Shown piece by piece: positions 1 through 64,000 of a stretch of DNA of 64,000 nt. The stretch covers positions 1,302,001 through 1,366,000 of the forward strand of contig NZ_FMIC01000002.1 of the NCBI RefSeq assembly GCF_900091625.1. Direction: 5' to 3'. How positions within the stretch are numbered: the first letter of the stretch is position 1; every line of letters begins with the position of its first letter. Under the pieces are notes generated by a model. The model searched no databases and had not been told where the DNA came from. It saw only the letters and a program-made list of their open reading frames with translations. The stretch comes from Micromonospora peucetia (GTDB taxonomy: Bacteria; Actinomycetota; Actinomycetes; Mycobacteriales; Micromonosporaceae). Made by a program: the position numbers and the translations under genes.

Positions 1-494
1 GGGTCGAGCTGGTTGCCGCAGTTGTCGCACTGGTCGCCACGGGCGCTGTCATAGCCGCAGATCGGGCAGGTGCCCTCGATGTAGCGGTCGGGCAGGGTCC
101 GGCCGGTGGACGGGGAGATCGCCCCCATGGTGGTCTTCGGGACGATGTAGCCGTTGCGGTACATCCCCTCGAACAGCTCCTGCACCACCGCGTAGTGGTT
201 GCGGGTGGTGGTGCGGGTGAACAGGTCGTAGGAGAGGCCGAGGCCGTGCAGGTCCTCCACGATCACCCGGTTGTAGCGGTCGGCCAGCTCGCGCGGGGTG
301 ACGCCGTCGGCGTCCGCCTGCACCTGGATGGGGGTGCCGTGCTCGTCGGTGCCCGACACCATGAGCACGTCGTGGCCGGCCATCCGCATGTACCGGCTGA
401 AGACGTCGGAGGGAACGCCGAAACCGGAGACGTGGCCGATGTGGCGCGGGCCGTTGGCGTACGGCCAGGCGACCGCCGCGAGAACGTGACTCAT
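1..494 (-). CDS. metG: Methionyl-tRNA synthetase, N-terminal part (runs off the window)
   Basis: Class I aminoacyl-tRNA synthetase that charges tRNA-Met in the cytoplasm. The visible 164 codons start [20 protein letters not shown], and the HIGH ATP-binding signature is at residues 18-21. A CPICG...CDNCG pair near residues 145-160 matches the zinc-binding insert of MetRS. The ATG at 494 is chosen because the conserved N-terminal strand begins immediately after it. The C-terminal KMSKS loop and anticodon-binding domain lie beyond the left edge. A metG gene close to rsmI and pmt is the common actinobacterial order. Identification is certain; only the missing part cannot be assessed. Confidence 0.97.
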
Positions 495-642
495 GACCAG
501 GAAGCCTAGTGACCCGCTCACGGTGACCGCGAACCAATAGGGCCCACGGGTCGTAGGACCGGCCGGGAAGGCCCGCTGTTTGTCCGATTTGTCGCCGACA
601 CGCGGCCTGAACTGCCGGCCGCCGACCCGGCGGCGGGGTGCA

Positions 643-1572
643 ATGAACGTCGTGACTGGCAGACGAGCGGCCCGGGATCGTGACGACCGTCCCTTCGGGG
701 CGCCGCGCGGCGGCGCGGAGTCGCCACGCGGCGGCGTCGGGTCGCCACGCGGCGGCGTCGCCCCGCACCCCCGCGTCGTACCGGCCGCCGCCGGACCGGA
801 GGCGCCCGCCGACACCGCCGAGCCCCTCGCGCCCGCCGTCGAGGTGGAGCCCACCACGGGAGCGCCGGTCGACGCGGTGCCGCGCCGGGTCCCGGTCCGC
901 CGGGGGCACTCCCCCGTCGGGAGTACGCCAGGCGCAGGCGACGCCGCAGGTACGCCGGACGGCGGCGACGGCGCGTACTGGCCGCCGATCGAGCAGGTGC
1001 ACTGGGACGGCACGCCGATCCGGGAGGAGCCGAAGCCGCAGCGGCGGCGGTCACCCGGCGCCGACCGGGGCACCCCACGCCCGCCCGACCCGCTGCCCGG
1101 GTTGGCCGTGCTGCTGTCGTTGAGCCTGGTGGCGGCCTTCTTCGCCTGGGTGAGCGCGGGGCCGTTCTGGCTGGCGACGGGGCACGCCACCCGGGGCGAG
1201 GTGGTGATCGTCGACTGCACCGGGGACGGGCTCGCCCAGCGCTGCCGGGGCACCTTCACGCCGGCCGGCCACCCGTGGGTCGCGCCCGCCGTACGGGTCA
1301 GCGGGGTGGCCGCCGAGGAGACCGCGACCGGTACGACGCTGCCGGCCCGGATGACCGGCCCGGACAGCGGCACCGCGTACGCGGACACCGGCCCCGCCGG
1401 GCACCTGCGTTGGCTGCTCGGCCTGCTGGTGGTGCTCGGCTGCGGCGCCGGGATCGCCCGGTGGACCGGGGCCACCCGGCTCGCCGATCCCCGGCTGCGC
1501 CGCTGGGCGGTGACCGGCGCGCTGGCCGGCCCACTGGTGATCACCCTCGGCTTCCTCGTCGCCGCCTGGTGA
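643..1572 (+). CDS. Membrane protein with long disordered N-terminus, unknown function
   Basis: A 309-residue protein of no recognised family. The first ~150 residues are rich in Arg, Pro, Gly and Ala and probably disordered. A first membrane helix follows around [16 protein letters not shown]. An extracytoplasmic stretch of about 60 residues contains two cysteines ([14 protein letters not shown]) that could form a disulfide. Two more helices close the protein ([13 protein letters not shown] and [12 protein letters not shown]). ATG 643 is preferred over an in-frame ATG at 580 because a GGCGGGG stretch lies just upstream and because 580 sits close to the divergent metG start. It is divergent from metG and convergent with rsmI. 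The function is unknown. Confidence 0.75.
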
Positions 1573-1604
1573 CCCCCGGCCCGCGCGGCACACCGGCGGG
1601 TCGC

Positions 1605-2444
1605 TCAGGCGTGCACGACGGTGTAGACGTCGCGGCGGCGCAGGCCGTACCCGGTGGCGACCTCGGTGATGGCGTCCCGGCGGGACAGGCCGGCGGCCTC
1701 CCGGGCGGCGACGGCGGCCCGCAGCGTGTCGTCGTCGGGTCGCTCGGGGGCCGTTTCGGGCGCACCGGCCACCACGAGGGTGATCTCGCCGCGCGGATCC
1801 CCCTCGGCCGCCCAGGCGGCCAGTTCGCCGAGCGGACGGCGGACGATCTCCTCGTACGTCTTGGTCAGCTCGCGGCAGAGCGCGGCGGGTCGGTCGGCGC
1901 CGAACGCGGCGGCCAGGTCGGCGAGCGCGGCGGCGATCCGGTGTGGCGCCTCGAAGAAGACCAGCGTCCGGTCCTCGGCGGCGAGCGCCCGCAGGCGGGA
2001 CCGGCGGGCGCCGGGGGTGCGCGGCAGGAAGCCCTCGAAGCAGAACCGGTCGCAGGGCAGGCCGGAGAGCGCCAGGGCGGTGGTGACCGCGCTCGGACCG
2101 GGCGCGGCGGTGACCGGCACGCCGGCGTCCACGGCGGCCCGGACCAGCCGGTAGCCCGGGTCGGAGACGCTCGGCATGCCGCCGTCGGTGACCAGGGCGA
2201 CCAGGTAGCCGGCGGCCAGCACGTCGACCAGCTCGGGTGTGCGTCGCTCCTCGTTGCCCTCGAAGTAGGAGACGATCCGGCCGCCGACGGTGACGTCGAG
2301 GTCCCGGGCCAGCCGGGTGAGCCGGCGGGTGTCCTCGGCGGCCACCACGTCCGCGGCGGCGAGCACCTCGCGGAACCGGGCGGAGGCGTCGGCGGGGTTG
2401 CCGAGCGGCGCGCCGAGCAGGACCAGGCGCCCGGTGTCGGACAT
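1605..2444 (-). CDS. rsmI: 16S rRNA (cytidine-1402-2'-O)-methyltransferase
   Basis: A 279-residue tetrapyrrole-methylase-fold enzyme that 2'-O-methylates C1402 in the decoding centre of 16S rRNA using SAM. Family motifs are in order: GNPAD near the N-terminus, AEDTRR, the loop DGGMPSVSDPG, APGPSAV and FFEAPHR. Length matches RsmI (about 280 residues). ATG 2444 gives the usual short N-terminus before LVLLGAPLGNPAD; an in-frame ATG at 2471 would add nine residues and cannot be excluded. It is divergent from pmt across 93 bp, the same pairing as Rv1003/Rv1002c in Mycobacterium. Confidence 0.95.
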   Translation of the reverse strand: MSDTGRLVLLGAPLGNPADASARFREVLAAADVVAAEDTRRLTRLARDLDVTVGGRIVSYFEGNEERRTPELVDVLAAGYLVALVTDGGMPSVSDPGYRLVRAAVDAGVPVTAAPGPSAVTTALALSGLPCDRFCFEGFLPRTPGARRSRLRALAAEDRTLVFFEAPHRIAAALADLAAAFGADRPAALCRELTKTYEEIVRRPLGELAAWAAEGDPRGEITLVVAGAPETAPERPDDDTLRAAVAAREAAGLSRRDAITEVATGYGLRRRDVYTVVHA

Positions 2445-2537
2445 TTCACCCACGAGATGCAGCTCCTTCATCGATGGCGGTACCGGTATCGGGGACGACG
2501 GGCGCCACCGGGCACCTTCGCAGCCTACGATCGCCGG

Positions 2538-4253
2538 GTGACGAGTGCGTCGACAGCACAGAGCGCGAGCCAGGCGGAGCCGGATCCCACGGACGGGAGC
2601 ACGCCGGAGGGAGCGGCCTCCGATTCCGGTGGCGTCCCCGGCGTGGTCCGCCGGCGGCTGGCCACCGTCGAGGCCCGACTGGACGGGCGTTCCTGGTTGG
2701 CCACGGGCGTGATCGTCGCGATCGCGGCGATCCTGCGCTTCGTCGGCCTGAGCCACCCGCCGGGCAAGATCTTCGACGAGACCTACTACGCCCGGGACGC
2801 GTGGGCGCTCGTCGACAAGGGCGTCGAGTGGAACTTCAAGGACAACGGCCCGTCGTACGTGGTCCACCCGCCGCTCGGCAAGTGGCTGATCGGGCTCGGC
2901 GAGTGGGCCTTCGGCTACTCCGACGCCGAGCACGGCATCTCCGTGCCGGGGCACCTGATGACGACCGCGCCGGAGTTCGGCTGGCGGTTCTCGGCAGCGC
3001 TGATCGGCACCCTGTCGGTGCTGCTGCTGGTCCGCATCGGCCGGCGGATGTTCCGCTCGACGGCCCTCGGCTGCGCCGCCGGCCTGCTGCTCGCGCTGGA
3101 CGGCTTCCACCTGGTGCTGTCCCGCACCGCGCTGCTCGACATCTTCCTGCTCTTCTTCGTGCTGGCCACGTTCGGCGCCCTGGTGCTCGACCGGGACGCC
3201 CGGCGCCGCCGGTGGGCCCGGGCGTTGGAGGCCGGTCTGGACCCGGGCCGACCCGGGCGGGCCGGGCGGCCGGCGGGCGGCTGGCGGAACTGGCCGTGGT
3301 GGCGGCTCGCCGCCGGGGTCCTGTTCGGCTGCGCCTGCGCCGTCAAGTGGAACGCGCTCTACTTCCTGCCCGTCTTCGCGCTGCTGGTGATCCTCTGGGA
3401 GGTCGGGGTCCGCCGCTCCGCCGGCGTACGCCGGCCGTGGCGGGACGCCCTCCTCGACGAGTTGCCCTGGCTGGTGCTGGCCGGGGTGCTGATGGTGCTC
3501 ACCTACCTCGGCACCTGGTCCGGCTGGCTGCTCAGTGACGACGGCTACTACCGGCTCGCCGAGCGGTACCCGAACGCCCCGCTGAGCGACGCCCCGGTGT
3601 TCGGCGCGCTGAACAACCTGATCGAGTACCACAAGGCCGCGTACGGCTTCCACCGGACGCTGGACGAGGGGCACAAGTACCAGTCCTGGCCGTGGCAGTG
3701 GCTGCTGCTCGGCCGGCCGGTCGCCTTCTACTGGTCGGGCGACGGGGCCTGCGGGGCGGCGAGCTGCGCCTCGGAGGTCCTATTGCTCGGCACTCCCCTG
3801 CTCTGGTGGTCGTTCCTGCCCGCCCTGGTGGCGCTGGCCTGGCTGGGCCTGGCCCGGCGGGACTGGCGGGCCGGGGCGATCCTGCTCGTCGTGGCGGCCG
3901 GCCTGCTGCCCTGGTTCTGGTTCGCGCTCGACGGCCGGACGATGTTCTCCTTCTACACCGCCCCGGTCCTGCCGTTCCTGGTGCTGGCGGTGGTCTACGT
4001 GCTCGGTGCGATCGTGACGCCGGCCGGTCCACCGGGAGCCGTCGCCGAACGGTCGGGTGACGCCGGTGCTGCCGCCGGGGGCGGGGGGCTCGACGAGGCC
4101 CGGGACCGCAGGCTGGTCGGGGGGGTGATCGCCGGGGCCTACGTCCTGCTGGTCGCGCTCTGCTTCGCGTACTTCTATCCGATCTTCGTCGGGAACGTGC
4201 TGCCGTACGCGGAGTGGTCGGCGCGGATGTGGCTGGACGGCCGCTGGATCTGA
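2538..4253 (+). CDS. pmt: Protein O-mannosyltransferase (PMT/GT39 family)
   Basis: A 571-residue integral membrane glycosyltransferase that moves mannose from polyprenyl-phosphate-mannose to Ser/Thr of exported proteins at the outer face of the membrane. After about 50 cytoplasmic residues the first helix (WLATGVIVAIAAILRF) leads into the loop KIFDETYYARDAW, whose D80-E81 pair is the catalytic signature of PMTs. Further hallmarks are VHPPLGKW, a repeated series of hydrophobic helices and the periplasmic segment with HKYQSWPW. The start is GTG 2538, since the frame upstream is only a chance extension. It is divergent from rsmI. Three hairpins follow the stop codon. Confidence 0.95.
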   Translation: MTSASTAQSASQAEPDPTDGSTPEGAASDSGGVPGVVRRRLATVEARLDGRSWLATGVIVAIAAILRFVGLSHPPGKIFDETYYARDAWALVDKGVEWNFKDNGPSYVVHPPLGKWLIGLGEWAFGYSDAEHGISVPGHLMTTAPEFGWRFSAALIGTLSVLLLVRIGRRMFRSTALGCAAGLLLALDGFHLVLSRTALLDIFLLFFVLATFGALVLDRDARRRRWARALEAGLDPGRPGRAGRPAGGWRNWPWWRLAAGVLFGCACAVKWNALYFLPVFALLVILWEVGVRRSAGVRRPWRDALLDELPWLVLAGVLMVLTYLGTWSGWLLSDDGYYRLAERYPNAPLSDAPVFGALNNLIEYHKAAYGFHRTLDEGHKYQSWPWQWLLLGRPVAFYWSGDGACGAASCASEVLLLGTPLLWWSFLPALVALAWLGLARRDWRAGAILLVVAAGLLPWFWFALDGRTMFSFYTAPVLPFLVLAVVYVLGAIVTPAGPPGAVAERSGDAGAAAGGGGLDEARDRRLVGGVIAGAYVLLVALCFAYFYPIFVGNVLPYAEWSARMWLDGRWI

Positions 4254-4264
4254 CGGACGGCACG

Positions 4265-4395
4265 GCACCCGCCGCGCGTGCTGAACGGCGGCGGGTGCAC
4301 GGAGAACGGGCCCGCACGCGGTGGCGTGCGGGCCCGTCGACGTAGATGCGCGCCCCGATCGCCTGCCACGGGGGAAGCGGGCGATTGGGGCGCGC
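4265..4395 (+). terminator. Three consecutive hairpins after pmt
   Basis: Three separate inverted repeats are packed into 131 bases downstream of pmt. The first pairs 4265-4274 with 4289-4298 (10 bp, 14-nt loop). The second pairs 4306-4319 with 4324-4337 (14 bp, perfect, GGTG loop) and is the strongest. The third pairs 4348-4363 with 4380-4395 (16 bp with one G-U). No T-run follows, as is common for actinobacterial terminators. One hairpin would be enough for termination, so the array may have an additional role. Confidence 0.7.
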
Positions 4396-4706
4396 ACCAA
4401 GAGCTTAACCACCCCGTACCACTGACACAACGGGTCGACTTCGGTCAGATTTCCGACCTATGCGACACCGAACGGATGGTTTACATCCGACATCTGACGG
4501 TCCGTCATCTTGCGCAAACGGTACGGATCGACGGCACCATCCGGGACCGGCATCTGCCACATTTGCGGCCGGCAGGATTCCCACCAGCAGCTGAGTTCCC
4601 GTAACGTATCGATCGATGTGGTTTTGCAGTCATCCGGGGTCCGCCCCGTCGACACCCGTGCCGGCTGCACTGTCGGCCACCCCCGATCGATCGGACGGAG
4701 TACGCG

Positions 4707-5360
4707 ATGACCCGTACCCTGCGCTGGACCGGCGGCCTGCTGGCCACCGTCACCGCCGCCACCCTCGGTCTGGCCGCCCCCGCCCACGCGGCCACCGTCT
4801 CGGTGCCGTTGCGCACCCTCGTCGCCGACCTGCCGGTGGCCACCGAGGTCCGCACCGGCTACTCCCGGAGCCTGTTTCCGCATTGGGCCGACACCGACTC
4901 CGACGGCTGCAACACCCGGTACGAGGTACTGATCGCCGAGGCCACCACCCGCCCCACGGTGGGCTCCGGCTGCCAGCTGACCGGCGGACGCTGGCGCTCC
5001 TACTACGATGCGGCCTACTGGACCAACCCGTCCGATCTGGACATCGACCACATGGTCCCGCTGGCCGAGGCATGGGACTCGGGCGCAAGGAACTGGACCA
5101 CCACCCGGCGACAGGCGTTCGCCAACGACCTCGGTGACGTCCGCTCGCTGGTCGCGGTGACCGACAACGTCAACCAGTCCAAGGGCGACCAGGACCCGGC
5201 AACCTGGCTGCCGACCCACGAGAAGTGCCGGTACGTCGGCGAGTGGGCGGCAGTGAAGACCCGGTGGCGGTTGAGCGTCGACAGCACCGAGAAGAGCGCG
5301 TTGACCAGCCGGGCGGGCTCCTGCACGAACATCACGATCACGGTGACGCACGCGTACTGA
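4707..5360 (+). CDS. Secreted HNH (DUF1524/GmrSD C-terminal-like) endonuclease
   Basis: A 217-residue exported nuclease-like protein. A typical Sec signal peptide occupies residues 1-28 (RTLRW..., hydrophobic core, APAHA cleavage site). The mature part carries the His-Asn-His-type segment DIDHMVPLAEAW (residues 112-123) followed by AFANDLGDVRSLVAVTDNVNQSKGD, the DUF1524-like arrangement found in secreted Streptomyces nucleases. Cys68/Cys89 and two later cysteines could form disulfides. Expected role: extracellular, metal-dependent DNA degradation for nutrition or competition. It stands alone, with two hairpins immediately downstream. The exact substrate is not shown by the sequence. Confidence 0.88.
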   Translation: MTRTLRWTGGLLATVTAATLGLAAPAHAATVSVPLRTLVADLPVATEVRTGYSRSLFPHWADTDSDGCNTRYEVLIAEATTRPTVGSGCQLTGGRWRSYYDAAYWTNPSDLDIDHMVPLAEAWDSGARNWTTTRRQAFANDLGDVRSLVAVTDNVNQSKGDQDPATWLPTHEKCRYVGEWAAVKTRWRLSVDSTEKSALTSRAGSCTNITITVTHAY

Positions 5361-5371
5361 CCGCATACCCG

Positions 5372-5426
5372 GGGAGGGCCACGCCCTCCCGTCACGGGAG
5401 GAGCCGATCTCCGGCGCGGCTCCTCC
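5372..5426 (+). terminator. Tandem hairpins after the HNH nuclease gene
   Basis: An 8-bp stem with a 3-nt loop (GGGAGGGC at 5372-5379 with GCCCTCCC at 5383-5390) is followed by a 10-bp stem (5397-5406 with 5417-5426). They begin 12 bases after the stop codon, so they most likely terminate transcription. Confidence 0.65.
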
Positions 5427-6125
5427 GGCCGCGCAAACCGCCTGCCCTGGCGGGGCTTCATGCCCGGGTATACCGGTATTCGACTGGTTGGGCCGTTCGT
5501 CATCCATGTCGTCGGACGGTCCGTTCATCCGGACGTTCACCTTCTGGAAACTCCGCCTTACGCAACGCGGCATAACCAGACATAGAACTCTTATTGCCTC
5601 CCTAGTCTCGTCCGAGTGGTCGTTTACATTCACGACGGTGGGACGCCTGTCGTCCTCAAGGGACTTCCCGCCGCCAACTCCGCCCCGGTCCTCGTCGAGG
5701 TCACCGGACGCCGACATCGCCCGGCACGCCCCGGCGGAGTCCTCGCCGCAGCAGGCTCCCTGACGCACCTCCCGGTCATCGCGACCACTGTCCCGTCAGG
5801 ACCGGCGCTCCCGACCCCCCGCCCTCGGGATGTCGACGGCTCGCCCCACCCGCACGCGGCCGACCAGCCCCGCTCGTCCACAGGCGGGAGCGCCGACTGA
5901 CCACGGCGACAGTCAGCGGTACAGGCGACGCCAATCACGACACTTTGCTACTTCCGTGACGCCCTACGGGCTTCACGGCACATCTCGCCGCCCATTTGCT
6001 CATGCCCTGCGTCCGGCTTCCGCCGGACACCCCTGCCACCAGCCTGGTGATCGCAGGAGTTCGCAGAGGTGTTCACCGCATGGGACCGGTGCTGGCTCGT
6101 GATCAAGCAGGAGGTTTGCGGTTCC
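5427..6125. other. Non-coding stretch before the Pls-type NRPS
   Basis: About 700 bases with no convincing gene; the short open frames here have no recognisable protein character. Base composition is visibly lower in GC than the flanks. A 10-bp palindrome ATACCGGTAT lies at 5470-5479. The 3' end has a strong ribosome-binding site AGGAGG at 6109-6114 serving the GTG at 6126. The region presumably holds the cluster promoter, but no -10/-35 pair can be assigned with confidence. Confidence 0.5.
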
Positions 6126-9100
6126 GTGAAGCACGTAGGTCTCACCGGCACACCCGTGTCACCCCTGCGGCCGGAGCATCATCCGGACGCGGAGGCGCGG
6201 GTCGTGGTTGGCTCGCTGGACGTCGGTCCCGTGACCGGACTACGGGACGAAAGCGACGTCAAGCGCACGCGACGTCTGCACCACGTGTTCGAATCCGCTT
6301 GCGACCGGAATCCGTCGGCCATCGCACTCGAGCACGGCAGTGAGCGGTTGACCTACCGCGAGCTGGACGAGCGCGCCAACCGGTTGGCCCACCACCTGCG
6401 CGCGCTCGGTGTCGGTGCCGGCTCACGGGTGTCCATCCTGCTACGGCGCTCCGTCGAGACGTACGTGGCGTTGCTGGGCGTGGGAAAAGCCGGCGCCGCG
6501 TTCGTGCCGATCGACCCCGAGTCCCCGGCCGACCGGGTCGCCTACATCACCGAGGATTCCGACGTCGACCTGACGGTGACGTCCTCGGCGCTCGCCGACC
6601 GGGCCGGCGAGCGGCCCACTCTCGTCGTCGACGAGTGCGCTGCCGAACTCGCCGCGGCACCGAGCGACCGGCCGGAACTCGGCGGCGACGGAATCCAGGA
6701 CCCCAGCGCCTACGTGATCTACACCTCCGGGTCGAGCGGTCGACCCAAGGGCGTCGAGGTCGCGCAGTCGAGCATCTGCAACTTCCTCGAGGTGGTGCCC
6801 GGCGTGTACGACGTACGCCCGACGGACCGGGTCTACCAGGGCATGACGATCGCCTTCGACTTCGCAATCGAGGAGATCTGGCCGACCTGGTCGGTCGGCG
6901 CCACCCTGGTGGCCGGCCCGAACGACTCCCGCCGCCTCGGCGCGGAGTTGGCGGACTTCCTGGACGAGGCACGTGTCACCGTCTTCTACTGCGTGCCGAC
7001 CCTGCTGGCCACCATCCCGCGCGACCTACCCCGGATCCGCAACCTGCTCGTCGGCGGGGAGGCCTGCCCGGGGCAGTTGGTCGAGCGGTGGAGCCGGCCC
7101 GGCCGACGGATCCTCAACACCTACGGGCCGACCGAGGCCACGGTCACCGCGACCTGGGGAGAACTGCTCCCCGGACGGCCGGTCACCATCGGGCGGCCCC
7201 TGCCGACCTACTCCGTGGTGCTGCTGGACGAGCGGCGGCAGCCGGTCGTCGACGGCGAGGTGGGTGAGATCTGTATCGGCGGCCCGGGGGTGGCGCGCGG
7301 GTACGTGGGGCGCCCGGACCTGACCGCCGACCGGTTCATCGAACACGCTCTGGCGCCGCCCGGCAGTCGGCTGTACCGCACCGGGGACCTCGGTCGGATC
7401 ACCGCCGAAGGCGAAATCGAATACCTGGGCCGGGCGGACTCCGAGGTCAAGATCCGTGGCCATCGGGTGGACCTCGGTGAGATCGAGAGCGTGCTGCTGG
7501 AGGATCCGGGGATTGCCGAGGCCGTGGCTGCGCTGGTCCCGGTCGCCGACGACCCGGCCGCCCCCCACGAACTGGCCGCCTACCTCGTTGCGCACGACAG
7601 CGACGAGGGCGGGTGGGAGGAGCTGACCGTCCGGCTGTGCCAGACCCTGCAGACCCGGCTGCCCGGTTACATGGTGCCCTCCTTCCTGGATGTCGTCACC
7701 GCGCTGCCGACCATGCCCAGCGGAAAGGTCGACCGGAAACGACTGCCCCCGCCGAACCGCCGGCTCACCCTCCCCGCCGGCCCGCTGGTGGCCGCCGAGG
7801 GCGAGTTGGAGGAGCAGGTACGTGCGGCGTGGGCGGAGGCGTTCGGCATCGAGGCCGGGGCGCTCTCGGTCGAGGCGGGCTTCTTCACCGACCTCGGAGG
7901 GCATTCGCTGCTCGCGGCGCGGGTGGTGTCGCTGCTGCGCGCCCGCAAGGTCGGCGTGAGCCCGGCGGTCCGGGACCTGTACGCCCACCCGACCGTACGA
8001 GGCATGGCCGCTCACCTCGGCGCCGCCGATCGGACCGGTGGGTCCGGCGCGCCGCCCCGCCCCGCCCCGCTGCGGCACCGCAGCCGGCGGATCGCGCTGG
8101 CCGGGTCCGGCCAGGTGGCGGTGATCTACCTGCTGCTGTTGGCAGTCACGCTCCCCGTCTCCTACGTCTACACCCGCAACGACGGTCTCGTGTCGGCCCG
8201 CGTCCTCGCGGAACTGATGATCGCGATCCTGCTCAGCTACCTTGGCGTGCGGTGGGTGCTGCCGGTCCTGCTGGCCCGGCCCTTGGCCGCGGGCATCCGG
8301 CCCGGCCGGTACCGCCTGTGGGGGCTCACCTACGTCCGGCTCTGGGCGTTGGACACACTGCTGGCGGTCGGGCCGCTGCCTGTGCTCAGCGGTTCTCCGC
8401 TGATGGCGACCTACCTGCGGCTGCTCGGTGCCCGGATCGGCTGCCGGACCACGATCGCGACCAGCGCGATCAGTCTGCCGACCCTGATCTCCATCGGCCG
8501 GGACGCCTCAGTCGGGTACGGCGTTTCGCTGCGGCCGTGGCGGGCGGAGGACGGCTGGGTCGTCGTCGGGCCGATCATGATCGGGGCGGACGCCTTCGTC
8601 GGCGCGAACGCGGTCCTCGAGCCCGGCGCTTCGGTCGGGGCGCGAGCCGGCCTCGGCGAGCAGTCCGTCCTCGTCCACGGCGAGGCGGTGCCACCCGGAG
8701 CGCGTTGGGCGGGCTCACCGCCGGCTCCGACCCCCCGGCTCGCTCCCACCGTGGAATCGCTGCTCAGCTACCGCCGCCTGCGGCGTGGCTGGCGCCCGCA
8801 CCACGTCGCCGCCGCACTGGTCGGCCTGATCGGGCTGGAACTCGGGGCGATCGCGATGGTCCTGCCCAGCGTGGCGCTGGTGTGGTGGGTGCTGCTGACC
8901 CGAGGCCTGCTCACCGGCCTGGTCGCGACCATCCCGGCCGGGATCGTCTACGTGCTCACCGTCTGCGCGCTGGTCGCCCTCGGCAAGCGCCTTGTGCTGC
9001 CGCGGGTACCAATCGGCGTTCACCACCGCCTCCACTCGATGCTCGGCGTACGAAAGTGGATTGCCGACAAGCTGCTCGAGTCCAGCCTCATGTTCACCAA

Positions 9101-10211
9101 CTCGCTCTACGCGACCCTCTACACCGGGCCCTGGCTGCGACTGCTCGGTGCCCGGGTCGGCCGCGGCGCCGAGGTCTCCACCGCCGCGCACCTGGACCCG
9201 GACCTGCTCACCCTGGGGTCGGAGAGCTTCGTCGCCGACATGGCCAGCCTGGGCGCCGCGACGTTCGCCAACGGCCGGATGGCGTTCCTGCCCACCACGG
9301 TCGGCAGCCGGGCCTTCGTCGGAAACGCCGCGTTCGTACCGGCCGGCACGGTGCTGGGCGACGGATCCCTGATCGGCGTCGGCACGTTGCCGCCCGACGA
9401 CGGTGTCCCGGAGGGCACGTCCTGGTTGGGCTCACCGGCGATGCACCTGCCGGCCCGCCAGAGCAGCGGTTCCTTCTCGGAGGCGGTGACGTTCCGCCCG
9501 CCGCGCATCGTGGTGGCCCGCCGGCTGTTCGTCGAGTTCTTCCGCGCGACCCTGCCCGCATCGGTGCTCGGCGCCAGCTTCTACCTCTACCTCCTGGCGC
9601 TGTCCTCACTCGCCAACGGCCGGGACCTGCTCGTGCCGGCACTGGTGTCGCCCTTCGTCGCGATGGCGTCGAGCGTCGCGGTGATCGCCTTCTGCGCGGC
9701 GACCAAACGCAATGTCGTCGGCACCTACCAGCCCCGGGTGGAACCGTTGTGGAGCGGCTTCGTCCGGCGGACCGAGTTCGTCACCGGTCTCTACGAGGCC
9801 GCGGCGGTCCCCGCCGGCATCGGGCTCCTGGTCGGCACCCCGTTCCTGCCGCCGATGCTGCGCTGGTTCGGGGTCCGCGTCGGCAGACGCACCTGGATCG
9901 GCACGACGTACCTCACCGAGTTCGACCTGGTCGAGATCGGCGACGACGCGACCGTGGGCACCGAGGTGTCGCTGCAGACCCACCTCTTCGAGGACCGGGT
10001 GATGAAGATGTCCGTCGTCACGGTCGGCGCCGGCGCCACGATCGGCACCCGCGCCATCGTGCTCTACGACGCCGTCGTCGGCGACGACGTCATGCTGGGC
10101 TCGCTCTCGCTGCTGATGAAGGGCGAACACCTGATTCCCGGCACCCGATGGCGCGGGATCCCCGCCCAGGGAGTGCTCGCCCAGAGCACCACGAGACCAC
10201 GGGCGGCCTGA
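6126..10211 (+). CDS. Pls/PosA-type NRPS: A-T domains plus membrane/hexapeptide-repeat C-terminus
   Basis: A 1361-residue single-module synthetase of the type represented by epsilon-poly-L-lysine synthetase (Pls). Residues ~45-560 are an adenylation domain: YTSGSSGRPKG (A3), FDFAIEEIW (A4), NTYGPTEAT (A5), YRTGDLGR (A7) and the catalytic Lys in PSGKVDRK (A10). A carrier domain follows with DLGGHSLL and the phosphopantetheine Ser594. There is no condensation or thioesterase domain. The rest (~640-1361) alternates membrane helices (first near VAVIYLLLLAVTLPVS) with three blocks of left-handed-beta-helix hexapeptide repeats such as IGADAFVGANAVL, the family's terminal architecture. In Pls this part iteratively joins amino acids without a classical C domain. 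The acidic A4 context (FDFAIEE) hints at a basic substrate, but that is inference. The start is GTG 6126 behind AGGAGG. Confidence 0.9.
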   Translation: MKHVGLTGTPVSPLRPEHHPDAEARVVVGSLDVGPVTGLRDESDVKRTRRLHHVFESACDRNPSAIALEHGSERLTYRELDERANRLAHHLRALGVGAGSRVSILLRRSVETYVALLGVGKAGAAFVPIDPESPADRVAYITEDSDVDLTVTSSALADRAGERPTLVVDECAAELAAAPSDRPELGGDGIQDPSAYVIYTSGSSGRPKGVEVAQSSICNFLEVVPGVYDVRPTDRVYQGMTIAFDFAIEEIWPTWSVGATLVAGPNDSRRLGAELADFLDEARVTVFYCVPTLLATIPRDLPRIRNLLVGGEACPGQLVERWSRPGRRILNTYGPTEATVTATWGELLPGRPVTIGRPLPTYSVVLLDERRQPVVDGEVGEICIGGPGVARGYVGRPDLTADRFIEHALAPPGSRLYRTGDLGRITAEGEIEYLGRADSEVKIRGHRVDLGEIESVLLEDPGIAEAVAALVPVADDPAAPHELAAYLVAHDSDEGGWEELTVRLCQTLQTRLPGYMVPSFLDVVTALPTMPSGKVDRKRLPPPNRRLTLPAGPLVAAEGELEEQVRAAWAEAFGIEAGALSVEAGFFTDLGGHSLLAARVVSLLRARKVGVSPAVRDLYAHPTVRGMAAHLGAADRTGGSGAPPRPAPLRHRSRRIALAGSGQVAVIYLLLLAVTLPVSYVYTRNDGLVSARVLAELMIAILLSYLGVRWVLPVLLARPLAAGIRPGRYRLWGLTYVRLWALDTLLAVGPLPVLSGSPLMATYLRLLGARIGCRTTIATSAISLPTLISIGRDASVGYGVSLRPWRAEDGWVVVGPIMIGADAFVGANAVLEPGASVGARAGLGEQSVLVHGEAVPPGARWAGSPPAPTPRLAPTVESLLSYRRLRRGWRPHHVAAALVGLIGLELGAIAMVLPSVALVWWVLLTRGLLTGLVATIPAGIVYVLTVCALVALGKRLVLPRVPIGVHHRLHSMLGVRKWIADKLLESSLMFTNSLYATLYTGPWLRLLGARVGRGAEVSTAAHLDPDLLTLGSESFVADMASLGAATFANGRMAFLPTTVGSRAFVGNAAFVPAGTVLGDGSLIGVGTLPPDDGVPEGTSWLGSPAMHLPARQSSGSFSEAVTFRPPRIVVARRLFVEFFRATLPASVLGASFYLYLLALSSLANGRDLLVPALVSPFVAMASSVAVIAFCAATKRNVVGTYQPRVEPLWSGFVRRTEFVTGLYEAAAVPAGIGLLVGTPFLPPMLRWFGVRVGRRTWIGTTYLTEFDLVEIGDDATVGTEVSLQTHLFEDRVMKMSVVTVGAGATIGTRAIVLYDAVVGDDVMLGSLSLLMKGEHLIPGTRWRGIPAQGVLAQSTTRPRAA

Positions 10212-10292
10212 TGCCGCGCCGTACGGCGGCGGCTCGCACCACGCCGTGGCCCGATCCGTCCGCCATCCACTCCCCGAGAGGAAGAACGCTCG

Positions 10293-11102
10293 ATGAACAA
10301 GGCCCTGCTGGTATCCGACGCGGCCCACTTCCGGGTCGACTACGAGATCAACCCGTACATGCACACCGAGGTTCAGCCCGACCGCGCGGTGGCGATTCTC
10401 GAGCACGAGCGCATCATCGCCGCGCACCGGGCGGCGGGGCGCCGCATCGAGTACGTGACGTCGGCGCCGGAGTGCCCGGACATGGTCTTCGCCGCGAACG
10501 CCGCGCTGGTACGGGGTGGCCGGGCCGTGCTGGGAGCACCGCCACCTGAGCGCAAGGCAGAGCTGCCGTACTTCCAGGAGTGGCTGATCAACCACGACTT
10601 CGAGGTCCTGGAGGCGCCGTACCCGTTCAGCGGGCAGGGCGACGCCCTGGCCTGCGGCGACCTGCTGCTCGCCGGCCACGGCCAGCGGACCGACCGGCGG
10701 ATGCATGCCGTGCTCGCGCGGGAACTCGGCTACGAGGTCGTGCCGCTGCGGACGGTGAGCCACCGGTGGTACGACCTCGACCTTGCGGTCGGGGTCGTCG
10801 AGCCGGGACGCACGCTCGCCTACTGCCCGGACGCCCTCGACGAGCCGAGCCGTCGGCGGCTGCGTGGCCTCGGCATGGACCTGATCGAGGTCTCCGTCGA
10901 GGAGGCGGCGCGCTTCGCGCTCAACCTGATCAGTGACGGCGTCACCGTGACCATGACCAGGGGGGCACCGCGGCTGGCGACCTCGTTGCGTGCGCGCGGC
11001 CTGCGGGTCGTCGAACTCGACACGACCGAACTCGCCAAGGGCGGGGGTGGGGTCCGCTGCACCGCGCTGACGCTCGACAACCCGCTGCCGGCGGGATCGT
11101 GA
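10293..11102 (+). CDS. Dimethylargininase/amidinotransferase-family protein with altered active-site motifs
   Basis: A 269-residue protein of the guanidino-group-modifying (DDAH, arginine deiminase, amidinotransferase) superfamily, which attacks guanidine carbons with a cysteine. Family features seen: DMVFAANAAL (residues 63-72), FSGQGDAL (112-119), the G-x-G-x-RTD stretch (GHGQRTD), and the C-terminal GGGGVRCTAL with nucleophile Cys256. Two positions depart from the usual pattern. The FEGxGD glutamate is Ser113, and where many relatives have YHLD the sequence reads YDLD (160-163), so the usual general-base His appears to be Asp161; His157 lies four residues earlier. Activity may therefore be changed. 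It lies 81 bp after the NRPS gene and overlaps the next gene by GTGA, suggesting it processes the same metabolite, possibly arginine-derived. Confidence 0.82.
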   Translation: MNKALLVSDAAHFRVDYEINPYMHTEVQPDRAVAILEHERIIAAHRAAGRRIEYVTSAPECPDMVFAANAALVRGGRAVLGAPPPERKAELPYFQEWLINHDFEVLEAPYPFSGQGDALACGDLLLAGHGQRTDRRMHAVLARELGYEVVPLRTVSHRWYDLDLAVGVVEPGRTLAYCPDALDEPSRRRLRGLGMDLIEVSVEEAARFALNLISDGVTVTMTRGAPRLATSLRARGLRVVELDTTELAKGGGGVRCTALTLDNPLPAGS

Positions 11103-11860
11103 TCGCGATGGGGAACGTGGGTCGGTTGCTCGCCGCCGGCGGACGGGCCCTCGCCGGCCGTGGCCTGACCGTCCGTTCGCCGCTGCCCGGGTTGCCGGAG
11201 CCGCCGGTGGCGCTGGTCTACCGGGGGCCGGCGACGCTGCCCGGGTGCCCCGAGGCGGTGGCGGCGCTGCTCAAGTCCAGCCGTTGGGGCTTCGACGTCC
11301 GGTACGTCGGCCCGGACGAGGACCTGCCGCTGACCCGTCGGGCCCTGGCCGGGGCGGCGCTCTACGCCCAGCCCGGTGGCGGCACCCTCAAACGCGGCTA
11401 CCGCCACCTGAAGCGCCACCGCGACGAGATCAGGCAGTTCGTCCACTCCGGCGGAAACTACCTGGGCTTCTGTCTCGGCGGCTACCTCGCGGGGGCCACC
11501 CCCGGCTTCGGCCTCCTGCCAGGGGACACCGACCAGTACATCGTCTCGTCCGCCGCCACGGTCGGCTCGGAGAAGAACACCGTCGTCCAGGTCTCCTGGC
11601 GCGGCCGGCGGCGGACGCTCTTCTTCCAGGACGGCCCGTACTTCTGGCTGCGCCCGGAGGCCGGCGCCGATATCCTCGCCACCTACCCGAACGGCACCAT
11701 CGCCGCGATGGCCACCGCCTTCGGCGCGGGCCGGGTCGGAGTCGTCGGCCCTCACCCCGAAGCCACCGACGACTGGTACGTCGACGCCGGGCTACCGATC
11801 GTCGACCGGCTCGGCACGGATCTCGGCTGCGACCTGGTGGACACCGTGATGCGGCCATGA
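11099..11860 (+). CDS. Cytoplasmic class I glutamine amidotransferase-like (BPL_N) protein
   Basis: A 253-residue protein of the flavodoxin-like GATase1/DJ-1 superfamily, closest in pattern to the BPL_N domain (amidotransferase-like part of eukaryotic biotin-protein ligases). Landmarks: VALVYRGPA, YAQPGGGT, the nucleophile elbow YLGFCLGGYLAG with Cys125, FFQDGPYF, and GRVGVVGPHPEA, which supplies the His-Glu pair near the C-terminus. No signal peptide or membrane helix is visible. GTG 11099 overlaps the preceding stop as GTGA; ATG 11108 is an alternative. It is a clear paralogue of the exported protein encoded at 13217-14035. The actual substrate of BPL_N proteins in bacteria is not established, so the role here is unknown. 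Confidence 0.8.
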   Translation: MIAMGNVGRLLAAGGRALAGRGLTVRSPLPGLPEPPVALVYRGPATLPGCPEAVAALLKSSRWGFDVRYVGPDEDLPLTRRALAGAALYAQPGGGTLKRGYRHLKRHRDEIRQFVHSGGNYLGFCLGGYLAGATPGFGLLPGDTDQYIVSSAATVGSEKNTVVQVSWRGRRRTLFFQDGPYFWLRPEAGADILATYPNGTIAAMATAFGAGRVGVVGPHPEATDDWYVDAGLPIVDRLGTDLGCDLVDTVMRP

Positions 11861-13200
11861 CTCAGACCGCACACCTCAGCCGCACCGCCCTGGACAGGGC
11901 CGCCAGTCCGCCCGCGACGACCGACCTGTCGGCCGGGCGGACCCGACTGCTCGGCGTGGACGCCGCGCGTGGCGTCGCGCTGTTCGGAATGATCGCCGTG
12001 CACTCGTTGTATCAGGCTGACGCCGCAGGTCTACCGACCTGGTCGTTCACGGTCTTCGGCGGTCGGGCGGCTGCTCTGTTCGCGGTGCTGGCCGGAGTCG
12101 GTATCGCGTTCATGACCGGTCGGCGACGGGTCCCCCTGACCGCCGGCGCGGGTCCCGTGGCGGCGCTCGGCGTCCGGGCTCTGGTCATCGGCGCGATCGG
12201 GTTGGCGCTGGGCTACACCGACGCGTCCCTGGCGTCGGTGATCCTGCCCTACTACGCGGTGATGTTCGTGCTGGCGATCCCGCTGGTGTTCCTGCCCACC
12301 TGGTTGGTGGCGTTCACCGCCGTGACCGTGGCCGCCGGCGCTCCCGTGCTCCGCCAGCTCCTGCTGCCACGGCTACCGGAACCGACCTATGACAACCAGG
12401 CATTCACACATCTCATCGGCGACCCCGGCGCGCTGCTCACCGAACTGTCGATGACGGGGGAGTTCCCGGCGGTGACGTGGCTGGCGTACCTCTGCGTCGG
12501 GCTGGTGGTCGGGCGGTTGGCCCTGAACCGGTTGATGGTGCTTCTCGGGCTGCTCTACACCGGAGCCCTGCTCGCCGCCGCGGCGCCGGTGGCGTCGTGG
12601 ATTCTGCTGAACCGGTACGAGGGCTTCCGGCAGATCTGGTTCACGCAGCCCCGGAGCGGGCTGACCGCAGCCGAGACGACGGAGCTCCTCGTGTTCGGCG
12701 GGGACGGCAGCACGCCCACCTCGACGTGGTGGTGGTTGGCGGTCGACGCGCCGCACACCGGCACCCCGCTCGACCTGCTCGGCACGGTCGGCAGCGCGAT
12801 CGCCCTGCTCGCCGTCATGCTGCTCGCCTTCCACGTCGCACGGCCCGTCCCACGGCGGGCGATCTCCGTGCTGCTGGTGCCCCTGGCCGCGGCCGGCAGC
12901 ATGACGCTGACGCTCTACACCGCGCACATCATGTTCATCAACTCCGAACTCGACTCCTTCGAGCCCGTGACGGGTTACCTCGCGCAGGTCCTGGCCATGG
13001 TGCTGTTCGGGACGGCGTGGTGGGCCACGGCCGGCCGCGGCCCGCTGGAGGGGCTGGTGACGCTGCTCTCCGACGGCGCCCGCCGAGTGGTCACCCGGCG
13101 CAACCGAGCCAACCGCCACCGGGCCGGCATGTCGATGTACTCACAGGAGGAAACGCGGCGGCGATCACCTCGGCAGGCGACCACTCGACACCGCCGCTGA
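11857..13200 (+). CDS. Multi-pass membrane protein, HGSNAT/DUF418-like acyltransferase
   Basis: A 447-residue protein with about ten membrane helices. It opens with a soluble tail and the signature LLGVDAARGVALFGMIAVHS, in which the His in the first helix is the conserved acyl-accepting residue of heparan-alpha-glucosaminide N-acetyltransferase-like and DUF418/DUF1624 proteins. Helix-rich segments follow to AMVLFGTAWWATAGRGP, which matches the typical family ending; the last ~50 residues are basic. Such proteins are thought to carry acyl groups across the membrane. ATG 11857 overlaps the upstream stop (ATGA), so it is translationally coupled to the amidotransferase-like gene. It may acylate or export the cluster product; this is inferred from position. 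Confidence 0.8.
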   Translation: MTQTAHLSRTALDRAASPPATTDLSAGRTRLLGVDAARGVALFGMIAVHSLYQADAAGLPTWSFTVFGGRAAALFAVLAGVGIAFMTGRRRVPLTAGAGPVAALGVRALVIGAIGLALGYTDASLASVILPYYAVMFVLAIPLVFLPTWLVAFTAVTVAAGAPVLRQLLLPRLPEPTYDNQAFTHLIGDPGALLTELSMTGEFPAVTWLAYLCVGLVVGRLALNRLMVLLGLLYTGALLAAAAPVASWILLNRYEGFRQIWFTQPRSGLTAAETTELLVFGGDGSTPTSTWWWLAVDAPHTGTPLDLLGTVGSAIALLAVMLLAFHVARPVPRRAISVLLVPLAAAGSMTLTLYTAHIMFINSELDSFEPVTGYLAQVLAMVLFGTAWWATAGRGPLEGLVTLLSDGARRVVTRRNRANRHRAGMSMYSQEETRRRSPRQATTRHRR

Positions 13201-13216
13201 ACGGCGGGCGTACGAC

Positions 13217-14035
13217 ATGAGATGGACCAGTGCGGGCCTGCTGCCCGGAGAGACACGCCGGATCGACCGGCGGCGCCTCCTTGTCGGTGCCGGTGCCGCC
13301 GGCACCCTGGCCGCGCTGGGGTGGGCCGGTGCCTCGGCGGTCACCGGGGACCACGACCGGCCGCTGGCGCTCATCTACCGGGGTCCGGCCGCCTGTTCGG
13401 GCTGCGCCGAGGCCGTAGCCGCCCTCCTGCGCGCCGCCCCGGGCAGGTTCCGCACCGGATACTGCGGTCCGGACGAGCAGCGGCAGATCTCGCGGAGCAC
13501 GTTGACGCAGGCGGCTGTCTACGCCCAGCCTGGCGGCGGCAACGTCAGGCCGGCTTGGCGGAGGCTGCGTGACCACGCCGACGAGATCCGTGACTTCGTC
13601 CACGACGGCGGTCACTACCTCGGCTTCTGCCTGGGGGCATACCTCGCCGCCGGCCAGCCCGGCTTCGGACTGATCGACGGTGAGGTCAACCAGTACATCA
13701 GCACTGACGGAGCGAGCGTCGACAGCGTCGACGACACGGTGATCCCGGTCCGGTGGCGCGGCAGTTCCCGGCACATGTTCTTCCAGGACGGGCCGACGAT
13801 CGAGCTGCGCCCGGGGGTGCCGGGCGTCGTGCTCGCCACCTACGACACCGGGGCGCCCGCCGCCGTCGTCACCACCTTCGGCGCCGGGCGGGTGGGGCTC
13901 GTGGGACCGCACCCGGAGGCCGACCGGTCGTGGTACGCCGAGGCAGAGCTGACCAACCCGGACGGCATCCGCTTCGACCTGGGCCATGACCTGATCAGGA
14001 ACACGATGGACGGAACGGGTCTGCCCGTCCGGTGA
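13217..14035 (+). CDS. Exported BPL_N/GATase1-like protein with twin-arginine signal
   Basis: A 272-residue second copy of the amidotransferase-like protein, sharing YRGPAACSGCAEAV, YAQPGGGN, YLGFCLGAYLAA (Cys138), FFQDGP and GRVGLVGPHPEA with the copy at 11099-11860. It differs by an N-terminal export signal: GETRRIDRRRLLVGAGAAG, a twin-arginine-like motif followed by a hydrophobic stretch to about residue 42. This copy probably folds with a cofactor or partner in the cytoplasm and acts outside or at the membrane surface. The gene starts 17 bp after the acyltransferase-like gene and ends the main operon. Two homologous enzymes on opposite sides of the membrane in one cluster is unusual. Confidence 0.8.
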   Translation: MRWTSAGLLPGETRRIDRRRLLVGAGAAGTLAALGWAGASAVTGDHDRPLALIYRGPAACSGCAEAVAALLRAAPGRFRTGYCGPDEQRQISRSTLTQAAVYAQPGGGNVRPAWRRLRDHADEIRDFVHDGGHYLGFCLGAYLAAGQPGFGLIDGEVNQYISTDGASVDSVDDTVIPVRWRGSSRHMFFQDGPTIELRPGVPGVVLATYDTGAPAAVVTTFGAGRVGLVGPHPEADRSWYAEAELTNPDGIRFDLGHDLIRNTMDGTGLPVR

Positions 14036-14097
14036 CCTGCTGGTTCGGCGTCGCGGCCGATCCGGGACAGCGGTGGCGGCAAGAGCGGGGATGCGGG

Positions 14098-14117
14098 CGG
14101 GGACGGTGGCGTCCCCG
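14098..14117. terminator. Hairpin between convergent genes
   Basis: CGGGGAC (14098-14104) pairs with GTCCCCG (14111-14117) around a 6-nt loop. A longer alternative pairs 14089-14097 with 14114-14122. It lies between the end of the cluster operon and the end of the gene on the other strand, so it can serve both. Confidence 0.6.
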
Positions 14118-14123
14118 CATCCG

Positions 14124-14393
14124 TCACATCCGCCGGTGTTCCCGTGGCAGCCAGCCGATGAACCGGTCCTGGAGGGCCGTCCCGCGCGCGGCCGACAGGT
14201 CCTGCGTGGCGGCGGCCAGGCAGGACCCGAGGTACACGCTGAGCATCGCCCGGTCGACCTGGTACTCCTCCAGCAACCGCGCGCGTTTGGTCGCGCACGG
14301 CCAGTCCGCGCCGCAGGTGCCGCAGGTCCAGGCCGGCGTCACCGGCGTGTGTTCGTCCATGGGGGATGCCGTGGATTCCGCACCACCGAACAT
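14124..14393 (-). CDS. Small Cys/Trp-rich protein (WxCxxCGxxWPC family)
   Basis: An 89-residue protein with the pattern AWTCGTCGADWPCATKRARL followed by YQVDRAMLSVYL and DRFIGWLPR. Micromonosporaceae genomes carry many short proteins with this W-C-x-x-C-G-x-x-W-P-C head and DR..L..YL...RF..W tail; some are labelled flavin reductase, but nothing in the sequence supports a flavin enzyme. Three cysteines could bind a metal or form a disulfide. ATG 14393 has a good GAGGGAG site upstream. It is convergent with the last gene of the NRPS cluster and divergent from the PPTase pair. Function unknown. Confidence 0.75.
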   Translation of the reverse strand: MFGGAESTASPMDEHTPVTPAWTCGTCGADWPCATKRARLLEEYQVDRAMLSVYLGSCLAAATQDLSAARGTALQDRFIGWLPREHRRM

Positions 14394-14530
14394 CGCACTC
14401 CCTCTCCGGTTCCACGTGGCGGCCACCGCCGGCGTACCGCACCGACGATAGATGTCCGTCACCCTTCGGCGACGCCCTGTCAGCGCCACGGAACGCTGCG
14501 GCGTTACACCTTGCGGTACGTTCACCAACC

Positions 14531-14731
14531 ATGTCCCTCACGACGCTGACCGTGGCCCAGGTGCTCGCCTGGCGGGACGGTCGACAACTGCCGCACCGGC
14601 CGGCGGGCGGGCGGCCCGTCGACGTGGACGAGCTCGGCGCCGTCCGCCCCGACGACGCCGTACGCCTGCTTCCCGCGTTCCCGGTGCGGGCGCACGTGCG
14701 GTCGTACCGGTCGGGGGGCGGCGATGCGTGA
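14531..14731 (+). CDS. 66-residue protein coupled to the PPTase gene
   Basis: Begins MSLTTLTVAQVLAWRDGR and ends RSYRSGGGDA. No signal peptide, membrane segment or known motif. Its stop lies 8 bases inside the start of the phosphopantetheinyl transferase gene, so the two are likely translated together. The last residues overlap the PPTase start region in another frame, which limits what can be inferred. The function is unknown; it may be a small partner of the transferase. Confidence 0.55.
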   Translation: MSLTTLTVAQVLAWRDGRQLPHRPAGGRPVDVDELGAVRPDDAVRLLPAFPVRAHVRSYRSGGGDA

Positions 14732-15380
14732 CCTGCTGCCGCCTGCGGTGGCGGTGGCCGTGGCCGGGCCGGCGGACTGGACGGGCGAGCTGCTGCCGGC
14801 CGAGCGGGCCTGCCTGACCGAACGCGCGGTGCAGAGCCGCCGCCGCGACTTCACCGCTGGGCGGGTCTGCGCCCGCCGGGCGATGGCCGCGCTGGGACTG
14901 CCCCCGGTCGCGGTGCCGGCGGCGGCGGACCGCTCGCCGGTCTGGCCGGCCGGCGTGGTCGGCGCCATCACCCACACCTCCGGCTACTGCGCCGCCGTCG
15001 CGGCCCGCGTCGGCGAGATCCGGTCGGTCGGCATCGACGCCGAGGGGCACCAGGAACTCAACGCGGGCGTACGCCGGCTGGTCTGCCTGCCCGAGGAGGA
15101 TGAACGGTGCGCCCGGCTGCCGGCGGGGACCTCCTGGCCGGCAGTGGTGTTCAGCGCCAAGGAGAGCATCTACAAGGTGTGGCACCCGGTCGTCGGCACG
15201 TGGCTGGGCTTCCACGACGCGCTGGTGGAGCTCGATCCGGATGCCGGCACGTTCACCGCCCGCATCGCGCCGGCCCGGCTCGACGCCGCCCCGGTGGCCG
15301 ATCCGCCCGCTCTGGTCACCGGCCGGTTCGCCGTCGACGACGCGCTGGTCCGCACCGCCGCCGTGCTACTGCCCCTTTGA
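14724..15380 (+). CDS. 4'-phosphopantetheinyl transferase, Sfp/EntD type
   Basis: A 218-residue enzyme that transfers phosphopantetheine from CoA to the active Ser of carrier proteins. Diagnostic motifs: RRDFTAGRVCARRA (residues 40-53), the SVGIDAE motif (residues 101-107) with the Mg-binding acidic residues, and FSAKESIYKVWHP (143-155). Length fits EntD-like transferases (210-250 residues). It sits about 700 bp after the NRPS operon in the same direction, so the natural substrate is likely the carrier domain around Ser594 of the 6126-10211 protein. It may also serve other carrier proteins. Confidence 0.92.
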   Translation: MRDLLPPAVAVAVAGPADWTGELLPAERACLTERAVQSRRRDFTAGRVCARRAMAALGLPPVAVPAAADRSPVWPAGVVGAITHTSGYCAAVAARVGEIRSVGIDAEGHQELNAGVRRLVCLPEEDERCARLPAGTSWPAVVFSAKESIYKVWHPVVGTWLGFHDALVELDPDAGTFTARIAPARLDAAPVADPPALVTGRFAVDDALVRTAAVLLPL

Positions 15381-15501
15381 CCCGGGAACGGACTCCGAAC
15401 AGGGGACAGCGCGGCGCTGCAGGAGACGCGAAGATGGTCCGTTGTCCGCGCACGGTAGCGTCAGCCGCGTTTGCCGTCGTCGTCAGGTGCTTAGGAGTAC
15501 G

Positions 15502-16641
15502 GTGAGTCACCCCCAGCCCCCTTATGGGCCGCAGGATCCGAATCAGCCGAACCCGGAGCAGCAGCCGTACCCGCCGGCCCCGATGCCGCAGTTCCCCGCC
15601 GAGCAGGGCGGCTACCCACCGCAGCCACCGACCTCCGGCGTCCCGCAGCCCGCGGGCGACCCGTGGGCCCCGCTCCCGCCCGTGCCGCCGCAGCAGCCGG
15701 CCGGCGACCCGTGGGCAGCGCCGCAGCCCCCGGTCTCCGGGGTCCCGCACCCCCCGGTGTCGGGCACGCCCGGCGAGCCGTGGGCACAGCCGCCGGTTTC
15801 CGGGGCACCGGGCGAGCCATGGGCCGCCCCGCACCAGCCGACCTCGGGCGTGCCGCAGCCGCCGGTGTCCGGCACGCCGTACCCGCCGGTGTCGGGGACG
15901 CCGTACCCGCCCGTGTCGGGGACGCCGTACCCGCCCGTGTCCGGCACGCCCGGTTACCCGCCCGCGGGGCCCGGCTATCCGCCCGCAGGGTCCGGTTACC
16001 CGCCCGCAGGGCCCGGCTACTCGTTCGGCGCGCCGCCGCCGGTCGCTCCGCCGAAGAAGAACAGGACCGTCCTGATCGTCGTGGCGGTGGTGGCCGTGCT
16101 GGCCCTGCTCTGCTGCGTCGGCGGCGTCGCCGCCCTCATCGCCGGTGCCAACAAGGCGGCGGACGACCTGGAGAAGGCCCTGCCAACCCCGGGAACCACC
16201 CATGTGGCACCGGGTGGCGCCTCCGCGCCGGCGAAGAACGGCGAGACCTACAACATGAAGCCCGGCGCCACCCTGGTGCTCTCCGACGACGAGGGGACCA
16301 TCGAGATCACGGTCAGCCGGTTCACCACGGAGACCAAGGGCTGCCGGACGTACGCCCCGGACCCGGACAAGGGCATGTACCTGATCGCCCATGTCACCGC
16401 GACGGTGACCAAGGGCAAGAGTTCCATCAACCCGTTCTACTTCGAGTGGGTGGCCGCCAACGGCACCACGGCCAACGGCCTGGCAAGCGCCCTCTCCGGC
16501 TGCGGCGACACGCTGAGCTCCGGCAACAACCTGCGCGAGGGCAGCAAGCGGGCGGGCACGGTGGTGTTCAACGTGGCCGACAAGAACGGCGCCCTGGAAT
16601 ACCGGCACAAGTTCGAGACCGCCGGCTCCTGGAAGCCGTGA
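15502..16641 (+). CDS. Proline-rich single-pass membrane protein with DUF4352-like ectodomain
   Basis: A 379-residue protein. The first ~185 residues are a Pro/Gly-rich cytoplasmic tail built on short repeats, PPVSGTP(Y) four times in a row near 15860-15960 and PPAGPGY three times after it. A membrane helix (TVLIVVAVVAVLALLCCVGGVAALIAG, about residues 193-218) leads to an outside domain with a DUF4352-like beta fold (GMYLIAHVTATVTKG...). Cysteines in KGCRTYAP and SGCGDT may pair. GTG 15502 is supported by AGGAG at 15493-15497. Proteins of this shape are common in actinomycetes as surface proteins of unknown function. Confidence 0.82.
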   Translation: MSHPQPPYGPQDPNQPNPEQQPYPPAPMPQFPAEQGGYPPQPPTSGVPQPAGDPWAPLPPVPPQQPAGDPWAAPQPPVSGVPHPPVSGTPGEPWAQPPVSGAPGEPWAAPHQPTSGVPQPPVSGTPYPPVSGTPYPPVSGTPYPPVSGTPGYPPAGPGYPPAGSGYPPAGPGYSFGAPPPVAPPKKNRTVLIVVAVVAVLALLCCVGGVAALIAGANKAADDLEKALPTPGTTHVAPGGASAPAKNGETYNMKPGATLVLSDDEGTIEITVSRFTTETKGCRTYAPDPDKGMYLIAHVTATVTKGKSSINPFYFEWVAANGTTANGLASALSGCGDTLSSGNNLREGSKRAGTVVFNVADKNGALEYRHKFETAGSWKP

Positions 16642-16659
16642 TCCGCACCTGCCGATGGA

Positions 16660-16684
16660 AGGCCGGTCCCCTCGGGGCCGGCCT
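16660..16684 (+). terminator. Hairpin after the DUF4352-like gene
   Basis: An 11-bp stem including one G-U (16660-16670 with 16674-16684) closes a 3-nt loop, starting 18 bases after the stop codon and followed by CTTTCC. It has the size and position of a terminator. Confidence 0.7.
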
Positions 16685-16907
16685 CCCGTCTTTCCACGGC
16701 CGTGGCGAGGTGGGCCTTCCCGACTATCTCTCTTCGATGGCGATAAAGTGACCCAGAGATGGGACGATTCGCCACTTGAAGGCCGGTTTGGGGCGCGGCA
16801 GGCTGGTTGGCGCCGTGCTTCACAGCGGACGACGCACGGCGACATCCCGCCCGAATTGCGTCCGCTAGCAACTGACGCAATCGTCGGACGCAGCTGAAGC
16901 GGCCAAA

Positions 16908-16968
16908 GGTGATCAGGACGCCATGGACGCTACCCGCCCGTTTTGACGTCCATGGCGTCCTGATCACC
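16908..16968. repeat. Perfect 22-bp inverted repeat, intergenic
   Basis: Bases 16908-16929 (GGTGATCAGGACGCCATGGA...) are exactly complementary to 16947-16968, with a 17-nt spacer ending in TTTTGA. It lies in a 440-base gap between a gene ending at 16641 and the 3' end of the gene at 17126-17842. Both arms contain GATCAGGACGCCATGG, itself built from palindromic pieces. It could be a terminator for the convergent genes or a copy of a dispersed REP-like element. Confidence 0.75.
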
Positions 16969-16969
16969 A

Positions 16970-17037
16970 CAGCGCTCGTGCAAGCGCAGCGCTCGTGCAA
17001 ACGCAGCGCTCGTGCAAACGCAGCGCTCGTGAAAGCG
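16970..17037. repeat. Four tandem 17-bp repeats
   Basis: Four contiguous copies of CAGCGCTCGTGCAAACG (16970, 16987, 17004, 17021), with single-base changes in the first and last. They begin one base after the 22-bp inverted repeat ends. Each unit contains the palindrome AGCGCT. There are no spacers, so this is not a CRISPR array. Confidence 0.85.
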
Positions 17038-17125
17038 GCGTAGGGAGCCGGACGGAACGAACCGGGATGGTCGTCGCGCTGTTTCCGGCGGTCGTCTCCC
17101 GTCCCGGCGCAGGGTCGGCTCTTCG

Positions 17126-17842
17126 TCACCGGCCCTGTTCGAGCAGGTCGGCGACCGTGATCAGCGGTGTCACCAGGGATCCCACCGAGGTGTGATCATG
17201 CAGCCGGCCGCTCCGGTAGGTGATCAGTTCCGGGCCGCGCACGCTCCACGCCGGCACCGCCCCGGCCAGGTGCGCGGCGAGCAGGGTCGGCCCGACCAGG
17301 GCCTGCTGCCCGGGAGCCGCCGCACCCACCCGCCACTGCCGGTCGAACTCGGCGTTGCCGGTGGCGTACCCGTCGCTGCCGAACAGGGCGCGGCCGAGCT
17401 TCGAGAACACGTGGCGCGGCGCGACCGCGAGGTCCGGGAACGGCCGCCGCAGCCACACGAACGCGACGACGTACGCGTGGGTCTGCGAGCTCGTCGTCTG
17501 GTTGCCGTCCGCGCCGGTCGAGGTATGCGTCTCGGTGTACGCGTACTCGGCCACCCCGACCGGCCGTCCGTGCATCGTTCCGGTCAGCGCGAACCGCACG
17601 CCCCGACGGTTACGACCCGGCACCCGGCCGGTCCAGGCCACCTGCGGGTTCTCGGTGAACGTCCACCCCTGGTGGGCCGCCCACCGCCGCCACGAGTCCC
17701 GCCGCTCCCGCTCCTGGCGGTGGGCCACCACCACGATCGCGGCCAGTCCCGCCCCGAGGAGGAGCACGAGGCCGACACAGCCGCCCATCCAGAACACGGT
17801 TGTCACACGGTCCACGGGCGGCAGCGTAGTGGCCGACCGCAC
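17126..17842 (-). CDS. Membrane-anchored protein of unknown function
   Basis: A 238-residue protein with one N-terminal membrane helix (VGLVLLLGAGLAAIVVVAH) and a cytoplasmic domain containing WRRWAAHQGWTFTENP, RRGVRFALTGTMHGRPV and YAYTETHTSTGADGNQTTSS. This 'W..A...GW.f......' start, followed by a long beta-rich region, resembles a widespread group of uncharacterised actinobacterial membrane proteins (similar in outline to DUF3137). No catalytic motif is visible. GTG 17842 is used; a GTG about 11 codons downstream (before TTVFWMGG) is equally possible. It stands alone and is convergent with the repeat-bearing gap. Confidence 0.75.
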   Translation of the reverse strand: MRSATTLPPVDRVTTVFWMGGCVGLVLLLGAGLAAIVVVAHRQERERRDSWRRWAAHQGWTFTENPQVAWTGRVPGRNRRGVRFALTGTMHGRPVGVAEYAYTETHTSTGADGNQTTSSQTHAYVVAFVWLRRPFPDLAVAPRHVFSKLGRALFGSDGYATGNAEFDRQWRVGAAAPGQQALVGPTLLAAHLAGAVPAWSVRGPELITYRSGRLHDHTSVGSLVTPLITVADLLEQGR

Positions 17843-18027
17843 GCGACGCGTTCACCCCGTCGGGGTGCTTGAGCATCCCGTGCCACCCGCTCCGCGAACC
17901 TGCTGATGCCCCAGCCCGTACCCACCTCCTGCGAGCAGGGGTCCTGCTGGCCGAAGTTCCCGGGATGGTGCCGGTACCCCTCCCCGGTGCGCCCACACGC
18001 TTGCCATCGGCACAGGCCGCCCTTACG

Positions 18028-18042
18028 CTTTGCGATGCAAAG
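18028..18042. promoter_or_regulatory. Inverted repeat CTTTGC-GAT-GCAAAG, likely operator
   Basis: A perfect 6-3-6 inverted repeat, 33 bases before the ATG of the membrane protein whose operon also encodes a winged-helix regulator (18816-19160). The position and symmetry fit an autoregulatory operator overlapping the promoter. Binding by that regulator is inferred. Confidence 0.6.
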
Positions 18043-18075
18043 TTATCGCGATCGCAGAGCGGATTGGGGCACGCC

Positions 18076-18819
18076 ATGGACCAGGGCGCCACGGAAGAGG
18101 CCGGACGCACCCTCGCCGACCTGGAACGGCTGCGCAGGCGCACGCACCGGCGGGCACACGGCGGCGCGTGGCTGCCGGCCGCCGCGATCGCCGGGTTGCT
18201 GTTGGCCAGCATGGCGCTCTACCGTCACCCGCTCGGGCAGACATCGTCCATCACGGCAGACCACCCCTGGTGGGCCGGCCTGCCCGACGAGCAACGCGAC
18301 CCGGTCACGTCCTACCTGTTCTGGTTCGTCGGCACGCCCCTGCTGTTCGCCGTCACCGCACTCTGGTACCACTGGCGCGCCCGCCGGCAAGGCGTACGGG
18401 TGGCCTGGCCGTTGTTCGCCGGCACCGGGCTCGGGGTGCTGGCCCTGCTGGCCGTGCTCGCGGCGGTGCCCACCGGGCCCGTACCGGACGGGCTCGCCGC
18501 AACCGACGGACCGTACTGGCAGGGGCTGCTGACTCCGTTGCTGCCGCTCGCCGCCGCGGTCATGGTGCTCGGCTGGGCTGAGCGCAGTCGCGGCCTCATC
18601 GCCGCCGGCGGATGGATCACCCTGCTCACGGTCTGGCTCTGCACCTCGTTCCCGCTGGGCTACCTGCCGGGTTGGGCGACCACACTGCTCAATGGCGGTG
18701 GGGAATCCCTCGGTGGCAATCTCGCACTGCGCCCCGGCCACTATCTTGTCCTGATGGCCCTGCCCCTGCTCACCGTCGCCGCTGTCCGGCTGGTGTCGAG
18801 CCGTGCGGACCGCGCGTGA
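18076..18819 (+). CDS. Six-helix membrane protein, co-transcribed with winged-helix regulator
   Basis: A 247-residue protein: a short basic cytoplasmic start (DLERLRRRTHRRAHGG), then about six membrane helices (PAAAIAGLLLASMALY, YLFWFVGTPLLFAVTALWY, GLGVLALLAVLAAV, LLPLAAAVMVLGW, WITLLTVWLCTSF, LVLMALPLLTVAAV). No catalytic or transporter motif is recognisable. ATG 18076 follows the inverted repeat at 18028-18042. Its stop overlaps the start of the regulator gene by GTGA, so the two form an operon. In actinomycetes this membrane protein plus HTH_34 regulator pairing is frequent; the physiological role is not known. Confidence 0.8.
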   Translation: MDQGATEEAGRTLADLERLRRRTHRRAHGGAWLPAAAIAGLLLASMALYRHPLGQTSSITADHPWWAGLPDEQRDPVTSYLFWFVGTPLLFAVTALWYHWRARRQGVRVAWPLFAGTGLGVLALLAVLAAVPTGPVPDGLAATDGPYWQGLLTPLLPLAAAVMVLGWAERSRGLIAAGGWITLLTVWLCTSFPLGYLPGWATTLLNGGGESLGGNLALRPGHYLVLMALPLLTVAAVRLVSSRADRA

Positions 18820-19160
18820 CGCAGGAACAACCGCCGCACCCCGCCACAGCCCTGGACGACGTCGTCCACCAGCGGGTCCGGCTCGGCATCCTCACCGTGC
18901 TCAGCGAGACACACGAGTGCCGGTTCGCCACCCTGCGTGACGAGCTCGGGCTCACCGACGGCAACCTCAACCGGCACCTGCGGATCCTGGAGCAGGCCGG
19001 CCTGCTCCAGGTGACCAAGGGCTACGAGGGCCGCCGCCCGTGCACCTGGCTGCGGTTGACCCGCCAGGGCCGCGTCGCGCTGCGCGCGGAGGTCGCCGCA
19101 CTGGAGCAACTGGTCAGCCGGATCCGCACCGCCACCGACCGGCCCGACCCGCAGGCCTGA
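18816..19160 (+). CDS. Winged-helix transcriptional regulator (HTH_34/ArsR-MarR-like)
   Basis: A 114-residue DNA-binding protein. The core VRLGILTVLSETHECRFATLRDELGLTDGNLNRHLRILEQAGLLQVTKGYEGRRP is the standard winged-helix arrangement with recognition helix around DGNLNRHLRIL and the wing at TKGYEGRRP; a C-terminal helix (ALRAEVAALEQLVSRI) should dimerise. It lacks metal-binding cysteines, so it is not an ArsR-type metal sensor. GTG 18816 overlaps the upstream stop. It most likely represses its own operon through the inverted repeat at 18028-18042. Confidence 0.88.
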   Translation: MTQEQPPHPATALDDVVHQRVRLGILTVLSETHECRFATLRDELGLTDGNLNRHLRILEQAGLLQVTKGYEGRRPCTWLRLTRQGRVALRAEVAALEQLVSRIRTATDRPDPQA

Positions 19161-19299
19161 GCGCTCCCAGCTGGCATGCCCGCAGGTCACGGCCATCGGT
19201 GTGGCTGCCGCACCCGGGCAAGGCTTGGCCGCCCCCCCGGGTGGGCCGACGGCCAGGTATGGAACCACGCACGGTCGGCCGCGCTGACATCATCGGGCC

Positions 19300-19803
19300 A
19301 TGCCCCGAATCGAAGTGGTACGCGGTGACATCACCCGCGAGGACGTCGACGCCATCGTCAACGCGGCGAACGAGTCGTTGCTGGGTGGTGGTGGCGTCGA
19401 CGGGGCGATCCACCGGGCGGCAGGACCGCGGCTGGCACAGGCGGGTGCCGCCCTCGCGCCGTGCGACCCGGGCGAGGCGGTCGCCACCCCCGCGTTCGAC
19501 CTGGACCCACCGGTACGCCACGTCATCCACACGGTCGGGCCGGTATGGGAGGGCGGCGGCCACGGCGAGGCCGAGGTCCTGGCGTCGTGCTACCGGCGCA
19601 GCCTCCAGGTCGCCGACGAGATCGGCGCCCGTAGCGTCGCCTTCCCCGCCATCGGTACCGGCGTCTACGGATACCCGCCGGACCGGGCGGCGACGATCGC
19701 GGTCACGACTATCAGGGCGACCCTCACCGCCGTCGAGCACGTCCGCCTGGTGGCCTTCGACGAGGCCACATATCGACTGTTGCTGGCGGCCTCGGAGGTC
19801 TGA
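19300..19803 (+). CDS. Macro-domain ADP-ribose-binding protein (O-acetyl-ADP-ribose deacetylase-like)
   Basis: A 167-residue single macro domain. Signature segments: [37 protein letters not shown], which forms the ADP-ribose pocket (Asn21/Asn24, GGGVDGAI), and [18 protein letters not shown] near residue 120, which binds the phosphates. This is the MacroD/YmdB class, whose members hydrolyse O-acetyl-ADP-ribose or remove ADP-ribose from proteins. The length is that of a stand-alone domain. It lies alone between the regulator operon and the MFS/TetR pair, so its partner in ADP-ribose metabolism is not indicated by context. Confidence 0.93.
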
Positions 19804-19973
19804 GCCAGAGCAGTACGGGCACGGGTGTGCCTTCCGAAGCAAGAACGTCCGGCAGCCCTGACCTGTCCGCTTCGGGAGAACTCACCATCCCGACGTATCA
19901 ACCGGCCGCCTTCCGTCGATATGACGAGGCAACTGCGTGCAGAGCGAGCACTGGCTGGCCTACATCTCCCAGA

Positions 19974-20012
19974 TATTTGAACGATAGTTCTATTTGTACT
20001 ATCGTTCAAATA
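19974..20012. promoter_or_regulatory. Perfect 15-bp inverted repeat, TetR-type operator
   Basis: TATTTGAACGATAGT (19974-19988) and its exact reverse complement (19998-20012) flank 9 bases, ending 21 bases before the ATG of the MFS gene. Low GC makes it stand out. The duplicated TTGAACGATAG/CTATCGTTCAA core is typical of TetR-family sites, and a TetR gene lies in the same operon (21599-22198). It is the predicted operator. Confidence 0.85.
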
Positions 20013-20033
20013 ATTCCTTCGGAGGAGACTGAC

Positions 20034-21563
20034 ATGCCAGAGACCGCGACCCGACGAGCCGGAGCGCGGGAGTGGGTCGGCCTGGGACTGTTGGCGTTGC
20101 CGACTGTGCTGCTGGGACTGGACGTCACCGTCTTGTACCTGGTGTTGCCGAGCATGGCCGCCGCCCTCGACCCCTCTGCCACCCAGACGTTGTGGATCAT
20201 GGACGCGTACGGGTTCTTCATCGCCGGATTCCTCATCACGATGGGCACCCTGGGCGACCACATCGGCAGACGTCGCCTGCTGTTGATCGGCATGACGGCG
20301 TTCGCCGTCGTGTCAGTGCTCGCCGCCTTCGCTCCCAGCGCCGAGTTGCTGATCGCAGCCCGGGCCCTGTTGGGGATCGCAGGGGCGACGCTGATGCCGT
20401 CCACGTTGTCGTTGATCTCGAACATGTTCTCCGACGTGCGTCAACGTGCGGTGGCGATCGGGGTGTGGGCCACCATGTTCGCCCTCGGCATGGCCGCCGG
20501 GCCCGTGGTCGGAGGGGCGCTGGTCGACGCGTTCTGGTGGGGTGCGGCGTTCCTGCTCGCGGCCCCCATCGCGATCATCGTCCTGGCTGGCGCGAAGGCT
20601 CTGCTGCCGGAGTACGCCGCCCCGCAGGCCGGACGGCTGGATCTGGCCAGTGTCGCCCTGTCCCTGGGGGCGATCCTGCCGGGCATCTATGCCGTCAAGC
20701 ACGCCTCCTCACATGGCGTGGATGCGAGCACGGCGATCCTCCTCGCTGTCGGCGCGACCGCAGGCGTGGTGTTCGTACGGCGACAACAGCGGCTGACCTC
20801 CCCGTTGCTGGACGTCTCGCTGTTCACCAACCGGGCCTTCTCCGCAGCGCTGGCCGTGCTGCTGATCGGGCTCGTCGGTGTCGGCGGCACCATGTACCTG
20901 GTCACCCAGTACCTCCAACTCGTCGAGGGCCTCACTCCGTTCACCGCGGGACTCTGGATGGGGCCACCGGCCTTGGCGATGTTCGCCGCCGCCATCGGCG
21001 CACCCCTGATCGCCCGCAGGGTCCGCCCAGGCTTGGTCATGGGGATCACGCTCGCCCTGTCGGTGATCGGGTATGCACTACTGGGGACCGCCGGCACCGG
21101 CGACGCCGTGGCCGTGGTGGCCGGGTTCGCATTCGTCTACCTCGGCCTCGGCGCGATCGCCGCACTCGGCACCGACATGGTCGTCGGCGCCGCACCGGCA
21201 TCGAGGTCCGGATCGGCCGCCGCGATGTCCGAGACCGTCCAGGAACTCGGCATCGCCGTCGGTGTCGCCCTGCTCGGCAGCCTCACCACCGCCCTCTACA
21301 CCGCTCACATGACCGCACCCACCGGTGTCGCGCCCGAGGACGCCGACCGGATCACCGACAGCCTCCCCGGCGCGCTCTCGATCGCAGACCGAGTGCCTGC
21401 CGAGGTCGTGCGGGCCGCGCAGGAGGCGTTCACCACCGGGCTCAACATCGCCTCGGCCGTAGCCGGCGGCGCCATCGTCGTCGCGGCGTTGCTGTGCCTG
21501 GTGGCGCTGCGGCACGTCCGTCCGCTCGGCGAGGACCAGGAGGCCGCAGCAGATCCCCGGTGA
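20034..21563 (+). CDS. DHA2-family MFS drug exporter, 14 TM
   Basis: A 509-residue proton-coupled efflux pump resembling QacA/SmvA. The first helix carries LLGLDVTVLYLVLPSMAAAL (motif D1), followed by LWIMDAYGFFIAGFLITMGTLGDHIGRRRLLLIG (motif A, GDHIGRRR) and ARALLGIAGATLMPSTLSLI (motif C region). The helix count, total length and the mid-protein loop fit the 14-helix DHA2 class. RBS GGAGGAG is present just before ATG 20034. It is preceded by a strong inverted operator and followed 35 bp later by a tetR gene, a standard drug-inducible efflux unit. The substrate is unknown; such pumps commonly export lipophilic cations or antibiotics. Confidence 0.92.
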   Translation: MPETATRRAGAREWVGLGLLALPTVLLGLDVTVLYLVLPSMAAALDPSATQTLWIMDAYGFFIAGFLITMGTLGDHIGRRRLLLIGMTAFAVVSVLAAFAPSAELLIAARALLGIAGATLMPSTLSLISNMFSDVRQRAVAIGVWATMFALGMAAGPVVGGALVDAFWWGAAFLLAAPIAIIVLAGAKALLPEYAAPQAGRLDLASVALSLGAILPGIYAVKHASSHGVDASTAILLAVGATAGVVFVRRQQRLTSPLLDVSLFTNRAFSAALAVLLIGLVGVGGTMYLVTQYLQLVEGLTPFTAGLWMGPPALAMFAAAIGAPLIARRVRPGLVMGITLALSVIGYALLGTAGTGDAVAVVAGFAFVYLGLGAIAALGTDMVVGAAPASRSGSAAAMSETVQELGIAVGVALLGSLTTALYTAHMTAPTGVAPEDADRITDSLPGALSIADRVPAEVVRAAQEAFTTGLNIASAVAGGAIVVAALLCLVALRHVRPLGEDQEAAADPR

Positions 21564-21598
21564 CGGACTCAATTATCCTGACCCCAGGAGGAGGGAGC

Positions 21599-22198
21599 AT
21601 GAGCGGTGGCGAGGGACGACCCGTCGACGGACGACGCGCCAGGGGCGACAAGCGCCGTGCGGAGATCATCGAGGCGACCCTCGCCGTGGTCACCCGTGAC
21701 GGCGCAGCGGGTGTCACCCACCGCACCGTCGCCAAGCAGGCCGGCATCACCACCAGCCTGAGCACCTACTATTTCGCCGCCCTCGACGACCTCCTCGTCG
21801 CCGCACTGTCCAGCGTCGCCGACACCTACACCGCGCGCATCCGCCAGATCATCGACGAACCCGGCGACAAGCTGCACGGCCTCGCCGAACTCATCGTCGA
21901 ATCCGGCGGCCCCGGGCGCGAGCGCGCCCTGGCCGAACGCGAACTGTCCACCCTCGCCGCTCGCAGGCCAGCTCTGGCACCGGTCGCCCGACAGTGGCGC
22001 GAGAACGTCGCCGAGCTCGCCGCCACCCTCACCAACGATCCGGAAGCCATCGCCGCCCTCGTCGCCGCCTCCGACGGCCTGTGCACCGCCATCCTCATCG
22101 ACAACATCCCCGCCGACACCGACTATGTCCAGCGGGTGCTCTCCCAAGCCCTCGGAGCACCCCGCGAGGCAGCCCGCTGGCCGGTCGAGGAGCGCTGA
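21599..22198 (+). CDS. TetR-family repressor of the adjacent exporter
   Basis: A 199-residue regulator. The N-terminal domain RRAEIIEATLAVVTRDGAAGVTHRTVAKQAGITTSLSTYYFAALDDLL contains the TetR helix-turn-helix (VAKQAG..TSLSTYYF). The remaining ~130 helical residues form the ligand-binding/dimer part, with LDDLLVAALSSVAD in the linker region. ATG 21599 follows a strong GGAGGAGGGAG site. It is co-directional with the MFS gene and should bind the inverted repeat at 19974-20012, releasing it when the exported compound binds. Confidence 0.92.
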   Translation: MSGGEGRPVDGRRARGDKRRAEIIEATLAVVTRDGAAGVTHRTVAKQAGITTSLSTYYFAALDDLLVAALSSVADTYTARIRQIIDEPGDKLHGLAELIVESGGPGRERALAERELSTLAARRPALAPVARQWRENVAELAATLTNDPEAIAALVAASDGLCTAILIDNIPADTDYVQRVLSQALGAPREAARWPVEER

Positions 22199-22285
22199 CT
22201 AGCTCAGGCGTCGTTGGTCGACATCTGCATGACGGGTAGGTCGACCGCGCTTGGAAGGGGCCGCGCGCATCGGCTGAGCCCGACG

Positions 22286-23190
22286 TCAGCTCGTGGTCGG
22301 CTCCGGTTTCGTGATGGAGGATTCCGCAGTTACCACCACCTGCGAGACATCGATGCGTACGGCTTTGGCGGCCTGTGCGCGCAGCAGGTCGAGGGTGGCG
22401 CGGTCGGTGGCCGGGCCGACGTACGTGGCGCGTACCCAATTGACCCAACGATTCTGTGCGTCACGTTTCTGCCCGCTGGCGAAGCCGCTGATCCCTGTCC
22501 CCTTGAGGCCGATGGACGGTGGCCTACTGGTGCCGGAGGCGGCGGGGCCGGAGGCCGATACGGTGAACCAGAGGCCGGGCACCTCGACGACCCGCGCGTC
22601 CCGTACGCCATCGAGCTTGCGTAGGTTCGCGGCGGCGTGCTCCAGCTCAGCTCTCGTGACCGACTGATCAATGACGATGGCCGGGCCACCGACCGGAGCG
22701 TCGGGAAAGGCCGCCCGCAAGTCGTTGGGCTGGGAGAAATCGTGATCTCCCGGGCCAAGCGCGGAGAACACCGCCGTACGGAACTCGTTCGTGGAAGACA
22801 CGTCCGACGCCACGCGTCCCGCATCCGGAGTCCAGCTCAGGATAGGAATTTCTGTCCAGTACTCGCGCAACGACGGGTCCAGGGCGATGGACGACGCGGC
22901 CGGCTGCGGGCGGTCCCGGTCGGGCCCGGCACCGGTGACGGCCACCATCCCGATCGCCAGAAAGAGCACGACCCCGAACACGCCGGCCGTCGCGGCCCTC
23001 GCGGCTCGACGGCGCCGTGCCAGACCCTGGACCACGCCGTACGCGGCACCAACGCCTGGCGCGTCGCGTCGTCGGCCGCGTCCCGAAGCATGGTGTCCAG
23101 ACCGGGCAGCGGGCTCTCCAGGGCAGGTTTCCCGACCATGGGGCTTTCGAGCTCGCGGCTCTCTCGATCGGGGTACTGGCGTTCAGGCAT
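22286..23190 (-). pseudogene. Anti-sigma-factor-like membrane protein, interrupted by a frameshift
   Basis: Two open frames read as one protein if a single base were restored near 23035-23045. The first begins at ATG 23190 (MPERQYPDRESRELESPMVG) and runs to ...TRQALVPRTA; the second continues VVQGLARRRRAARAATAGVFG into a membrane helix (VVLFLAIGMVAVTGAG) and an outside domain of ~200 residues ending KPEPTTS. A short cytoplasmic segment, one helix and an outside domain, directly after an ECF sigma gene on the same strand, is the layout of an anti-sigma factor. The break could be a real inactivating deletion of one base or a sequencing error. Alternatively, translation may start at GTG 23035, but no ribosome site is seen there. 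Confidence 0.6.
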
Positions 23191-23783
23191 GACGACGCTC
23201 CAGGGTTGTGATCTCGTTCTGTCGGTCGGACCGGCGGGGCGTGCCGGCCTGTGGCTCGCCCGCGAGGGGCGTGGAGACCGGATTCCGGCCGCCTCCACGG
23301 ATGCGAAACGTCCACCTCTTCGAGGACCTGTCGCAGAGCGGTGCGCCCGCGCGACAACCGGGCCTTGACCGTTCCGGATGGCACCCCCGTCTCTACGGCG
23401 ACCTGATCGACGGACCGATCGCACAGGTGGTGCAGCACAATCGCGCGTCGCTGCTCCTCAGGCAGACGTTGCAGGGCCGCCACGATCAGCGGAGTCTCCA
23501 CGCCGGGCGCAGGCACGTGTGGAACCAACCCGTGGCGCCGCCACGCCGCCAACCCGGACCGTGCCGAGCGCCAACAGCTGACCGCGATCCGGCGGGCGAC
23601 GGTTCTGATCCACGCCTCCGGCTCGTCCCCGTCAGCGAACCGGCGACGTCTGCTCCAGGCCCGGACAAACGCCTCTTGAACAGCGTCCTGCGCGTCGGCA
23701 AAGTTGCCGGTCAGCAGGTACACCTGACCGACCAACCGCGCGAACGCCGATGCGTAGAACGCCCGGTAGTCGTCCTCTGTCAC
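22668..23783 (-). CDS. ECF sigma factor (SigE-like) with a doubtful C-terminal extension
   Basis: A 371-codon frame whose first ~160 residues are a complete ECF sigma factor. Region 2 covers YRAFYASAFARLVGQVYLLTGNFADAQDAVQEAFVRAW; region 4 covers LPEEQRRAIVLHHLCDRSVDQVAVETGVPSGTVKARLSRGRTALRQVLEE. ECF proteins of this type normally stop soon after region 4. Here the frame stays open for another ~210 codons, running across the anti-sigma gene in a different frame with an Arg/Pro/Gly-rich composition, so the tail (nt below about 23300) is probably not a real domain. GTG 23783 is preferred over ATG 23837 because ...TEDDYRAFYASAF is the usual N-terminus. Confidence 0.8.
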   Translation of the reverse strand: MTEDDYRAFYASAFARLVGQVYLLTGNFADAQDAVQEAFVRAWSRRRRFADGDEPEAWIRTVARRIAVSCWRSARSGLAAWRRHGLVPHVPAPGVETPLIVAALQRLPEEQRRAIVLHHLCDRSVDQVAVETGVPSGTVKARLSRGRTALRQVLEEVDVSHPWRRPESGLHAPRGRATGRHAPPVRPTERDHNPGASSCLNASTPIERAASSKAPWSGNLPWRARCPVWTPCFGTRPTTRRARRWCRVRRGPGSGTAPSSREGRDGRRVRGRALSGDRDGGRHRCRARPGPPAAGRVVHRPGPVVARVLDRNSYPELDSGCGTRGVGRVFHERVPYGGVLRAWPGRSRFLPAQRLAGGLSRRSGRWPGHRH

Positions 23784-24014
23784 GCCGACCTCACTCTCCT
23801 CGGTACTGCTCCTCCCACCCACGCAGCAGAGCGACACGACGGTTGCACTGGATCGAGGAAATATCCCGGCCTACGACGACCTCACCTGTTCGGATGGCGC
23901 TGGATGATGTGCTGACCGCCTTGCTTCCGCCTGGGCAGACCGGACGTGCACACACCCTGAGCACCTGCTACTCGCCGCGCGGGACACTGGCGGGCTCTGC
24001 TACGCAAGATCAGA

Positions 24015-24047
24015 AAAGGCCGCCTCCGGCGAGCGGAAACGGCCTTT
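24015..24047 (-). terminator. Rho-independent-type terminator, probably the old tRNA-Ala terminator
   Basis: AAAGGCCG (24015-24022) pairs with CGGCCTTT (24040-24047), and an extra A precedes the left arm. Read on the minus strand it follows the tRNA 3'-end copy at 24054-24080. It therefore looks like the original terminator of tRNA-Ala, cut off from its gene when an element inserted. Confidence 0.65.
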
Positions 24048-24053
24048 GAGCTG

Positions 24054-24080
24054 GGTGGAGTTGAGGGGATTCGAACCCCT
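24054..24080 (-). repeat. 27-bp copy of the tRNA-Ala 3' end: distal attachment site
   Basis: GGTGGAGTTGAGGGGATTCG... over 27 bases is identical to 26355-26381, the 3' end (T arm and acceptor strand) of the intact tRNA-Ala. The sequence beyond 24080 no longer matches the tRNA, so this is a truncated copy, as left by site-specific integration into a tRNA gene. Confidence 0.85.
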
Positions 24081-24573
24081 AATGCCGCTTGCCGCCGACA
24101 AGTTAGCCTGAACCGGACAGTTCTGGCCTCTGACCAGCGCGGCAGCCTACATCGACTCTCGACGTTTTACAGGGCTTCCGGCCTCAGTTGTGCCCGATCT
24201 GTGCCCGATGATCTTGCACCGGCATCAATGATGCCCCTTGCCGGTCGCCCTGACCGCTCTGAGGTCGGACCCGGCTTTCGTGTCGCGGACCCTGCCCCCG
24301 GCGGACACCGCCACATCGGCCCTTTTGACCTGACCGCGACCGGCTACGGGGCCGGCTCCTGGGCGACCGGCCCGACCACGGCGGCCACCACCCCCTTCCC
24401 AGGTGCCGGGTTTGATCTGAGCTGGACTGCGGTGGCGGCTCGCGTGGGGGTCGTCTGCTCGGGCACGGCGGACAACGCCCCCATGCTTGGGGCTTGTAGC
24501 TCCTCCCCTGCAGCTTCATCTCGGTACCGCACTTCGACGGCATAGGTCTACGGCTGGGTTGCCCGACGCGGCC
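24081..24573. other. Degenerate DNA inside the element remnant
   Basis: No convincing gene in about 490 bases. Bases around 24173-24215 (CTTCCGGCCTCAGTTGTGCC...) resemble the sequence just after the integrase stop at 26281-26325 (CTTCCGGGCTGAGTTGTGCC...). The integrase-proximal end of a related element may therefore also have existed here, suggesting repeated or tandem integration. Confidence 0.45.
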
Positions 24574-25068
24574 TCACAGACCGATCTGCACCGGCTTGGG
24601 CGGGACGCCGCCGGCAACCAATACCGTCAGCAGGTCGGCGAGGTCGCGGGGCCCGAACAGGTCGGGTCCCGGGTAGGCGATGATGTCGGGCAGGCGCCAC
24701 CATCGGAGTTCGCTGATATTTTCGGCGGCTAGTTGCTCGTCGGACATGGTGCCTCGCGGGTTAAAGGCGGCGGTGCGGACGAGAAAGTAGTCGTTGATCA
24801 CGCCGTCGTAGCCCGGTAGGTGTCCGGGTACGACAAACTCCTGGTGCCACACGTGTGGTGGTTCGGCATCTACGGCCAGCCCGACTTCCTCTTGCAGCTC
24901 GCGACGAAGGGCTACAAGCGCTGTCTCGCCGCTCTCGATGCCTCCGCCGGGCGTTGCCCAGACGACTCGTCCAGGCGGATCGGGAATGACGTGTCGACAG
25001 AGCAGGATGCGGTGGTCTTCCGTGAGGATGATCGCCCGGACAGAGTGGCGCAGCTTCGGTGATGGCAC
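24574..25068 (-). CDS. NUDIX hydrolase
   Basis: A 164-residue enzyme that cleaves nucleoside diphosphates linked to another moiety. The Nudix box GGGIESGETALVALRRELQEEVGL is intact, with the RE..EE metal ligands. The start is taken as GTG 25068 (VPSPKLRHSVRAIIL), which gives the standard first beta strand; the frame continues upstream to 25239, but that part overlaps a long palindrome. The C-terminus includes LRWWRLPDI and DLADLLTVLVAGG. It lies within the tRNA-bounded element remnant and is the only intact enzyme there, so it may be cargo. The substrate is unknown. Confidence 0.9.
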   Translation of the reverse strand: MPSPKLRHSVRAIILTEDHRILLCRHVIPDPPGRVVWATPGGGIESGETALVALRRELQEEVGLAVDAEPPHVWHQEFVVPGHLPGYDGVINDYFLVRTAAFNPRGTMSDEQLAAENISELRWWRLPDIIAYPGPDLFGPRDLADLLTVLVAGGVPPKPVQIGL

Positions 25069-25122
25069 GTCGGCATCCTCGGTGATGCGTGCGCAGAAGG
25101 CACGTGACTTTGTTCCGATCGA

Positions 25123-25198
25123 GCGCCATGCCGTGCGCGCCGGGGCGTGACCGGCCGCCAGGCCGCACGCGCGCCCCGGCGCTGGCACGGCATGGCGC
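25123..25198. repeat. Large near-perfect palindrome upstream of the NUDIX gene
   Basis: The outer arms 25123-25136 and 25185-25198 pair over 14 bp. After a 2-nt bulge, the inner arms 25137-25147 and 25172-25182 pair over 11 bp, and GGCC-GCCA-GGCC caps the loop. The total stem is about 25 bp, with outer arms reading GCGCCATGCCGTGC. This is far longer than needed for termination and could be a single-strand origin, a regulatory structure, or a REP-like element. Confidence 0.8.
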
Positions 25199-25296
25199 GC
25201 CAAGGCCCGCCCTTGACCAAGTAAAGAAAGTCTGAACACACTACCCTCCGTTCGCGAGAGGTTGACACTCCCCGAACAGTGTGAACAGATTGATGG

Positions 25297-25536
25297 ATGA
25301 CGTCCTCATATAGGTGCACCTTTTGCGGCACTAGCTTCTCGGGCAGTTCGAGCTGGAGCAGCGGCGGGCCCGAGTATTCCTGCTCGTCCTGCTCCAGCAA
25401 GGGCAAGAAAGCGTACGAGGAAAGAAAACGGGCCTACGAGTCTAGGTCCGGAGGGGGAAGCGGATGCGCCATCGTCGCGATCCTTCTGGTCGCCGCACCG
25501 ATCTTAACGGCCTCCGCCTGGATGATCATTACCTGA
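25297..25536 (+). CDS. Small zinc-ribbon protein with C-terminal membrane anchor
   Basis: A 79-residue protein starting MTSSYRCTFCGTSF. Two CxxC pairs (CTFC and CSSC, separated by ~20 mostly Ser/Gly residues) make a zinc-ribbon-like unit. A Lys/Glu-rich linker (KGKKAYEERKRAYE) follows, and one membrane helix (GCAIVAILLVAAPILTASAW) ends the chain. Its lower GC than the host average suits mobile-element cargo. No function is assigned. Confidence 0.65.
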   Translation: MTSSYRCTFCGTSFSGSSSWSSGGPEYSCSSCSSKGKKAYEERKRAYESRSGGGSGCAIVAILLVAAPILTASAWMIIT

Positions 25537-25579
25537 CACAATTCATCTCCCCAACACCCCTCGCAGGGGTTCTCAAAAG

Positions 25580-26292
25580 GAATCTTCATCGCTCTTCTTC
25601 GTGCGCGCTCCCATCGCCGTCATGAACGCCGCTGCGGCGGACAAGGTCATCTCCGATAACCCGTGCAAAGCGGTACGGCTGTCGGCAATTCTGCGGGACT
25701 TATCCCGTGCGCCGAAGTGGGGTTCCCACCGATGAGGACATGCTTGCCTTGGTGAAGGTCGTTCCTGACCGTTGCCAGGCGGCCATTTGGTGCGGTGCGG
25801 GCGAAGGGCTGCGCCTGGGTGAGGTTCTGGGCCTGGAGAACAGTGAACGGTGTATCGATCGCTCGCGTCAGGAGTTGCACGTAGTTCAGCAGCTACGGTT
25901 CCACAAAGGCCAGTACGGCGGGTTCTATCTTGCTCGACCGAAGTCCGGCTCGGTTGGTGATGTGGACTTGGATGATCACGTAGCGCTAGCGCTCGGGGAG
26001 CACGTCCGCAAGTACCCGCCCGCGTTGGTGGAGTTGCCCGACATCACCGGGGGGACCCCCGATCCGGGGAAGCGGGCGAAGCGCCGGACGGTCTCGCTGT
26101 TGTTCACCGACGACCAGGGCAAGCCGATTCAACCCGACCGACGTGCAGAACGCGCTACGGCATTCCAGCCTGCGGATCACGCTGGAGACGTATGTGCACT
26201 GGTGGCCGAAGAAGAACCGCCGTCGCAACATCGTCAGCACGGCGCTTCGTGAGGCTGCGGGCAACTGCCCTGGGCTGAGGCTTCCGGGCTGA
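25580..26292 (+). pseudogene. Tyrosine-type site-specific integrase, decayed
   Basis: Three in-order fragments of one phage-type integrase lie in three frames. Around 25598-25730: FVRAPIAVMNAAAADKVISDNPCKAVRLSAIL, the region before the catalytic domain. From about 25713 in a second frame: VPTDEDMLALVKVV, then GAGEGLRLGEVLGLE with the first catalytic Arg. From about 26155 in a third frame: LRHSSLRITLETYVHWW to the stop at 26290-26292, with the H-x-x-(R) box and the Tyr nucleophile. A stretch between the second and third parts is missing, and the N-terminal arm-binding domain is absent, so it cannot be active. It is adjacent to the tRNA-Ala attachment site. Confidence 0.85.
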
Positions 26293-26353
26293 GTTGTGCC
26301 GGATCTGTGACAAACGATCAATGACCAGCGTTTCCGCTGGTCATTGATCGTTA

Positions 26354-26430
26354 TGGTGGAGTTGAGGGGATTCGAACCCCTGACCCCCTCGATGCGAACG
26401 AGGTGCGCTACCAGACTGCGCCACAACCCC
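26354..26430 (-). tRNA. tRNA-Ala (anticodon CGC)
   Basis: Read on the minus strand from 26430: acceptor GGGGTTG pairs with CAACTCC (26358-26364) and includes the G3-U70 pair that marks alanine tRNAs. D arm GCGC/GCGC; anticodon stem CCTCG/CGAGG with loop TTCGCAT, giving anticodon CGC for codon GCG; T arm AGGGG-TTCGAAT-CCCCT. A CCA end is encoded (26354-26356). The truncated copy at 24054 continues as ACCC instead of ACCA, so the encoded CCA came with the inserted element. Confidence 0.93.
26355..26381 (-). repeat. 27-bp attachment site within tRNA-Ala
   Basis: Identical to 24054-24080. It covers the T arm and 3' acceptor strand of the intact tRNA; tRNA 3' ends of this kind are the usual targets of tyrosine integrases. 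The next base differs between the copies (G here, A at 24081), which defines the repeat end. Confidence 0.85.
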
Positions 26431-26532
26431 TCCGCCGGCGAACCGGCATCGGTCCCACCCGGCTTTCACCGGGCGGGCCGGCAACAAGGCTAACAGGTCG
26501 GCTGTCCCCGCCGCGAATCCGCCCCCCGCGCG

Positions 26533-26606
26533 GGGAGATCTTGGCCCGAAACGGCCCTCCACTTGGGGACAACCACCCCAAGGGCCGGAACTTACCAAGA
26601 TCTCCC
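26533..26606. repeat. Branched palindrome upstream of tRNA-Ala
   Basis: GGGAGATCTTGG (26533-26544) pairs exactly with CCAAGATCTCCC (26595-26606). Inside, CTTGGGG (26562-26568) pairs with CCCCAAG (26576-26582), and GGCCCT with AGGGCC can pair as an alternative. It sits between the divergent tRNA-Ala and methyltransferase genes and contains the BglII-like AGATCT core twice. Confidence 0.7.
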
Positions 26607-26709
26607 GCAAACCAACCAGTCAACGGACAGGGACCAGCCGGCGGCAGCCGGTCGAGCGCCTGCCGAGACGGAACCGGGACGCGGCAGGTGGGCAGGGCGG
26701 GCGAAATCG

Positions 26710-26757
26710 ATGGACAGGGCATCCACGTGCGAGATGGACAGGGTATCCACGTGCGAG
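26710..26757. repeat. 24-bp direct duplication before the methyltransferase start
   Basis: ATGGACAGGG(C/T)ATCCACGTGCGAG occurs twice in tandem (26710-26733, 26734-26757) with one difference. Each copy contains an in-frame ATG, so if translation began there the protein would start with a duplicated MDR(A/V)STCE octapeptide. Confidence 0.8.
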
Positions 26758-26769
26758 CAGCCTCGGGGC

Positions 26770-27513
26770 ATGCGACAGGAGAAGCTCTGGGACGCGGACA
26801 CGGCCCGCCGCTACGACACCCCCGGCACCGGCATGTTCGCGCCGGAGGTCCTGGAGCCGACCGTGGACCGCCTCACCGAGCTGGCGGCCGGCGGGGCGGC
26901 GCTCGAATTCGCCGTCGGCACCGGCCGGGTGGCCGTACCGCTCGCCGCGCGCGGGGTGCCGGTCACCGGCATCGAGTTGTCCCGCCCGATGGTCGAGCGG
27001 CTGCGTACGAAGGTGGACGAGGCGACGGTCCCGGTGGTGATCGGCGACATGGCGACCAGCACCGTCCCGGGCGAGTTCTCGCTGGTCTACCTGGTCTACA
27101 ACACGATCTCCAACCTGCTCACCCAGGCCAGGCAGGTGACGTGCTTCCGCAACGCCGCCCGCCACCTCGCCCCGGGCGGCCGGTTCGTGATCGAGTTGTG
27201 GGTGCCGGAGCTGCGCAAGCTTCCGCCGGGCCAGCAGGCGACGGTCTGGAGTTCCGAGCCGGGATACATCGGCCTGGACACCTACGACGTACTGCACCAG
27301 CAGGTCGTGTCGCACCACTTCCAGTTCGACGAGAGCACGCAGGCCCGATTGTTCCGGTCGCCGCACCGCTACATCTGGCCCGCCGAGCTGGACCTGATGG
27401 CCCAGCTGGCGGGGTTCGAGTTGGAGACCCGGCACGCGGACTGGGCCGGCGCCGAGTTCACCGCCGACTCGCGGTCCCACGTGTCCGTGTACCGACTGCC
27501 CACCACGAACTGA
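26770..27513 (+). CDS. Class I SAM-dependent methyltransferase
   Basis: A 247-residue Rossmann-fold methyltransferase. The SAM-binding motif is ALEFAVGTGRVAVPLAARG (E-x-x-x-G-T-G-R), motif II is VTGIELSRPMV, and acidic motif III (VPVVIGDMATS) and NAARHLAPGGRFVIELW (post-motif) follow. The C-terminal part, including FRSPHRYIWPAELDLMAQLAGFEL, matches small-molecule methyltransferases of unknown substrate. ATG 26770 (MRQEKLWDADTARRYD) is taken as start because homologous proteins begin with the LWD..TA..YD element. Two upstream ATGs in the 24-bp repeats are in frame. It is divergent from tRNA-Ala. Confidence 0.85.
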   Translation: MRQEKLWDADTARRYDTPGTGMFAPEVLEPTVDRLTELAAGGAALEFAVGTGRVAVPLAARGVPVTGIELSRPMVERLRTKVDEATVPVVIGDMATSTVPGEFSLVYLVYNTISNLLTQARQVTCFRNAARHLAPGGRFVIELWVPELRKLPPGQQATVWSSEPGYIGLDTYDVLHQQVVSHHFQFDESTQARLFRSPHRYIWPAELDLMAQLAGFELETRHADWAGAEFTADSRSHVSVYRLPTTN

Positions 27514-27526
27514 CGTACGGCAGGCG

Positions 27527-27641
27527 GCCCGGTCAGGCCAGGACCGACCGCCGGCCACGGACTGACGCACGGCGAGCTGCCCGGTCAGGCCAGGGTGGCC
27601 GTCGGCCACGAACGACTCGCGGCGAGCGGCCCGGTCAGGCC
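27527..27641. repeat. Three decayed ~51-bp tandem copies at the 3' end of glpR
   Basis: GCCCGGTCAGGCC recurs at 27527-27539, 27579-27591 and 27629-27641, within longer segments sharing CGGCCACG and GGCGAGC. The last copy contains the glpR stop codon, so the end of the gene seems to have been duplicated downstream and then diverged. Confidence 0.65.
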
Positions 27642-28420
27642 GGGTGGGAGCCGCGGCCGGACTGGTAGGGGCGACCGCGCAGGCCGCCGGAGCGGCGGTA
27701 GGAGACCGAGCCGCCGTTGGCAGCCGCCGGCAGGTCGGCCGGCCGGTCCAGGCCCATCGCGGCGCGGCGTACCACCTCGCGTTGGGCCGCCAGGCGGCGC
27801 TGCGCCTCCCGGCGGGCCGCCGCCCGGCGGGCCTGCTCCCGCCTGACCTCGGCCTGTCGGGCGGCCAGCCACGCCGCCTCCCGGGCCCGGGCCCGCCGCC
27901 GCCGGCGATCCGCCACCGCCAGCCTCCGCAGGTGCACGACGTACGCGACCAGCAGGGTGGCGGTGACCCCGAAGCTGATCCAGAAGCCGGGGCTGACCAC
28001 GATCACGCCGATCAGCTCGACGAAGTTGAGCAGCAGCAGGGCGGCGAGCACCCGGCGGCGCCGGTAGACGGCGGGTGGGTGGTGCCGGCGGGGCGGTGGC
28101 CGGCGGCGGCTCTTTTTCGCGGCCGGCGGCACGGCGCGCAGCCGGTTCGACCGGCGGGCGGCGGGCGGTGCGGAGACCGGCACGGAGAGACCGCCGGTGT
28201 TCGCATCTTCACTGAGCGTGATAACGAGGGAGCGGGGCGGGTGCGTCGGGCGTCGCCCCGGCACAGTGCGGCGCCGCCGGCGGCGCTGGAGCACCCGCGC
28301 CGTCGACTGCGCCCGCTCCGCCACCAGCCGCTCGGTGGCGTCGTACCGGCGAACCAGCGCCGGAGCGAGGGCGAGCAGGCCGGCAGCGGCGAGGACGGCG
28401 AGGAGCACCGAGGTCGGCAC
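27635..28420 (-). CDS. glpR: GlpR/SepX-type divisome membrane protein
   Basis: A 261-residue membrane protein matching the receptor GlpR of Corynebacterium (SepX in Streptomyces), which recruits the gephyrin-like protein Glp to the division machinery. Seen: an N-terminal helix (TSVLLAVLAAAGLLALAPALVRRYDATERL), a basic cytoplasmic segment, then two close helices (VLAALLLLNFVELIGVIVV and FWISFGVTATLLVAYVVHL) and a long coiled, Arg/Ala-rich C-terminal tail (REAAWLAARQAEVRREQARR). The gene order galU-glp-GNAT-glpR is the diagnostic context. GTG 28420 is preferred over 28426 because of spacing to GGGAGG. Orthology rests on layout and neighbourhood more than on a sequence motif. Confidence 0.8.
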   Translation of the reverse strand: MPTSVLLAVLAAAGLLALAPALVRRYDATERLVAERAQSTARVLQRRRRRRTVPGRRPTHPPRSLVITLSEDANTGGLSVPVSAPPAARRSNRLRAVPPAAKKSRRRPPPRRHHPPAVYRRRRVLAALLLLNFVELIGVIVVSPGFWISFGVTATLLVAYVVHLRRLAVADRRRRRARAREAAWLAARQAEVRREQARRAAARREAQRRLAAQREVVRRAAMGLDRPADLPAAANGGSVSYRRSGGLRGRPYQSGRGSHPA

Positions 28421-28604
28421 CCTCACCCCTCCCGTCACCGAATTCGGAGCAACCGCCGTCCGACCGCAGGATCTTCCACCGATCGTGGTCGGGTGCGCGG
28501 ATCGTACGGGTGAAACAGCGCTTGCCACAGCTTGCAGTTACTTGAGGTTACGGGCCGTGGACGCGGATGCTGACACGCCGCGCCGATCCCGTGCGTGGGA
28601 CGGC

Positions 28605-29255
28605 TCACCCCGTGGTGGCGCGGATCCGGTGCCAGCGGGCCAACAGCCCACCCTCAGCGACGACCTCGTCACTGGTCATCGCGTATCCGATGTGGTCCCG
28701 CCACGCACCGTCGATGTGCATGTAGCGCACGTGGTACGACTCCTCGCGGAAGCCCAACTTCTCCACCACCCGGCGCGACGGCCGGTTCTCCGGGCGGATG
28801 TTCACCTCGACCCGGTGCAGCCCGGCCACTTCGAAGGCATGGTCGACGGCGAGCGCCAGCGCGGTGGGGATCACGCCGCGACCGGCAACCCGGGAGTCCA
28901 CCCAGTAGCCCACGTACCCGGAACAGAACGCCCGCCGCACGATGCTGCCCACGTTGAGGTGGCCGACCAGCCGCTCCCGGTCACCCTCACGCAGGCAGAC
29001 GGCGAACGGCAGCCCCTCGCCGGTGCGCGCCGAGCGGCGCTGGTCGCGGTGCACCCAGCGGAAGGCGGCCGGCGAGTTCAGCTCGTACCAGCTTCCCGGC
29101 AGGGACGACTCCCACGGCGTGAGCCACTGCCGGTTGGCGCGGCGCACCTCCGACCAGGCGGCGGCGTCCGAACGCCGGTAGGGCCGCAGCAGCACCGGCC
29201 CGTCGGCCAGCACCGCCGGCCACCCCGGTATCCGCCCCGGGCCCCACAGGCTCAC
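28605..29255 (-). CDS. rimJ: GNAT acetyltransferase, RimJ-like
   Basis: A 216-residue GNAT-fold enzyme that transfers an acetyl group from CoA, by family probably to a protein N-terminus or amino group. Features: LLRPYRRSDAAAWSEVR (beta1-alpha1), LVGHLNVGSIVRRAFCSGYVGYWVDSRVAGRGVIPTAL with the acetyl-CoA loop R-x-x-G-R/G (VAGRGV), and VEVNIRPENRPSRRVVEKLGFREE, the classic RimJ/RimL C-terminal motif. GTG 29255 is supported by GGGAGG eight bases upstream. It lies between glp and glpR as in other actinobacteria (Rv0995 position). The substrate is not established, and E. coli RimJ function should not be assumed. Confidence 0.87.
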   Translation of the reverse strand: MSLWGPGRIPGWPAVLADGPVLLRPYRRSDAAAWSEVRRANRQWLTPWESSLPGSWYELNSPAAFRWVHRDQRRSARTGEGLPFAVCLREGDRERLVGHLNVGSIVRRAFCSGYVGYWVDSRVAGRGVIPTALALAVDHAFEVAGLHRVEVNIRPENRPSRRVVEKLGFREESYHVRYMHIDGAWRDHIGYAMTSDEVVAEGGLLARWHRIRATTG

Positions 29256-29360
29256 CGGGCAGACCTCCCGCTCGCAACCGACGAAGCCGATGCCCGGGCA
29301 GCGCTCATCAGGCCAATCTTCCGCTCGCGACCGCGGGGCTCGCAAGCTCACTGCTCGCGC

Positions 29361-30674
29361 TCACCGGCGCCGGTCCAGCAGGAGGACGTCCACGGTGGAT
29401 CCGGCCGCCGCGCTGGTCACCCGCTCGCCGAGCACCATCAGCCCGTTCGCCTCGGCCAGCCCCGAGAGGGTGTACGGCCCACCGTTGAGCGGCTGCACCG
29501 TGTAGCCGCCGCCGCGCCGCTCGGCGACGTGCGCGGGGCGGAACTCGCGCAGCCCGACCGGGGACGAGATCGTCTCCAGTAGGTGTGCGCGGACGCTGGG
29601 CCGGAACACCGGTTCCGCCCCGGCCAGCAGGTTGATCGCCGGACGGGCCAGCACCTCGAAGCCGATCAGGGCCGAGCCCGTGTCGCCGGGCAGGCAGACC
29701 ACCGGCACCTCCTCGGCGCCGACCGTGCCGAAGCCGAGCGAGGTGCCGGGATAGAGCGCGACCTCGGTGAAGGTGACCGGGCCGGCCCGGCTGCCCTCCC
29801 GCCGGGAGAGGATCCGCCGCACCATGTCGCCGGGGCCGGTGCCGGTGCCCCCGGTGGTGATGATCAGGTCGGCGCGCAGCGTCTGGTCCTCCAGCAGCCC
29901 GCGCAGCCCCTCCGGGTCGTCGTCGCAGATTCCCACCCGGTACGCCAGGGCGCCCACCTCGGCCGCTGCGGCGGTCAGCGCGTGCGAGTTGGCGTCGACC
30001 GTCTGGCCGGGCTGGCTGCCCCGGCCCACGTCGACCAGTTCGTCGCCGGTGGCCACGATGACCACCCGGGGGCTGGGCCGGACCACGACGTGCCCGATGC
30101 CGGTGGCGGCGAAGACCGCCACCAGCGCCGGCGAGACGTAGGTGCCGGCCCGGGCCAGCAGGGTGCCGGCCGGCAGTTCCTCGCCGGCCCGGCGTACCCC
30201 GTACCCCCGTTTGGGGACGCGGAAGATCTCCACCGCGGCCATGCCCTGGTCGGTCCACTCGACCGGGACGACCACGTCCGCGGTGAGCGGCAGCGGCGCC
30301 CCGGCGGCGACGGAGAAGCACGCCCCCGGGGTGAGCCGGACCGGTCGCCAGCTCGCCGCGCCGAGATCGCCGACGACGTTGAGCCGGACGTTGCGCCCGC
30401 CCGGCCCGCCGGACTGGGTCGGGACGTAGCCCATGCTCCGACCGCCGCCGGAGATGTCCTCCCAGCGGGCGGCGTATCCGTCCACGGCCGACTGGTCGAA
30501 GGCCGGGAAGGAGTGCGGCGCGACGACGTCCTCGGCGAGGACGTTGCCGTGCGCCTGGGTGAGGTCGAGGTCGAGCGGAGGCAGCGCGCGTAACCTGCGC
30601 AGCACGCTGCCCAGGTAGTCGGCGAGCGGCGTCAACTCGTTCGCGGCCGCCTCGGCGTCGGCCGACGCTGTCAT
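29361..30674 (-). CDS. glp: Gephyrin-like molybdotransferase (MoeA family)
   Basis: A 437-residue MoeA-family protein. The enzymatic family inserts molybdate into adenylylated molybdopterin; the actinobacterial Glp in this position has been shown in Corynebacterium to bind FtsZ and the membrane receptor GlpR. Motifs: PAFDQSAVDGYAARW near residue 70, GATP-binding region VIVATGDELVDVGR, TTGGTGTGPGDMVR and LPGDTGSALIGFE. ATG 30674 overlaps the galU stop (ATGA), showing translational coupling. Its place between galU and the GNAT gene with glpR two genes on supports the Glp assignment; whether it also keeps MoeA activity cannot be told. Confidence 0.92.
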   Translation of the reverse strand: MTASADAEAAANELTPLADYLGSVLRRLRALPPLDLDLTQAHGNVLAEDVVAPHSFPAFDQSAVDGYAARWEDISGGGRSMGYVPTQSGGPGGRNVRLNVVGDLGAASWRPVRLTPGACFSVAAGAPLPLTADVVVPVEWTDQGMAAVEIFRVPKRGYGVRRAGEELPAGTLLARAGTYVSPALVAVFAATGIGHVVVRPSPRVVIVATGDELVDVGRGSQPGQTVDANSHALTAAAAEVGALAYRVGICDDDPEGLRGLLEDQTLRADLIITTGGTGTGPGDMVRRILSRREGSRAGPVTFTEVALYPGTSLGFGTVGAEEVPVVCLPGDTGSALIGFEVLARPAINLLAGAEPVFRPSVRAHLLETISSPVGLREFRPAHVAERRGGGYTVQPLNGGPYTLSGLAEANGLMVLGERVTSAAAGSTVDVLLLDRRR

Positions 30675-31633
30675 GTACCAGTCACGCCCGATGCGTCGGA
30701 GTTGACGAACTCGGTCAGCCACGCGCGGAACTCGGCTCCGAGGTCGTCGCGCTCGGCCGCGATCTGCACCACGGTCTGGAGGTAGCCCAGCGGCATGCCG
30801 GTGTCGTAGCGGGTGCCCCGGTAGACGATCGCGTGCACCGGCGTGCCCTCGCTGCGCAGCAGCTCCATCGCGTCGGTCAGCTGGATCTCCCCGCCGCTGC
30901 CCGGCTTCGTCCGCCGGATCGCGTCGAAGATGGTGCCCGGCAGCACGTAGCGGCCCAGCACCGCGAGGTTGCTCGGCGCGTCCTCCGGCTTGGGCTTCTC
31001 CACCATGCCGGTGACCCGGACGACCTCGCCGATGTCGGTCAGCTCCGCCTCCGCCGGCTCCACCGAGGCGATGCCGTAGCGCTTCGTCTCGGCCGGGTCG
31101 ACCTCGAAGAAGGCCAGCACCACGCCGCCGGTGCGCGCCTGGAGCTCCAGCATGGCCGGCAGCAGCGGCTCGGACGGCTTGACGAACTCGTCGCCCAGCA
31201 GCACCGCGAAGGGCCGGTCGCCGACGTGCGACTCGGCGTAGCCGACGGCGTGGCCCAGGCCGAGCTGCTCCGGCTGGCGGCAGCTGTAGATCTCGGCCAG
31301 CTCGCTGGGACCGCGTACGGCTGCCAGCCGCTCCGCGTCACCCTTCGCCTCCAGCCGCGCCTCCAGGTCGGGGCGGCGGTCGAAGTGGTCCACCATCGAT
31401 GTCTTGCCCCGCCCGGTGATCAGCAGGACGTCACCGATGCCGGCCTGGGTGGCCTCCTCGACGATGTACTGCAACACCGGCCGGTCGACCACCGGGAGCA
31501 GCTCCTTGGGCACCGCCTTCGTGGCCGGCAGGAACCGGGTGGCCAGGCCGGCAGCCGGGATGACGGCTTTGACCGCACGGGAGCGACCGGTTGCGGCGGT
31601 CGCCGTTGAGGGGTTCGCTGAGTGCTCCGACAT
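30671..31633 (-). CDS. galU: UTP-glucose-1-phosphate uridylyltransferase
   Basis: A 320-residue nucleotidyltransferase making UDP-glucose for cell-envelope glycans and glycogen-type polymers. Motifs: KAVIPAAGLATRFLPATKAVPKELLPVVDRP (nucleotide-binding loop with the catalytic Arg and Lys), GLGHAVGYA, VLLGDEFV (the usual family form is GDD), VEKPKPEDAPSN with the sugar-phosphate-binding Lys, GEIQLTDAM and YDTGMPLGYLQT. First gene of the galU-glp-GNAT-glpR run. ATG 31633 is the only good start. The D-to-E change in GDEFV is conservative. Confidence 0.95.
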   Translation of the reverse strand: MSEHSANPSTATAATGRSRAVKAVIPAAGLATRFLPATKAVPKELLPVVDRPVLQYIVEEATQAGIGDVLLITGRGKTSMVDHFDRRPDLEARLEAKGDAERLAAVRGPSELAEIYSCRQPEQLGLGHAVGYAESHVGDRPFAVLLGDEFVKPSEPLLPAMLELQARTGGVVLAFFEVDPAETKRYGIASVEPAEAELTDIGEVVRVTGMVEKPKPEDAPSNLAVLGRYVLPGTIFDAIRRTKPGSGGEIQLTDAMELLRSEGTPVHAIVYRGTRYDTGMPLGYLQTVVQIAAERDDLGAEFRAWLTEFVNSDASGVTGT

Positions 31634-31642
31634 GCCGCGAGA

Positions 31643-33913
31643 CTATCGGCCACGGCTCTGTCTTGGAGGGTGAGGACCGGAAGACGCGCCGCCGCCGGGA
31701 CCCGGCCCCACCGGGCCGGGCCCGGCCGGCGCGCTCCCGGGTTCGGCGTCGGCCGGTTCGGCCGGTTCGGAACGGGCCCGGACCGGCTGGCGGGGAGCGC
31801 CGGCGCGCGGCATCCCGTCCTCGGGGGTGGTCGCCGCGGCCGGGACGGGGATCTCCCGCGCCGGCGCCTCGGCCCGGGCCTCGGCGATCCGCCAGGTGTC
31901 CCGGCCGGCCGCCTTGGCGGCGTAGAGCGCGTCGTCGGCGGCGTCCAGCACCTGCTGGCCGGTACCGCCGTGGTCGGGGTGCACGGCGATGCCGATGGAG
32001 ACGGTGACTCCGATGGCCACCGCCGCCCCACCGTGCCCGTCGGCGGCGATCGGCTCGTCCCGGATCGCCGCGCCGAGCCGCTCCGCGACGATCGCCGCGC
32101 CCCGGGCGTCGGTCTCCGGCAGCAGCAGCACGAACTCCTCGCCGCCCTGGCGGAAGGCGAGGTCGACCTCGCGGATCTCGCCGCGCATCCGGCGGGCGAA
32201 CTCGGCCAGCACGGCGTCGCCGGCCGCGTGCCCGTGCGTGTCGTTGACGTCCTTGAACCGGTCCAGGTCGAGAACGAGGACGCTGAGCATCCGGCCGAAC
32301 CGGGTCGCCCGCTCGACCTCCCGGCGGATCGACTCGCGCAGGTAGCGGTAGTTCCACAGCCCGGTGAGCGGGTCGGTCAGCGAGAGCCGCTGCGCCTCCT
32401 CGTGCACCCGGACGTTGTCCACCGCCACCGCGGCGTGGCCGGCGAAGGTGCGCAGGGTGACCAGGTCGTCGTCGTCGAACTCGTCCGCGCCGAGCCGGTC
32501 GTAGAGGGCCAGCACGCCGAGCGCCCCGGCCGGGGCCGCCGGCTCCGAGCCGGGGCGGGCGGCCGGCCCGTCGCCGCGGGCGGTGACGTCGGGCGGGCCC
32601 GCCGTGCCGGGAGCGGCGAACGGCACCGCGATGTACGTCCGGCACCGCGGCTCCCCCGGCGGCGTGGCGGACGGATCCACCCGGCCCCGGCGCGGTTCCC
32701 CGGTTGCCGCGACGGCGCCCACCACGCCGCTGCCCAGCGGCACCCGCAGCGCCCCCGTCCGCTCGTCCGCGGCAGCGGGCCCGTCCAGCCCTTCGGTGCA
32801 CTGCGCGACGAGTACCCCGCCGTCGTCCACCAGCAGCACCGCGCCCGCCCGGGCGCCGGTCGCCGCGATCGCGCTGTGCAGGATCACCCGCAGGATGCGT
32901 TGCAGGTCGTGCGTGCTGGCCAAAGTGTCCCCCAGCACGGCGAGATGCCCGCGTAGCTGGTCCCGGCTGCTGGTCAACGCCGCCACGTAGGTGCCCGTCT
33001 CGCGGGTCATCCGGTTGAACGCGCCGGCCAGCCGGCCGATCTCGTCCCGGCTGCGTACCGGCACCCGGGTGGTCAGGTCGCCGCTGGCCACCCGGTCCAC
33101 CGCGCCCGCCAGCTCGACCAGCGGGCGGGTGGTGACCCGGGCCAGCCGCCAGGCGGCCACCACGGCCAGCAGGGTCGCCACCAGCACCGCCGAGCCCAGG
33201 GCGACGTACAGGCCCCGTGGTCGTTCACTGGGGACCGAGAGCACCAGCGGCAGGGGCTGCCCGAAGGACGGGCCGACCCGGCGGACGTACCGGCCGTCGG
33301 GGGTCTCGGTGACCCGCTCGCCGTCGAGCGTGCCGGCGGCGGCGAGCACGGCGTCGCGTACGCCGCTGGACTCGGTGCTGTGGACGAGCCTGATGGGCGC
33401 CTCGGCGTCGTCGAGCAGGGTGACCGCCACTCCCGTCACGGCCGCGAGGCGCGCCACGAAGGCCGGGTCGACCGGCTGCGCGGCGGTGACCGTGCCCAGC
33501 GGCCCGCCGGCCCGGTCGCTCAGGTCGGCCCGGGCGGCGAGGGCCCGCACCGGCCCGACGACCGGCGGGCCGGCGCAGTCCCGCCAGGGCGCCGGAGGGC
33601 CGCCGGGCGTATCGTAGGTGACCCGGCCGGTGACGTCGGTGACCAGCACGGCGGTCGCCAGGCCACGGCGTACCACCTGGCTCGCGGCGGCGGGCCGGTC
33701 GCCGGCCAGGGCGACCGCGTCGGCGGCGGCCCGCAGCTGCTGGCAGAGGGCGTCGACGGAGGTGCGCACGGTCGCGGCGGCCACCGCGAGCCGCTCGGTT
33801 GACCGGCTCGCGTCGACCGCCGCCACGGTCGCCCCCACGAACATCACCCCGAGCACCACCGGGCCGAGCGCCACCGCCAGGAAGGCTGTGGTCAACCGCC
33901 CGCGTAGCGTCAC
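31643..33913 (-). CDS. Membrane diguanylate cyclase: ectodomain-HAMP-GAF-GGDEF
   Basis: A 756-residue c-di-GMP synthase. An N-terminal helix (LTTAFLAVALGPVVLGVMFVGA) and a second (LYVALGSAVLVATLLAVVAAW) bracket an outside sensor domain of ~220 residues. A HAMP domain follows (RPLVELAGAVDRVASGDLTTRVP...), then a GAF domain, then a GGDEF domain starting SLTDPLTGLWNYRYLRE. The active site reads GGEEF, a functional variant, and the inhibitory I-site RxxD (REVD) is five residues before it, so product feedback is expected. A Pro/Gly-rich tail of ~70 residues ends the protein. The start is GTG 33913 after a G-rich site. It is encoded just after galU with 9 bp spacing. Confidence 0.93.
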   Translation of the reverse strand: MTLRGRLTTAFLAVALGPVVLGVMFVGATVAAVDASRSTERLAVAAATVRTSVDALCQQLRAAADAVALAGDRPAAASQVVRRGLATAVLVTDVTGRVTYDTPGGPPAPWRDCAGPPVVGPVRALAARADLSDRAGGPLGTVTAAQPVDPAFVARLAAVTGVAVTLLDDAEAPIRLVHSTESSGVRDAVLAAAGTLDGERVTETPDGRYVRRVGPSFGQPLPLVLSVPSERPRGLYVALGSAVLVATLLAVVAAWRLARVTTRPLVELAGAVDRVASGDLTTRVPVRSRDEIGRLAGAFNRMTRETGTYVAALTSSRDQLRGHLAVLGDTLASTHDLQRILRVILHSAIAATGARAGAVLLVDDGGVLVAQCTEGLDGPAAADERTGALRVPLGSGVVGAVAATGEPRRGRVDPSATPPGEPRCRTYIAVPFAAPGTAGPPDVTARGDGPAARPGSEPAAPAGALGVLALYDRLGADEFDDDDLVTLRTFAGHAAVAVDNVRVHEEAQRLSLTDPLTGLWNYRYLRESIRREVERATRFGRMLSVLVLDLDRFKDVNDTHGHAAGDAVLAEFARRMRGEIREVDLAFRQGGEEFVLLLPETDARGAAIVAERLGAAIRDEPIAADGHGGAAVAIGVTVSIGIAVHPDHGGTGQQVLDAADDALYAAKAAGRDTWRIAEARAEAPAREIPVPAAATTPEDGMPRAGAPRQPVRARSEPAEPADAEPGSAPAGPGPVGPGPGGGASSGPHPPRQSRGR

Positions 33914-33998
33914 TCGGTCCCCCCGGAAGTTACGCCGCCGTTGCCTGCGATGCTGACACAGAGCCACCAGACGACAAGCGTTGCGTCAGGAGTGTTGC

Positions 33999-34667
33999 GT
34001 GCCCGAATTTTCTGATGGAGCGGAAGAGGCGAAGCGGGATGTTCGCACCGCTGTGCTCGCCCACCGCCGGGCGCTGACCGCGCCGCAGCGGGCCGATGCC
34101 GCCGGGCGCGTCCAGACGGAGCTGGTGGCTCTCGTACGCCGGCTGCGCCCGCTCCGGATGACGGCGTACGTGCCGGTCGGCTCCGAGCCGGGCGGGCCCG
34201 ACCTGCCGGCGGTGTTGCACGCGGCGCTGCCGCCGGGCGGGGAGTTGCTGCTGCCGGTGCTCCGCGACGACCTCGACCTGGACTGGGCGGCCTGGAGCGG
34301 GCCGGCCGGGCTGGTGGCCGCCGGCCGGGGGATGCGCGAGCCGGCCGGGCCTCGGCTGGGCCGGGCGGCGGTCGCCGGGGCACACCTGTTGGTGCTGCCG
34401 GCGCTGGCGGTGGACCACCGTGGGCTGCGGCTGGGCCGGGGCGGCGGCTCGTACGACCGGGCGCTGGCCCGGGTGCCGGTGACCGCGCTGACCGTGGTCC
34501 CGCTGCACGACGGCGAGCTGGTGGAGGCCCTTCCCGCCGAGCCGCACGACCGGCCGGTACGCGCGGTCGTCACGCCCGCCGACGGCCTGCGTACGCTGGA
34601 CGCCGCCCCGGGGGGCGCGGCGGGTGTCGCGCCCCACACTTCCGCTGGACGAACCCGGGGGCGATGA
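33999..34667 (+). CDS. 5-formyltetrahydrofolate cyclo-ligase
   Basis: A 222-residue enzyme converting 5-formyl-THF to 5,10-methenyl-THF with ATP. Signature: AKRDVRTAVLAHRRALT at the N-terminus, YVPVGSEPGGPDL, and the nucleotide loop VDHRGLRLGRGGGSYDRALAR. GTG 33999 has AGGAG at 33988-33992; an in-frame ATG at 33981 would only add MRQECC. It is divergent from the diguanylate cyclase and followed by the FmdB gene, the Rv0992c-Rv0991c arrangement. Confidence 0.94.
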   Translation: MPEFSDGAEEAKRDVRTAVLAHRRALTAPQRADAAGRVQTELVALVRRLRPLRMTAYVPVGSEPGGPDLPAVLHAALPPGGELLLPVLRDDLDLDWAAWSGPAGLVAAGRGMREPAGPRLGRAAVAGAHLLVLPALAVDHRGLRLGRGGGSYDRALARVPVTALTVVPLHDGELVEALPAEPHDRPVRAVVTPADGLRTLDAAPGGAAGVAPHTSAGRTRGR

Positions 34668-34728
34668 CGCACCATTGGCACTCGAATACGTCGAGTGCCA
34701 ACCGGCCGTGCCAGATCCGGAGGAGAAC

Positions 34729-35130
34729 GTGCCCACCTACCAGTACGCCTGCACCGCGTGCGGTCACCAGCTCGAGGCGGTGCAGTCCTTCTCTGACGAG
34801 CCGCTGACCGAGTGCCCGGCGTGTGAGGGGCGGCTGCGGAAGGTCTTCAACTCCGTCGGCATCGTGTTCAAGGGCTCGGGCTTCTACCGCACGGACTCGC
34901 GCTCGTCCGGCTCGGACAACGCGACGGCCGGCGGCGCCGCCAAGCCGGCGAAGTCCGACTCGTCCTCCGGCGGCGACTCCGGCTCGACCGGTGCGTCGTC
35001 GGACTCGTCCTCTTCGTCGGGCTCGTCGTCGTCCTCGTCCTCGTCGGGCTCTTCGTCGGGCTCGTCGTCGTCGGGCTCGGGCGGCTCCTCCGGTGGCGCG
35101 GGCAAGGCCCCGGCCGCCAGCACCTCCTGA
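34729..35130 (+). CDS. FmdB-family zinc-ribbon protein with poly-Ser tail
   Basis: A 133-residue protein. The first ~45 residues are a typical FmdB zinc ribbon: PTYQYACTACGHQLEAVQSF...LTECPACEGRLRKVFNSVGIVFKGSGFY with two CxxC pairs. The last ~70 residues are almost only Ser, Gly, Asp and Ala and look disordered. The mycobacterial relative Rv0991c has been described as a redox-regulated chaperone-like protein; transfer of that role is inference. GTG 34729 follows GGAGGAG. It is downstream of the folate gene in the same direction. Confidence 0.9.
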   Translation: MPTYQYACTACGHQLEAVQSFSDEPLTECPACEGRLRKVFNSVGIVFKGSGFYRTDSRSSGSDNATAGGAAKPAKSDSSSGGDSGSTGASSDSSSSSGSSSSSSSSGSSSGSSSSGSGGSSGGAGKAPAASTS

Positions 35131-35227
35131 CCCGCGCCGCACCGGGTCGCACCGGTCCGCGGCACCCACGCACCGACCCGGGGCCGGCTCTCGACCGCCG
35201 CCCCGGGGCTCATCCCGCAGGCCGGAC

Positions 35228-35413
35228 TCAGTCCCAGTGTGGGGGGCGCTCCGCGAGCAGCCAGTCGTCGTTGCCGCCGGAGCGCTCGCCCCAGCCCCGG
35301 TCGGTGTCGTCGGCGGTCTGCTCGGGCAGCACCACGAAGTCGTCGCTGAGGTCGACCGTGCGGTCGTCGTCGCCGCGTACCGCTGGCCTGCCCGGATCCT
35401 CGGTGATGCTCAC
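35228..35413 (-). CDS. Short acidic protein, conserved-looking hypothetical
   Basis: A 61-residue protein starting VSITEDPGRPAVRGDDDRT and ending NDDWLLAERPPHWD. Very acidic (about one quarter Asp/Glu), with several Trp, and without membrane or binding motifs. GTG 35413 is the natural start because the frame upstream turns into an Ala/Pro/Arg-rich shadow. The composition (VDLSDDFVVLPEQ) is protein-like and different from chance frames. It lies between convergent/divergent neighbours without an obvious operon. Function unknown. Confidence 0.6.
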   Translation of the reverse strand: MSITEDPGRPAVRGDDDRTVDLSDDFVVLPEQTADDTDRGWGERSGGNDDWLLAERPPHWD

Positions 35414-35518
35414 GAGCGGCAAGACTAGCGCAGCCACGACCGGCGGGACCGGCGTCGAACCGGCGGGCCGCCGCGTCCAGCCGGCCGGCGGGCCGGGGCG
35501 TTGGTAGCGTCGGACGGC

Positions 35519-35848
35519 GTGACGACCCCCACCTCCGGCAGCTCCCCGGACGAGTACTGGCGTCGGCCCGACACCTCGCCCGAGTGGCCCGCTGTCGTCC
35601 CGGCCGCGTCGCCCCCGGCGCGTGGGAGCGGCTACCCGGGCCCGCCCCCGACCACCCCGCCACCGGCCGGGTGGCGCCCGCCGGTGCACCTGCGGCCACC
35701 ACCGCCCCGGCGGCTGCCACCGCAGGACATGGCGGAACTCGACGCGGCGGAGCAGCGGGCGCAGCGGCTCACGTACGGCGTGGGCACGGTGGCCGGTGTG
35801 CTGCTGGTGGTCCTCGTCTGCGTGCTCTGCTCCCGGCTCCTGTTCTGA
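35519..35848 (+). CDS. Proline-rich protein with one C-terminal membrane helix
   Basis: A 109-residue protein: ~65 residues of Pro/Ser/Gly/Arg-rich sequence (DEYWRRPDTSPEWP..., PPPPRRLPPQDM), an acidic-basic helix (AELDAAEQRAQRLTYG), then a single membrane helix (VAGVLLVVLVCVLCSRLLF) at the very end. Tail-anchored topology is likely. GTG 35519 is the first start of the frame with this composition. No known function; such short proteins are common in this family of organisms. Confidence 0.65.
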   Translation: MTTPTSGSSPDEYWRRPDTSPEWPAVVPAASPPARGSGYPGPPPTTPPPAGWRPPVHLRPPPPRRLPPQDMAELDAAEQRAQRLTYGVGTVAGVLLVVLVCVLCSRLLF

Positions 35849-35878
35849 CCGGCGCCGGGGCCACCGGATACCGGGACG

Positions 35879-36361
35879 TCAGAAGGTGTTGCCCCAGACC
35901 GCCTCGGACCCGGAGTGCCCGGTGAGATAGACGTAGATGAGGCTGACGACGCCGAGCGCCACCACCACGACCGACAGCACCGGTGTCACCCAGGACGGCA
36001 GCTTCGGCACCCGCGGGTGCCCGCTCGTCACCACGAGCAGCAGCAGTGTCGCCACGGCCAGCGGCAGCACCCAGCGGAACAGGACGTCGCCGTAGCCCGA
36101 GTGCTCGAGGATCTGGTCCAGGATCGGGCCCTGCATGCCCCGGGCGACGAACGCGTCGGTCAACTCCTCCCCCGACTCGACCGCGACGAAAGCCGACAGG
36201 GGTGCCGCCACGGCCAGGAGCGCCACCGCCCAGTCCAGCCGCGACCGGAACCGGGGCAGCGCCACGTACGCGGCGGAGAGCAGGGCCAGCAGCGGCACGA
36301 GCACGACGACCGCGTGCACCACCAGCACATGGGCCGGCAGACCCATGATCTCCTTGAACAT
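35879..36361 (-). CDS. DUF2231-type four-helix membrane protein
   Basis: A 160-residue integral membrane protein: MFKEIMGLPAHVLVVHAVVVLVPLLAL, a second helix around WAVALLAVAAPLSAFVAV, a loop with EHSGYGDVLFRW, then helices ALPLAVATLLLLVV and VLSVVVVALGVVSLIYVYLTGHSGSEAVWG. The LPAHVLVVHAVVVLVPL start with two His and the GHSG..AVW end are DUF2231 hallmarks, suggesting haem or metal ligands on helix 1, although function is unproven. It is divergent from the Fur-type regulator across 230 bp, a gap that could hold a shared control region. Confidence 0.85.
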   Translation of the reverse strand: MFKEIMGLPAHVLVVHAVVVLVPLLALLSAAYVALPRFRSRLDWAVALLAVAAPLSAFVAVESGEELTDAFVARGMQGPILDQILEHSGYGDVLFRWVLPLAVATLLLLVVTSGHPRVPKLPSWVTPVLSVVVVALGVVSLIYVYLTGHSGSEAVWGNTF

Positions 36362-36590
36362 CGAAACCTCCGGCGGTACGCGGTCGCGGGATGGCCAGCG
36401 TACGGTGTGCCGGTCGACCCGCCCAGGTCATCTCGATCGACTACACGCGTCCGGAGCCGGTTCGGTTCACCGTTCGGGGCAGCCAGGCTCACCACCGATC
36501 CACCGTCGGACGAGCGGCCCGGCTGTGGCCGGCGCCACCCTCACCCGGAGGCCGGTTGTCGGTCCCCGACCCTCGTGCTGTCATTGGCAC

Positions 36591-37016
36591 ATGCCCGGTG
36601 GCGAGGAACTGCTCCGGTCGAGGGGCCTGCGGGTCACCCGGCCGCGTCTCGCCGTGCTCGACGTGCTGGCCGCCGGCGGCCACCTCGAGGTGGACGAGAT
36701 CACCCGCCGGGTCCGCGAGCGCCTCGACTCGGTCTCCACCCAGGCGGTCTACGACGTGCTGGGCGCCCTCTCCCGGGCCGGGCTGTCCCGCCGCATCGAG
36801 CCGGCCGGCAGTCCCGCCCGGTACGAGGCCCGGGCCGGGGACAACCACCACCACGTGGTCTGCCGGGGCTGCGGCGAGATCGCCGACATCGACTGCGCGG
36901 TCGGCAGCACGCCCTGCCTGGATCCGGACATCGCCCACGGGTTCGAGGTCGACGAGGCGGAAGTGACGTTCTGGGGCCTCTGCCCCACCTGCCAGGCCCG
37001 CCGGTCCGCCGACTGA
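36591..37016 (+). CDS. Fur-family metal/peroxide regulator
   Basis: A 141-residue winged-helix regulator. DNA-binding part: RSRGLRVTRPRLAVLDVLAAGGHLEVDEITRRV with the recognition segment STQAVYDVLGALSRAGL. The His-rich metal site GDNHHHVVCRGCGEIADIDC and the structural zinc cysteines (CRGC at ~95-98 and CPTC near the end) are all present. This fits the FurA/CatR subgroup that controls catalase-peroxidase or iron genes, but no katG is adjacent here. The next gene encodes an MpaB-like oxygenase. ATG 36591 is the only start giving the full N-terminus. Confidence 0.92.
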   Translation: MPGGEELLRSRGLRVTRPRLAVLDVLAAGGHLEVDEITRRVRERLDSVSTQAVYDVLGALSRAGLSRRIEPAGSPARYEARAGDNHHHVVCRGCGEIADIDCAVGSTPCLDPDIAHGFEVDEAEVTFWGLCPTCQARRSAD

Positions 37017-37066
37017 CGGCAGCCCGCCCGCGGGCGTGCGGTGGCAGGGCGTGGCACCCTTGGTCG

Positions 37067-37924
37067 GTGGACTCCGATGACCTCGGTCTCTTCGGTCCGG
37101 GTTCGGTCACGTGGAAGGTGCACGAGGAGCCGATCCTGATCGTCGCCGGCCTGCGTTCGCTCTACCTCCAGTCACTGCACCCCCGGGCCATGGCCGGGGT
37201 CGCCCAGAACAGCAACTACCGCTCCGACGCCTGGGGCCGCCTGGTACGCACCGCCACCTACGTGGGGACCACCGTCTACGGCACCACCGCCGAGGCGGAG
37301 GCCGCCGGGTTGCGGGTCCGCCGCCGACACGCCCGCCTCCGGGCCACCGACCTGTTCACCGGGGAGGAGTTCCGCGTCGACGACCCGGAGCTGCTGCGCT
37401 GGGTACACGTCACCGAGGTCGAATCGTTCCTCGACACGGCCCGCCGGGCCGGGCTGCCGCTGACCGCCGACGAGATCGACGGCTACTACACCGAGCAGCG
37501 GCGCTCCGCCGCCCTGGTCGGCCTCGACCCGGAAACCGTCCCGGGCACCGCCGCCGAGGTGGCCGACTATTACCAGCGGATCCGCCCGGAGCTGCGGATG
37601 ACCCGCGAGGCGGCCGAGACGGCGCTCTTCCTCACCGCGCCGCCGATCCCGTGGAAGCTCAGCCTGCCCGCCCGGATCGGGCTCAACCTCGGGCCGGCCC
37701 GCTGGGCATACTTCGGCATCGCCGGCACCGCCCTCGCGCTGCTGCCGGCCTGGGCCCGGCGGATGTACGGCGGGCCGGGCCTGCCCACGACCGCGCTCTC
37801 CGCCGACCTGAGCGTACGGGCGCTGCGACTGACCCTCGCCACGGTGCCCCGCCGGTGGCGGGAGGGGCCGTTGCAGCAGGCCGCCAAGGAACGCGCCGCT
37901 CGCCTCGCCAGCACCCTCGCCTGA
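37067..37924 (+). CDS. MpaB/DUF2236-family oxygenase-like protein
   Basis: A 285-residue protein of the oxygenase MpaB (DUF2236) family, related to haem-dependent latex-clearing and cyclodipeptide-tailoring enzymes. Typical pieces: FGPGSVTWKVHEEPILIVAGLRSLYLQSLHPRAMAGV, GRLVRTATYVGTTVYGTTAEAE, WVHVTEVESFLDTARR and YYTEQR. His170-type positions in LHP and VHVTE are candidate haem ligands. GTG 37067 (VDSDDLGLFGPG) gives the standard N-terminus. It lies 50 bp after the Fur-type regulator in the same direction and may be co-transcribed. Substrate unknown. Confidence 0.85.
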   Translation: MDSDDLGLFGPGSVTWKVHEEPILIVAGLRSLYLQSLHPRAMAGVAQNSNYRSDAWGRLVRTATYVGTTVYGTTAEAEAAGLRVRRRHARLRATDLFTGEEFRVDDPELLRWVHVTEVESFLDTARRAGLPLTADEIDGYYTEQRRSAALVGLDPETVPGTAAEVADYYQRIRPELRMTREAAETALFLTAPPIPWKLSLPARIGLNLGPARWAYFGIAGTALALLPAWARRMYGGPGLPTTALSADLSVRALRLTLATVPRRWREGPLQQAAKERAARLASTLA

Positions 37925-38093
37925 CCCGCACCGGCCGCGCCGGTGGGCCGTTGCCGGTGGGCCAGGCCGGTGGGCTAGGCCGACGGGCCGTTGCCGACGT
38001 CACGGGATGCGCCGTGGCAGCGCTTGAGCCTACGCAGGGGTGAGCGGTTCGACGGCAACGAGCCTGTCGCAGTCGACGGCAGACCTTGCGCAC

Positions 38094-38159
38094 GCTGTCG
38101 AGCTGCCCCTATAGATGGGGCGGCGGTGCCCGGTCGCATACACGGGGCAGCTCGACAGC
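38094..38159. repeat. Intergenic 16-bp inverted repeat with CTGTCGAGCTG ends
   Basis: GCTGTCGAGCTGCCCC (38094-38109) and its exact complement (38144-38159) flank 34 bases; CCCC-TATAGAT-GGGG can form a nested hairpin. It is in the ~400-base gap between the MpaB-like gene and the RecB-like nuclease gene, with no gene of its own. The outer motif is the same as at the ends of the repeat block at 52416-52561. Confidence 0.75.
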
Positions 38160-38280
38160 GCCCACAGCACCACTGCGGCTCTGGAGCCACGAGTACGAGG
38201 TCGACGCGGGCCGTCCTCAGTACGCGACGGTGAAGCGGCGTTCTCGTGACGCGGGTCCTCGATCTCGTCCACGATCGCCA

Positions 38281-38346
38281 CCGGCCACCGGGGCAGCCAG
38301 TCCTGGCCGGGCACCGGCCACCGGGGCGGTCAGTCCTGGCCGGGCA
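38281..38346. repeat. Two 33-bp tandem copies over the end of the RecB-like gene
   Basis: CCGGCCACCGGGGC... occurs at 38281-38313 and 38314-38346 with two differences. The second copy contains the stop codon (38330-38332) of the nuclease gene, so the 3' end of that gene has been duplicated downstream, as at glpR. Confidence 0.75.
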
Positions 38347-39268
38347 CCGGGTCAACGGCGCGCTCGACGGCCGCCCACGGCTCCTTGCCCGGCGCCTGCG
38401 CCCCCGCCGGGCAGGTGCGCCGGTAGTCGCACCAGCCGCAGCGCGGGCCCGGGGTGGTCGGGAACGCCTCGTCGGGGTCGCCCCCGTCGGCGACCACCCG
38501 TTCCGCGGCCATGATGTCGCGGGCGCTCTCCTCGGCCCGGGTGAGCTGCCGGGCCAGTGACTCCACGGTGTGCTCGTGCGCGGCCACCGTGCCGGTCGGC
38601 AGGTGGTGCAGCTCCACCCGGCGGCACGGCCGGCGGAACACCCGCTCGGCCGCGTACGCGTAGAGCGCCAGCGCCTGCGAGCCGCGCGCGTCGTCGGCGT
38701 CCAACCCGGTGCGGCCCGTCTTGTAGTCGACGATCACCAGCTCGGGACCGTCGGGCCCGGGGCGGGAGTCGATCCGGTCGGTCCGGCCGTTGAAGGCCAG
38801 CACGGCGGTCTTGACCGCCACCACCCGCTCCACGCCGAGCGGGTCGACCCCGGGATCCAGGGTCTCGACGTAGGACTCCAGCCAGCCCAGGGCCCGCCGG
38901 TAGGCCGCCCGCTCCTGCTCGTCGTCGCGGTAGCCCTCACGCACCCAGGTGCCCTTGAGCAACGCGGCGAGGGCCTCCGGCCGGCGCCGCTCGGGGCTCA
39001 GGGCATACCAGTTCTTCAGAGCGGTGTGCACGCTCGCACCGAGGGAGTTGTGCGCCCACGGCGGGCCCTTCGGCGGGGCCGGACGGTCGACGTAGGAATA
39101 GCGGTAGCGCCGGGGGCAGTCGGCGTAGGCGCCGAGCTTGCTGGGGGTGCAGACGAAGAGCCGCTCCGGCATGCCCTCGAAGCCGAGCTGCTCGGGCTGG
39201 TCGCCGCGTGGCCGGGGCGCCCGGCCGCCACTGGTGGAGGATCGTCCTGCGGAAGAGGCTCGTCGCAC
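38330..39268 (-). CDS. RecB-family (PD-(D/E)XK) exonuclease
   Basis: A 312-codon protein of the Cas4/AddB-type nuclease family. CTPSKLGAYADCPRRYRYSYVD carries the first Fe-S-type cysteine; ASVHTALKNWY holds the catalytic His region; FNGRTDRIDSRPG and ELVIVDYKTGR are the D...D-x-K active-site strands; RCGWCDYRRTCPAG closes the iron-sulfur cluster with three cysteines. It probably acts on single-stranded DNA ends in repair. The start is uncertain: GTG 39268 begins the open frame, ATG 39172 (MPERLFVCTPSKL) gives the conserved core only, and an ATG at 39270 in another frame encodes a more natural-looking N-terminus (MCDEPLPQDDPPP), which could mean a small frameshift. Confidence 0.88.
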   Translation of the reverse strand: MRRASSAGRSSTSGGRAPRPRGDQPEQLGFEGMPERLFVCTPSKLGAYADCPRRYRYSYVDRPAPPKGPPWAHNSLGASVHTALKNWYALSPERRRPEALAALLKGTWVREGYRDDEQERAAYRRALGWLESYVETLDPGVDPLGVERVVAVKTAVLAFNGRTDRIDSRPGPDGPELVIVDYKTGRTGLDADDARGSQALALYAYAAERVFRRPCRRVELHHLPTGTVAAHEHTVESLARQLTRAEESARDIMAAERVVADGGDPDEAFPTTPGPRCGWCDYRRTCPAGAQAPGKEPWAAVERAVDPVPGQD

Positions 39269-39310
39269 ATCTCGATCCTGCCATCCGCCCCCGACAGAAC
39301 CGGCCGGTGG

Positions 39311-39925
39311 TCAGGTCATGTTGGCGTACTGGGTCACGAACGCGGCCACCGCATCCGCGATGAGCTGCACCGCGATCGCGGCCAGCAGCAGACCGGCGAT
39401 CCGGGTCAGCACCTCGATCCCGCCGGGGCGCAGGATCTTGACGATCCCGCCGGAGAACCGGAGCACGAGCCAGACGGTCGCCATCACGGCCAGGATCGCG
39501 GCGGCGATGGCCGTGACGTCCGCCCCGCCGTCGGCCTGCTGGACGAAGAGCATGGTGGCCACGATGGCGCCGGGCCCGGCGAGCAACGGCGTACCCAGTG
39601 GGACCAGGGCGATGTTCGAGGTGGCCTGTTGGCTCGGGTCGTCGGCCTTGCCGGTCAGCAGCTCCAACGCCACCAGCACCAGCAGCAACCCGCCGGCGGC
39701 CTGCAACGCCGGCAGGTCCACGTGCAGGTAGTCGAGCAGTGTCTGTCCCGCCACCGCGAAGATCACGATCACGCCCAGCGCCAGGGCGACGGCCTGCCAG
39801 GCCGCCCGATGCCGGTCCCGGGCCGCCAGTGGGCCGGTCAGCGCCAGGAAGATGGGCATCATGCCCGGCGGGTCGACGATCACCAGCAGGGTCACGAAGA
39901 CCTCGCCGAACAGCTTGGCATCCAC
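39311..39925 (-). CDS. MarC/UPF0056-family membrane protein
   Basis: A 204-residue six-helix membrane protein. Family features: VFVTLLVIVDPPGMMPIFLALTG (the DP..PG..P motif in helix 1), GGLLLVLVALELLTG, and LVPLGTPLLAGPGAIVATML, the conserved central loop PL.P.GT.LLAGPG. MarC proteins were once linked to multiple antibiotic resistance, but their function is unproven. It stands between the RecB-like nuclease gene and the PHP phosphoesterase gene, both on the same strand; the 40-bp gaps allow a common transcript. Confidence 0.93.
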   Translation of the reverse strand: MDAKLFGEVFVTLLVIVDPPGMMPIFLALTGPLAARDRHRAAWQAVALALGVIVIFAVAGQTLLDYLHVDLPALQAAGGLLLVLVALELLTGKADDPSQQATSNIALVPLGTPLLAGPGAIVATMLFVQQADGGADVTAIAAAILAVMATVWLVLRFSGGIVKILRPGGIEVLTRIAGLLLAAIAVQLIADAVAAFVTQYANMT

Positions 39926-39965
39926 GTGATCAACGTAGCCGCGCCGCCGGATGCGGAAACATGGA

Positions 39966-40832
39966 TCAGCCGGAAGCGACCTCGGTCACCCCGCGCGCCT
40001 CGGCGACGATCCGCTCGTACGCCTCGGGGCCGGTGGTGAACGCGCCGAGCCGGACGGTCTTGTGGGTGCCGTGGAAGTCCGACGAGCCGGTCACCAGCAG
40101 GCCCAGCTCGCCGGCCAGGGCGCGGACGTGCGCCCGCTCGGCCGGGGAGTGGTCCTCGTGGTCGGCCTCCAGCCCCGCCAGCCCGGCCGCGGCCAGGTCG
40201 GCGATCAGCTCGTCGGGCACGATCCGCCCCCGCCGGGTGGCTCGGGGATGGGCGAAGACCGGCACGCCGCCCGCCGCGCGGACGAGCCGGATCGCGCGGA
40301 AGACGTCGATGTCCTCCTTGGGCAGCCGGTAGCGCTCGCCCAGCCAGTCCGGCCCGAACGCCTCCGTGGTGGTGGTCACCAGGCCGGCCCGGATCAGCGC
40401 CTGTGCGATGTGCGGCCGGCCCACGGTCCCGCCGCCCGCGCCGGTCAGGATCTCCGGCCAGCTCACGTCGACTCCGTCGGCCCGCAGCAGCGCCACGATC
40501 CGCTCGCCCCGTTCCTCCCGGGCGGCCCGCACCCGGGCCAGTTCCGCGACGAGTTCCGGGGCGTCCGGATCGAACAGGTACGCCAGCAGGTGCAGCGGCA
40601 GCGCCGGCTCCTCGCCGTACCACCGGCAGGAGAGCTCCGCGCCGCGGACCAGGCTGAGCCCGGCCGGCAACGCGTCCAGGGCCGGCGCCCAGCCGGCGGT
40701 GGTGTCGTGGTCGGTGATCGCCACGACGTCCAGCCCCGCCTCCGCCGCCGCCCGCACCAGCTCGGCCGGGCTTAGCGTGCCGTCGCTGGCGGTGGAGTGG
40801 GTGTGCAGGTCGATCCGTGGTGCCGCGCTCAT
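39966..40832 (-). CDS. PHP-domain phosphoesterase (YciV/RNase AM-like)
   Basis: A 288-residue trinuclear-metal phosphoesterase. Metal-binding motifs in order: IDLHTHSTASDGT (H-x-H), AITDHDTTAG, GAELSCR, FAHPRATRRG, and SSDFHG near the C-terminus. This set matches the TrpH/YciV group, one member of which acts in E. coli as a 5'-3' exonuclease on RNA (RNase AM) and 3',5'-bisphosphates. ATG 40832 is a clear start. Upstream lies the anti-sigma gene on the same strand across 48 bp. Confidence 0.92.
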   Translation of the reverse strand: MSAAPRIDLHTHSTASDGTLSPAELVRAAAEAGLDVVAITDHDTTAGWAPALDALPAGLSLVRGAELSCRWYGEEPALPLHLLAYLFDPDAPELVAELARVRAAREERGERIVALLRADGVDVSWPEILTGAGGGTVGRPHIAQALIRAGLVTTTTEAFGPDWLGERYRLPKEDIDVFRAIRLVRAAGGVPVFAHPRATRRGRIVPDELIADLAAAGLAGLEADHEDHSPAERAHVRALAGELGLLVTGSSDFHGTHKTVRLGAFTTGPEAYERIVAEARGVTEVASG

Positions 40833-40880
40833 CGCCCCGACGCTACCGGCCGGCCGGCCACCACCGGCGCGCGGGCGCCG

Positions 40881-42158
40881 TCAGGGACGATGGTCGTTGC
40901 CCACCGGCACCGGGCGGTCCCCGGCGGGCAGGCCGTTCACGGGCACGGACCGGGCCGCCTCGCCGTCGAGCACCCGGCTCACCTCGACCCGCACCAGGGC
41001 GCCGGCCGCGTCGGAGTAGTGGGCCGTTCCCTGCGGAGTCCAGGCCACCGGCCCGGCCAAGGGCGGACCGGCCGGGCGGGCCGTCGGCGTGGGGGCGAGC
41101 CGGTCCAGGTCGACCAGCAGCGCCCGGTCCTCCCGGCCTGCCTTCCCGTTGGCCAGGAGCCACCGCCCGTCGGCGGAGACCCCGCCGGGTCCGTCCTCGT
41201 TCAGCGTGGGCCCACAGGCCGTCCGCACCGGCGCGAGGTCCCGGGCCGGGTCGAGCAGGGCGACACAGGGCCGGCGGGGGGTGCCTGCGGAGACCAGCGC
41301 GACCACCAGTCCGTCGGGGCGGGCGCCGTAGACGTGCAGTGCCCGGTCGCCCACGCCGCGCGGCGGACCCGCTGCCGGGCGCCATAGGGCGTGACCGGAC
41401 CGGCCCGGGTCGGGGCGGATCAGGACGGTGTCCCCGGCGAAAGCGACCGGCACCGCGTCGGGCGACGCCGGGGTGCGGGCTGCGGCGACGACCTGCGTGC
41501 CGACGATGCCCGCGACGACCAGCTCCGTCCCCTCCCGCCAGGCCACCTGTCGACTGTCCGGGCTGAGGACGATCTCCCGCGCCCCGGCCAGGAGCAGGTG
41601 TGCCGCGCCCTGCGGCAGCACGATCCACAGCGAGCGGCCGGCCGCCGTCGGCGCGCCCACCACCGCCCAGCCGGCCCCGTCCGGCAGCCGCTGCGCACGC
41701 TCGGCGGCCGGGCCCACGTCGGGCAGGGCCAGCCGCAGCCCGCCGGCGGTGACCAGCACGTCGTCGAGGATGAGGTCCACCTCGCCCCGACCCAGGTCGG
41801 CCCGCGGGGCGGCCGACAGGTGCGGGGCCGGGCCCGGCAGCGGCGAGGCGTACGGGTCACCGAGCACCACGGTGGGATGGGTGGGTGGTCCGGGCTGCTG
41901 CCCCAACTGCGCCATCCCGGCGCTTACCGTCACGGTGGCCACCGCGGCGAGGGCCACCCCGGCCAGCATCTGCCGGCGCCGGGCGCGGTCGGCCCGCCGG
42001 ATCGCCAGTCCCGCCGGGTCGGCGACGAACGGACGCGCGACGGCCACCCGGCGGGTGAACGCCTCCCGTACCGCCTGCTCCAGCTCGTCCTCGGTCACGG
42101 CGAATGGACGCGTCGGGCCGCCGGTCCGGTTGTCGTCACGGCCGGCCGGAGGGCTCAC
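40881..42158 (-). CDS. Membrane anti-sigma-type protein with beta-propeller-like outside domain
   Basis: A 425-residue protein encoded directly after an ECF sigma gene (GTGA overlap at 42155-42158). Residues ~20-60 (TEDELEQAVREAFTRRV) form a short cytoplasmic part, followed by one membrane helix (MLAGVALAAVATVTVSAGMAQL). The outside ~330 residues contain repeating segments such as GGLRLALPDVG, SRQVAWREGTELVVAG, DGRWLLANG and VAWTPQGTAHYSD, suggestive of a WD40/TolB-like propeller. The arrangement suggests a regulator that holds the sigma factor until an extracellular cue. No zinc-binding HxxxCxxC motif is seen, so it is not a classical ZAS-type anti-sigma factor. Confidence 0.78.
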   Translation of the reverse strand: MSPPAGRDDNRTGGPTRPFAVTEDELEQAVREAFTRRVAVARPFVADPAGLAIRRADRARRRQMLAGVALAAVATVTVSAGMAQLGQQPGPPTHPTVVLGDPYASPLPGPAPHLSAAPRADLGRGEVDLILDDVLVTAGGLRLALPDVGPAAERAQRLPDGAGWAVVGAPTAAGRSLWIVLPQGAAHLLLAGAREIVLSPDSRQVAWREGTELVVAGIVGTQVVAAARTPASPDAVPVAFAGDTVLIRPDPGRSGHALWRPAAGPPRGVGDRALHVYGARPDGLVVALVSAGTPRRPCVALLDPARDLAPVRTACGPTLNEDGPGGVSADGRWLLANGKAGREDRALLVDLDRLAPTPTARPAGPPLAGPVAWTPQGTAHYSDAAGALVRVEVSRVLDGEAARSVPVNGLPAGDRPVPVGNDHRP

Positions 42159-43327
42159 CGGTGTTCTCCGGCGCCGGTGCCGGCCGGTACGCCCGGGCAG
42201 GCGGCCTGCCGGCCGCGTTGCTCGTCGCGAGCGGCACGCACCGCCGGCCCGGCGCCGGCCCGCGCCCCTGAGGCCACGGGCACCGGATCACCCTCCGGCT
42301 CGGCAGCCGGCGTGGGACGCCCGGTGTCCGGCGCGGAGAGCCCGGCGGCCTGCGCCGGGAGCGCGGTGGCGGGGTCGCCTGGGACGGCGGTGGTGGCACC
42401 CGGCCCACCCGGGACGGCGGGAGTGGCGCTGCCAGTCCTGCTTGCGGCGACCGGCGGTACGGCGTTCGCCGCCGCGACCACGGCCGCCGCGTCCGCGCCC
42501 ACCACCATCGTCGGCGCCCCGTAGGCCGCCGACGGTCGGACCGGTGCGCCGCCGGGGGTGAGGGCGGACCGGTCCGTGCCGCCGCGGACGGGGACGGACC
42601 GGTCCGCGCCGCCGCGGACGGGGACGGACCGGTCCGCGCCGCCGTGGACGGGGACGGACCGGTCCGCGCCGCCGTGGACGGGGGCGGACCGGTCCGCGCC
42701 GCCGTGGACGGGGGCACCGCCGTGGGCAGGGGCACCGCCGTGGGCAGGGGCACCGCCGTGGGCGGGGGCGGGCTGGCCGGTGTCGTCGCGCTGCCGGGCC
42801 GGGGTCGGGTCGGCGCCGGCCGGCAGGTCGAAGGCTGCCTCGGCGCCCATCCGGCGGCGCAGGGTGCCCAGGGCGCGCGAGGTCTGGCTCTTGACCGTGC
42901 CCGGCGAGATGTTGAGCAGGGCGGCGGTCTGCGCCTCGGACATGTCCTCGTAGAAGCGCAGCACGAGCACCGCCCGCTGCCGGCTGGGCAGCGCGCTCAG
43001 GTGGCGCCAGAGCAGGTCCCGGTCGAGCTGCTGCTCGATCTCGTCGACGCCGGCCCGCTCCGGCAGCACTTCCGTGGGGCGTTCACCGTGCCAGCGCCGG
43101 CGCCACCAACTGGTCGAGGTGTTGATCATGACCCGGCGGGCGTACGGCTCGATCGCCTCGATCCCGCCGAGCCGCTTCCAGGCCAGGTACGTCTTGGTCA
43201 ACGCGGTCTGCAGCAGGTCCTCGGCGGTGGCCCAGTCCCCGCTGAGGAGGTAGGCGGTGCGCAGCAGGGCGCTGGAGCGGGCCGCGACGAAGTCGCGGAA
43301 CTCCTCCTCCAAAGGATCCCTGCTCAC
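42155..43327 (-). CDS. SigE-family ECF sigma factor with repeat-rich C-terminal tail
   Basis: A 390-residue protein. Residues 1-~175 form a normal ECF sigma factor: region 2 (EEEFRDFVAARSSALLRTAYLLSGDWATAEDLLQTALTKTYLAWKRL) and region 4 (LPSRQRAVLVLRFYEDMSEAQTAALLNISPGTVKSQTSRALGTLRRRMG). The remaining ~210 residues are a low-complexity tail beginning with four HGGAPA-type hexapeptides and five decapeptides of the form PV(H/R)GGADRS(A/V), then Ala/Gly/Pro-rich sequence. Most sigma factors of this class lack any tail. GTG 43327 has GGAGGTG upstream. It is coupled by GTGA to the downstream membrane regulator. Confidence 0.88.
   Translation of the reverse strand: MSRDPLEEEFRDFVAARSSALLRTAYLLSGDWATAEDLLQTALTKTYLAWKRLGGIEAIEPYARRVMINTSTSWWRRRWHGERPTEVLPERAGVDEIEQQLDRDLLWRHLSALPSRQRAVLVLRFYEDMSEAQTAALLNISPGTVKSQTSRALGTLRRRMGAEAAFDLPAGADPTPARQRDDTGQPAPAHGGAPAHGGAPAHGGAPVHGGADRSAPVHGGADRSVPVHGGADRSVPVRGGADRSVPVRGGTDRSALTPGGAPVRPSAAYGAPTMVVGADAAAVVAAANAVPPVAASRTGSATPAVPGGPGATTAVPGDPATALPAQAAGLSAPDTGRPTPAAEPEGDPVPVASGARAGAGPAVRAARDEQRGRQAACPGVPAGTGAGEHR
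42571..42774. repeat. In-gene tandem repeats: five 30-bp and three 18-bp units
   Basis: 30-bp units (GGTCCGCGCCGCCG(C/T)GGACG...) start at 42571, 42601, 42631, 42661 and 42691; the last merges into 18-bp units (CGTGGGCAGGGGCACCGC) at 42721, 42739 and 42757. They keep the reading frame of the sigma factor tail (10 and 6 codons), so copy number could change without breaking the gene. Confidence 0.85.
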
Positions 43328-43432
43328 CACCGGCCACCTCCGCACCCTGTTCCCCTGGCAGGTTGCCATGCCCGAAGTGGTCAGGTCGACGGCGAACGGT
43401 GCGCAGTTCCTCCGATGTTCGGTCGAAAAGTT

Positions 43433-44308
43433 TCACGCCCCGTCGTCGGCCTTGGCCTCGTCGGCCTCCTTGCCCAGCCGTGCCTCGACCGCCTGCGGCT
43501 CGTACATCTCCTCGACGACACGCAGGTAGAGCTCGTTCGGGTTGGGCAGGTTCTTGATCTCGCGCAGCGCCTGCTCCTGACCGGCGGACTCCAGCACGAA
43601 CGTGCCGTAGTTGAGCGCCCGCCCGGTCGGGGTCTGTTCGTATTTCATGTCGGTGACCCGGACCAGCGGCATCATCGCGACCCGCCGGGTGATGATGCCG
43701 TTGACCACCATCACCCGCTTGTTGGTCAGGATGAAGCGGTCGTACCACCAGTCGGCGACCTTCCAGGCCACCCACCCCATCACGGCGAACCAGAGCAGCA
43801 CCGCGATCGTGGTGAGCGCGCCCACGTCCTGCCCGGCGAGGAAGCCGGAAAGGTAGCCGAGCACGAAGGTGGCCGCGATGCCGACCAGCAGCGGGGTGGT
43901 GAGGTGGATCCAGTGCCGCTTCCACTCGCCCCGGTAGCGCTCGGTCGGGAAGAGGTAGCGCGCCACCAGCGAGCTGGGCTCGTCCTCCAGCGGCAGCACC
44001 CGGCGCGGCGCCATGCCGGCGGCGTCGGCCCGCAGGCCGGCCAGCTCGTCCTCGGAGATCTGCGGGGGCTGGTAGCCGGCCTCCGGGTCACGGACCCAGG
44101 CCCGGCCGGACCGGCCCTCCCCGGCGTACGCCGGGCCGTCGCCGAAGCCGACGTCGTCCGAAAGGGAGGGGCCGTCGGAGAGGCCTGGACCGGTGCCGTA
44201 GCCCGGCCCGTCGTCGGGGCCGACTCGGGGGATCGGCTCCGTGTCTTGCTCCCGGCGCTCCCGATCGGGGTCGTCGGGATCGAAGGGTGGACCGGAGGGG
44301 TTACCCAT
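43433..44308 (-). CDS. Bacterial PH-domain membrane protein
   Basis: A 291-residue protein. The first ~110 residues are acidic/Gly/Pro-rich and disordered (FDPDDPDRERREQDTEPIPR). Two adjacent membrane helices follow (LTTPLLVGIAATFVLGYLSGFLAG and TTIAVLLWFAVMGWVAWKVADWWYDRF), then a bacterial PH (bPH2) domain: FILTNKRVMVVNGIITRRVAMMPLVRVTDMKYEQTPTGRALNYGTFVLESAGQEQAL. The end is acidic. The FILTNKRV...G......P...V.D.. pattern is the bPH2 signature. Function unknown; lipid or protein binding at the membrane is possible. Encoded next to a 52-residue membrane protein gene across a 6-bp gap. Confidence 0.88.
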   Translation of the reverse strand: MGNPSGPPFDPDDPDRERREQDTEPIPRVGPDDGPGYGTGPGLSDGPSLSDDVGFGDGPAYAGEGRSGRAWVRDPEAGYQPPQISEDELAGLRADAAGMAPRRVLPLEDEPSSLVARYLFPTERYRGEWKRHWIHLTTPLLVGIAATFVLGYLSGFLAGQDVGALTTIAVLLWFAVMGWVAWKVADWWYDRFILTNKRVMVVNGIITRRVAMMPLVRVTDMKYEQTPTGRALNYGTFVLESAGQEQALREIKNLPNPNELYLRVVEEMYEPQAVEARLGKEADEAKADDGA

Positions 44309-44314
44309 CGGCGG

Positions 44315-44473
44315 CTAGGCGACGAGGCTGGTGAAGAAGTCGCCGAACCCCTGGGCGATGTCCATGATCCCGCCGCCCAGCGACTTGAACACGTCCGCCG
44401 CAGAATTTGGCCGATAGGCGACGAAGAAGATCAAGAATGCGATTCCGGCCCAGGTGAGGACCTTCTTGACCAT
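44315..44473 (-). CDS. 52-residue single-helix membrane protein
   Basis: MVKKVLTWAGIAFLIFFVAY, then RPNSAADVFKSLGGGIMDIAQGFGDFFTSLVA and stop. It has a basic start, one membrane helix and an amphipathic tail. The codon pattern and well-formed start (ATG 44473 with upstream CGAGAGGAT) make it a likely real gene despite its size. It ends 6 bp before the PH-domain gene on the same strand, so the two are probably one operon and may act together. The protein type is widespread in actinomycetes without known function. Confidence 0.75.
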   Translation of the reverse strand: MVKKVLTWAGIAFLIFFVAYRPNSAADVFKSLGGGIMDIAQGFGDFFTSLVA

Positions 44474-44624
44474 GGCGGGCCATCCTCTCGCGCGGCGCCG
44501 GGTCCCATTACCGCAGCGGTACCCAGAGTATCAGTGTGGTGTCGTACAGTGAATATCTGCGTCCGTTCTCCGACATTCCGGAAGACCTGTCAAGCTCTGG
44601 AGCCCTGTCAGGCCCCGGAGCACG

Positions 44625-45326
44625 TCAAGCCTTTCCGTGCAGATACGGAGACGGTGCGCCGTACACGAGCTCGGGCGGTGTCCACTCGGTCAGGTCGTGC
44701 AGCACGACATCTTCCGCGAGCAGGTGACCCGCACTCGCCGGCCAGGCTATCGCATGGAGCCACAATCCCCGAGCCTCGCCGGCGTACGCGCTTCGATCTG
44801 TCGGCGAGTTCACGAGCCACAGTGGAGTGGGATGGCCGGCCACCCTGATCCTGGCCTGCCCGACGTGCTCCGGATGCCCCGGCCCGGGGTCGGTCAACGC
44901 CTGGGCGAGTTCCGGGCCCGGATCCGGGCCGGCCAGCCCCGCGAACCGGGTGCCCAGGCCCACCCCCGGCTCCTCGGCCACGAAGAGCAGATCCGCGGGG
45001 CCACCGCCGAGCGGCTCCGGCCCGGCGCAGGCCACCGCCGTGGCACGCACCCCGGTGCGGTCGTCGCCGGCGTACGCCACGCCGGTCATCGTCCAGCCCG
45101 TCGGCAGCGGCCACGGGCACCACAGCGGCGTCGCCGGCCGGCGCGGCGGCTCGGCGGCAGCGGTGATCCGCTCCACCACGCTGGCCACGATGCCGGCGCC
45201 GATGTGCTCCGGCACGTGCAGCGGGGCAACCGGGCCGCAGTCCAGGCAGCGCGACTCGGTGTGCATCAGGTCCGGCGCCCGCACCGGTCCACCACATTTA
45301 GGGCAACTCACCGCGACACTCACCAT
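44625..45326 (-). CDS. DUF6758-like protein with N-terminal zinc ribbon
   Basis: A 233-residue protein. It opens VSVAVSCPKCGGPVRAPDLMHTESRCLDCGPVAPLH, two CxxC pairs forming a zinc ribbon, followed by a globular region containing PWPLPTGWTMTGVAYAGDD, DLLFVAEEPGVGLGTRFAGL and HPTPLWLVNSPTDRSAYAGEARGLWLHAIAWPASAGHLLAEDVVLHDL. This pattern belongs to an actinobacterial family without assigned function. ATG 45326 is chosen since the conserved ribbon starts right after it; the frame extends further upstream without protein character. Confidence 0.8.
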   Translation of the reverse strand: MVSVAVSCPKCGGPVRAPDLMHTESRCLDCGPVAPLHVPEHIGAGIVASVVERITAAAEPPRRPATPLWCPWPLPTGWTMTGVAYAGDDRTGVRATAVACAGPEPLGGGPADLLFVAEEPGVGLGTRFAGLAGPDPGPELAQALTDPGPGHPEHVGQARIRVAGHPTPLWLVNSPTDRSAYAGEARGLWLHAIAWPASAGHLLAEDVVLHDLTEWTPPELVYGAPSPYLHGKA

Positions 45327-45434
45327 CCCACCGTCGCCCCGCCGCGCCGCCCCGTCAAGTGGAGCGCCGGTTTCGGTGCCGTCGGACAACACCCGGACCG
45401 AGGCCGGCCAGCCGGACGAGCCCGGCCGGGCCGG

Positions 45435-46064
45435 TCAGGCCGGCAGCGGCCCGGCGTGCGTACGGATCCAGGCGTGCATGGCGATGCCGCTGGCCACGCC
45501 GGCGTTGATCGACCGGGTGGAGCCGTACTGGGCGATGGAGAACAACTGGCCGCAGGCGGCACGCGCCGGGTCGGACAGCCCCGGGCCCTCCTGCCCGAAC
45601 AGCAGTACGCAGCGCCGCGGCAGGGTGGTGGTCTCCAGCGGACGGGACCCGGGCAGGTTGTCGATGCCGACGACCGGCAGCTCCCGCCCGGCCGCCCAGG
45701 CGACGAACTCCTCGATGGTCTCGTGGTGGCGGACGTGCTGGTAGCGGTCGGTCACCATGGCTCCGCGCCGATTCCACCGCCGGCGGCCCACGACGTGCAC
45801 CTCGGCGGCGAGGAAGGCGTTGGCGTTGCGGACGACCGTGCCGATGTTGAAGTCGTGCTGCCAGTTCTCGATCGCCACGTGGAAGTCATGCCGGCGCCGG
45901 TCCAGGTCGGCCACCACGGCCTCGCGCCGCCAGTAGCGGTACCGGTCGACGACGTTGCGCCGGTCGCCCTCGGCGAGCAGCTCCGGGTCGTACCGCGGGT
46001 CGTCCGGCGGGTCCCCGGGCCACGGTCCCACGCCGACGTCGAGCTGGTCTCCGGTCACGGTCAC
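45435..46064 (-). CDS. SpoU/TrmH-family RNA 2'-O-methyltransferase
   Basis: A 209-residue SPOUT enzyme that methylates ribose in tRNA or rRNA. The three SpoU motifs are clear: VAIENWQHDFNIGTVVRNANAF (motif 1, with N and R), CVLLFGQEGPGLSD (motif 2, G-x-E-x-x-G-(L/I)) and FSIAQYGSTRSINAGVASGIAMHAW (motif 3). There is no long N-terminal extension, so it is a minimal TrmH-like enzyme. GTG 46064 is the start of the coherent frame. The target nucleotide cannot be predicted. Confidence 0.92.
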   Translation of the reverse strand: MTVTGDQLDVGVGPWPGDPPDDPRYDPELLAEGDRRNVVDRYRYWRREAVVADLDRRRHDFHVAIENWQHDFNIGTVVRNANAFLAAEVHVVGRRRWNRRGAMVTDRYQHVRHHETIEEFVAWAAGRELPVVGIDNLPGSRPLETTTLPRRCVLLFGQEGPGLSDPARAACGQLFSIAQYGSTRSINAGVASGIAMHAWIRTHAGPLPA

Positions 46065-46137
46065 GCAGGGTACGGCCCGCAGATCCCGCCCTGGGCCGCG
46101 ACCCCGGCCGGGCCCGGTGCGGGCGGAACGGGGCGGC

Positions 46138-46644
46138 TCAGCACAGCCCCAACGCGCCACCGAGCCGGTCGAGGAGGTGGCGGTCGGCGGGGGCCGGCGG
46201 CAGCCCGGGGGCACCGACCGTCGCCGCCCGGCAGACCCGGGCCGCGACCGACTGCACCCACTGCCGGTAGGCGGCCGAGTCGGCGGGATCTGCCCGGCGT
46301 CGCAGCACCCGGGTCGCGACCCGGCAGGCGGCGAACAGGTCCACCACGTCGGCGGGGAGGGCGCCGGGGCCGGCTGCCCCGTCGTGCCGGGCGTAGATGG
46401 TGGCGACCACCGCGCGTACGAGATCGCTGTCGAAGGCCCGACCGGCGGCGACCGCGTCCAGGCCGGCGAGCCCGGCGTCGACTCCCGGGTGGGGCCGCCC
46501 GGGGCCGGGCGCGGCGGCGGCCACGATCACCCGGCCGGGCAGGCTGGTCAGCAGATCCCACTCGGCGGCGGAGTAGACGGCGGTGGTCAGCGGTGCGGCG
46601 CGGCGGCCGGCAGAGGACGGCTCTCCGGCGACGGAGTGGCTCAT
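46138..46644 (-). CDS. Hypothetical protein
   Basis: A 168-residue, Ala/Arg-rich soluble protein. ATG 46644 is preceded by GGAGGTC at a good distance. Visible segments: YSAAEWDLLTSLPGRVIVAAAAPGPG, LAGLDAVAAGRAFDSDLVRAVVATIY, and QWVQSVAARVCRAATVGAPGL. The length and helical character resemble small actinobacterial hypothetical proteins with an 'AEW..L...PG.V..AA' start. It lies between the MaoC gene (upstream, same strand, separated by a hairpin) and the SpoU methyltransferase gene. No function is suggested. Confidence 0.7.
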   Translation of the reverse strand: MSHSVAGEPSSAGRRAAPLTTAVYSAAEWDLLTSLPGRVIVAAAAPGPGRPHPGVDAGLAGLDAVAAGRAFDSDLVRAVVATIYARHDGAAGPGALPADVVDLFAACRVATRVLRRRADPADSAAYRQWVQSVAARVCRAATVGAPGLPPAPADRHLLDRLGGALGLC

Positions 46645-46684
46645 GGGGACCTCCGGCGCCAGCATATGCCCCGGATGGGAAAAA

Positions 46685-46722
46685 GGGCCCCTACCACCCG
46701 GAACCCGGATGAGAAGGGGCCC
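46685..46722 (-). terminator. Hairpin after the MaoC-like gene
   Basis: GGGCCCCT (46685-46692) pairs with AGGGGCCC (46715-46722), and a run of A on the plus strand (46680-46684) gives a U-run on the minus-strand transcript. It lies 6 bp past the stop of the MaoC gene and has the features of an intrinsic terminator. Confidence 0.8.
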
Positions 46723-46727
46723 GTCGG

Positions 46728-47243
46728 TCAGCGCGGCTCGGGAAAGCTCGGCCGTTCCGGGTCGACGCCCTCGGGCACCGTCGTCGCCGCGCACTCCTTC
46801 TTCGGGACCATCACCCGGCGGCGGAAGACGCACACCATGGTGCCGTCCTGGTTGTAGCCCCGGGTCTCGACGGAAACCACGCCCCGGTCGGGCTTGGAGG
46901 CCGACTCGCGCTTGTCCAGCACGGTGGTCTCGCCGTAGATCGTGTCGCCGTGGAAGGTCGGCGCCACGTGCCGCAGGGACTCGACCTCGAGGTTCGCGAT
47001 GGCCTTGCCGCTGACGTCGGGCACCGACATGCCCAGCAGCAGCGAGTAGATGTAGTTGCCGACCACCACGTTGCGCTTGAACTGGCTCGCCGTCTGAGCG
47101 TAGTGCGCGTCCATGTGCAGCGGATGGTGGTTCATGGTGAGCAGGCAGAAGAGGTGGTCGTCGTACTCGGTGACGGTCTTTCCGGGCCAGTGCCGGTAGA
47201 CCGCGCCGACCTCGAACTCCTCGTAGTAACGGCCGAACTGCAT
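46728..47243 (-). CDS. MaoC-family dehydratase, mesaconyl-CoA hydratase-like
   Basis: A 171-residue hot-dog-fold hydratase. MQFGRYYEEFEVGAVYRHWPGKTVTEYDDHLFCLLTMNHHPLHMDAHYA contains the MaoC catalytic Asp/His pair (NHHPLHMD), followed by VVVGNYIYSLLLGMSV and HGDTIYGETTVLDKR. This closely resembles the single-domain MaoC protein encoded beside crotonyl-CoA carboxylase in Streptomyces, thought to hydrate mesaconyl-C1/C4-CoA in the ethylmalonyl-CoA pathway. Within this window an acyl-CoA dehydrogenase (52613-53809) and a CitE-like lyase (56193-57149) could be partners. The pathway role is inferred. Confidence 0.85.
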   Translation of the reverse strand: MQFGRYYEEFEVGAVYRHWPGKTVTEYDDHLFCLLTMNHHPLHMDAHYAQTASQFKRNVVVGNYIYSLLLGMSVPDVSGKAIANLEVESLRHVAPTFHGDTIYGETTVLDKRESASKPDRGVVSVETRGYNQDGTMVCVFRRRVMVPKKECAATTVPEGVDPERPSFPEPR

Positions 47244-47792
47244 CCTTGTCCCCTTCGAAGGGTGGCGATGGAGTTCGGCACAGCATGCCTTATGGAGTGT
47301 TAAGGCGAGGCCTGGGGCGCGTGGCGTGCGGAAATGTCACACCCGCCACAACCGAGGGGAGACGCAATGAGCGGCGGGGCCCTCCCCGGCACCCGCCGCC
47401 CACGCTCTGATGGGGAAGATTCTGCCGCACGACAAGGCGAATCGAACAGAGACCGAGGTCACATTTACCTTTTCGTAACACTACTCTCCGTGAGCGACCG
47501 ACCGAACGCCGGCGATCTCCGCATACCGGATAGCCGCTTGTCAAGCGCCTGATTGCTTATTTGACCCGGCCAATCGTGTCGATCTCAATGGAAGCGCTCC
47601 CATTACGGCTGGTCACGCAAATGCGTCATGCACTTGCGTACCGCAACGGCACAACCGGAACAACTTCGGTCGATGGGAGCGCGACCGCCCCACGGCGTGA
47701 CGAGCACGTTTCGGCGGAGGTGGGCCGGGAATTCCACGTGGTACGCCCTGGTTCCACCTGACGTAGCTATTCCGCGCCGATCGGAGACTTTC
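47244..47792. other. Non-coding region between MaoC and thioredoxin genes
   Basis: About 550 bases of lower GC with no gene. It contains TGGAAGCGCTCCCA (47589-47602), a palindromic LacI-like site, and nearby ACGCAAATGCGT and TTGCG-TAC-CGCAA inverted repeats (around 47616-47650). It is probably control DNA for the thioredoxin gene or for the divergent MaoC gene. Confidence 0.45.
47589..47602. promoter_or_regulatory. LacI/CebR-like operator TGGAAGCGCTCCCA
   Basis: Differs by one base from the perfect palindrome TGGGAGCGCTCCCA known for CebR-type (cellobiose) repressors in actinomycetes. It lies about 190 bases before the thioredoxin start; no sugar-use gene is near, so its role is unclear. Confidence 0.4.
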
Positions 47793-48155
47793 ATGGCAAC
47801 CGTAGAGCTGACCACGGCAAACTTCGACGAGGTGACCGGCAGCGACGGCATCGTGCTGGTCGACTTCTGGGCCGACTGGTGCGGCCCGTGCAAGCGGTTC
47901 GCCCCGGTCTACGAGCGCTCCTCCGACAAGCACTCCGAGATCGTGTTCGGCAAGGTCGACACCGAGGCGCAGCAGGAGCTGGCCGCCAAGTTCAACGTCA
48001 GCTCGATCCCAACGATCATGGCGATCCGCGACGGCGTCATCGTCTTCGCCCAGCCCGGCGCCCTCCCCGAGTCCGCCCTGGAGAACCTGATCGAGCAGGT
48101 CCAGGCCCTCGACATGGACGACGTCCGCAAGAAGCTGGCCGGGCACAGCCACTGA
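47793..48155 (+). CDS. trxA: Thioredoxin
   Basis: A 120-residue cytoplasmic thiol-disulfide reductant. The active site VDFWADWCGPCKRFAPVYE has CGPC at residues 30-33; the cis-proline segment SSIPTIMAIRDGV is present. ATG 47793 gives the usual N-terminus. The gene stands alone with a strong terminator after it; no thioredoxin reductase is adjacent, so its reductase is encoded elsewhere. Downstream lie other redox-linked genes (HTTM and DCC proteins). Confidence 0.95.
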   Translation: MATVELTTANFDEVTGSDGIVLVDFWADWCGPCKRFAPVYERSSDKHSEIVFGKVDTEAQQELAAKFNVSSIPTIMAIRDGVIVFAQPGALPESALENLIEQVQALDMDDVRKKLAGHSH

Positions 48156-48168
48156 GCCGGAACGCCTC

Positions 48169-48202
48169 ACGACGGCCGGGCCCGAACGGGCCCGGCCGTC
48201 GT
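48169..48202 (+). terminator. Strong hairpin after trxA
   Basis: A perfect 15-bp GC-rich stem (48169-48183 with 48188-48202) with a GAAC loop, starting 13 bases past the stop codon. A clear factor-independent type terminator despite lacking a T-run. Confidence 0.85.
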
Positions 48203-48316
48203 CGCCTGCCCGCCGGCTGACCGGGAAGCGGCCCAGACCTCTGGCCCCCTGGGCAGCGCGAAGTGGCCGACGGAGGGACCCGGGGCGGGCGGTACATCCC
48301 GTATCGTCACGACCCG

Positions 48317-48757
48317 ATGGAAACCTTGACCACCCGCGGTCGCGCCGCCCGGCTCACCGCCACCGCCCTCGGTCTGGCCGTTCTGCTGGCCGGTACGGCC
48401 TGGGGCGCCGACGACCACTTCCCGTTCGGCCCGTTCCGGATGTACTCGACGTCCAACCCGTCGAACTCCCCCGCCCCGGACACCCGGGTCGAGGGCGTCG
48501 ACAGCACCGGAGCGGTCGTCGAACTGGGCGAGGGCGCCACAGGCATCCGCCGGGCCGAGATCGAGGGCCAGCAGAGCCGGTACGCCGCCGACCCCGAGCT
48601 GCTCACCGAGGTCGCCGACGCGTACGCCGAACGCCACCCGGACGCGGCGGAGCTGGTCGAGGTCCGCATCGTCATCCGCTGGCACGGCATCCGCGACGGG
48701 CGGCCCACCGGCCGCTTCACCGACGAGACCGTGGTCGCCTGGCAGGCGGACCGATGA
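48317..48757 (+). CDS. Small exported or membrane-anchored protein partnering an HTTM protein
   Basis: A 146-residue protein with an N-terminal hydrophobic segment (LTATALGLAVLLAGTAWG) that may be a signal peptide or anchor. The outside part starts ADDHFPFGPFRMYSTSNP, a motif (W..D..FP.GPF.MY) typical of short proteins encoded immediately before HTTM-domain genes, and ends VEVRIVIRWHGIRDGRPTGRFTDETVVAWQ. It overlaps the HTTM gene by ATGA, so the two are translated together. It may present or modify a substrate with the HTTM protein; no direct evidence. Confidence 0.75.
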   Translation: METLTTRGRAARLTATALGLAVLLAGTAWGADDHFPFGPFRMYSTSNPSNSPAPDTRVEGVDSTGAVVELGEGATGIRRAEIEGQQSRYAADPELLTEVADAYAERHPDAAELVEVRIVIRWHGIRDGRPTGRFTDETVVAWQADR

Positions 48758-49662
48758 GCCGCTGGTTGACCGAGCCGGTGCCCCGCGGCCGGGTGGCCGC
48801 CTTCCGCACCCTGATCTACCTCTTCGTCGCCGCCGACCTGGTCGTCTTCACCCCCTGGGTGCGCACCCGGGTGGCGGTGCCCGGCGAGCTCTACCAGCCG
48901 CTGCTGGTCGGCCGGCTACTGCCGCTGCCCACGCCCACCCCGACGCTGGTCGCCGCACTCTTCTGGGCCCTGCTGCTGCTCGCTCTGCTCGCCGCTACCG
49001 GCCGGGCGCCCCGGCTGCTCGGCTGGACGGTCTTCGCGCTCTACTTCGAGTGGATGATCATCGCGATGAGCTATGGAAAGGTCGACCATGACCGGTTCGG
49101 CCTGCTTGTCGCGCTGGCGGTGCTGCCCACCGTCGGCCGGGCCCGACACGGCGACGCCACCCGCACCGAGGCGGGTGGCTGGGCGCTGCGGGTCACCCAG
49201 ATCGCCGTCATCTGCACATACTTCCTGGCCGCCTGGGCCAAGTTCCGCTTCGGCGGGCTGGACTGGCTGACCGGCTCGGTGCTGGCCCGGGCGATCCTCC
49301 GACGCGGCACCGAACTGGCCGACCTGATCGCCTCGGTGCCGTACCTGCTGATCGTCGCCCAGTTCGGCATCATCGCGTTCGAGCTGTTCAGCCCGGTGAT
49401 CTTCCTGCTCAGGGAACGCTGGCGACTCGCCACGGTGGGCTTCTTCTACACGTTCCACCTGGTCACCATCGCGACCATCACGATCTCGTTCGCCCCGCAC
49501 CTGGCCGCGATGACCAGCTTCCTGCCACTGGAACGGGTCCGGCCGGTGGTCTGGGCACGCCGGCTGCTCACCCGCTGGCGGCGGGACGCCGCACCACCTG
49601 CCGGTATCGAGCCGGCACTCGCCGGTCAGGCGTCGGCGGCCGGGCGACCGGACGGTCCGTAG
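48754..49662 (+). CDS. HTTM (vitamin K-dependent carboxylase-like) membrane protein
   Basis: A 302-residue multi-helix protein of the HTTM family, related to the membrane part of vitamin K-dependent gamma-carboxylase. Helices are visible at VAAFRTLIYLFVAADLVVF, LVAALFWALLLLALLAATG, LLGWTVFALYFEWMIIAMSYGKVDHDRFG, VTQIAVICTYFLAAWAKFRFGG and VGFFYTFHLVTIATITISFAPHL. The YGK.DHDR and AKFRFGGLDWL segments are typical. The final ~35 residues are soluble. Its 3' end overlaps the convergent DCC gene by 37 bp. HTTM, DCC and the preceding small protein often travel together; the biochemical activity is unproven. Confidence 0.85.
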   Translation: MSRWLTEPVPRGRVAAFRTLIYLFVAADLVVFTPWVRTRVAVPGELYQPLLVGRLLPLPTPTPTLVAALFWALLLLALLAATGRAPRLLGWTVFALYFEWMIIAMSYGKVDHDRFGLLVALAVLPTVGRARHGDATRTEAGGWALRVTQIAVICTYFLAAWAKFRFGGLDWLTGSVLARAILRRGTELADLIASVPYLLIVAQFGIIAFELFSPVIFLLRERWRLATVGFFYTFHLVTIATITISFAPHLAAMTSFLPLERVRPVVWARRLLTRWRRDAAPPAGIEPALAGQASAAGRPDGP

Positions 49663-50045
49663 AGGCGCTCCCGCGCCTCCTGGGGCAGCGCGCAGGCGGC
49701 CGTGCCGCCGGGCAGCCGGTGCCGGTTGCGGGCCACCCAGCGGTACGCGGGCCAGGCGGCGGCGCGTACCGGGGGGAGCCTGAGGCCGGTGCCAGCGATC
49801 CGCCAGAGCGGGCCGCTGTCGCCGAGCAGCCTCGCGATCGCGTCGGGGCCGGCCGCGCGGGAACCGTCCGCGCCGACCCACTGCACCGCCTCCTCGCACT
49901 CGGCCTCGCTCAGGCCCAGCGCGTCGAGGTCGGCGAACTGCCACGGCACCACCCGGGTGCCGGTCGGAATACGCCGCTCGATGAACTCGGCGCACCGGGT
50001 GCAGAACGCGCAGTCCCCGTCGTAGACGAACGTCGACCTCTCCAT
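49626..50045 (-). CDS. DCC-family thiol-disulfide oxidoreductase (DUF393)
   Basis: A 139-residue protein with the family signature FVYDGDCAFCTRCAEFIERR (DGDCxxCxxC) near the N-terminus, FADLDALGLSEAECEEAVQWVGADG in the middle and a C-terminal amphipathic part. The DCC group is predicted to be thioredoxin-like. ATG 50045 is chosen; an in-frame ATG at 50060 would add MEDGG. It is convergent with and overlaps the HTTM gene, an arrangement consistent with joint evolution of these two families. Confidence 0.88.
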   Translation of the reverse strand: MERSTFVYDGDCAFCTRCAEFIERRIPTGTRVVPWQFADLDALGLSEAECEEAVQWVGADGSRAAGPDAIARLLGDSGPLWRIAGTGLRLPPVRAAAWPAYRWVARNRHRLPGGTAACALPQEARERLYGPSGRPAADA

Positions 50046-50121
50046 GCCTCCATCCTCCACCCGCCGACCGCGCGGCCGGCGGCGAGGTGGGCGGGAACAC
50101 GGCCGGCCGCTTGCGGCGCGC

Positions 50122-50137
50122 TCGTACGTGTGTTCGA
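50122..50137. promoter_or_regulatory. SOS (LexA) box TCGTACGTGTGTTCGA
   Basis: Matches the actinobacterial LexA consensus TCGAAC-N4-GTTCGA at 11 of 12 fixed positions. It lies 10 bases before the ATG of the Rv2578c-like radical SAM gene; the mycobacterial homologue is a known DNA-damage-inducible, LexA-controlled gene. The short distance suggests a leaderless or nearly leaderless transcript. Confidence 0.75.
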
Positions 50138-50146
50138 ATGAGGGCC

Positions 50147-51193
50147 ATGCGCTGGGACAACCTCACCGCTCCCCCGGATGAGGGAGTCCCCGATCGGGCA
50201 GCGCCAGCGACACCACCCCTGCCGCTGGCGCTGCCCGGCGCGGTCGCCCGCACCTTCGACACCCCGGGCTTCGCCGGCATGACCTTCTACGAGGTGCAGG
50301 CCAAGTCGATCATCAACAAGGTGCCCGGCACGTCCCGGGTCCCGTTCGAGTGGACGATCAACCCGTACCGGGGATGCAGTCATGCATGCAAATACTGCTT
50401 CGCGCGGAACAGTCACACCTATCTCGACCTGGACGCCGGGGCGGACTTCGACCGGAAGGTGATCGTCAAGGTCAACGCCGGTGAGCTGGTCCGGCGGGAG
50501 TTGGCCGCGCCGCGCTGGCGGGGCGCGCACGTCGCGATGGGCACCAATGTCGACTGCTACCAGCGGGCCGAGGGGCGCTACCAGCTCATGCCGCAGATCA
50601 TCGCGGCGCTGCGCGACTTCGCCAACCCGTTCTCGATCCTGACCAAGGGCACCCTGATCCTGCGGGACCTGCCGCTGCTGCGCCAGGCCGCCGAGGTCAC
50701 CCGGGTCGGTCTCTCCTTCTCGGTGGGCTTCGTCGACGAGCGGCTCTGGCACACGGTCGAGCCGGGCACCCCCAGCCCGCGGCGACGGCTGGACGCCGTA
50801 CGGGCGCTGACCGACGCCGGCTTCGACGTCGGGGTGCTGATGGCGCCGATCCTGCCCGGGCTCGGCGACGACGAGTCGGCGATCGACGCCACCGTCGCGG
50901 CGATCGCCGGCGCCGGGGCGACCAGCGTGACGCCGCTGGCGCTGCACCTGCGGCCCGGTGCCCGCGAGTGGTACGCGCACTGGCTCGGCCGCGAGTTCCC
51001 GCACCTGATCCCCCGATACCGCGAGCTCTACCACTCCGGCGCCTACGCCCCGCAGTCCTACCAGCGGGAGTTGACGGCGCGGGTGCGGATCGCGGCCCGT
51101 CGGCACGGCCTGCCCCGGGGCGAACGCGACGACGTTCGTCAGCCCGACCCCGCGCCCGCGCCGCCGCCCGCCGAGCAGCTCAGTCTCCTGTAG
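50147..51193 (+). CDS. Radical SAM protein, Rv2578c family
   Basis: A 348-residue radical SAM enzyme. The [4Fe-4S] cluster motif is CSHACKYC (Cys77, Cys81, Cys84), preceded by PFEWTINPYRG, which is typical of the Rv2578c/SplB-like group. GTNVDCYQRAEGRYQLMPQII, SILTKGTLILRDLPLL and GVLMAPILPGLGDDE are further conserved stretches. ATG 50147 (MRWDNLT) is favoured; an ATG at 50138 abuts the LexA box. The preceding SOS box indicates induction by DNA damage. The family resembles spore photoproduct lyase, so a DNA-repair role is plausible but not demonstrated. Confidence 0.92.
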   Translation: MRWDNLTAPPDEGVPDRAAPATPPLPLALPGAVARTFDTPGFAGMTFYEVQAKSIINKVPGTSRVPFEWTINPYRGCSHACKYCFARNSHTYLDLDAGADFDRKVIVKVNAGELVRRELAAPRWRGAHVAMGTNVDCYQRAEGRYQLMPQIIAALRDFANPFSILTKGTLILRDLPLLRQAAEVTRVGLSFSVGFVDERLWHTVEPGTPSPRRRLDAVRALTDAGFDVGVLMAPILPGLGDDESAIDATVAAIAGAGATSVTPLALHLRPGAREWYAHWLGREFPHLIPRYRELYHSGAYAPQSYQRELTARVRIAARRHGLPRGERDDVRQPDPAPAPPPAEQLSLL

Positions 51194-51216
51194 ACGACGG
51201 CCGATACGCTACCGCC

Positions 51217-51942
51217 GTGCGGGAGATGATCGATCGGGCGCTGCGCCGGCAGCGCATCGCGGCGGCGGTCGCGGTGGCCGCCGGGCTGCTCTGGGGCCTG
51301 GCGGCCAGGCGGGTGGAGAGCGCCGGTGCCGTCGCCCTGCTCACACTGGTGCCGATACTCGTGCTGCTGTGGGCCATGCTGCGCGCCTTCGGCAGGCCCG
51401 GCACCGGCGAGTTTCGGGTGGACGAGCGGGAGCACGCCTTCTTCGTCCCGCCCACAGGCCGGACGAGCTACCGCTGGATTGTGCTCGCCTTCGCCATTTA
51501 CACGACAACCAACCAGCTCGCCTCGGACCGGGAGGGGCTGTGGTGGCTCTACCCGAGCCTCACCGGCCCGCTCGCCGTGGTGCTGGCGGTCGCCCTCTGG
51601 CGCCGGGTGCCGAGTGTCGCGCTGACCCCGACCGGGATCAGCGCCGGCGATCCACTGCGGCACCTCTGGGTGCCGTGGGAGGCCCTGGACCCGGCGGGTC
51701 CGGGCGGTTCCTACCGGCAGTCCGGTCACCTGCGGCTGCCGGTGCGCAACCGGAATCTGGTCCGGCAACGGGGGATCGCCTCGCGCCGTCACACCGTCGT
51801 CGAGACCAGCGAGCTGGACGTCACGCCGGAACTGCTGGCCGGTGCGATCCGGCACTACGCCACGCATCCCGAGCACCGAGCGGCGATCGGCACGCCGCAG
51901 GAGCACGCCCGACTGCGTACTGCACTCGCGGGCGACGGCTGA
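51217..51942 (+). CDS. Membrane protein with PH-like C-terminal domain, hypothetical
   Basis: A 241-residue protein with four membrane helices (IAAAVAVAAGLLWGLAA, AVALLTLVPILVLLWAML, WIVLAFAIYTTTNQL, LTGPLAVVLAVALW) and a cytoplasmic C-terminal segment (VALTPTGISAGDPLRHLWVPWEALDPAGPGG) with the L-T..GI......VPW..L pattern seen in bacterial PH-like YcxB/DUF families. GTG 51217 follows the radical SAM stop by 23 bp, so the genes may be co-transcribed. The next gene starts 22 bp downstream. Confidence 0.75.
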   Translation: MREMIDRALRRQRIAAAVAVAAGLLWGLAARRVESAGAVALLTLVPILVLLWAMLRAFGRPGTGEFRVDEREHAFFVPPTGRTSYRWIVLAFAIYTTTNQLASDREGLWWLYPSLTGPLAVVLAVALWRRVPSVALTPTGISAGDPLRHLWVPWEALDPAGPGGSYRQSGHLRLPVRNRNLVRQRGIASRRHTVVETSELDVTPELLAGAIRHYATHPEHRAAIGTPQEHARLRTALAGDG

Positions 51943-51964
51943 GCGGCGGGGTTACAGTCGGCGG

Positions 51965-52372
51965 GTGCGCTCCGCTCAGCAGATCCTCGCCGACTCCGCC
52001 GTGATCGCCGTCGTGGGCGCGTCCCGCGACCCGCGCAAGGCCGCGCACAGCGTGCCGGCGCAGATGCAGCGGTACGGCTGGCGGATCATCCCGGTGAACC
52101 CGACGGCCCACGAACTGTTCGGCGAGCGGGTCTACCGCTCCCTGGCCGAAATCCCGCACCCGGTGGACCTGGTCGACGTGTTCCGGCCGGCCCACGACGC
52201 GGTCGACGTGGTGCGCGAGGCGGTGGCGATCGGCGCTCCCGCGGTCTGGTTACAGCTCGGCATCGTCTCGCCCGAGGCGCGGCGGATCGCCACGGAGGCG
52301 GGCATCGACTACGTCGAGGATCGCTGCCTGATCGTCGAGCGCGCCGCCGGCGGCCTGACCCGACTGGGCTGA
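51965..52372 (+). CDS. CoA-binding Rossmann-fold protein (YccU-like)
   Basis: A 135-residue single-domain CoA-binding protein. IAVVGASRDPRKAAHSVPAQMQRYGWRIIPVNPT contains the dinucleotide-type loop (V-G-A-S-R-D-P-x-K), followed by VDLVDVFRPAHDAVDVVREAV and GAPAVWLQLGIVSPEARRIATEAGIDYVEDRCLIVE, the family's C-terminal signature. GTG 51965 starts this frame cleanly. Known structures of the family bind CoA, but the reaction is unknown. Last gene of a run of three in the same direction. Confidence 0.92.
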   Translation: MRSAQQILADSAVIAVVGASRDPRKAAHSVPAQMQRYGWRIIPVNPTAHELFGERVYRSLAEIPHPVDLVDVFRPAHDAVDVVREAVAIGAPAVWLQLGIVSPEARRIATEAGIDYVEDRCLIVERAAGGLTRLG

Positions 52373-52415
52373 GCGGACGTACGGCCGGCGGGCGGCGTCG
52401 GTGCCGTCGGGTCGG

Positions 52416-52561
52416 CCCTGTCGAGCTGATGTCGTAAACGACTCACGCTCGTACGCGCGGGTGATGTCGTGGACGACTCAGGCTCGTACGCGCGGGTGAT
52501 GTCGTGGACCACTCACGCTCGTACGCGCGGGTGATGTCGTAGACGATTCAGCTCGACAGGG
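52416..52561. repeat. 3.5 tandem 35-bp repeats bounded by 14-bp inverted ends
   Basis: Three full 35-bp units beginning GATGTCGT (52428-52462, 52463-52497, 52498-52532) and an 18-bp partial unit. Each contains a small palindrome, GTCGT-NN-ACGAC, and CGTACG. The whole block is framed by CCCTGTCGAGCTGA (52416-52429) and its exact complement (52548-52561). It lies between the convergent ends of the CoA-binding and acyl-CoA dehydrogenase genes. No spacers and no coding potential. Confidence 0.85.
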
Positions 52562-52612
52562 GCCGGATGGCGGCACCGGTGGTGGGCCGGCGCCGCCAGC
52601 GCGGCGAAGGCG

Positions 52613-53809
52613 TCAGAGCTTGTACTCCTTGAGCAGGCCGCGGGAAATGATGGTCTTCTGGATCTCCGAGGTGCCCTCGCCGATGAGCAGGAACGGGGCC
52701 TCCCGCATCAGCCGCTCGATCTCGTACTCCTTGGAGTAGCCATAGCCGCCGTGGATGCGGAACGCCTCCTGGACGACCTCGGCGCAGTATTCCGAGGCGA
52801 GCAGCTTCGCCATCCCGGCCTCGACGTCGTTGCGCTGGCCGGCGTCCTTGAGCCGGGCCGCGTTGACCATGAGCGAGTGGGCGGCCTCGATCTTGGTGCC
52901 CATCTCGGCGAGCTTGAAGGCGATGGCCTGGTGCTTCGCGATCGGCTGACCGAAGGTGCGGCGCTGCTGGGCGTACGCGACGGCGAGCTCGAAGGCCCGG
53001 ATGGAGATGCCGCAGGCGCGGGCGGCCACGTTGACCCGGCCGACCTCGATGCCGTCCATCATCTGGTAGAAGCCGCGGCCGACCTTCTCCGCGCCGCCGA
53101 GGACGGCGGAGTCGGGGACGGTCACCCCGTCGAGCACCATCTCGGTGGTCTCGACACCCTTGTAGCCCATCTTGTCGATCTTGCCGGGGATGGTCAGGCC
53201 GGGCGCGGTCTCGCCAAAGCCGGGCTCCTTCTCCAGCAGGAAGGTGCTCATGTTGCCGTAGACGGAGTCGGCGCCGGTGTCGGTCCGAACCAGGGTTGCC
53301 ACCACCGAGGAGTACGCCCCGTTGGTCAGCCACATCTTCTGCCCGTTGATCACGAACCGGTCGCCGTCACGGACGGCCTTCGACTTGATCGCGGAGACGT
53401 CGGAGCCGCACTCGGGTTCTGACATCGAGAAGGCGCCGCGCACCTCGCCGGTGGCCATCCTCGGCAGCAGCCGGGTCTTCTGCTCGGCGGAGCCGTGCTG
53501 GGAGATCAGGTACGCCACGATGAAGTGGGTGTTGACGATGCCGGAGATCGACATCCAGCCCCGGGACAGCTCCTCGACCACCAGCGCGTAGGTGAGCAGG
53601 GACTCGCCGAGCCCGCCGTACTCCTCGTCGATGGTGAGGCCGAAGAGGCCCATCTCGCGCATCCCGTCGAGGATGGCGCTCGGGTACTCGTCGGCGTGTT
53701 CCAGCCGCTGCGCGTGCGGGATGATCTCCTTGTCGGCGAACTCCCGGACGGTTTCCAGGATCGACCGCTGCACATCGGTCAGGCCGGGCGTCTGGGCGAG
53801 TCGGGCCAT
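52613..53809 (-). CDS. Acyl-CoA dehydrogenase
   Basis: A 398-residue FAD enzyme that introduces a 2,3-double bond into acyl-CoA. Landmarks: AFSMSEPECGSDVSAIKSKAVRDGD (FAD-binding), WLTNGAYSSVVATLVR, GRVNVAARACGISIRAFELAVAYAQQRRTFGQPI (ACAD signature), IHGGYGYSKEYEIERLMREA, and LLIGEGTSEIQKTIISRGLL, where the Glu of GEGT is the usual catalytic base. It resembles the acyl-CoA dehydrogenase encoded in the Streptomyces ethylmalonyl-CoA gene set, but is also close to isobutyryl- and short-branched-chain enzymes. Length is normal. It is convergent with the repeat block and divergent from the Pro-rich membrane protein gene. Confidence 0.93.
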   Translation of the reverse strand: MARLAQTPGLTDVQRSILETVREFADKEIIPHAQRLEHADEYPSAILDGMREMGLFGLTIDEEYGGLGESLLTYALVVEELSRGWMSISGIVNTHFIVAYLISQHGSAEQKTRLLPRMATGEVRGAFSMSEPECGSDVSAIKSKAVRDGDRFVINGQKMWLTNGAYSSVVATLVRTDTGADSVYGNMSTFLLEKEPGFGETAPGLTIPGKIDKMGYKGVETTEMVLDGVTVPDSAVLGGAEKVGRGFYQMMDGIEVGRVNVAARACGISIRAFELAVAYAQQRRTFGQPIAKHQAIAFKLAEMGTKIEAAHSLMVNAARLKDAGQRNDVEAGMAKLLASEYCAEVVQEAFRIHGGYGYSKEYEIERLMREAPFLLIGEGTSEIQKTIISRGLLKEYKL

Positions 53810-53983
53810 CTCAGCCTCCGGGTGGTCGGCGCCTTACTCATGGGTAACTGAACGCCTGGTCAGTATTGGCCGCTCGGCGGTCGAGGCCAAGGTGACCAGT
53901 CCACACAACCGCTGTGAAAAGGTTCACCGCTGCGGGTAGCGTCCGGCAAGAGGGACGCGATCCGCCACCGGCAGGAGGAGACC

Positions 53984-54568
53984 GTGAGCCAGCCACCGCC
54001 GTCGGGCCCGCCCGATCCGGACCGGCCGCCGTCGCCCTGGGAGCCCCCGGAGGGACACGACCCGTCGAGGTACGAGCCGCCCTCGGAGCCGCCGCCCACC
54101 CCCGAGCCGCCGTCATACGGCCCACCCGGGCACGAACAGCCAGCGTACGGGCAGCCGGCGCACGAGCAGCCCAGCTACGGGCAGCCCGGCTACGAACAGC
54201 CGGCGTACGGGCAGCCCAGCTACGAACGGCCCGGGGAGCCGCCGCACGGGCAGCAGTGGGGGCACCAGCCCCCGTACACCCCGCAGGTGCCCTACGGGCA
54301 GTACGGCCCGCCGTCCTCCGGTCCCCGGCCGGGCGGGACGAACGTGCTGGCCATCCTCTCGCTGGTCTTCGCGTTCGTCTTCTCCCCGGCCGGCATCGTC
54401 CTCGGGCACCTGGCCAAACGGCAGATCCGCACCACCGGCGAGGAGGGCGACCAGCTCGCCACCTGGGGCCTCATCCTCAGCTACGTCATCACCGGGCTCG
54501 GCCTGCTGGCCTGCTGCGGCTGGATCGCGCTGGTCGCCATAGCCGGTAACAGCGGCAACAGCTACTGA
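53984..54568 (+). CDS. Proline/Tyr-rich DUF4190-type membrane protein
   Basis: A 194-residue protein. The first ~115 residues are Pro/Tyr/Gly/Gln-rich, with imperfect repeats such as GQPAYGQPAHEQPSYGQPGY. Two membrane helices follow (NVLAILSLVFAFVFSPAGIVLGHLAKRQIRTTGEEG and LATWGLILSYVITGLGLLACCGWIALV), joined by the conserved DUF4190 loop LGH.A..QI..TGE.G. GTG 53984 has AGGAGGAG upstream. A second member of the same type lies at 55606-56136, flanking the SDR gene. Function unknown; a role in envelope organisation is often supposed. Confidence 0.88.
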   Translation: MSQPPPSGPPDPDRPPSPWEPPEGHDPSRYEPPSEPPPTPEPPSYGPPGHEQPAYGQPAHEQPSYGQPGYEQPAYGQPSYERPGEPPHGQQWGHQPPYTPQVPYGQYGPPSSGPRPGGTNVLAILSLVFAFVFSPAGIVLGHLAKRQIRTTGEEGDQLATWGLILSYVITGLGLLACCGWIALVAIAGNSGNSY

Positions 54569-54577
54569 CACCCCCGA

Positions 54578-55333
54578 TCAGCGGAACTGCGCCTCCCGGA
54601 CACTGTTGCCGCCGTCCACCACCAGCATCTGCCCGGTGATGTACGAGGCAGCCGGCGAGCAGAGGAAGGCAATCGCCGCGGCCACCTCGTCCGGCGTGCC
54701 GGGGCGGCCCACGGGGGTGCCCAGGCCCTGCCTGATCTCCGCCACCGTGGAGGCCGCGGTGTGGATGGTGCCCGGCGCGACCGCGTTGACGGTCACCCCG
54801 TCGGCGATCATCTCCATCGCCAGCGCCCGGGTCAGCCCGACCACGCCCGCCTTGGCCGCCGCGTAGGCCGCCTCGGTCGGCAGTGCGTTGACCGGCCCAG
54901 CGGTGGCCGCCAGGTTGACGATCCGCCCCCAGCCCCGCTCGGCCATGCCGCCGATGAAGGCCCGGCTGCACAGGAACACGGTGGTGAGGTTCCGGTCGAT
55001 CTCACCGCGCCACTCGTCGTAGCTGAGCTGGGCCACCGGGCGCAGCACCTCGGGGCTGGCCCGGCTGGCCAGCCCGGCGTTGTTGACCAGCACCTCCACG
55101 TCGCCGAGTTGCTCGGCGACCGCGTCGGCGAGCGCGCCCACCTCCGACTCGTCGGTGAGGTCGGCGACGAAGCCGGTCACGCCCAACTCGCCGGCGCGTT
55201 CATGGATGCGTCGGGTGGTGGAGACGATGGCCACCCGGGCGCCGAGGTCGGCCAACCGGCGGGCCGTCGCGTACCCGATGCCGTCCGGGCTGCCCGCCCC
55301 GGTGACCAGGGCGACCTTCCCGTCGAGCCGCAT
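54578..55333 (-). CDS. Short-chain dehydrogenase/reductase
   Basis: A 251-residue SDR with the coenzyme loop [32 protein letters not shown], catalytic Ser in [11 protein letters not shown] and the Tyr-Lys pair in [20 protein letters not shown], ending with [13 protein letters not shown]. It probably reduces or oxidises a hydroxyacyl or alcohol substrate with NAD(P)H. ATG 55333 ([12 protein letters not shown]) is the standard start; the open frame continues upstream to beyond 55483 with low-complexity sequence and is not used. It ends 9 bp from the end of the Pro/Tyr-rich gene on the other strand. Confidence 0.93.
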
Positions 55334-55605
55334 GGTCACCGGGTCCGGCAGCGGCGCCGGCTCGTCGGTGCCGTCGGTGCCCGCCGGGGCGGTGGCGCGG
55401 GTACGCCGGGCCAGGCCGGGGCGGCTCGCGTCCCGTCTCGGTCGACTGCCGGAACGGTCCGCGGCTCGCGCGTCAATCACCATGCCAGAATCCTGCCCGC
55501 TTCCCGGGGCCCGGGCAACGCGGCACACCCGGTGGCGACGCACCGGGGTCTGGGCAGGGCTCACTACCCTGACGGGCAGCACCCCGCACCCAACGGAGCA
55601 GACAG

Positions 55606-56136
55606 ATGACATATCCCCCGCCCTCCGGCGGCTGGAACGACCCGGCGTGGTCGGGCCAGCAGTCGAGCCCGCCCGCCGACCCCGCCCTCCCGGTGAGTGG
55701 TCAGCCCATCCCCACCCAGCCCACCGGCCCCGACCCGTACGCGCCGGCCGACCCGTACGCGGGCGGCGACCCGTACGCCGGGATGAAGCAGGCCCCGGGC
55801 CAGCCGGCGCCCGCCGCCTACCCGCCGCCGGGCTACCCGGGTTACCCGGGCTACGGCTACGCCCAGCCGCCGAAGACCAACGGCATGGCCATCGCCGCCC
55901 TGGTGCTCGCCCTGGTCGGCATCGGGTCCTGCATCACCGCCCCGGTCGGCGCGATCCTCGGCCACGTCGCGCAGAAGCAGATCCGGCAGACCGGCGAGGG
56001 TGGCGAGGGCATGGCGAAGGCCGCCATCATCGTCGGCTGGATCCTCACCGGCCTGCTCGTGCTGGTGATCCTCTTCTACGTGGCAATCATCGTCTTCGCG
56101 ATCACCCAGGCCGAGACGAGCAGCACCAGCTACTGA
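55606..56136 (+). CDS. Proline/Tyr-rich DUF4190-type membrane protein, second copy
   Basis: A 176-residue protein like the one at 53984-54568: a Pro/Gly/Tyr-rich tail ([34 protein letters not shown]), then two membrane helices ([43 protein letters not shown] and [25 protein letters not shown]). The linking loop [17 protein letters not shown] is the same family signature. It is divergent from the SDR gene (273-base gap) and convergent with the CitE-like gene, with a terminator between. Paralogues in tandem are frequent for this family. Confidence 0.9.
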
Positions 56137-56143
56137 CCCGACA

Positions 56144-56173
56144 GTGCCGCCCCGGCGCGGGCCGGGGCGGCAC
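56144..56173. terminator. Bidirectional hairpin between convergent genes
   Basis: GTGCCGCCCCGGC (56144-56156) pairs perfectly with 56161-56173 around a 4-nt loop. It lies 7 bases after one stop and 19 bases before the stop of the convergent CitE-like gene. Confidence 0.85.
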
Positions 56174-56192
56174 GGGTCGTCAGGCGGCCGGA

Positions 56193-57149
56193 CTACTCCG
56201 CCGGCGGGGTGAAGGACGAGGTGCGGGTCATCCCGGCGGCCCGCCCCTTCGCCGAGACCACGAGGGCCATCTTGCGGGACGCCTCGTCGATCATCTCGTC
56301 GCCGAGCATCACCGCGCCGAGCCTGCCGCCCGCCTCCGACGTGTAGTGCTCGTACGCGTCGAGGATCAACTCGGCGTGGTCGTAGTCGGCCTGGGCCGGC
56401 GAGTAGACCTCGTTCGCGGCGTCGAGCTGGCCCGGGTGCAGCACCCACTTGCCGTCGAAGCCGAGCGCCGCCGAGCGCTTGGCCACCTCGCGGAACGCGT
56501 CCACGTCGCGGATCTGGAGGAACGGGCCGTCGATGGCCTGCTTGTCGTGCATCCGGGCCGCCATCAGGATGCGCATCAGGATGTAGTGGTAGGGGTCGCC
56601 CGGGTAGTCCGGGATGAGCGCGCCGACCACCAGGGACTTCATGTTGATCGAGGCCATGAAGTCGGCCGGACCGAAGATGATGGTCTCGACCCGGGGCGAG
56701 GCGGCGGCGATGGCGTCCACGTTGACCAGGCCGGCGGCGTTCTCGATCTGCGCCTCGATGCCGATCCGGCCGACCTCCAGGCCGAGCGTCTTCTCCAACT
56801 GGGTCAGCGTCATGTCGAGCCACTGCACCTGGGCCGCGTTCTGCACCTTCGGCAGCATGACGCAGTCGAGGTTGGCGCCGGCCCCCTCCACCACGTCGAT
56901 GACGTCCCGGTAGGTCCACGGCGTGGTCAGGTCGTTGACCCGGACCACACGGGTCTTGCCCGACCAGTCGCCCTCGTTGAGCGCCGCGACGATGTTCTTC
57001 CGGGCGTCGGGCTTGGCCAGCGGGGCGACCGCGTCCTCCAGGTCCAGGAAGACCTGGTCAGCCGGGAGTCCCTGGGCCTTGCCGAGCATCTTGACGCTGG
57101 AGCCGGGTACCGCGAGGCAGGACCGGCGGGGGCGACCGACTGCGGTCAT
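56193..57149 (-). CDS. HpcH/HpaI-CitE-type lyase, malyl-CoA lyase-like
   Basis: A 318-residue TIM-barrel lyase. RRSCLAVPGSSVKMLGKAQGLPADQVFLDLEDAVAP carries the catalytic Arg and the acidic E-D pair (LEDAV); VIDVVEGAG, CVMLPKVQ, IEAQIENAAGL (metal-binding Glu) and IIFGPADFMASI follow. In Streptomyces a homologue lies next to the MaoC hydratase and acyl-CoA dehydrogenase of the ethylmalonyl-CoA pathway and splits beta-methylmalyl-CoA or malyl-CoA to glyoxylate. ATG 57149 has AAGGAG upstream. Its presumed partners are at 46728 and 52613. The pathway role is inferred. Confidence 0.9.
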   Translation of the reverse strand: MTAVGRPRRSCLAVPGSSVKMLGKAQGLPADQVFLDLEDAVAPLAKPDARKNIVAALNEGDWSGKTRVVRVNDLTTPWTYRDVIDVVEGAGANLDCVMLPKVQNAAQVQWLDMTLTQLEKTLGLEVGRIGIEAQIENAAGLVNVDAIAAASPRVETIIFGPADFMASINMKSLVVGALIPDYPGDPYHYILMRILMAARMHDKQAIDGPFLQIRDVDAFREVAKRSAALGFDGKWVLHPGQLDAANEVYSPAQADYDHAELILDAYEHYTSEAGGRLGAVMLGDEMIDEASRKMALVVSAKGRAAGMTRTSSFTPPAE

Positions 57150-57255
57150 GGAAGCGCTCCTTCCAGCGTGCGGAGGGCACGCCGACGTCACCTGACGGAG
57201 ATACCAGGGCTTAACGATCCCAAAGGTCTTTGTGACGCCACGGTAACCTCGTGCC

Positions 57256-58101
57256 GTGACCGGGGTGAATGGACCTGTGGAAGATCTCACTGGGCGTCGA
57301 CTCGTGGTGGTGACGGGGGCCAGTTCGGGCATCGGCCTGGCCGCCGCCGTCGACCTGGCGCGCCGCGGTGACCAGGTGGTACTGGTCGGCCGGGACCCGG
57401 CGCGACTCCAGGCCGCGGCGGAACAGGTCCGGGAGGCGTCCGGCGAGCGACCGGAGCTGTTCCGGGCCGACTTCGCGGTGCTGGACGACGTACGCCGGCT
57501 GGCCGGGAAGCTGCGCGACGCGTACGACCGGATCGACGTGCTCGCCAACAACGCCGGGGCGATCGTGCTCCAGCCGCTGACCACGGTCGACGGCTTCGAG
57601 CTGTCGATCCAGGCCAACCACCTGGCCCCGTTCCTGCTCAGCAACCTGCTGCGGGACCGGATCGGCCGGATGGTGGTGACCGCCTCCGGCGCGCACCGCA
57701 GCGGCGTGCTCGACCCGGCCGATCTGAACGCCCCGCTGCGCCGCTACGGGCCGATGCGGGCGTACGGCACCAGCAAGCAGGCGAACATCCTGTTCACGGC
57801 CGAGGCGGCCCGGCGCTGGCCGGACATCCCCGCGTACTCCTTCCACCCGGGGGTGGTGCGCAGCCGGTTCGGCAACGACAGCCGGCTGGTCGCCCTGGGC
57901 ATGCGGATCCTGCCGTTCCGCAGCCCGGAGAAGGGCGCCGAGACGCTGGTCTGGCTGGCCAACCAGGATCCGGCGCGGCTGGTGACGGGCGGCTACTACG
58001 CCGACCGGCGACCGCGCCGACCGCTGCGCCGGGCGGCCGACCCGCAGCTCGCCGCCCGGCTCTGGACGGCCAGCGCCGAGGCGGTCGGCGTCGCCGGATA
58101 G
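57256..58101 (+). CDS. Short-chain dehydrogenase, retinol dehydrogenase-like
   Basis: A 281-residue SDR: RLVVVTGASSGIGLAAAVDLARRGDQVVLVGRD (TGxxxGIG), DVLANNAGAIVLQPLTTVDGFELSIQANHLAPFLLSNLL, catalytic Ser in VTASGAH, and the Tyr-Lys pair in AYGTSKQANILFTAEAARRW; SFHPGVVRSRFG follows. The pattern with NHL.PFLL.NLL and Y..SK.AN.LF is that of the retinol-dehydrogenase-like classical SDRs, which in actinobacteria act on unknown lipophilic alcohols or ketones. GTG 57256 is used. Divergent from the CitE-like gene across 106 bp. Confidence 0.92.
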   Translation: MTGVNGPVEDLTGRRLVVVTGASSGIGLAAAVDLARRGDQVVLVGRDPARLQAAAEQVREASGERPELFRADFAVLDDVRRLAGKLRDAYDRIDVLANNAGAIVLQPLTTVDGFELSIQANHLAPFLLSNLLRDRIGRMVVTASGAHRSGVLDPADLNAPLRRYGPMRAYGTSKQANILFTAEAARRWPDIPAYSFHPGVVRSRFGNDSRLVALGMRILPFRSPEKGAETLVWLANQDPARLVTGGYYADRRPRRPLRRAADPQLAARLWTASAEAVGVAG

Positions 58102-58172
58102 CGGGGCCGCCCGGCAGTGGCCGGGGGCGCCGGTTCGCAGGGGGCGCGGGGCTCGCCGGATACCCGCGACGG

Positions 58173-58841
58173 CTACGACGGCTTCATGGCCGAAGGTGCG
58201 GTCGGAGGCTGAGCGGGCGGGGACGCGCGCCGGATCAGCACGACGATCCCGCTCACCGCCGTGGCCAGCAACGCCACCATCTCGACCGGGACAACCAGCA
58301 CGAAGGGAAGTCTCCAGTTTGCCGTCTGGGCCAGAAGCGTCCCAGCCACGGGTCCCAGACAGAGCGCCAGCCCCACCACGCCGCCCACGAGCGGCGCCAC
58401 CCACACGCGCCGCGCCCCCATCTGCGCGACCAGCACGGCCGTGGTGCCCCAGGCCAGGCCAGCCCCGAACCCGGTCACCGCGCGGCCGAGCAGCAGCGAA
58501 CCGCTTCCCGGCGCAAACGCGGTCAGCAGCGTTCCGAGAACCAGCAGCGTGATCGCGGACAAGGTGACGGCAGTGGGCCACCGCCGGCCGACCAGAGTGC
58601 CGGCCAGCACCGCCAGCACCGCGGGAAGCAGGTACGCGACGAAGATCCAGAGCTTCGCCGAGGCCGGCAGACCCAGGGCCCGCTGGATCGCGGTCAATGC
58701 CGGCCCGACAGTGACGGCGAGCAGGAAGGCACCCACCGACGCGGCAAGTGCCGGACCGATCACCAGCCAGACTGGACGGGCGTCGGGGCGCAGGCCATCT
58801 GCGGAAAGCTGCTTGGCCGTGCCGGGGAGGGGTGTGGTCAC
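58173..58841 (-). CDS. Half-length MFS-type transporter, probably truncated
   Basis: A 222-residue protein with about six helices (VWLVIGPALAASVGAFLLAVTVGPAL, LWIFVAYLLPAVLAVLAGTLVGRRWPTAVTL, LGRAVTGFGAGLAWGTTAVLVAQMGARRVWV, APLVGGVVGLALCLGPVAGTLLAQ, LPFVLVVPVEMVALLATAVSGIVVLI). Motif-A-like GTLVGRRWPTAV and motif-C-like GPVAGTLLAQ are those of the N-terminal half of DHA-type MFS exporters; the second half is absent and the end (PPAQPPTAPSAMKPS) is a short tail. It could be a remnant or a dimerising half transporter. GTG 58841 is used; ATG 58862 is possible. Divergent from the peptide operon across 149 bp. Confidence 0.7.
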   Translation of the reverse strand: MTTPLPGTAKQLSADGLRPDARPVWLVIGPALAASVGAFLLAVTVGPALTAIQRALGLPASAKLWIFVAYLLPAVLAVLAGTLVGRRWPTAVTLSAITLLVLGTLLTAFAPGSGSLLLGRAVTGFGAGLAWGTTAVLVAQMGARRVWVAPLVGGVVGLALCLGPVAGTLLAQTANWRLPFVLVVPVEMVALLATAVSGIVVLIRRASPPAQPPTAPSAMKPS

Positions 58842-58990
58842 CGGAGCAGCATACGACCGCACGGCACTGTGGCCGGCGTCCCGCTGAGGCGAGGATCAGC
58901 CGATCCGCCGGAGAGGCTGTGTTCACAGTGGACTTGCTGGTACGGTCGATGCGTTCCAGTGATCAACACCGATTAGTGAGGGAGACCCAC

Positions 58991-59080
58991 ATGACCGAGC
59001 AGGTTGAGGCCTTCGAGCCCGTGGCGTCCGACGACTACGACCAGGAACTGACCTGCCTGGAGCCCCCGGTCGAAGCCTGA
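58991..59080 (+). CDS. Putative RiPP precursor peptide, 29 residues
   Basis: A short gene directly upstream (6 bp) of a SagB-type dehydrogenase gene, with a clear GGGAGAC ribosome site before ATG 58991. The peptide reads MTEQVEAFEPVASDDYDQEL in its first 20 residues and ends with Thr-Cys-Leu-Glu-Pro-Pro-Val-Glu-Ala. Nine of 29 residues are acidic and there is no Lys or Arg. Its only Cys is position 22, next to Thr21. An acidic leader followed by a short Cys-containing core is typical of RiPP precursors; the role is inferred from position, size and neighbours. No membrane or signal segment. Confidence 0.7.
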   Translation: MTEQVEAFEPVASDDYDQELTCLEPPVEA

Positions 59081-59086
59081 GTAGTC

Positions 59087-60181
59087 ATGCGTGCCCGTGT
59101 GTCGCGGCTGGTCGTCTTCCTGTGGCGTGATGGTCAGCTCGTCTGCGACGATCCGCTGCGGCACCGGCAGTTCGCGTTGACTGTTGAGGCTGAGAGGCTG
59201 CTGCGCGACTACGCCGACTGGGCTGAGCCCACCGGCCGGCTCGCGCAGCAGCTCCTCGACGCCCACGTCCTCGTCGCCGAGGGCTCGCCGGAACATGCCC
59301 AGGAGGAACGCCTCGGCGCCTGGCGCGAGCTGGGGCCGGCGGCCACCTACTACCACCTGGCCAGCCGTACGCTCGGCAGCGACGTCTTCCGTTCCGCCGC
59401 CGAGGACGCCGCGGTGCTGCGCGCCAAGACCGGTCAGCCGGATCCGGTCAAGGAGTACGACGGGCCCCGCATCGCCCTGCCTCGTGCAGACCCGCCCGCG
59501 GTCGACTTCACCAGCGTCCTCGACGCCCGACGGTCGACGCGATGGTTCGACCCGGATCGCCCGGTGCCGCTGTCGGCATTCGCCGCCCTGTTGCGCTGGA
59601 CGGCCGGGGTCCGGCGCGAGGTGGATGTCTCGGGCGTCGGGACGGCGCTGCTCAAGACCGTTCCGTCCGGCGGGTCCCGCCATCCGGTCGAGGTCTATCC
59701 GGTCATCCGTGACGTCGAAGGGCTGGAGCCCGGCGTCTACCACTACTCGGTGCGTCGCCACGAGTTGGTGCGGCTCGCCGACGCCAGCGGCGAGGACCGG
59801 CTGCGCGAGTGGTGCGGCGGGCAGCCGCACGCCGCCCAGGCCGGTTTCCTGCTGATGTACGCGGCGGTCCTCGACCGGACCGTGTGGAAGTATCCGGCGG
59901 CGCGCGCGTACCGGGCGCTCCTGCTCGACGTCGGCCACCTGAGTCAGACCGTGTACCTCACCGCGACCGCACTCGGTCTCGGGACGTTCTTCACCGCCGC
60001 CACCCGCGACGCGCCTGTCGAGGACGCCCTCGGGCTGTCCTGGCCGGACGAGATCTTCCTCGGCGTGTCCGGCGTCGGCGTGCCGCATCCCGCCGAACGG
60101 GACCGCCAGGCGGCGATGCTCGCCGGCGGCGAGGCGGCGTTCTCCTTTCCCCCGGACGCCTGGCACGGACGGGGCGAATGA
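59087..60181 (+). CDS. SagB/ThcOx-family flavin-dependent peptide oxidase
   Basis: A 364-residue protein. The N-terminal ~95 residues (LTVEAERLLRDYADW...LAQQLLDAHVLVAEG) look like a winged-helix/PqqD-like recognition unit. The rest is a nitroreductase-fold FMN domain: DARRSTRWFDPDRPV (residues 146-160), VPSGGSRHPVEVYPVI (192-207), and the paired Lys268-Tyr269 in VWKYPAARAYRALLLDVGHLSQ, which matches the catalytic Lys-Tyr of azoline oxidases such as McbC. SagB enzymes oxidise thiazolines/oxazolines made by YcaO proteins; no YcaO gene is present here. The downstream gene overlaps by ATGA. It probably modifies the 29-residue peptide. Confidence 0.88.
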   Translation: MRARVSRLVVFLWRDGQLVCDDPLRHRQFALTVEAERLLRDYADWAEPTGRLAQQLLDAHVLVAEGSPEHAQEERLGAWRELGPAATYYHLASRTLGSDVFRSAAEDAAVLRAKTGQPDPVKEYDGPRIALPRADPPAVDFTSVLDARRSTRWFDPDRPVPLSAFAALLRWTAGVRREVDVSGVGTALLKTVPSGGSRHPVEVYPVIRDVEGLEPGVYHYSVRRHELVRLADASGEDRLREWCGGQPHAAQAGFLLMYAAVLDRTVWKYPAARAYRALLLDVGHLSQTVYLTATALGLGTFFTAATRDAPVEDALGLSWPDEIFLGVSGVGVPHPAERDRQAAMLAGGEAAFSFPPDAWHGRGE

Positions 60182-61197
60182 CGCCGAGGACGACCGTCGA
60201 CCTGGCCAGGCTGGACGCGAACATCTCACGGTACGGCAAGCTCGCGGACGAGGCCGGTGTCGCCCTGCGCGCACACGTCAAGGGACACCGGACGCCCGAG
60301 ATCGCCGCCCGGCAGGTCGCCGCGGGCGCGGTGGGCGTCGCGGTCCACTCCGCCGCCGAGGCCGAGGCCTACCTGGCGGTGGGCGTGACGGACGTGGCGG
60401 TGGCCTGGCCGTGGCGTGATCCGTGGCGGTGGACCAGGTTCGCCCAGCTCGCCCGGCACTGCGCGGTGACGGTGCACGTGGACCACCCGGACGCGGTGAC
60501 CGGGCTCGGCGCGGCGGCCGTGGCTCATGGCGTCGCACTCGACGTACGGATCGAGGTCGACACCGGCCTGCACCGGGTCGGCGTCGACCCCGACGCCGCC
60601 GGGGAACTGGCCACGTCGATCGCGGAGACCCGCGGGCTACGCCTGGCGGGCGTGACCGGGTACGTGGGGATCACCGACCCCGTCACCGCACGGGACAGGG
60701 GCGACCTGGGCCGCCGCCAGGCGCAACTGCTGGTGTCGGTCGCGCAGCGGATCCGCGCCACCGGAGCACCCTGCCCGACGGTGAGCGTCGGGGGCACACC
60801 GACCCTCCTCGGCGCGCTGGGCGTCGCCGGTGTGACCGAGGTCTGCGCCGGCGCGTACGCGCTGCTCGACGGCGGGCTGGCCCGGCTCGGCGAGTGCGCC
60901 CCCGAGGCGGTCGCGATCGCCGTCACCACGACCGTCACCGGCATCGACGGGCAGGTGCCGCGCACCGACGCCGACACGCTGCTCGCGGGCGCCGACCAGA
61001 CCTGGATGAGCGGTGTCGTGATGACCCGGCCCGACGGCACGCCGGTCGCCGCCGACTCGGTGTCCGTGGGAGACGAACTGCGGGTGCTGCCCGGACACGT
61101 GTGCCCGGTGGTGGCCCGCCAGCCGCTGCTGCACGTGCTCGACTCCGGCGAGCCGGTGGCGCGGTGGCAGGCGCTGGTCCGCCCGGATCGGGCATGA
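60178..61197 (+). CDS. PLP-dependent D-threonine aldolase/D-serine dehydratase-like enzyme
   Basis: A 339-residue fold-type III PLP enzyme. TVDLARLDANISRYGKLADEAGVALRAHVKGHRTPEIA contains the PLP-binding Lys35 (HVKGH), matching the HVKTHK context of D-threonine aldolase and eukaryotic-type D-serine dehydratase. DVRIEVDTGLHRVGV and VTGYVGI are barrel motifs. The C-terminal PGHVCPVV (His307-x-Cys309) is the metal-binding pair that marks this subfamily and separates it from alanine racemases. It should cleave or dehydrate a beta-hydroxy D-amino acid. Within a peptide-modifying operon its substrate may be a released modified amino acid. ATG 60178 overlaps the previous stop. Confidence 0.87.
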   Translation: MTPRTTVDLARLDANISRYGKLADEAGVALRAHVKGHRTPEIAARQVAAGAVGVAVHSAAEAEAYLAVGVTDVAVAWPWRDPWRWTRFAQLARHCAVTVHVDHPDAVTGLGAAAVAHGVALDVRIEVDTGLHRVGVDPDAAGELATSIAETRGLRLAGVTGYVGITDPVTARDRGDLGRRQAQLLVSVAQRIRATGAPCPTVSVGGTPTLLGALGVAGVTEVCAGAYALLDGGLARLGECAPEAVAIAVTTTVTGIDGQVPRTDADTLLAGADQTWMSGVVMTRPDGTPVAADSVSVGDELRVLPGHVCPVVARQPLLHVLDSGEPVARWQALVRPDRA

Positions 61198-62441
61198 CCG
61201 GCGCCGTCGCGTCCGTGGACCGCCCGGTGGACCCGCTGCGCCAGCGCCGGTTCGTCCTGTTCGCCACCGCCAGGACGATCTCCGTCTTCGGCAACGCGAT
61301 GGGTCCGCTCGCGCTGACCTTCGCCGTACTCGATCTTCCCGACGGATCGCCCCCGGCGTTGGCGCTCGTGCTCGCCGCGATCTCGGTGCCCAGGATCGCG
61401 CTGATGTTGCTCGGCGGCGTCATCGGCGACCGGCTGCCGCGCCACCGCGTGCTGGTGGCCGCGGAGCTGCTGTGCGGTACGGCCTACGGCGCGATGACCG
61501 TCCTCGTCCTGACCGGGCGGGCGGGCGTCGCCACCCTCGCCATCTGCGCGGCCGTCGCCGGCACCGCCTCCGCGCTGCTGCTGCCCTCGCTGACCGGGCT
61601 GACCGCCGAACTGGTCGCGCCGGAGGCGCGGCAACGCGGCAACGCCGTGCTGCGGCTGGGTACGAACACCGCCACGGTGGCGGGCTTCACCGCCGGCGGC
61701 GCGCTGATCGCCTGGCTGGGGCCGGGTTGGGCGCTGGCCCTCGACACCGCCACGTTCGCCGTCGCCGCCGGACTTCTCGCGCGGCTACGCCTCGCCAGGA
61801 CGTCCCGGCCAACCCGGCGGAACCTGCCGGCCGAACTCCGCGACGGTTGGCGCGAGTTCGTCCGGCGGGCCTGGCTGTGGCGGATCGTGCTCGCCGCGGC
61901 CGTGATCAACGCCGCCGTCGGGGTCACCTTCGGGCTCGCGGGGCCGTTGCTCGCCAGGACACACCTGGGTGGCGCGGGCGCGTGGTCCGGCATTCTCGCC
62001 GGGTACGCGGTGGGCATGTTCGCCGGTGTGCTGGTCGCGATGCGGATCAGGACGACCCGTCCGCTGCGAGTGGCCGTGCTCGCCGTGTCGGTGCTGGGAC
62101 TGCCGGCGCTGCTGCTCGGATCCGGCGCCGCGCTGCCGTTCGTGATAGCCGCCGCCGTGCTGGCCGGGGTGGCCTTCGACGTCTTCGGGGTGCTGTGGGA
62201 GACGACCGTCCAGTCCGAGGTGCCGACCGAGGCGATGTCCCGGGTGAGTGCCTACGAGTGGCTGGGGGCGGTGGGCCTCGGACCGCCGGTCATGATCGCC
62301 GCCGGCTTCGTCGTACCCGAGATCGGCGTACGAACGACCCTGCTCGGTCTGGCCGCGGTGATCTTCGTCGCCGCACTCGCCCCGTTGGCCAGTTCCCCCG
62401 TCCGGCACTACGAAAGGCAACCCGATGGCCGAGTACGTTGA
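61194..62441 (+). CDS. MFS exporter of the peptide-derived product
   Basis: A 415-residue 12-helix MFS protein of the EntS/multidrug type: RRFVLFATARTISVFGNAMGPLALTFAVLDL (motif typical of this group), LLGGVIGDRLPRHRVLVAAELL (motif A), LLPSLTGLTAELVAPEARQRGNAVLRLGTN, LLARTHLGGAGAWSGILAGYAVG, and the terminal SAYEWLGAVGLGPPVMIAAGF. ATG 61194 overlaps the preceding stop. Its position in the middle of the tight operon suggests it exports the product and may protect the producer. It is unrelated in detail to the half-length MFS gene at 58173-58841. Confidence 0.9.
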   Translation: MTGAVASVDRPVDPLRQRRFVLFATARTISVFGNAMGPLALTFAVLDLPDGSPPALALVLAAISVPRIALMLLGGVIGDRLPRHRVLVAAELLCGTAYGAMTVLVLTGRAGVATLAICAAVAGTASALLLPSLTGLTAELVAPEARQRGNAVLRLGTNTATVAGFTAGGALIAWLGPGWALALDTATFAVAAGLLARLRLARTSRPTRRNLPAELRDGWREFVRRAWLWRIVLAAAVINAAVGVTFGLAGPLLARTHLGGAGAWSGILAGYAVGMFAGVLVAMRIRTTRPLRVAVLAVSVLGLPALLLGSGAALPFVIAAAVLAGVAFDVFGVLWETTVQSEVPTEAMSRVSAYEWLGAVGLGPPVMIAAGFVVPEIGVRTTLLGLAAVIFVAALAPLASSPVRHYERQPDGRVR

Positions 62442-63168
62442 CGCCTTCGCCACGGCGTATGACCGCTTCTGGGCGCCGTACCCGGAGCGGATGGGCGACG
62501 CGTGGCTGCGGCTGCACGCACAGGTGGCACCCGGAGCCGAGCGGAGCCTGCTCGATGTCGGCTGCGGTACCGGCATCGTGGCCGCCCGGTTCGCCGCCGC
62601 CGGCTACCGGATCGTCGGGGTCGACATCTCCGAGGCGATGATCGCCCGTGCCCGCGAACGGCTGGCCGGCACCGACGCGGTGCTGATCGCCGCGGACGCC
62701 ACGGACTTCGAGGTGCCGCGTCCCTGCGCGTTCGCGCTCTCCACGTACGACATCCTCAACCACGTCGGCGAAATCGACCGGGTCCGCGCCTACCTGCGCC
62801 GCGTCCACGCGGCGGTCGCGCCGGGCGGATGGTTCGGCTTCGACATGTCGACGATCAGAGGGCTGCGCGCCGATGTCCCACCGGTCACCCGGCAGGACGG
62901 GACAGCCTCCGTCGTGGCGGCTCGTGGCCCGCTCGACGGCGACCGCCGCCCGCTGCACATCACCGGCGAGCTACGCACCGACGACGGCCGCGCGACCCCG
63001 TTCGCCACGACGATCACCAACACCGCCCATCCCGTCGCCGACGTGCTCCGCGCCCTGACGGAAGCCGGCTGGGTGCCGAGCCACGTCGCCGCCATCGACG
63101 ATCTGCTCACCCCGGTACCGGACCCGGAGGCGCTGCCCCGGGTCGCGGTGGTCGCCCGACGCGACTGA
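62425..63168 (+). CDS. SAM-dependent methyltransferase of the peptide operon
   Basis: A 247-residue class I methyltransferase: AEYVDAFATAYDRFWAPYPERMGDAW (N-terminal cap), RSLLDVGCGTGIVAARFAAAGYRIVGVDISEAMI (motif I, D-x-G-C-G-T-G), VLIAADATDFEVP, VHAAVAPGGWFGFDMSTIRGL. The later part (HITGELRTDDGRATPF) is variable. Its start lies 17 bp inside the exporter gene, the tightest overlap of the operon. It probably O-, N- or S-methylates the product; target unknown. Last gene of the operon, followed by a ~135-bp gap before the convergent permease gene. Confidence 0.9.
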   Translation: MAEYVDAFATAYDRFWAPYPERMGDAWLRLHAQVAPGAERSLLDVGCGTGIVAARFAAAGYRIVGVDISEAMIARARERLAGTDAVLIAADATDFEVPRPCAFALSTYDILNHVGEIDRVRAYLRRVHAAVAPGGWFGFDMSTIRGLRADVPPVTRQDGTASVVAARGPLDGDRRPLHITGELRTDDGRATPFATTITNTAHPVADVLRALTEAGWVPSHVAAIDDLLTPVPDPEALPRVAVVARRD

Positions 63169-63303
63169 CGGGCGCGGTCAGTCGTCCCCGGCGCCACCGC
63201 CGGGACGGCTGTGGCGGTGCCGTTCGGTTTGCTGGTCCAGCCGGTGGCCGTCTCCGCCCACGCGGTCGATCCGCGCCCGGGTGCGCCCCACCGGCGCGGG
63301 CGG

Positions 63304-64000
63304 CTACCCGCCCGGGTGCACCGGGAGGCTGGTGACCACCACCCCCGGCAGCCGGCGCAGCGCGGCGCGCAGCCGCTGCTCGGTGCGGCTGTGCAGCAGC
63401 CGGTGCCAGCGGCTGCGCACCACCACCTCCGGCACGACGACGGTCAGCACCAGATCGGCCCGGGAGGCGTGCAGCGCCTCCAGGTAGTGCGCGAGCGGCC
63501 CGATCACCGCCCGGTACGGGGAGACGATCGTCTCCAGCCGCAGGTGGTCACCCCACGCCCGCCACTGTTCCCGGAACCGGTCCGCCTCCGGCTCCTCGGG
63601 GGCGATGTGCACGGCCAGCGTCGGCTGCCCGAGCGAGGCCGCGTACGCCAGGGCCCGCAGCGAGGCCCGGTTCAGCCGGGCGACCGGCACCACCACCAGG
63701 TGACGTACCTGCTCGGGCAGTTCCTCCTCCTCCGGCGCTGCGGGCCCGGCGGCGGGCGGCGCAGCCGGCACCACCGACGGCCCGGGCGCCGGGCCACCCG
63801 ACGGCGGGTGCAGCGCCAGAGACCGGTGCAGCCTCTCGTAGTGCCGGTGGATGGCCCCGAACAACAGGACCAGCAGCGGCACGGCGACGACCACCACCCA
63901 GGCGCCCTCGGTGAACTTGGTGACCGCGGCGACGACCAGCACCAGGCCGGAGAACGCACCGCCCACCGCGTTGATCGTCGCCCGACGGCGCCAGCCGGGG
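63304..64000 (-). CDS. APC-type amino-acid permease, C-terminal part (runs off the window)
   Basis: About 232 residues of the end of a large permease. The two last membrane helices are GGAFSGLVLVVAAVTKFTEGAW and VVVVAVPLLVLLFGAI, in the pattern KFTEGAWVVV.AVPLLV...R.I..HY of long amino-acid transporters in actinobacteria. After HRHYERLHRSL the C-terminal ~170 residues form a cytoplasmic domain with VRHLVVVPVARLNRASLRALAYAASLG and VLTVVVPEVVVRSRWHRLLHSRTEQRLR, resembling a universal-stress-type fold. The N-terminal helices and start codon are beyond the right edge. Convergent with the methyltransferase gene. Confidence 0.8.
   Translation of the reverse strand, partial: PGWRRRATINAVGGAFSGLVLVVAAVTKFTEGAWVVVVAVPLLVLLFGAIHRHYERLHRSLALHPPSGGPAPGPSVVPAAPPAAGPAAPEEEELPEQVRHLVVVPVARLNRASLRALAYAASLGQPTLAVHIAPEEPEADRFREQWRAWGDHLRLETIVSPYRAVIGPLAHYLEALHASRADLVLTVVVPEVVVRSRWHRLLHSRTEQRLRAALRRLPGVVVTSLPVHPGG

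Follow-up and report, generated by a model that had tools for sequence, protein, structure and literature searches.

A candidate YcaO-free RiPP operon built around a SagB-type oxidase in Micromonospora peucetia

The five genes at positions 58991..63168 of the window (the whole 64,000-nucleotide stretch analysed here, C2:1302001-1366000 of the 7.37-Mb genome of the soil bacterium Micromonospora peucetia) all lie on the + strand and probably form a RiPP-type operon. In the reading that we favor, the leader of a short precursor peptide would dock on an RRE-like domain of a SagB-type oxidase, whose FMN domain would oxidize a [Ser/Thr]-Cys segment without an azoline, followed by protease, PLP enzyme, methyltransferase and MFS steps. 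The peptide motif is conserved in four lineages, the oxidase carries an RRE-like domain, a genome lacking YcaO retains both peptide and operon, and related precursors accompany some sister oxidases; the locus therefore has the appearance of a RiPP operon served by a lone RRE-oxidase. The central proposal of the first-pass annotation, a YcaO-free RiPP operon built on a SagB-type oxidase, is thus well supported.

The peptide frame begins with an ATG at 58991 and its stop codon ends at 59080, 6 bp before the oxidase ATG at 59087. The encoded 29-residue peptide (MTEQVEAFEPVASDDYDQELTCLEPPVEA) contains an FE-x4-DDY leader motif followed by x4-TC near the C-terminus, and its sole cysteine is Cys22, adjacent to Thr21; both the spacing and the Thr-Cys pair are as first annotated. 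The SagB/ThcOx-type FMN oxidase (59087..60181) is followed by a fold-III PLP enzyme of the D-serine dehydratase/D-threonine aldolase type (60178..61197), a predicted MFS exporter (61194..62441; PF07690 and PF05977 over cut-off) and an accessory class I SAM methyltransferase (62425..63168). The last three genes each start within the preceding one (60178/60181, 61194/61197 and 62425/62441), in agreement with the overlaps noted earlier. Upstream of the peptide, an imperfect palindrome spotted by eye (GTTCACnGTGGAC, 58921..58933, no strand assigned) is a candidate operator; it is identical in four of five Micromonospora genomes and carries one change in L020 (L020 and L027 are one genome).

The operon is rare. 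Of 160 Micromonospora genomes, 5 have an orthologue of the PLP enzyme at about 85% identity or more and seven others contain a PLP relative below 40% identity; all five genes are present in each of the four Micromonospora relatives fetched. Beyond the genus, five matches exceeded 500 bits and all were fetched; each has oxidase, PLP and MFS genes. Three of these loci belong to family f19 (L128, L150 and L151) and two to family f21 (L179 and L195). The genome searches for relatives sample larger groups. An MFS relative is found in all ten loci of the oxidase–PLP set. The methyltransferase stands as an operon member in the window and its Micromonospora relatives, where alone an orthologue lies in the operon, but not as a core part: the only match outside the genus is a partial one of 28%, in L150 and off the operon. 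No relative was detected in the viral contigs searched, and the 22 plasmid records that matched were all below 60% identity.

Conservation of the peptide indicates that it is a genuine gene. Every one of the five operon-bearing Micromonospora genomes retains the frame. Among them 8 of the 29 codons vary, six synonymously; the other two are the Val/Ile alternative at position 5 and the last residue. In L125, L126 and L127 the frame is at most 29 residues long even when GTG, TTG or CTG starts are allowed. Motif peptides are also encoded in the three f19 operons, whose oxidases are 52–56% identical to that of the window (L128, FEAPYEDDYAMPESC; L150, FEELGEDEYSAPQTC; L151, FEPIIEDEYDAPQSC), and their spacing matches that of the window peptide (FEPVASDDYDQELTC), the common form being FE-x4-D[DE]Y-x4-[ST]C. 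The pattern FE-x4-[DE][DE]Y-x4-[ST]C, found ahead of the oxidase in L128, L150 and L151, never arose when each of these upstream regions was dinucleotide-shuffled 20,000 times; it was composed after the peptides had been viewed, so the count shows how rare the pattern is and cannot serve as a blind test. Precursors in the set range from 29 to 35 residues. Of the Thr-Cys-Leu-Glu-Pro-Pro core highlighted at first pass, the [ST]C element is conserved and the LEPP segment is not shared among the relatives. The expectation that the frame would persist wherever related genomes keep the oxidase holds for most loci: eight of the ten with oxidase, PLP and MFS genes pair a motif peptide with the downstream oxidase, giving the conserved precursor gene beside a modifying enzyme that characterizes RiPPs, and five of these eight are near-identical Micromonospora loci. 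Scanning of the upstream regions with the pattern yielded no motif peptide in L179 or L195.

The oxidase scores 121 bits against TIGR03605 (SagB-type dehydrogenase; cut-off 78.4) and 82.8 bits against PF00881 (cut-off 23.5), its sole Pfam domain over cut-off. The Lys-Tyr pair pointed out in the first-pass annotation is part of W267-K268-Y269, which is invariant in all 34 aligned sequences (the window protein and 33 of the 44 closest database oxidases). Residues 1–84 form an N-terminal domain that, in the predicted structure, looks like a RiPP recognition element. BmdC, from bacillamide biosynthesis, is a near structural relative of the oxidase. In a tree built with 27 of the 120 listed database rows and without L021, which has no single open frame, a 33-row clade (100/99) contains peptide-bearing lineages on either side.

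Eight loci of the sister oxidase clade (L021, L129, L130, L131 and L152–L155; about 15 kb each) were read. Precursors with a motif like that of the operon are present in three of them: L129 and L154 encode three head-to-tail units of the kind VFEVHQDDYTQPESALTYNHNE and L155 encodes one, each precursor ending more than 1 kb upstream of the oxidase. L021 retains one worn unit at a different position. In L129 (by Pfam) and L155 (by eye) the precursor is separated from the oxidase by a TPR gene; gene calling gave none there in L154. In L152 and L153 an ATP-grasp maturase-like gene is directly upstream of the oxidase (TIGR04187, about 109 bits; cut-off 350), L131 resembles these two by eye, and nothing was recognized near the oxidase in L130. 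The three intact sister precursors are devoid of cysteine, the equivalent place being Ala in six of seven units and His in one, and no PLP relative was found in the eight loci. Cysteine is present in all four peptide lineages that have the PLP gene.

The PLP protein belongs to PF01168 and only just reaches the PF14031 threshold (22 bits, equal to the cut-off). By type it is nearest to 3-hydroxy-D-aspartate aldolase, D-threonine aldolase and D-serine dehydratase; among solved structures the nearest are D-threo-3-hydroxyaspartate dehydratase and, again, the latter two enzymes. Lys35, which we take to be the PLP lysine, and His307 and Cys309, presumably the HxC metal pair, are kept in all 11 aligned rows (10 genomes), which places the protein in the fold-III superfamily; since these residues are retained throughout, the enzyme is probably active. 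Two of the aligned solved chains are altered at exactly the places of this cysteine and histidine.

In the mechanism that we propose, the 29-residue peptide would be the precursor, and its acidic leader (FE-x4-DDY, with Y-x-x-P in relatives) would dock on the RRE-like domain of the oxidase. The FMN domain would then act directly on the [Ser/Thr]-Cys segment, with no YcaO-made azoline, most likely by a two-electron dehydrogenation (-2 Da) that would yield a dehydro-residue. A host protease could free the core TCLEPPVEA, nine residues long here and 7 to 11 in relatives, or a shorter fragment. Fold-III PLP enzymes of this type require a free amine, and we therefore place the PLP step after leader removal; its substrate might be the N-terminal Ser/Thr-Cys unit once freed, or a single amino acid released from that unit, and the reaction an epimerization, beta-elimination or deamination. 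The methyltransferase would cap the product and the MFS protein would export it. We are confident of the pairing of precursor and RRE-oxidase. Our confidence is fair that the oxidation removes two electrons at [ST]C or an adjacent position, and weak as to the PLP step and the identity of the final product. That the peptide is modified and cleaved, the site and order of the steps, the role of the PLP enzyme and any bioactivity of the product are inferences.

An ordinary azole pathway split across the genome would explain the oxidase differently: a distant YcaO enzyme would make the azoline at Thr-Cys and the oxidase would aromatize it. As the first-pass annotation stated, the operon contains no YcaO gene, and both PF02624 genes found in the whole genome (C2:682001-683008 and C2:2517458-2518501) fall outside the window. 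Their presence would permit supply in trans, and seven of the nine other operon genomes also have at least one YcaO gene; however, the two genes are some 680 kb and 1.15 Mb away, and no YcaO was detected at E <= 0.01 in the remaining two genomes, G354 (99% complete, with motif peptide, oxidase, PLP and MFS genes) and G1452 (operon without the motif peptide). Because both keep the operon, YcaO is not needed for its retention and, judged by gene content, is dispensable. These genomes rule out YcaO in trans as a general requirement, and we give the split-cluster explanation almost no weight. Of the two possibilities raised at first pass, different chemistry or a heterocycle from elsewhere, the latter is largely refuted by G354. 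It is also very improbable that the 29-codon frame is a regulatory leader for the oxidase, an attenuator or translational coupler, instead of a substrate. Such a role would suit a frame that stops 6 bp before the oxidase start, and a 20-residue frame overlaps the oxidase start in L195 and L150, but the peptide is conserved as an amino acid sequence, its codons drifting synonymously and its motif spacing constant from family to family, which speaks against that role, and it has a single cysteine and no run of a sensed residue. Moreover, the motif frame of L128 ends 187 nt before the oxidase, and the three sister precursors end more than 1 kb upstream, in L129 with the TPR gene intervening.

The Kitasatospora locus L179 counts against an exclusively RiPP reading. 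Its oxidase, PLP and MFS genes lie, without a motif peptide, inside an NRPS cluster, in the order aminotransferase-like gene, PLP gene, Hmo-like oxidase, SagB-type oxidase and MFS gene; the run also includes two NRPSs (ORFs of 2179 and 2127 residues), Rieske-like and TauD-like oxygenases, a P450, a thioesterase-like gene and an HmaS-like dioxygenase (all of these, and the Hmo-like oxidase, named by eye). L179 and L195 have methionine-gamma-lyase-like and OsmC-like genes in common. The oxidase, PLP and MFS genes might accordingly serve to build or decorate a small molecule, or an NRPS-type peptide attached to a carrier, with a BmdC-like oxidase and the short frame as a leftover or minor partner. 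The structural nearness of BmdC, and an NRPS match that stops some 5 kb short of the L151 peptide on its upstream side, also favor this view. We consider it unlikely, given the motif peptide in eight of ten such loci. No NRPS match was seen in the flanks retrieved for L128, L150, L195 and the Micromonospora loci (a few kb downstream for the Micromonospora relatives) except a 28.6% A-domain-like one at the far end of L189, a flank of L128. In the window, which extends 0.8 kb past the operon, the nearest A-domain match lies about 51 kb upstream. The tree groups L179 and L195 with peptide-bearing L150, within the peptide-bearing clade, with weak support (93/68); peptide loss or replacement is therefore the simpler history, and the L179 arrangement looks derived. 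In the part of their account considered here, the authors of the BmdC study raised the possibility that an RRE-oxidase of a RiPP cluster was recruited to NRPS biosynthesis (PMC8795117), and by analogy L179 may be a second case.

Returning to the RiPP-type reading, we tentatively suggest a wider history, possible though short of probable. A new RiPP family would be defined by its lasso-like leader, FE..DxY..P, and by an RRE-flavin oxidase sufficient on its own; one branch would have gained the cysteine and the fold-III PLP enzyme together, turning [Ser/Thr]-Cys into a small exported sulphur-containing molecule, and the oxidase–PLP–exporter set would later have been taken over by a nonribosomal pathway in Kitasatospora. 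If so, one tailoring module serves ribosomal and nonribosomal scaffolds, and the Kitasatospora locus would offer a direct view of a RiPP-type oxidase in an NRPS pathway. The loci form a defined set with short precursors and a recognizable leader motif, by which precursors next to orphan SagB genes can be sought, and in this set the oxidase must act otherwise than by azole finishing. This points to a little-known route to small peptide-derived molecules, in a system as small as one peptide and one enzyme. A metallophore role, suggested by Priestia, is no more than a lead, nothing supporting it being seen near the window operon.

No description of this gene set was found among the openly licensed papers searched. 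Well-known SagB-type oxidases finish azoles started by YcaO. The window oxidase shares with the ThcOx, McbC and SagB azoline oxidases (TIGR03605) the FMN domain and KY motif, and with ThcOx an RRE-like domain, but the YcaO cyclodehydratase of an azole (LAP/TOMM) cluster is missing from the operon, and one genome with peptide and operon has none whatever. The best NCBIfam score of the oxidase, 193.4 bits to the putative peptide maturation dehydrogenase TIGR04511, is below the cut-off of 240, and the methyltransferase reaches 47.7 of the 175 bits set for the daptide equivalog NF041820. BmdC serves an NRPS, as far as the consulted part of PMC8795117 describes it, whereas no NRPS partner adjoins the oxidase within the window. 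In the portion of PMC12636437 considered, PflD of the pfl/pos clusters is an MNIO–nitroreductase fusion that works with an HEXXH enzyme, and its nitroreductase domain gives Z-dehydroPhe (-2 Da) on a RiPP precursor without YcaO; the operon differs in having neither MNIO nor HEXXH enzyme, PF00881 being the only domain over cut-off in the oxidase, and its peptide has no Phe after Tyr16. Graspetide branch 6, in the part of PMC8939145 considered, includes a SagB-like enzyme, again a YcaO-free one in a RiPP locus, and ATP-grasp genes stand beside the sister oxidases of L152 and L153, but the five operon proteins lack an ATP-grasp domain. The earlier statement that no RiPP class could be named thus holds for the azole, graspetide, daptide and PflD types and is tempered by these partly consulted precedents for YcaO-free SagB-like enzymes (PMC12636437, PMC8939145). 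The PLP enzyme shares the PLP lysine and HxC pair with D-threo-3-hydroxyaspartate dehydratase, D-serine dehydratase and D-threonine aldolase (3wqc, 3anu and 4v15), but is shorter, has a weak C-terminal domain and, in ten loci, lies beside or near an RRE-oxidase.

Short, mutually similar ORFs lie immediately upstream of the oxidase gene in further clades of the same SagB/ThcOx-type enzyme. They are of the KKMLxCKA type at loci L022, L165 and L180, of the VRRKKTRSRLLNNHG type at L023, L024, L160, L161 and L163, and of the Mesorhizobium SQGMHYNKR and related types at L032, L033, L038, L071 and L169. Repeated RIVFATGSA units occur at L069 and L070, and an IEP/IEK...III type is found at L132 and L156.

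The oxidase, PLP-enzyme and MFS genes sit within an NRPS cluster at L179/L187 (genome G1039; L179 is a Kitasatospora locus), where no motif peptide was found. The window encodes an NRPS-like protein (6069–10211, with an A-domain match at 6309–8006) about 51 kb from the operon. A phosphopantetheinyl transferase-like gene was also noted by eye at 14724–15380.

An imperfect palindrome, GTTCACnGTGGAC, lies 5' of the peptide gene at window positions 58921–58933. It is present in five Micromonospora, with a single change in L020, and is a possible operator. The operon adjoins a short MFS-like gene on the minus strand (58173–58862); in the relatives L125 and L127 a GNAT-like gene, identified by eye, takes its place, indicating that the left neighbour is not conserved.

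In the sister oxidase clade, the precursors of L129 (5846–6172) and L154 (5782–6099) each contain three FE..DxY..NHNE units and that of L155 (9336–9524) contains one, with the oxidase more than 1 kb downstream in all three. These precursors probably constitute a multi-core RiPP family that deserves separate study. A distant oxidase (7001–8110) is encoded with an MFS gene at L167 (Priestia sp. J2 plasmid pA, 1–15024), downstream of a 29-residue ORF beginning MKHMTVFKPCENEYKIRV. Nickel/cobalt ABC importer genes flank this group, a hint that some short peptides of these oxidase loci may be metallophores.
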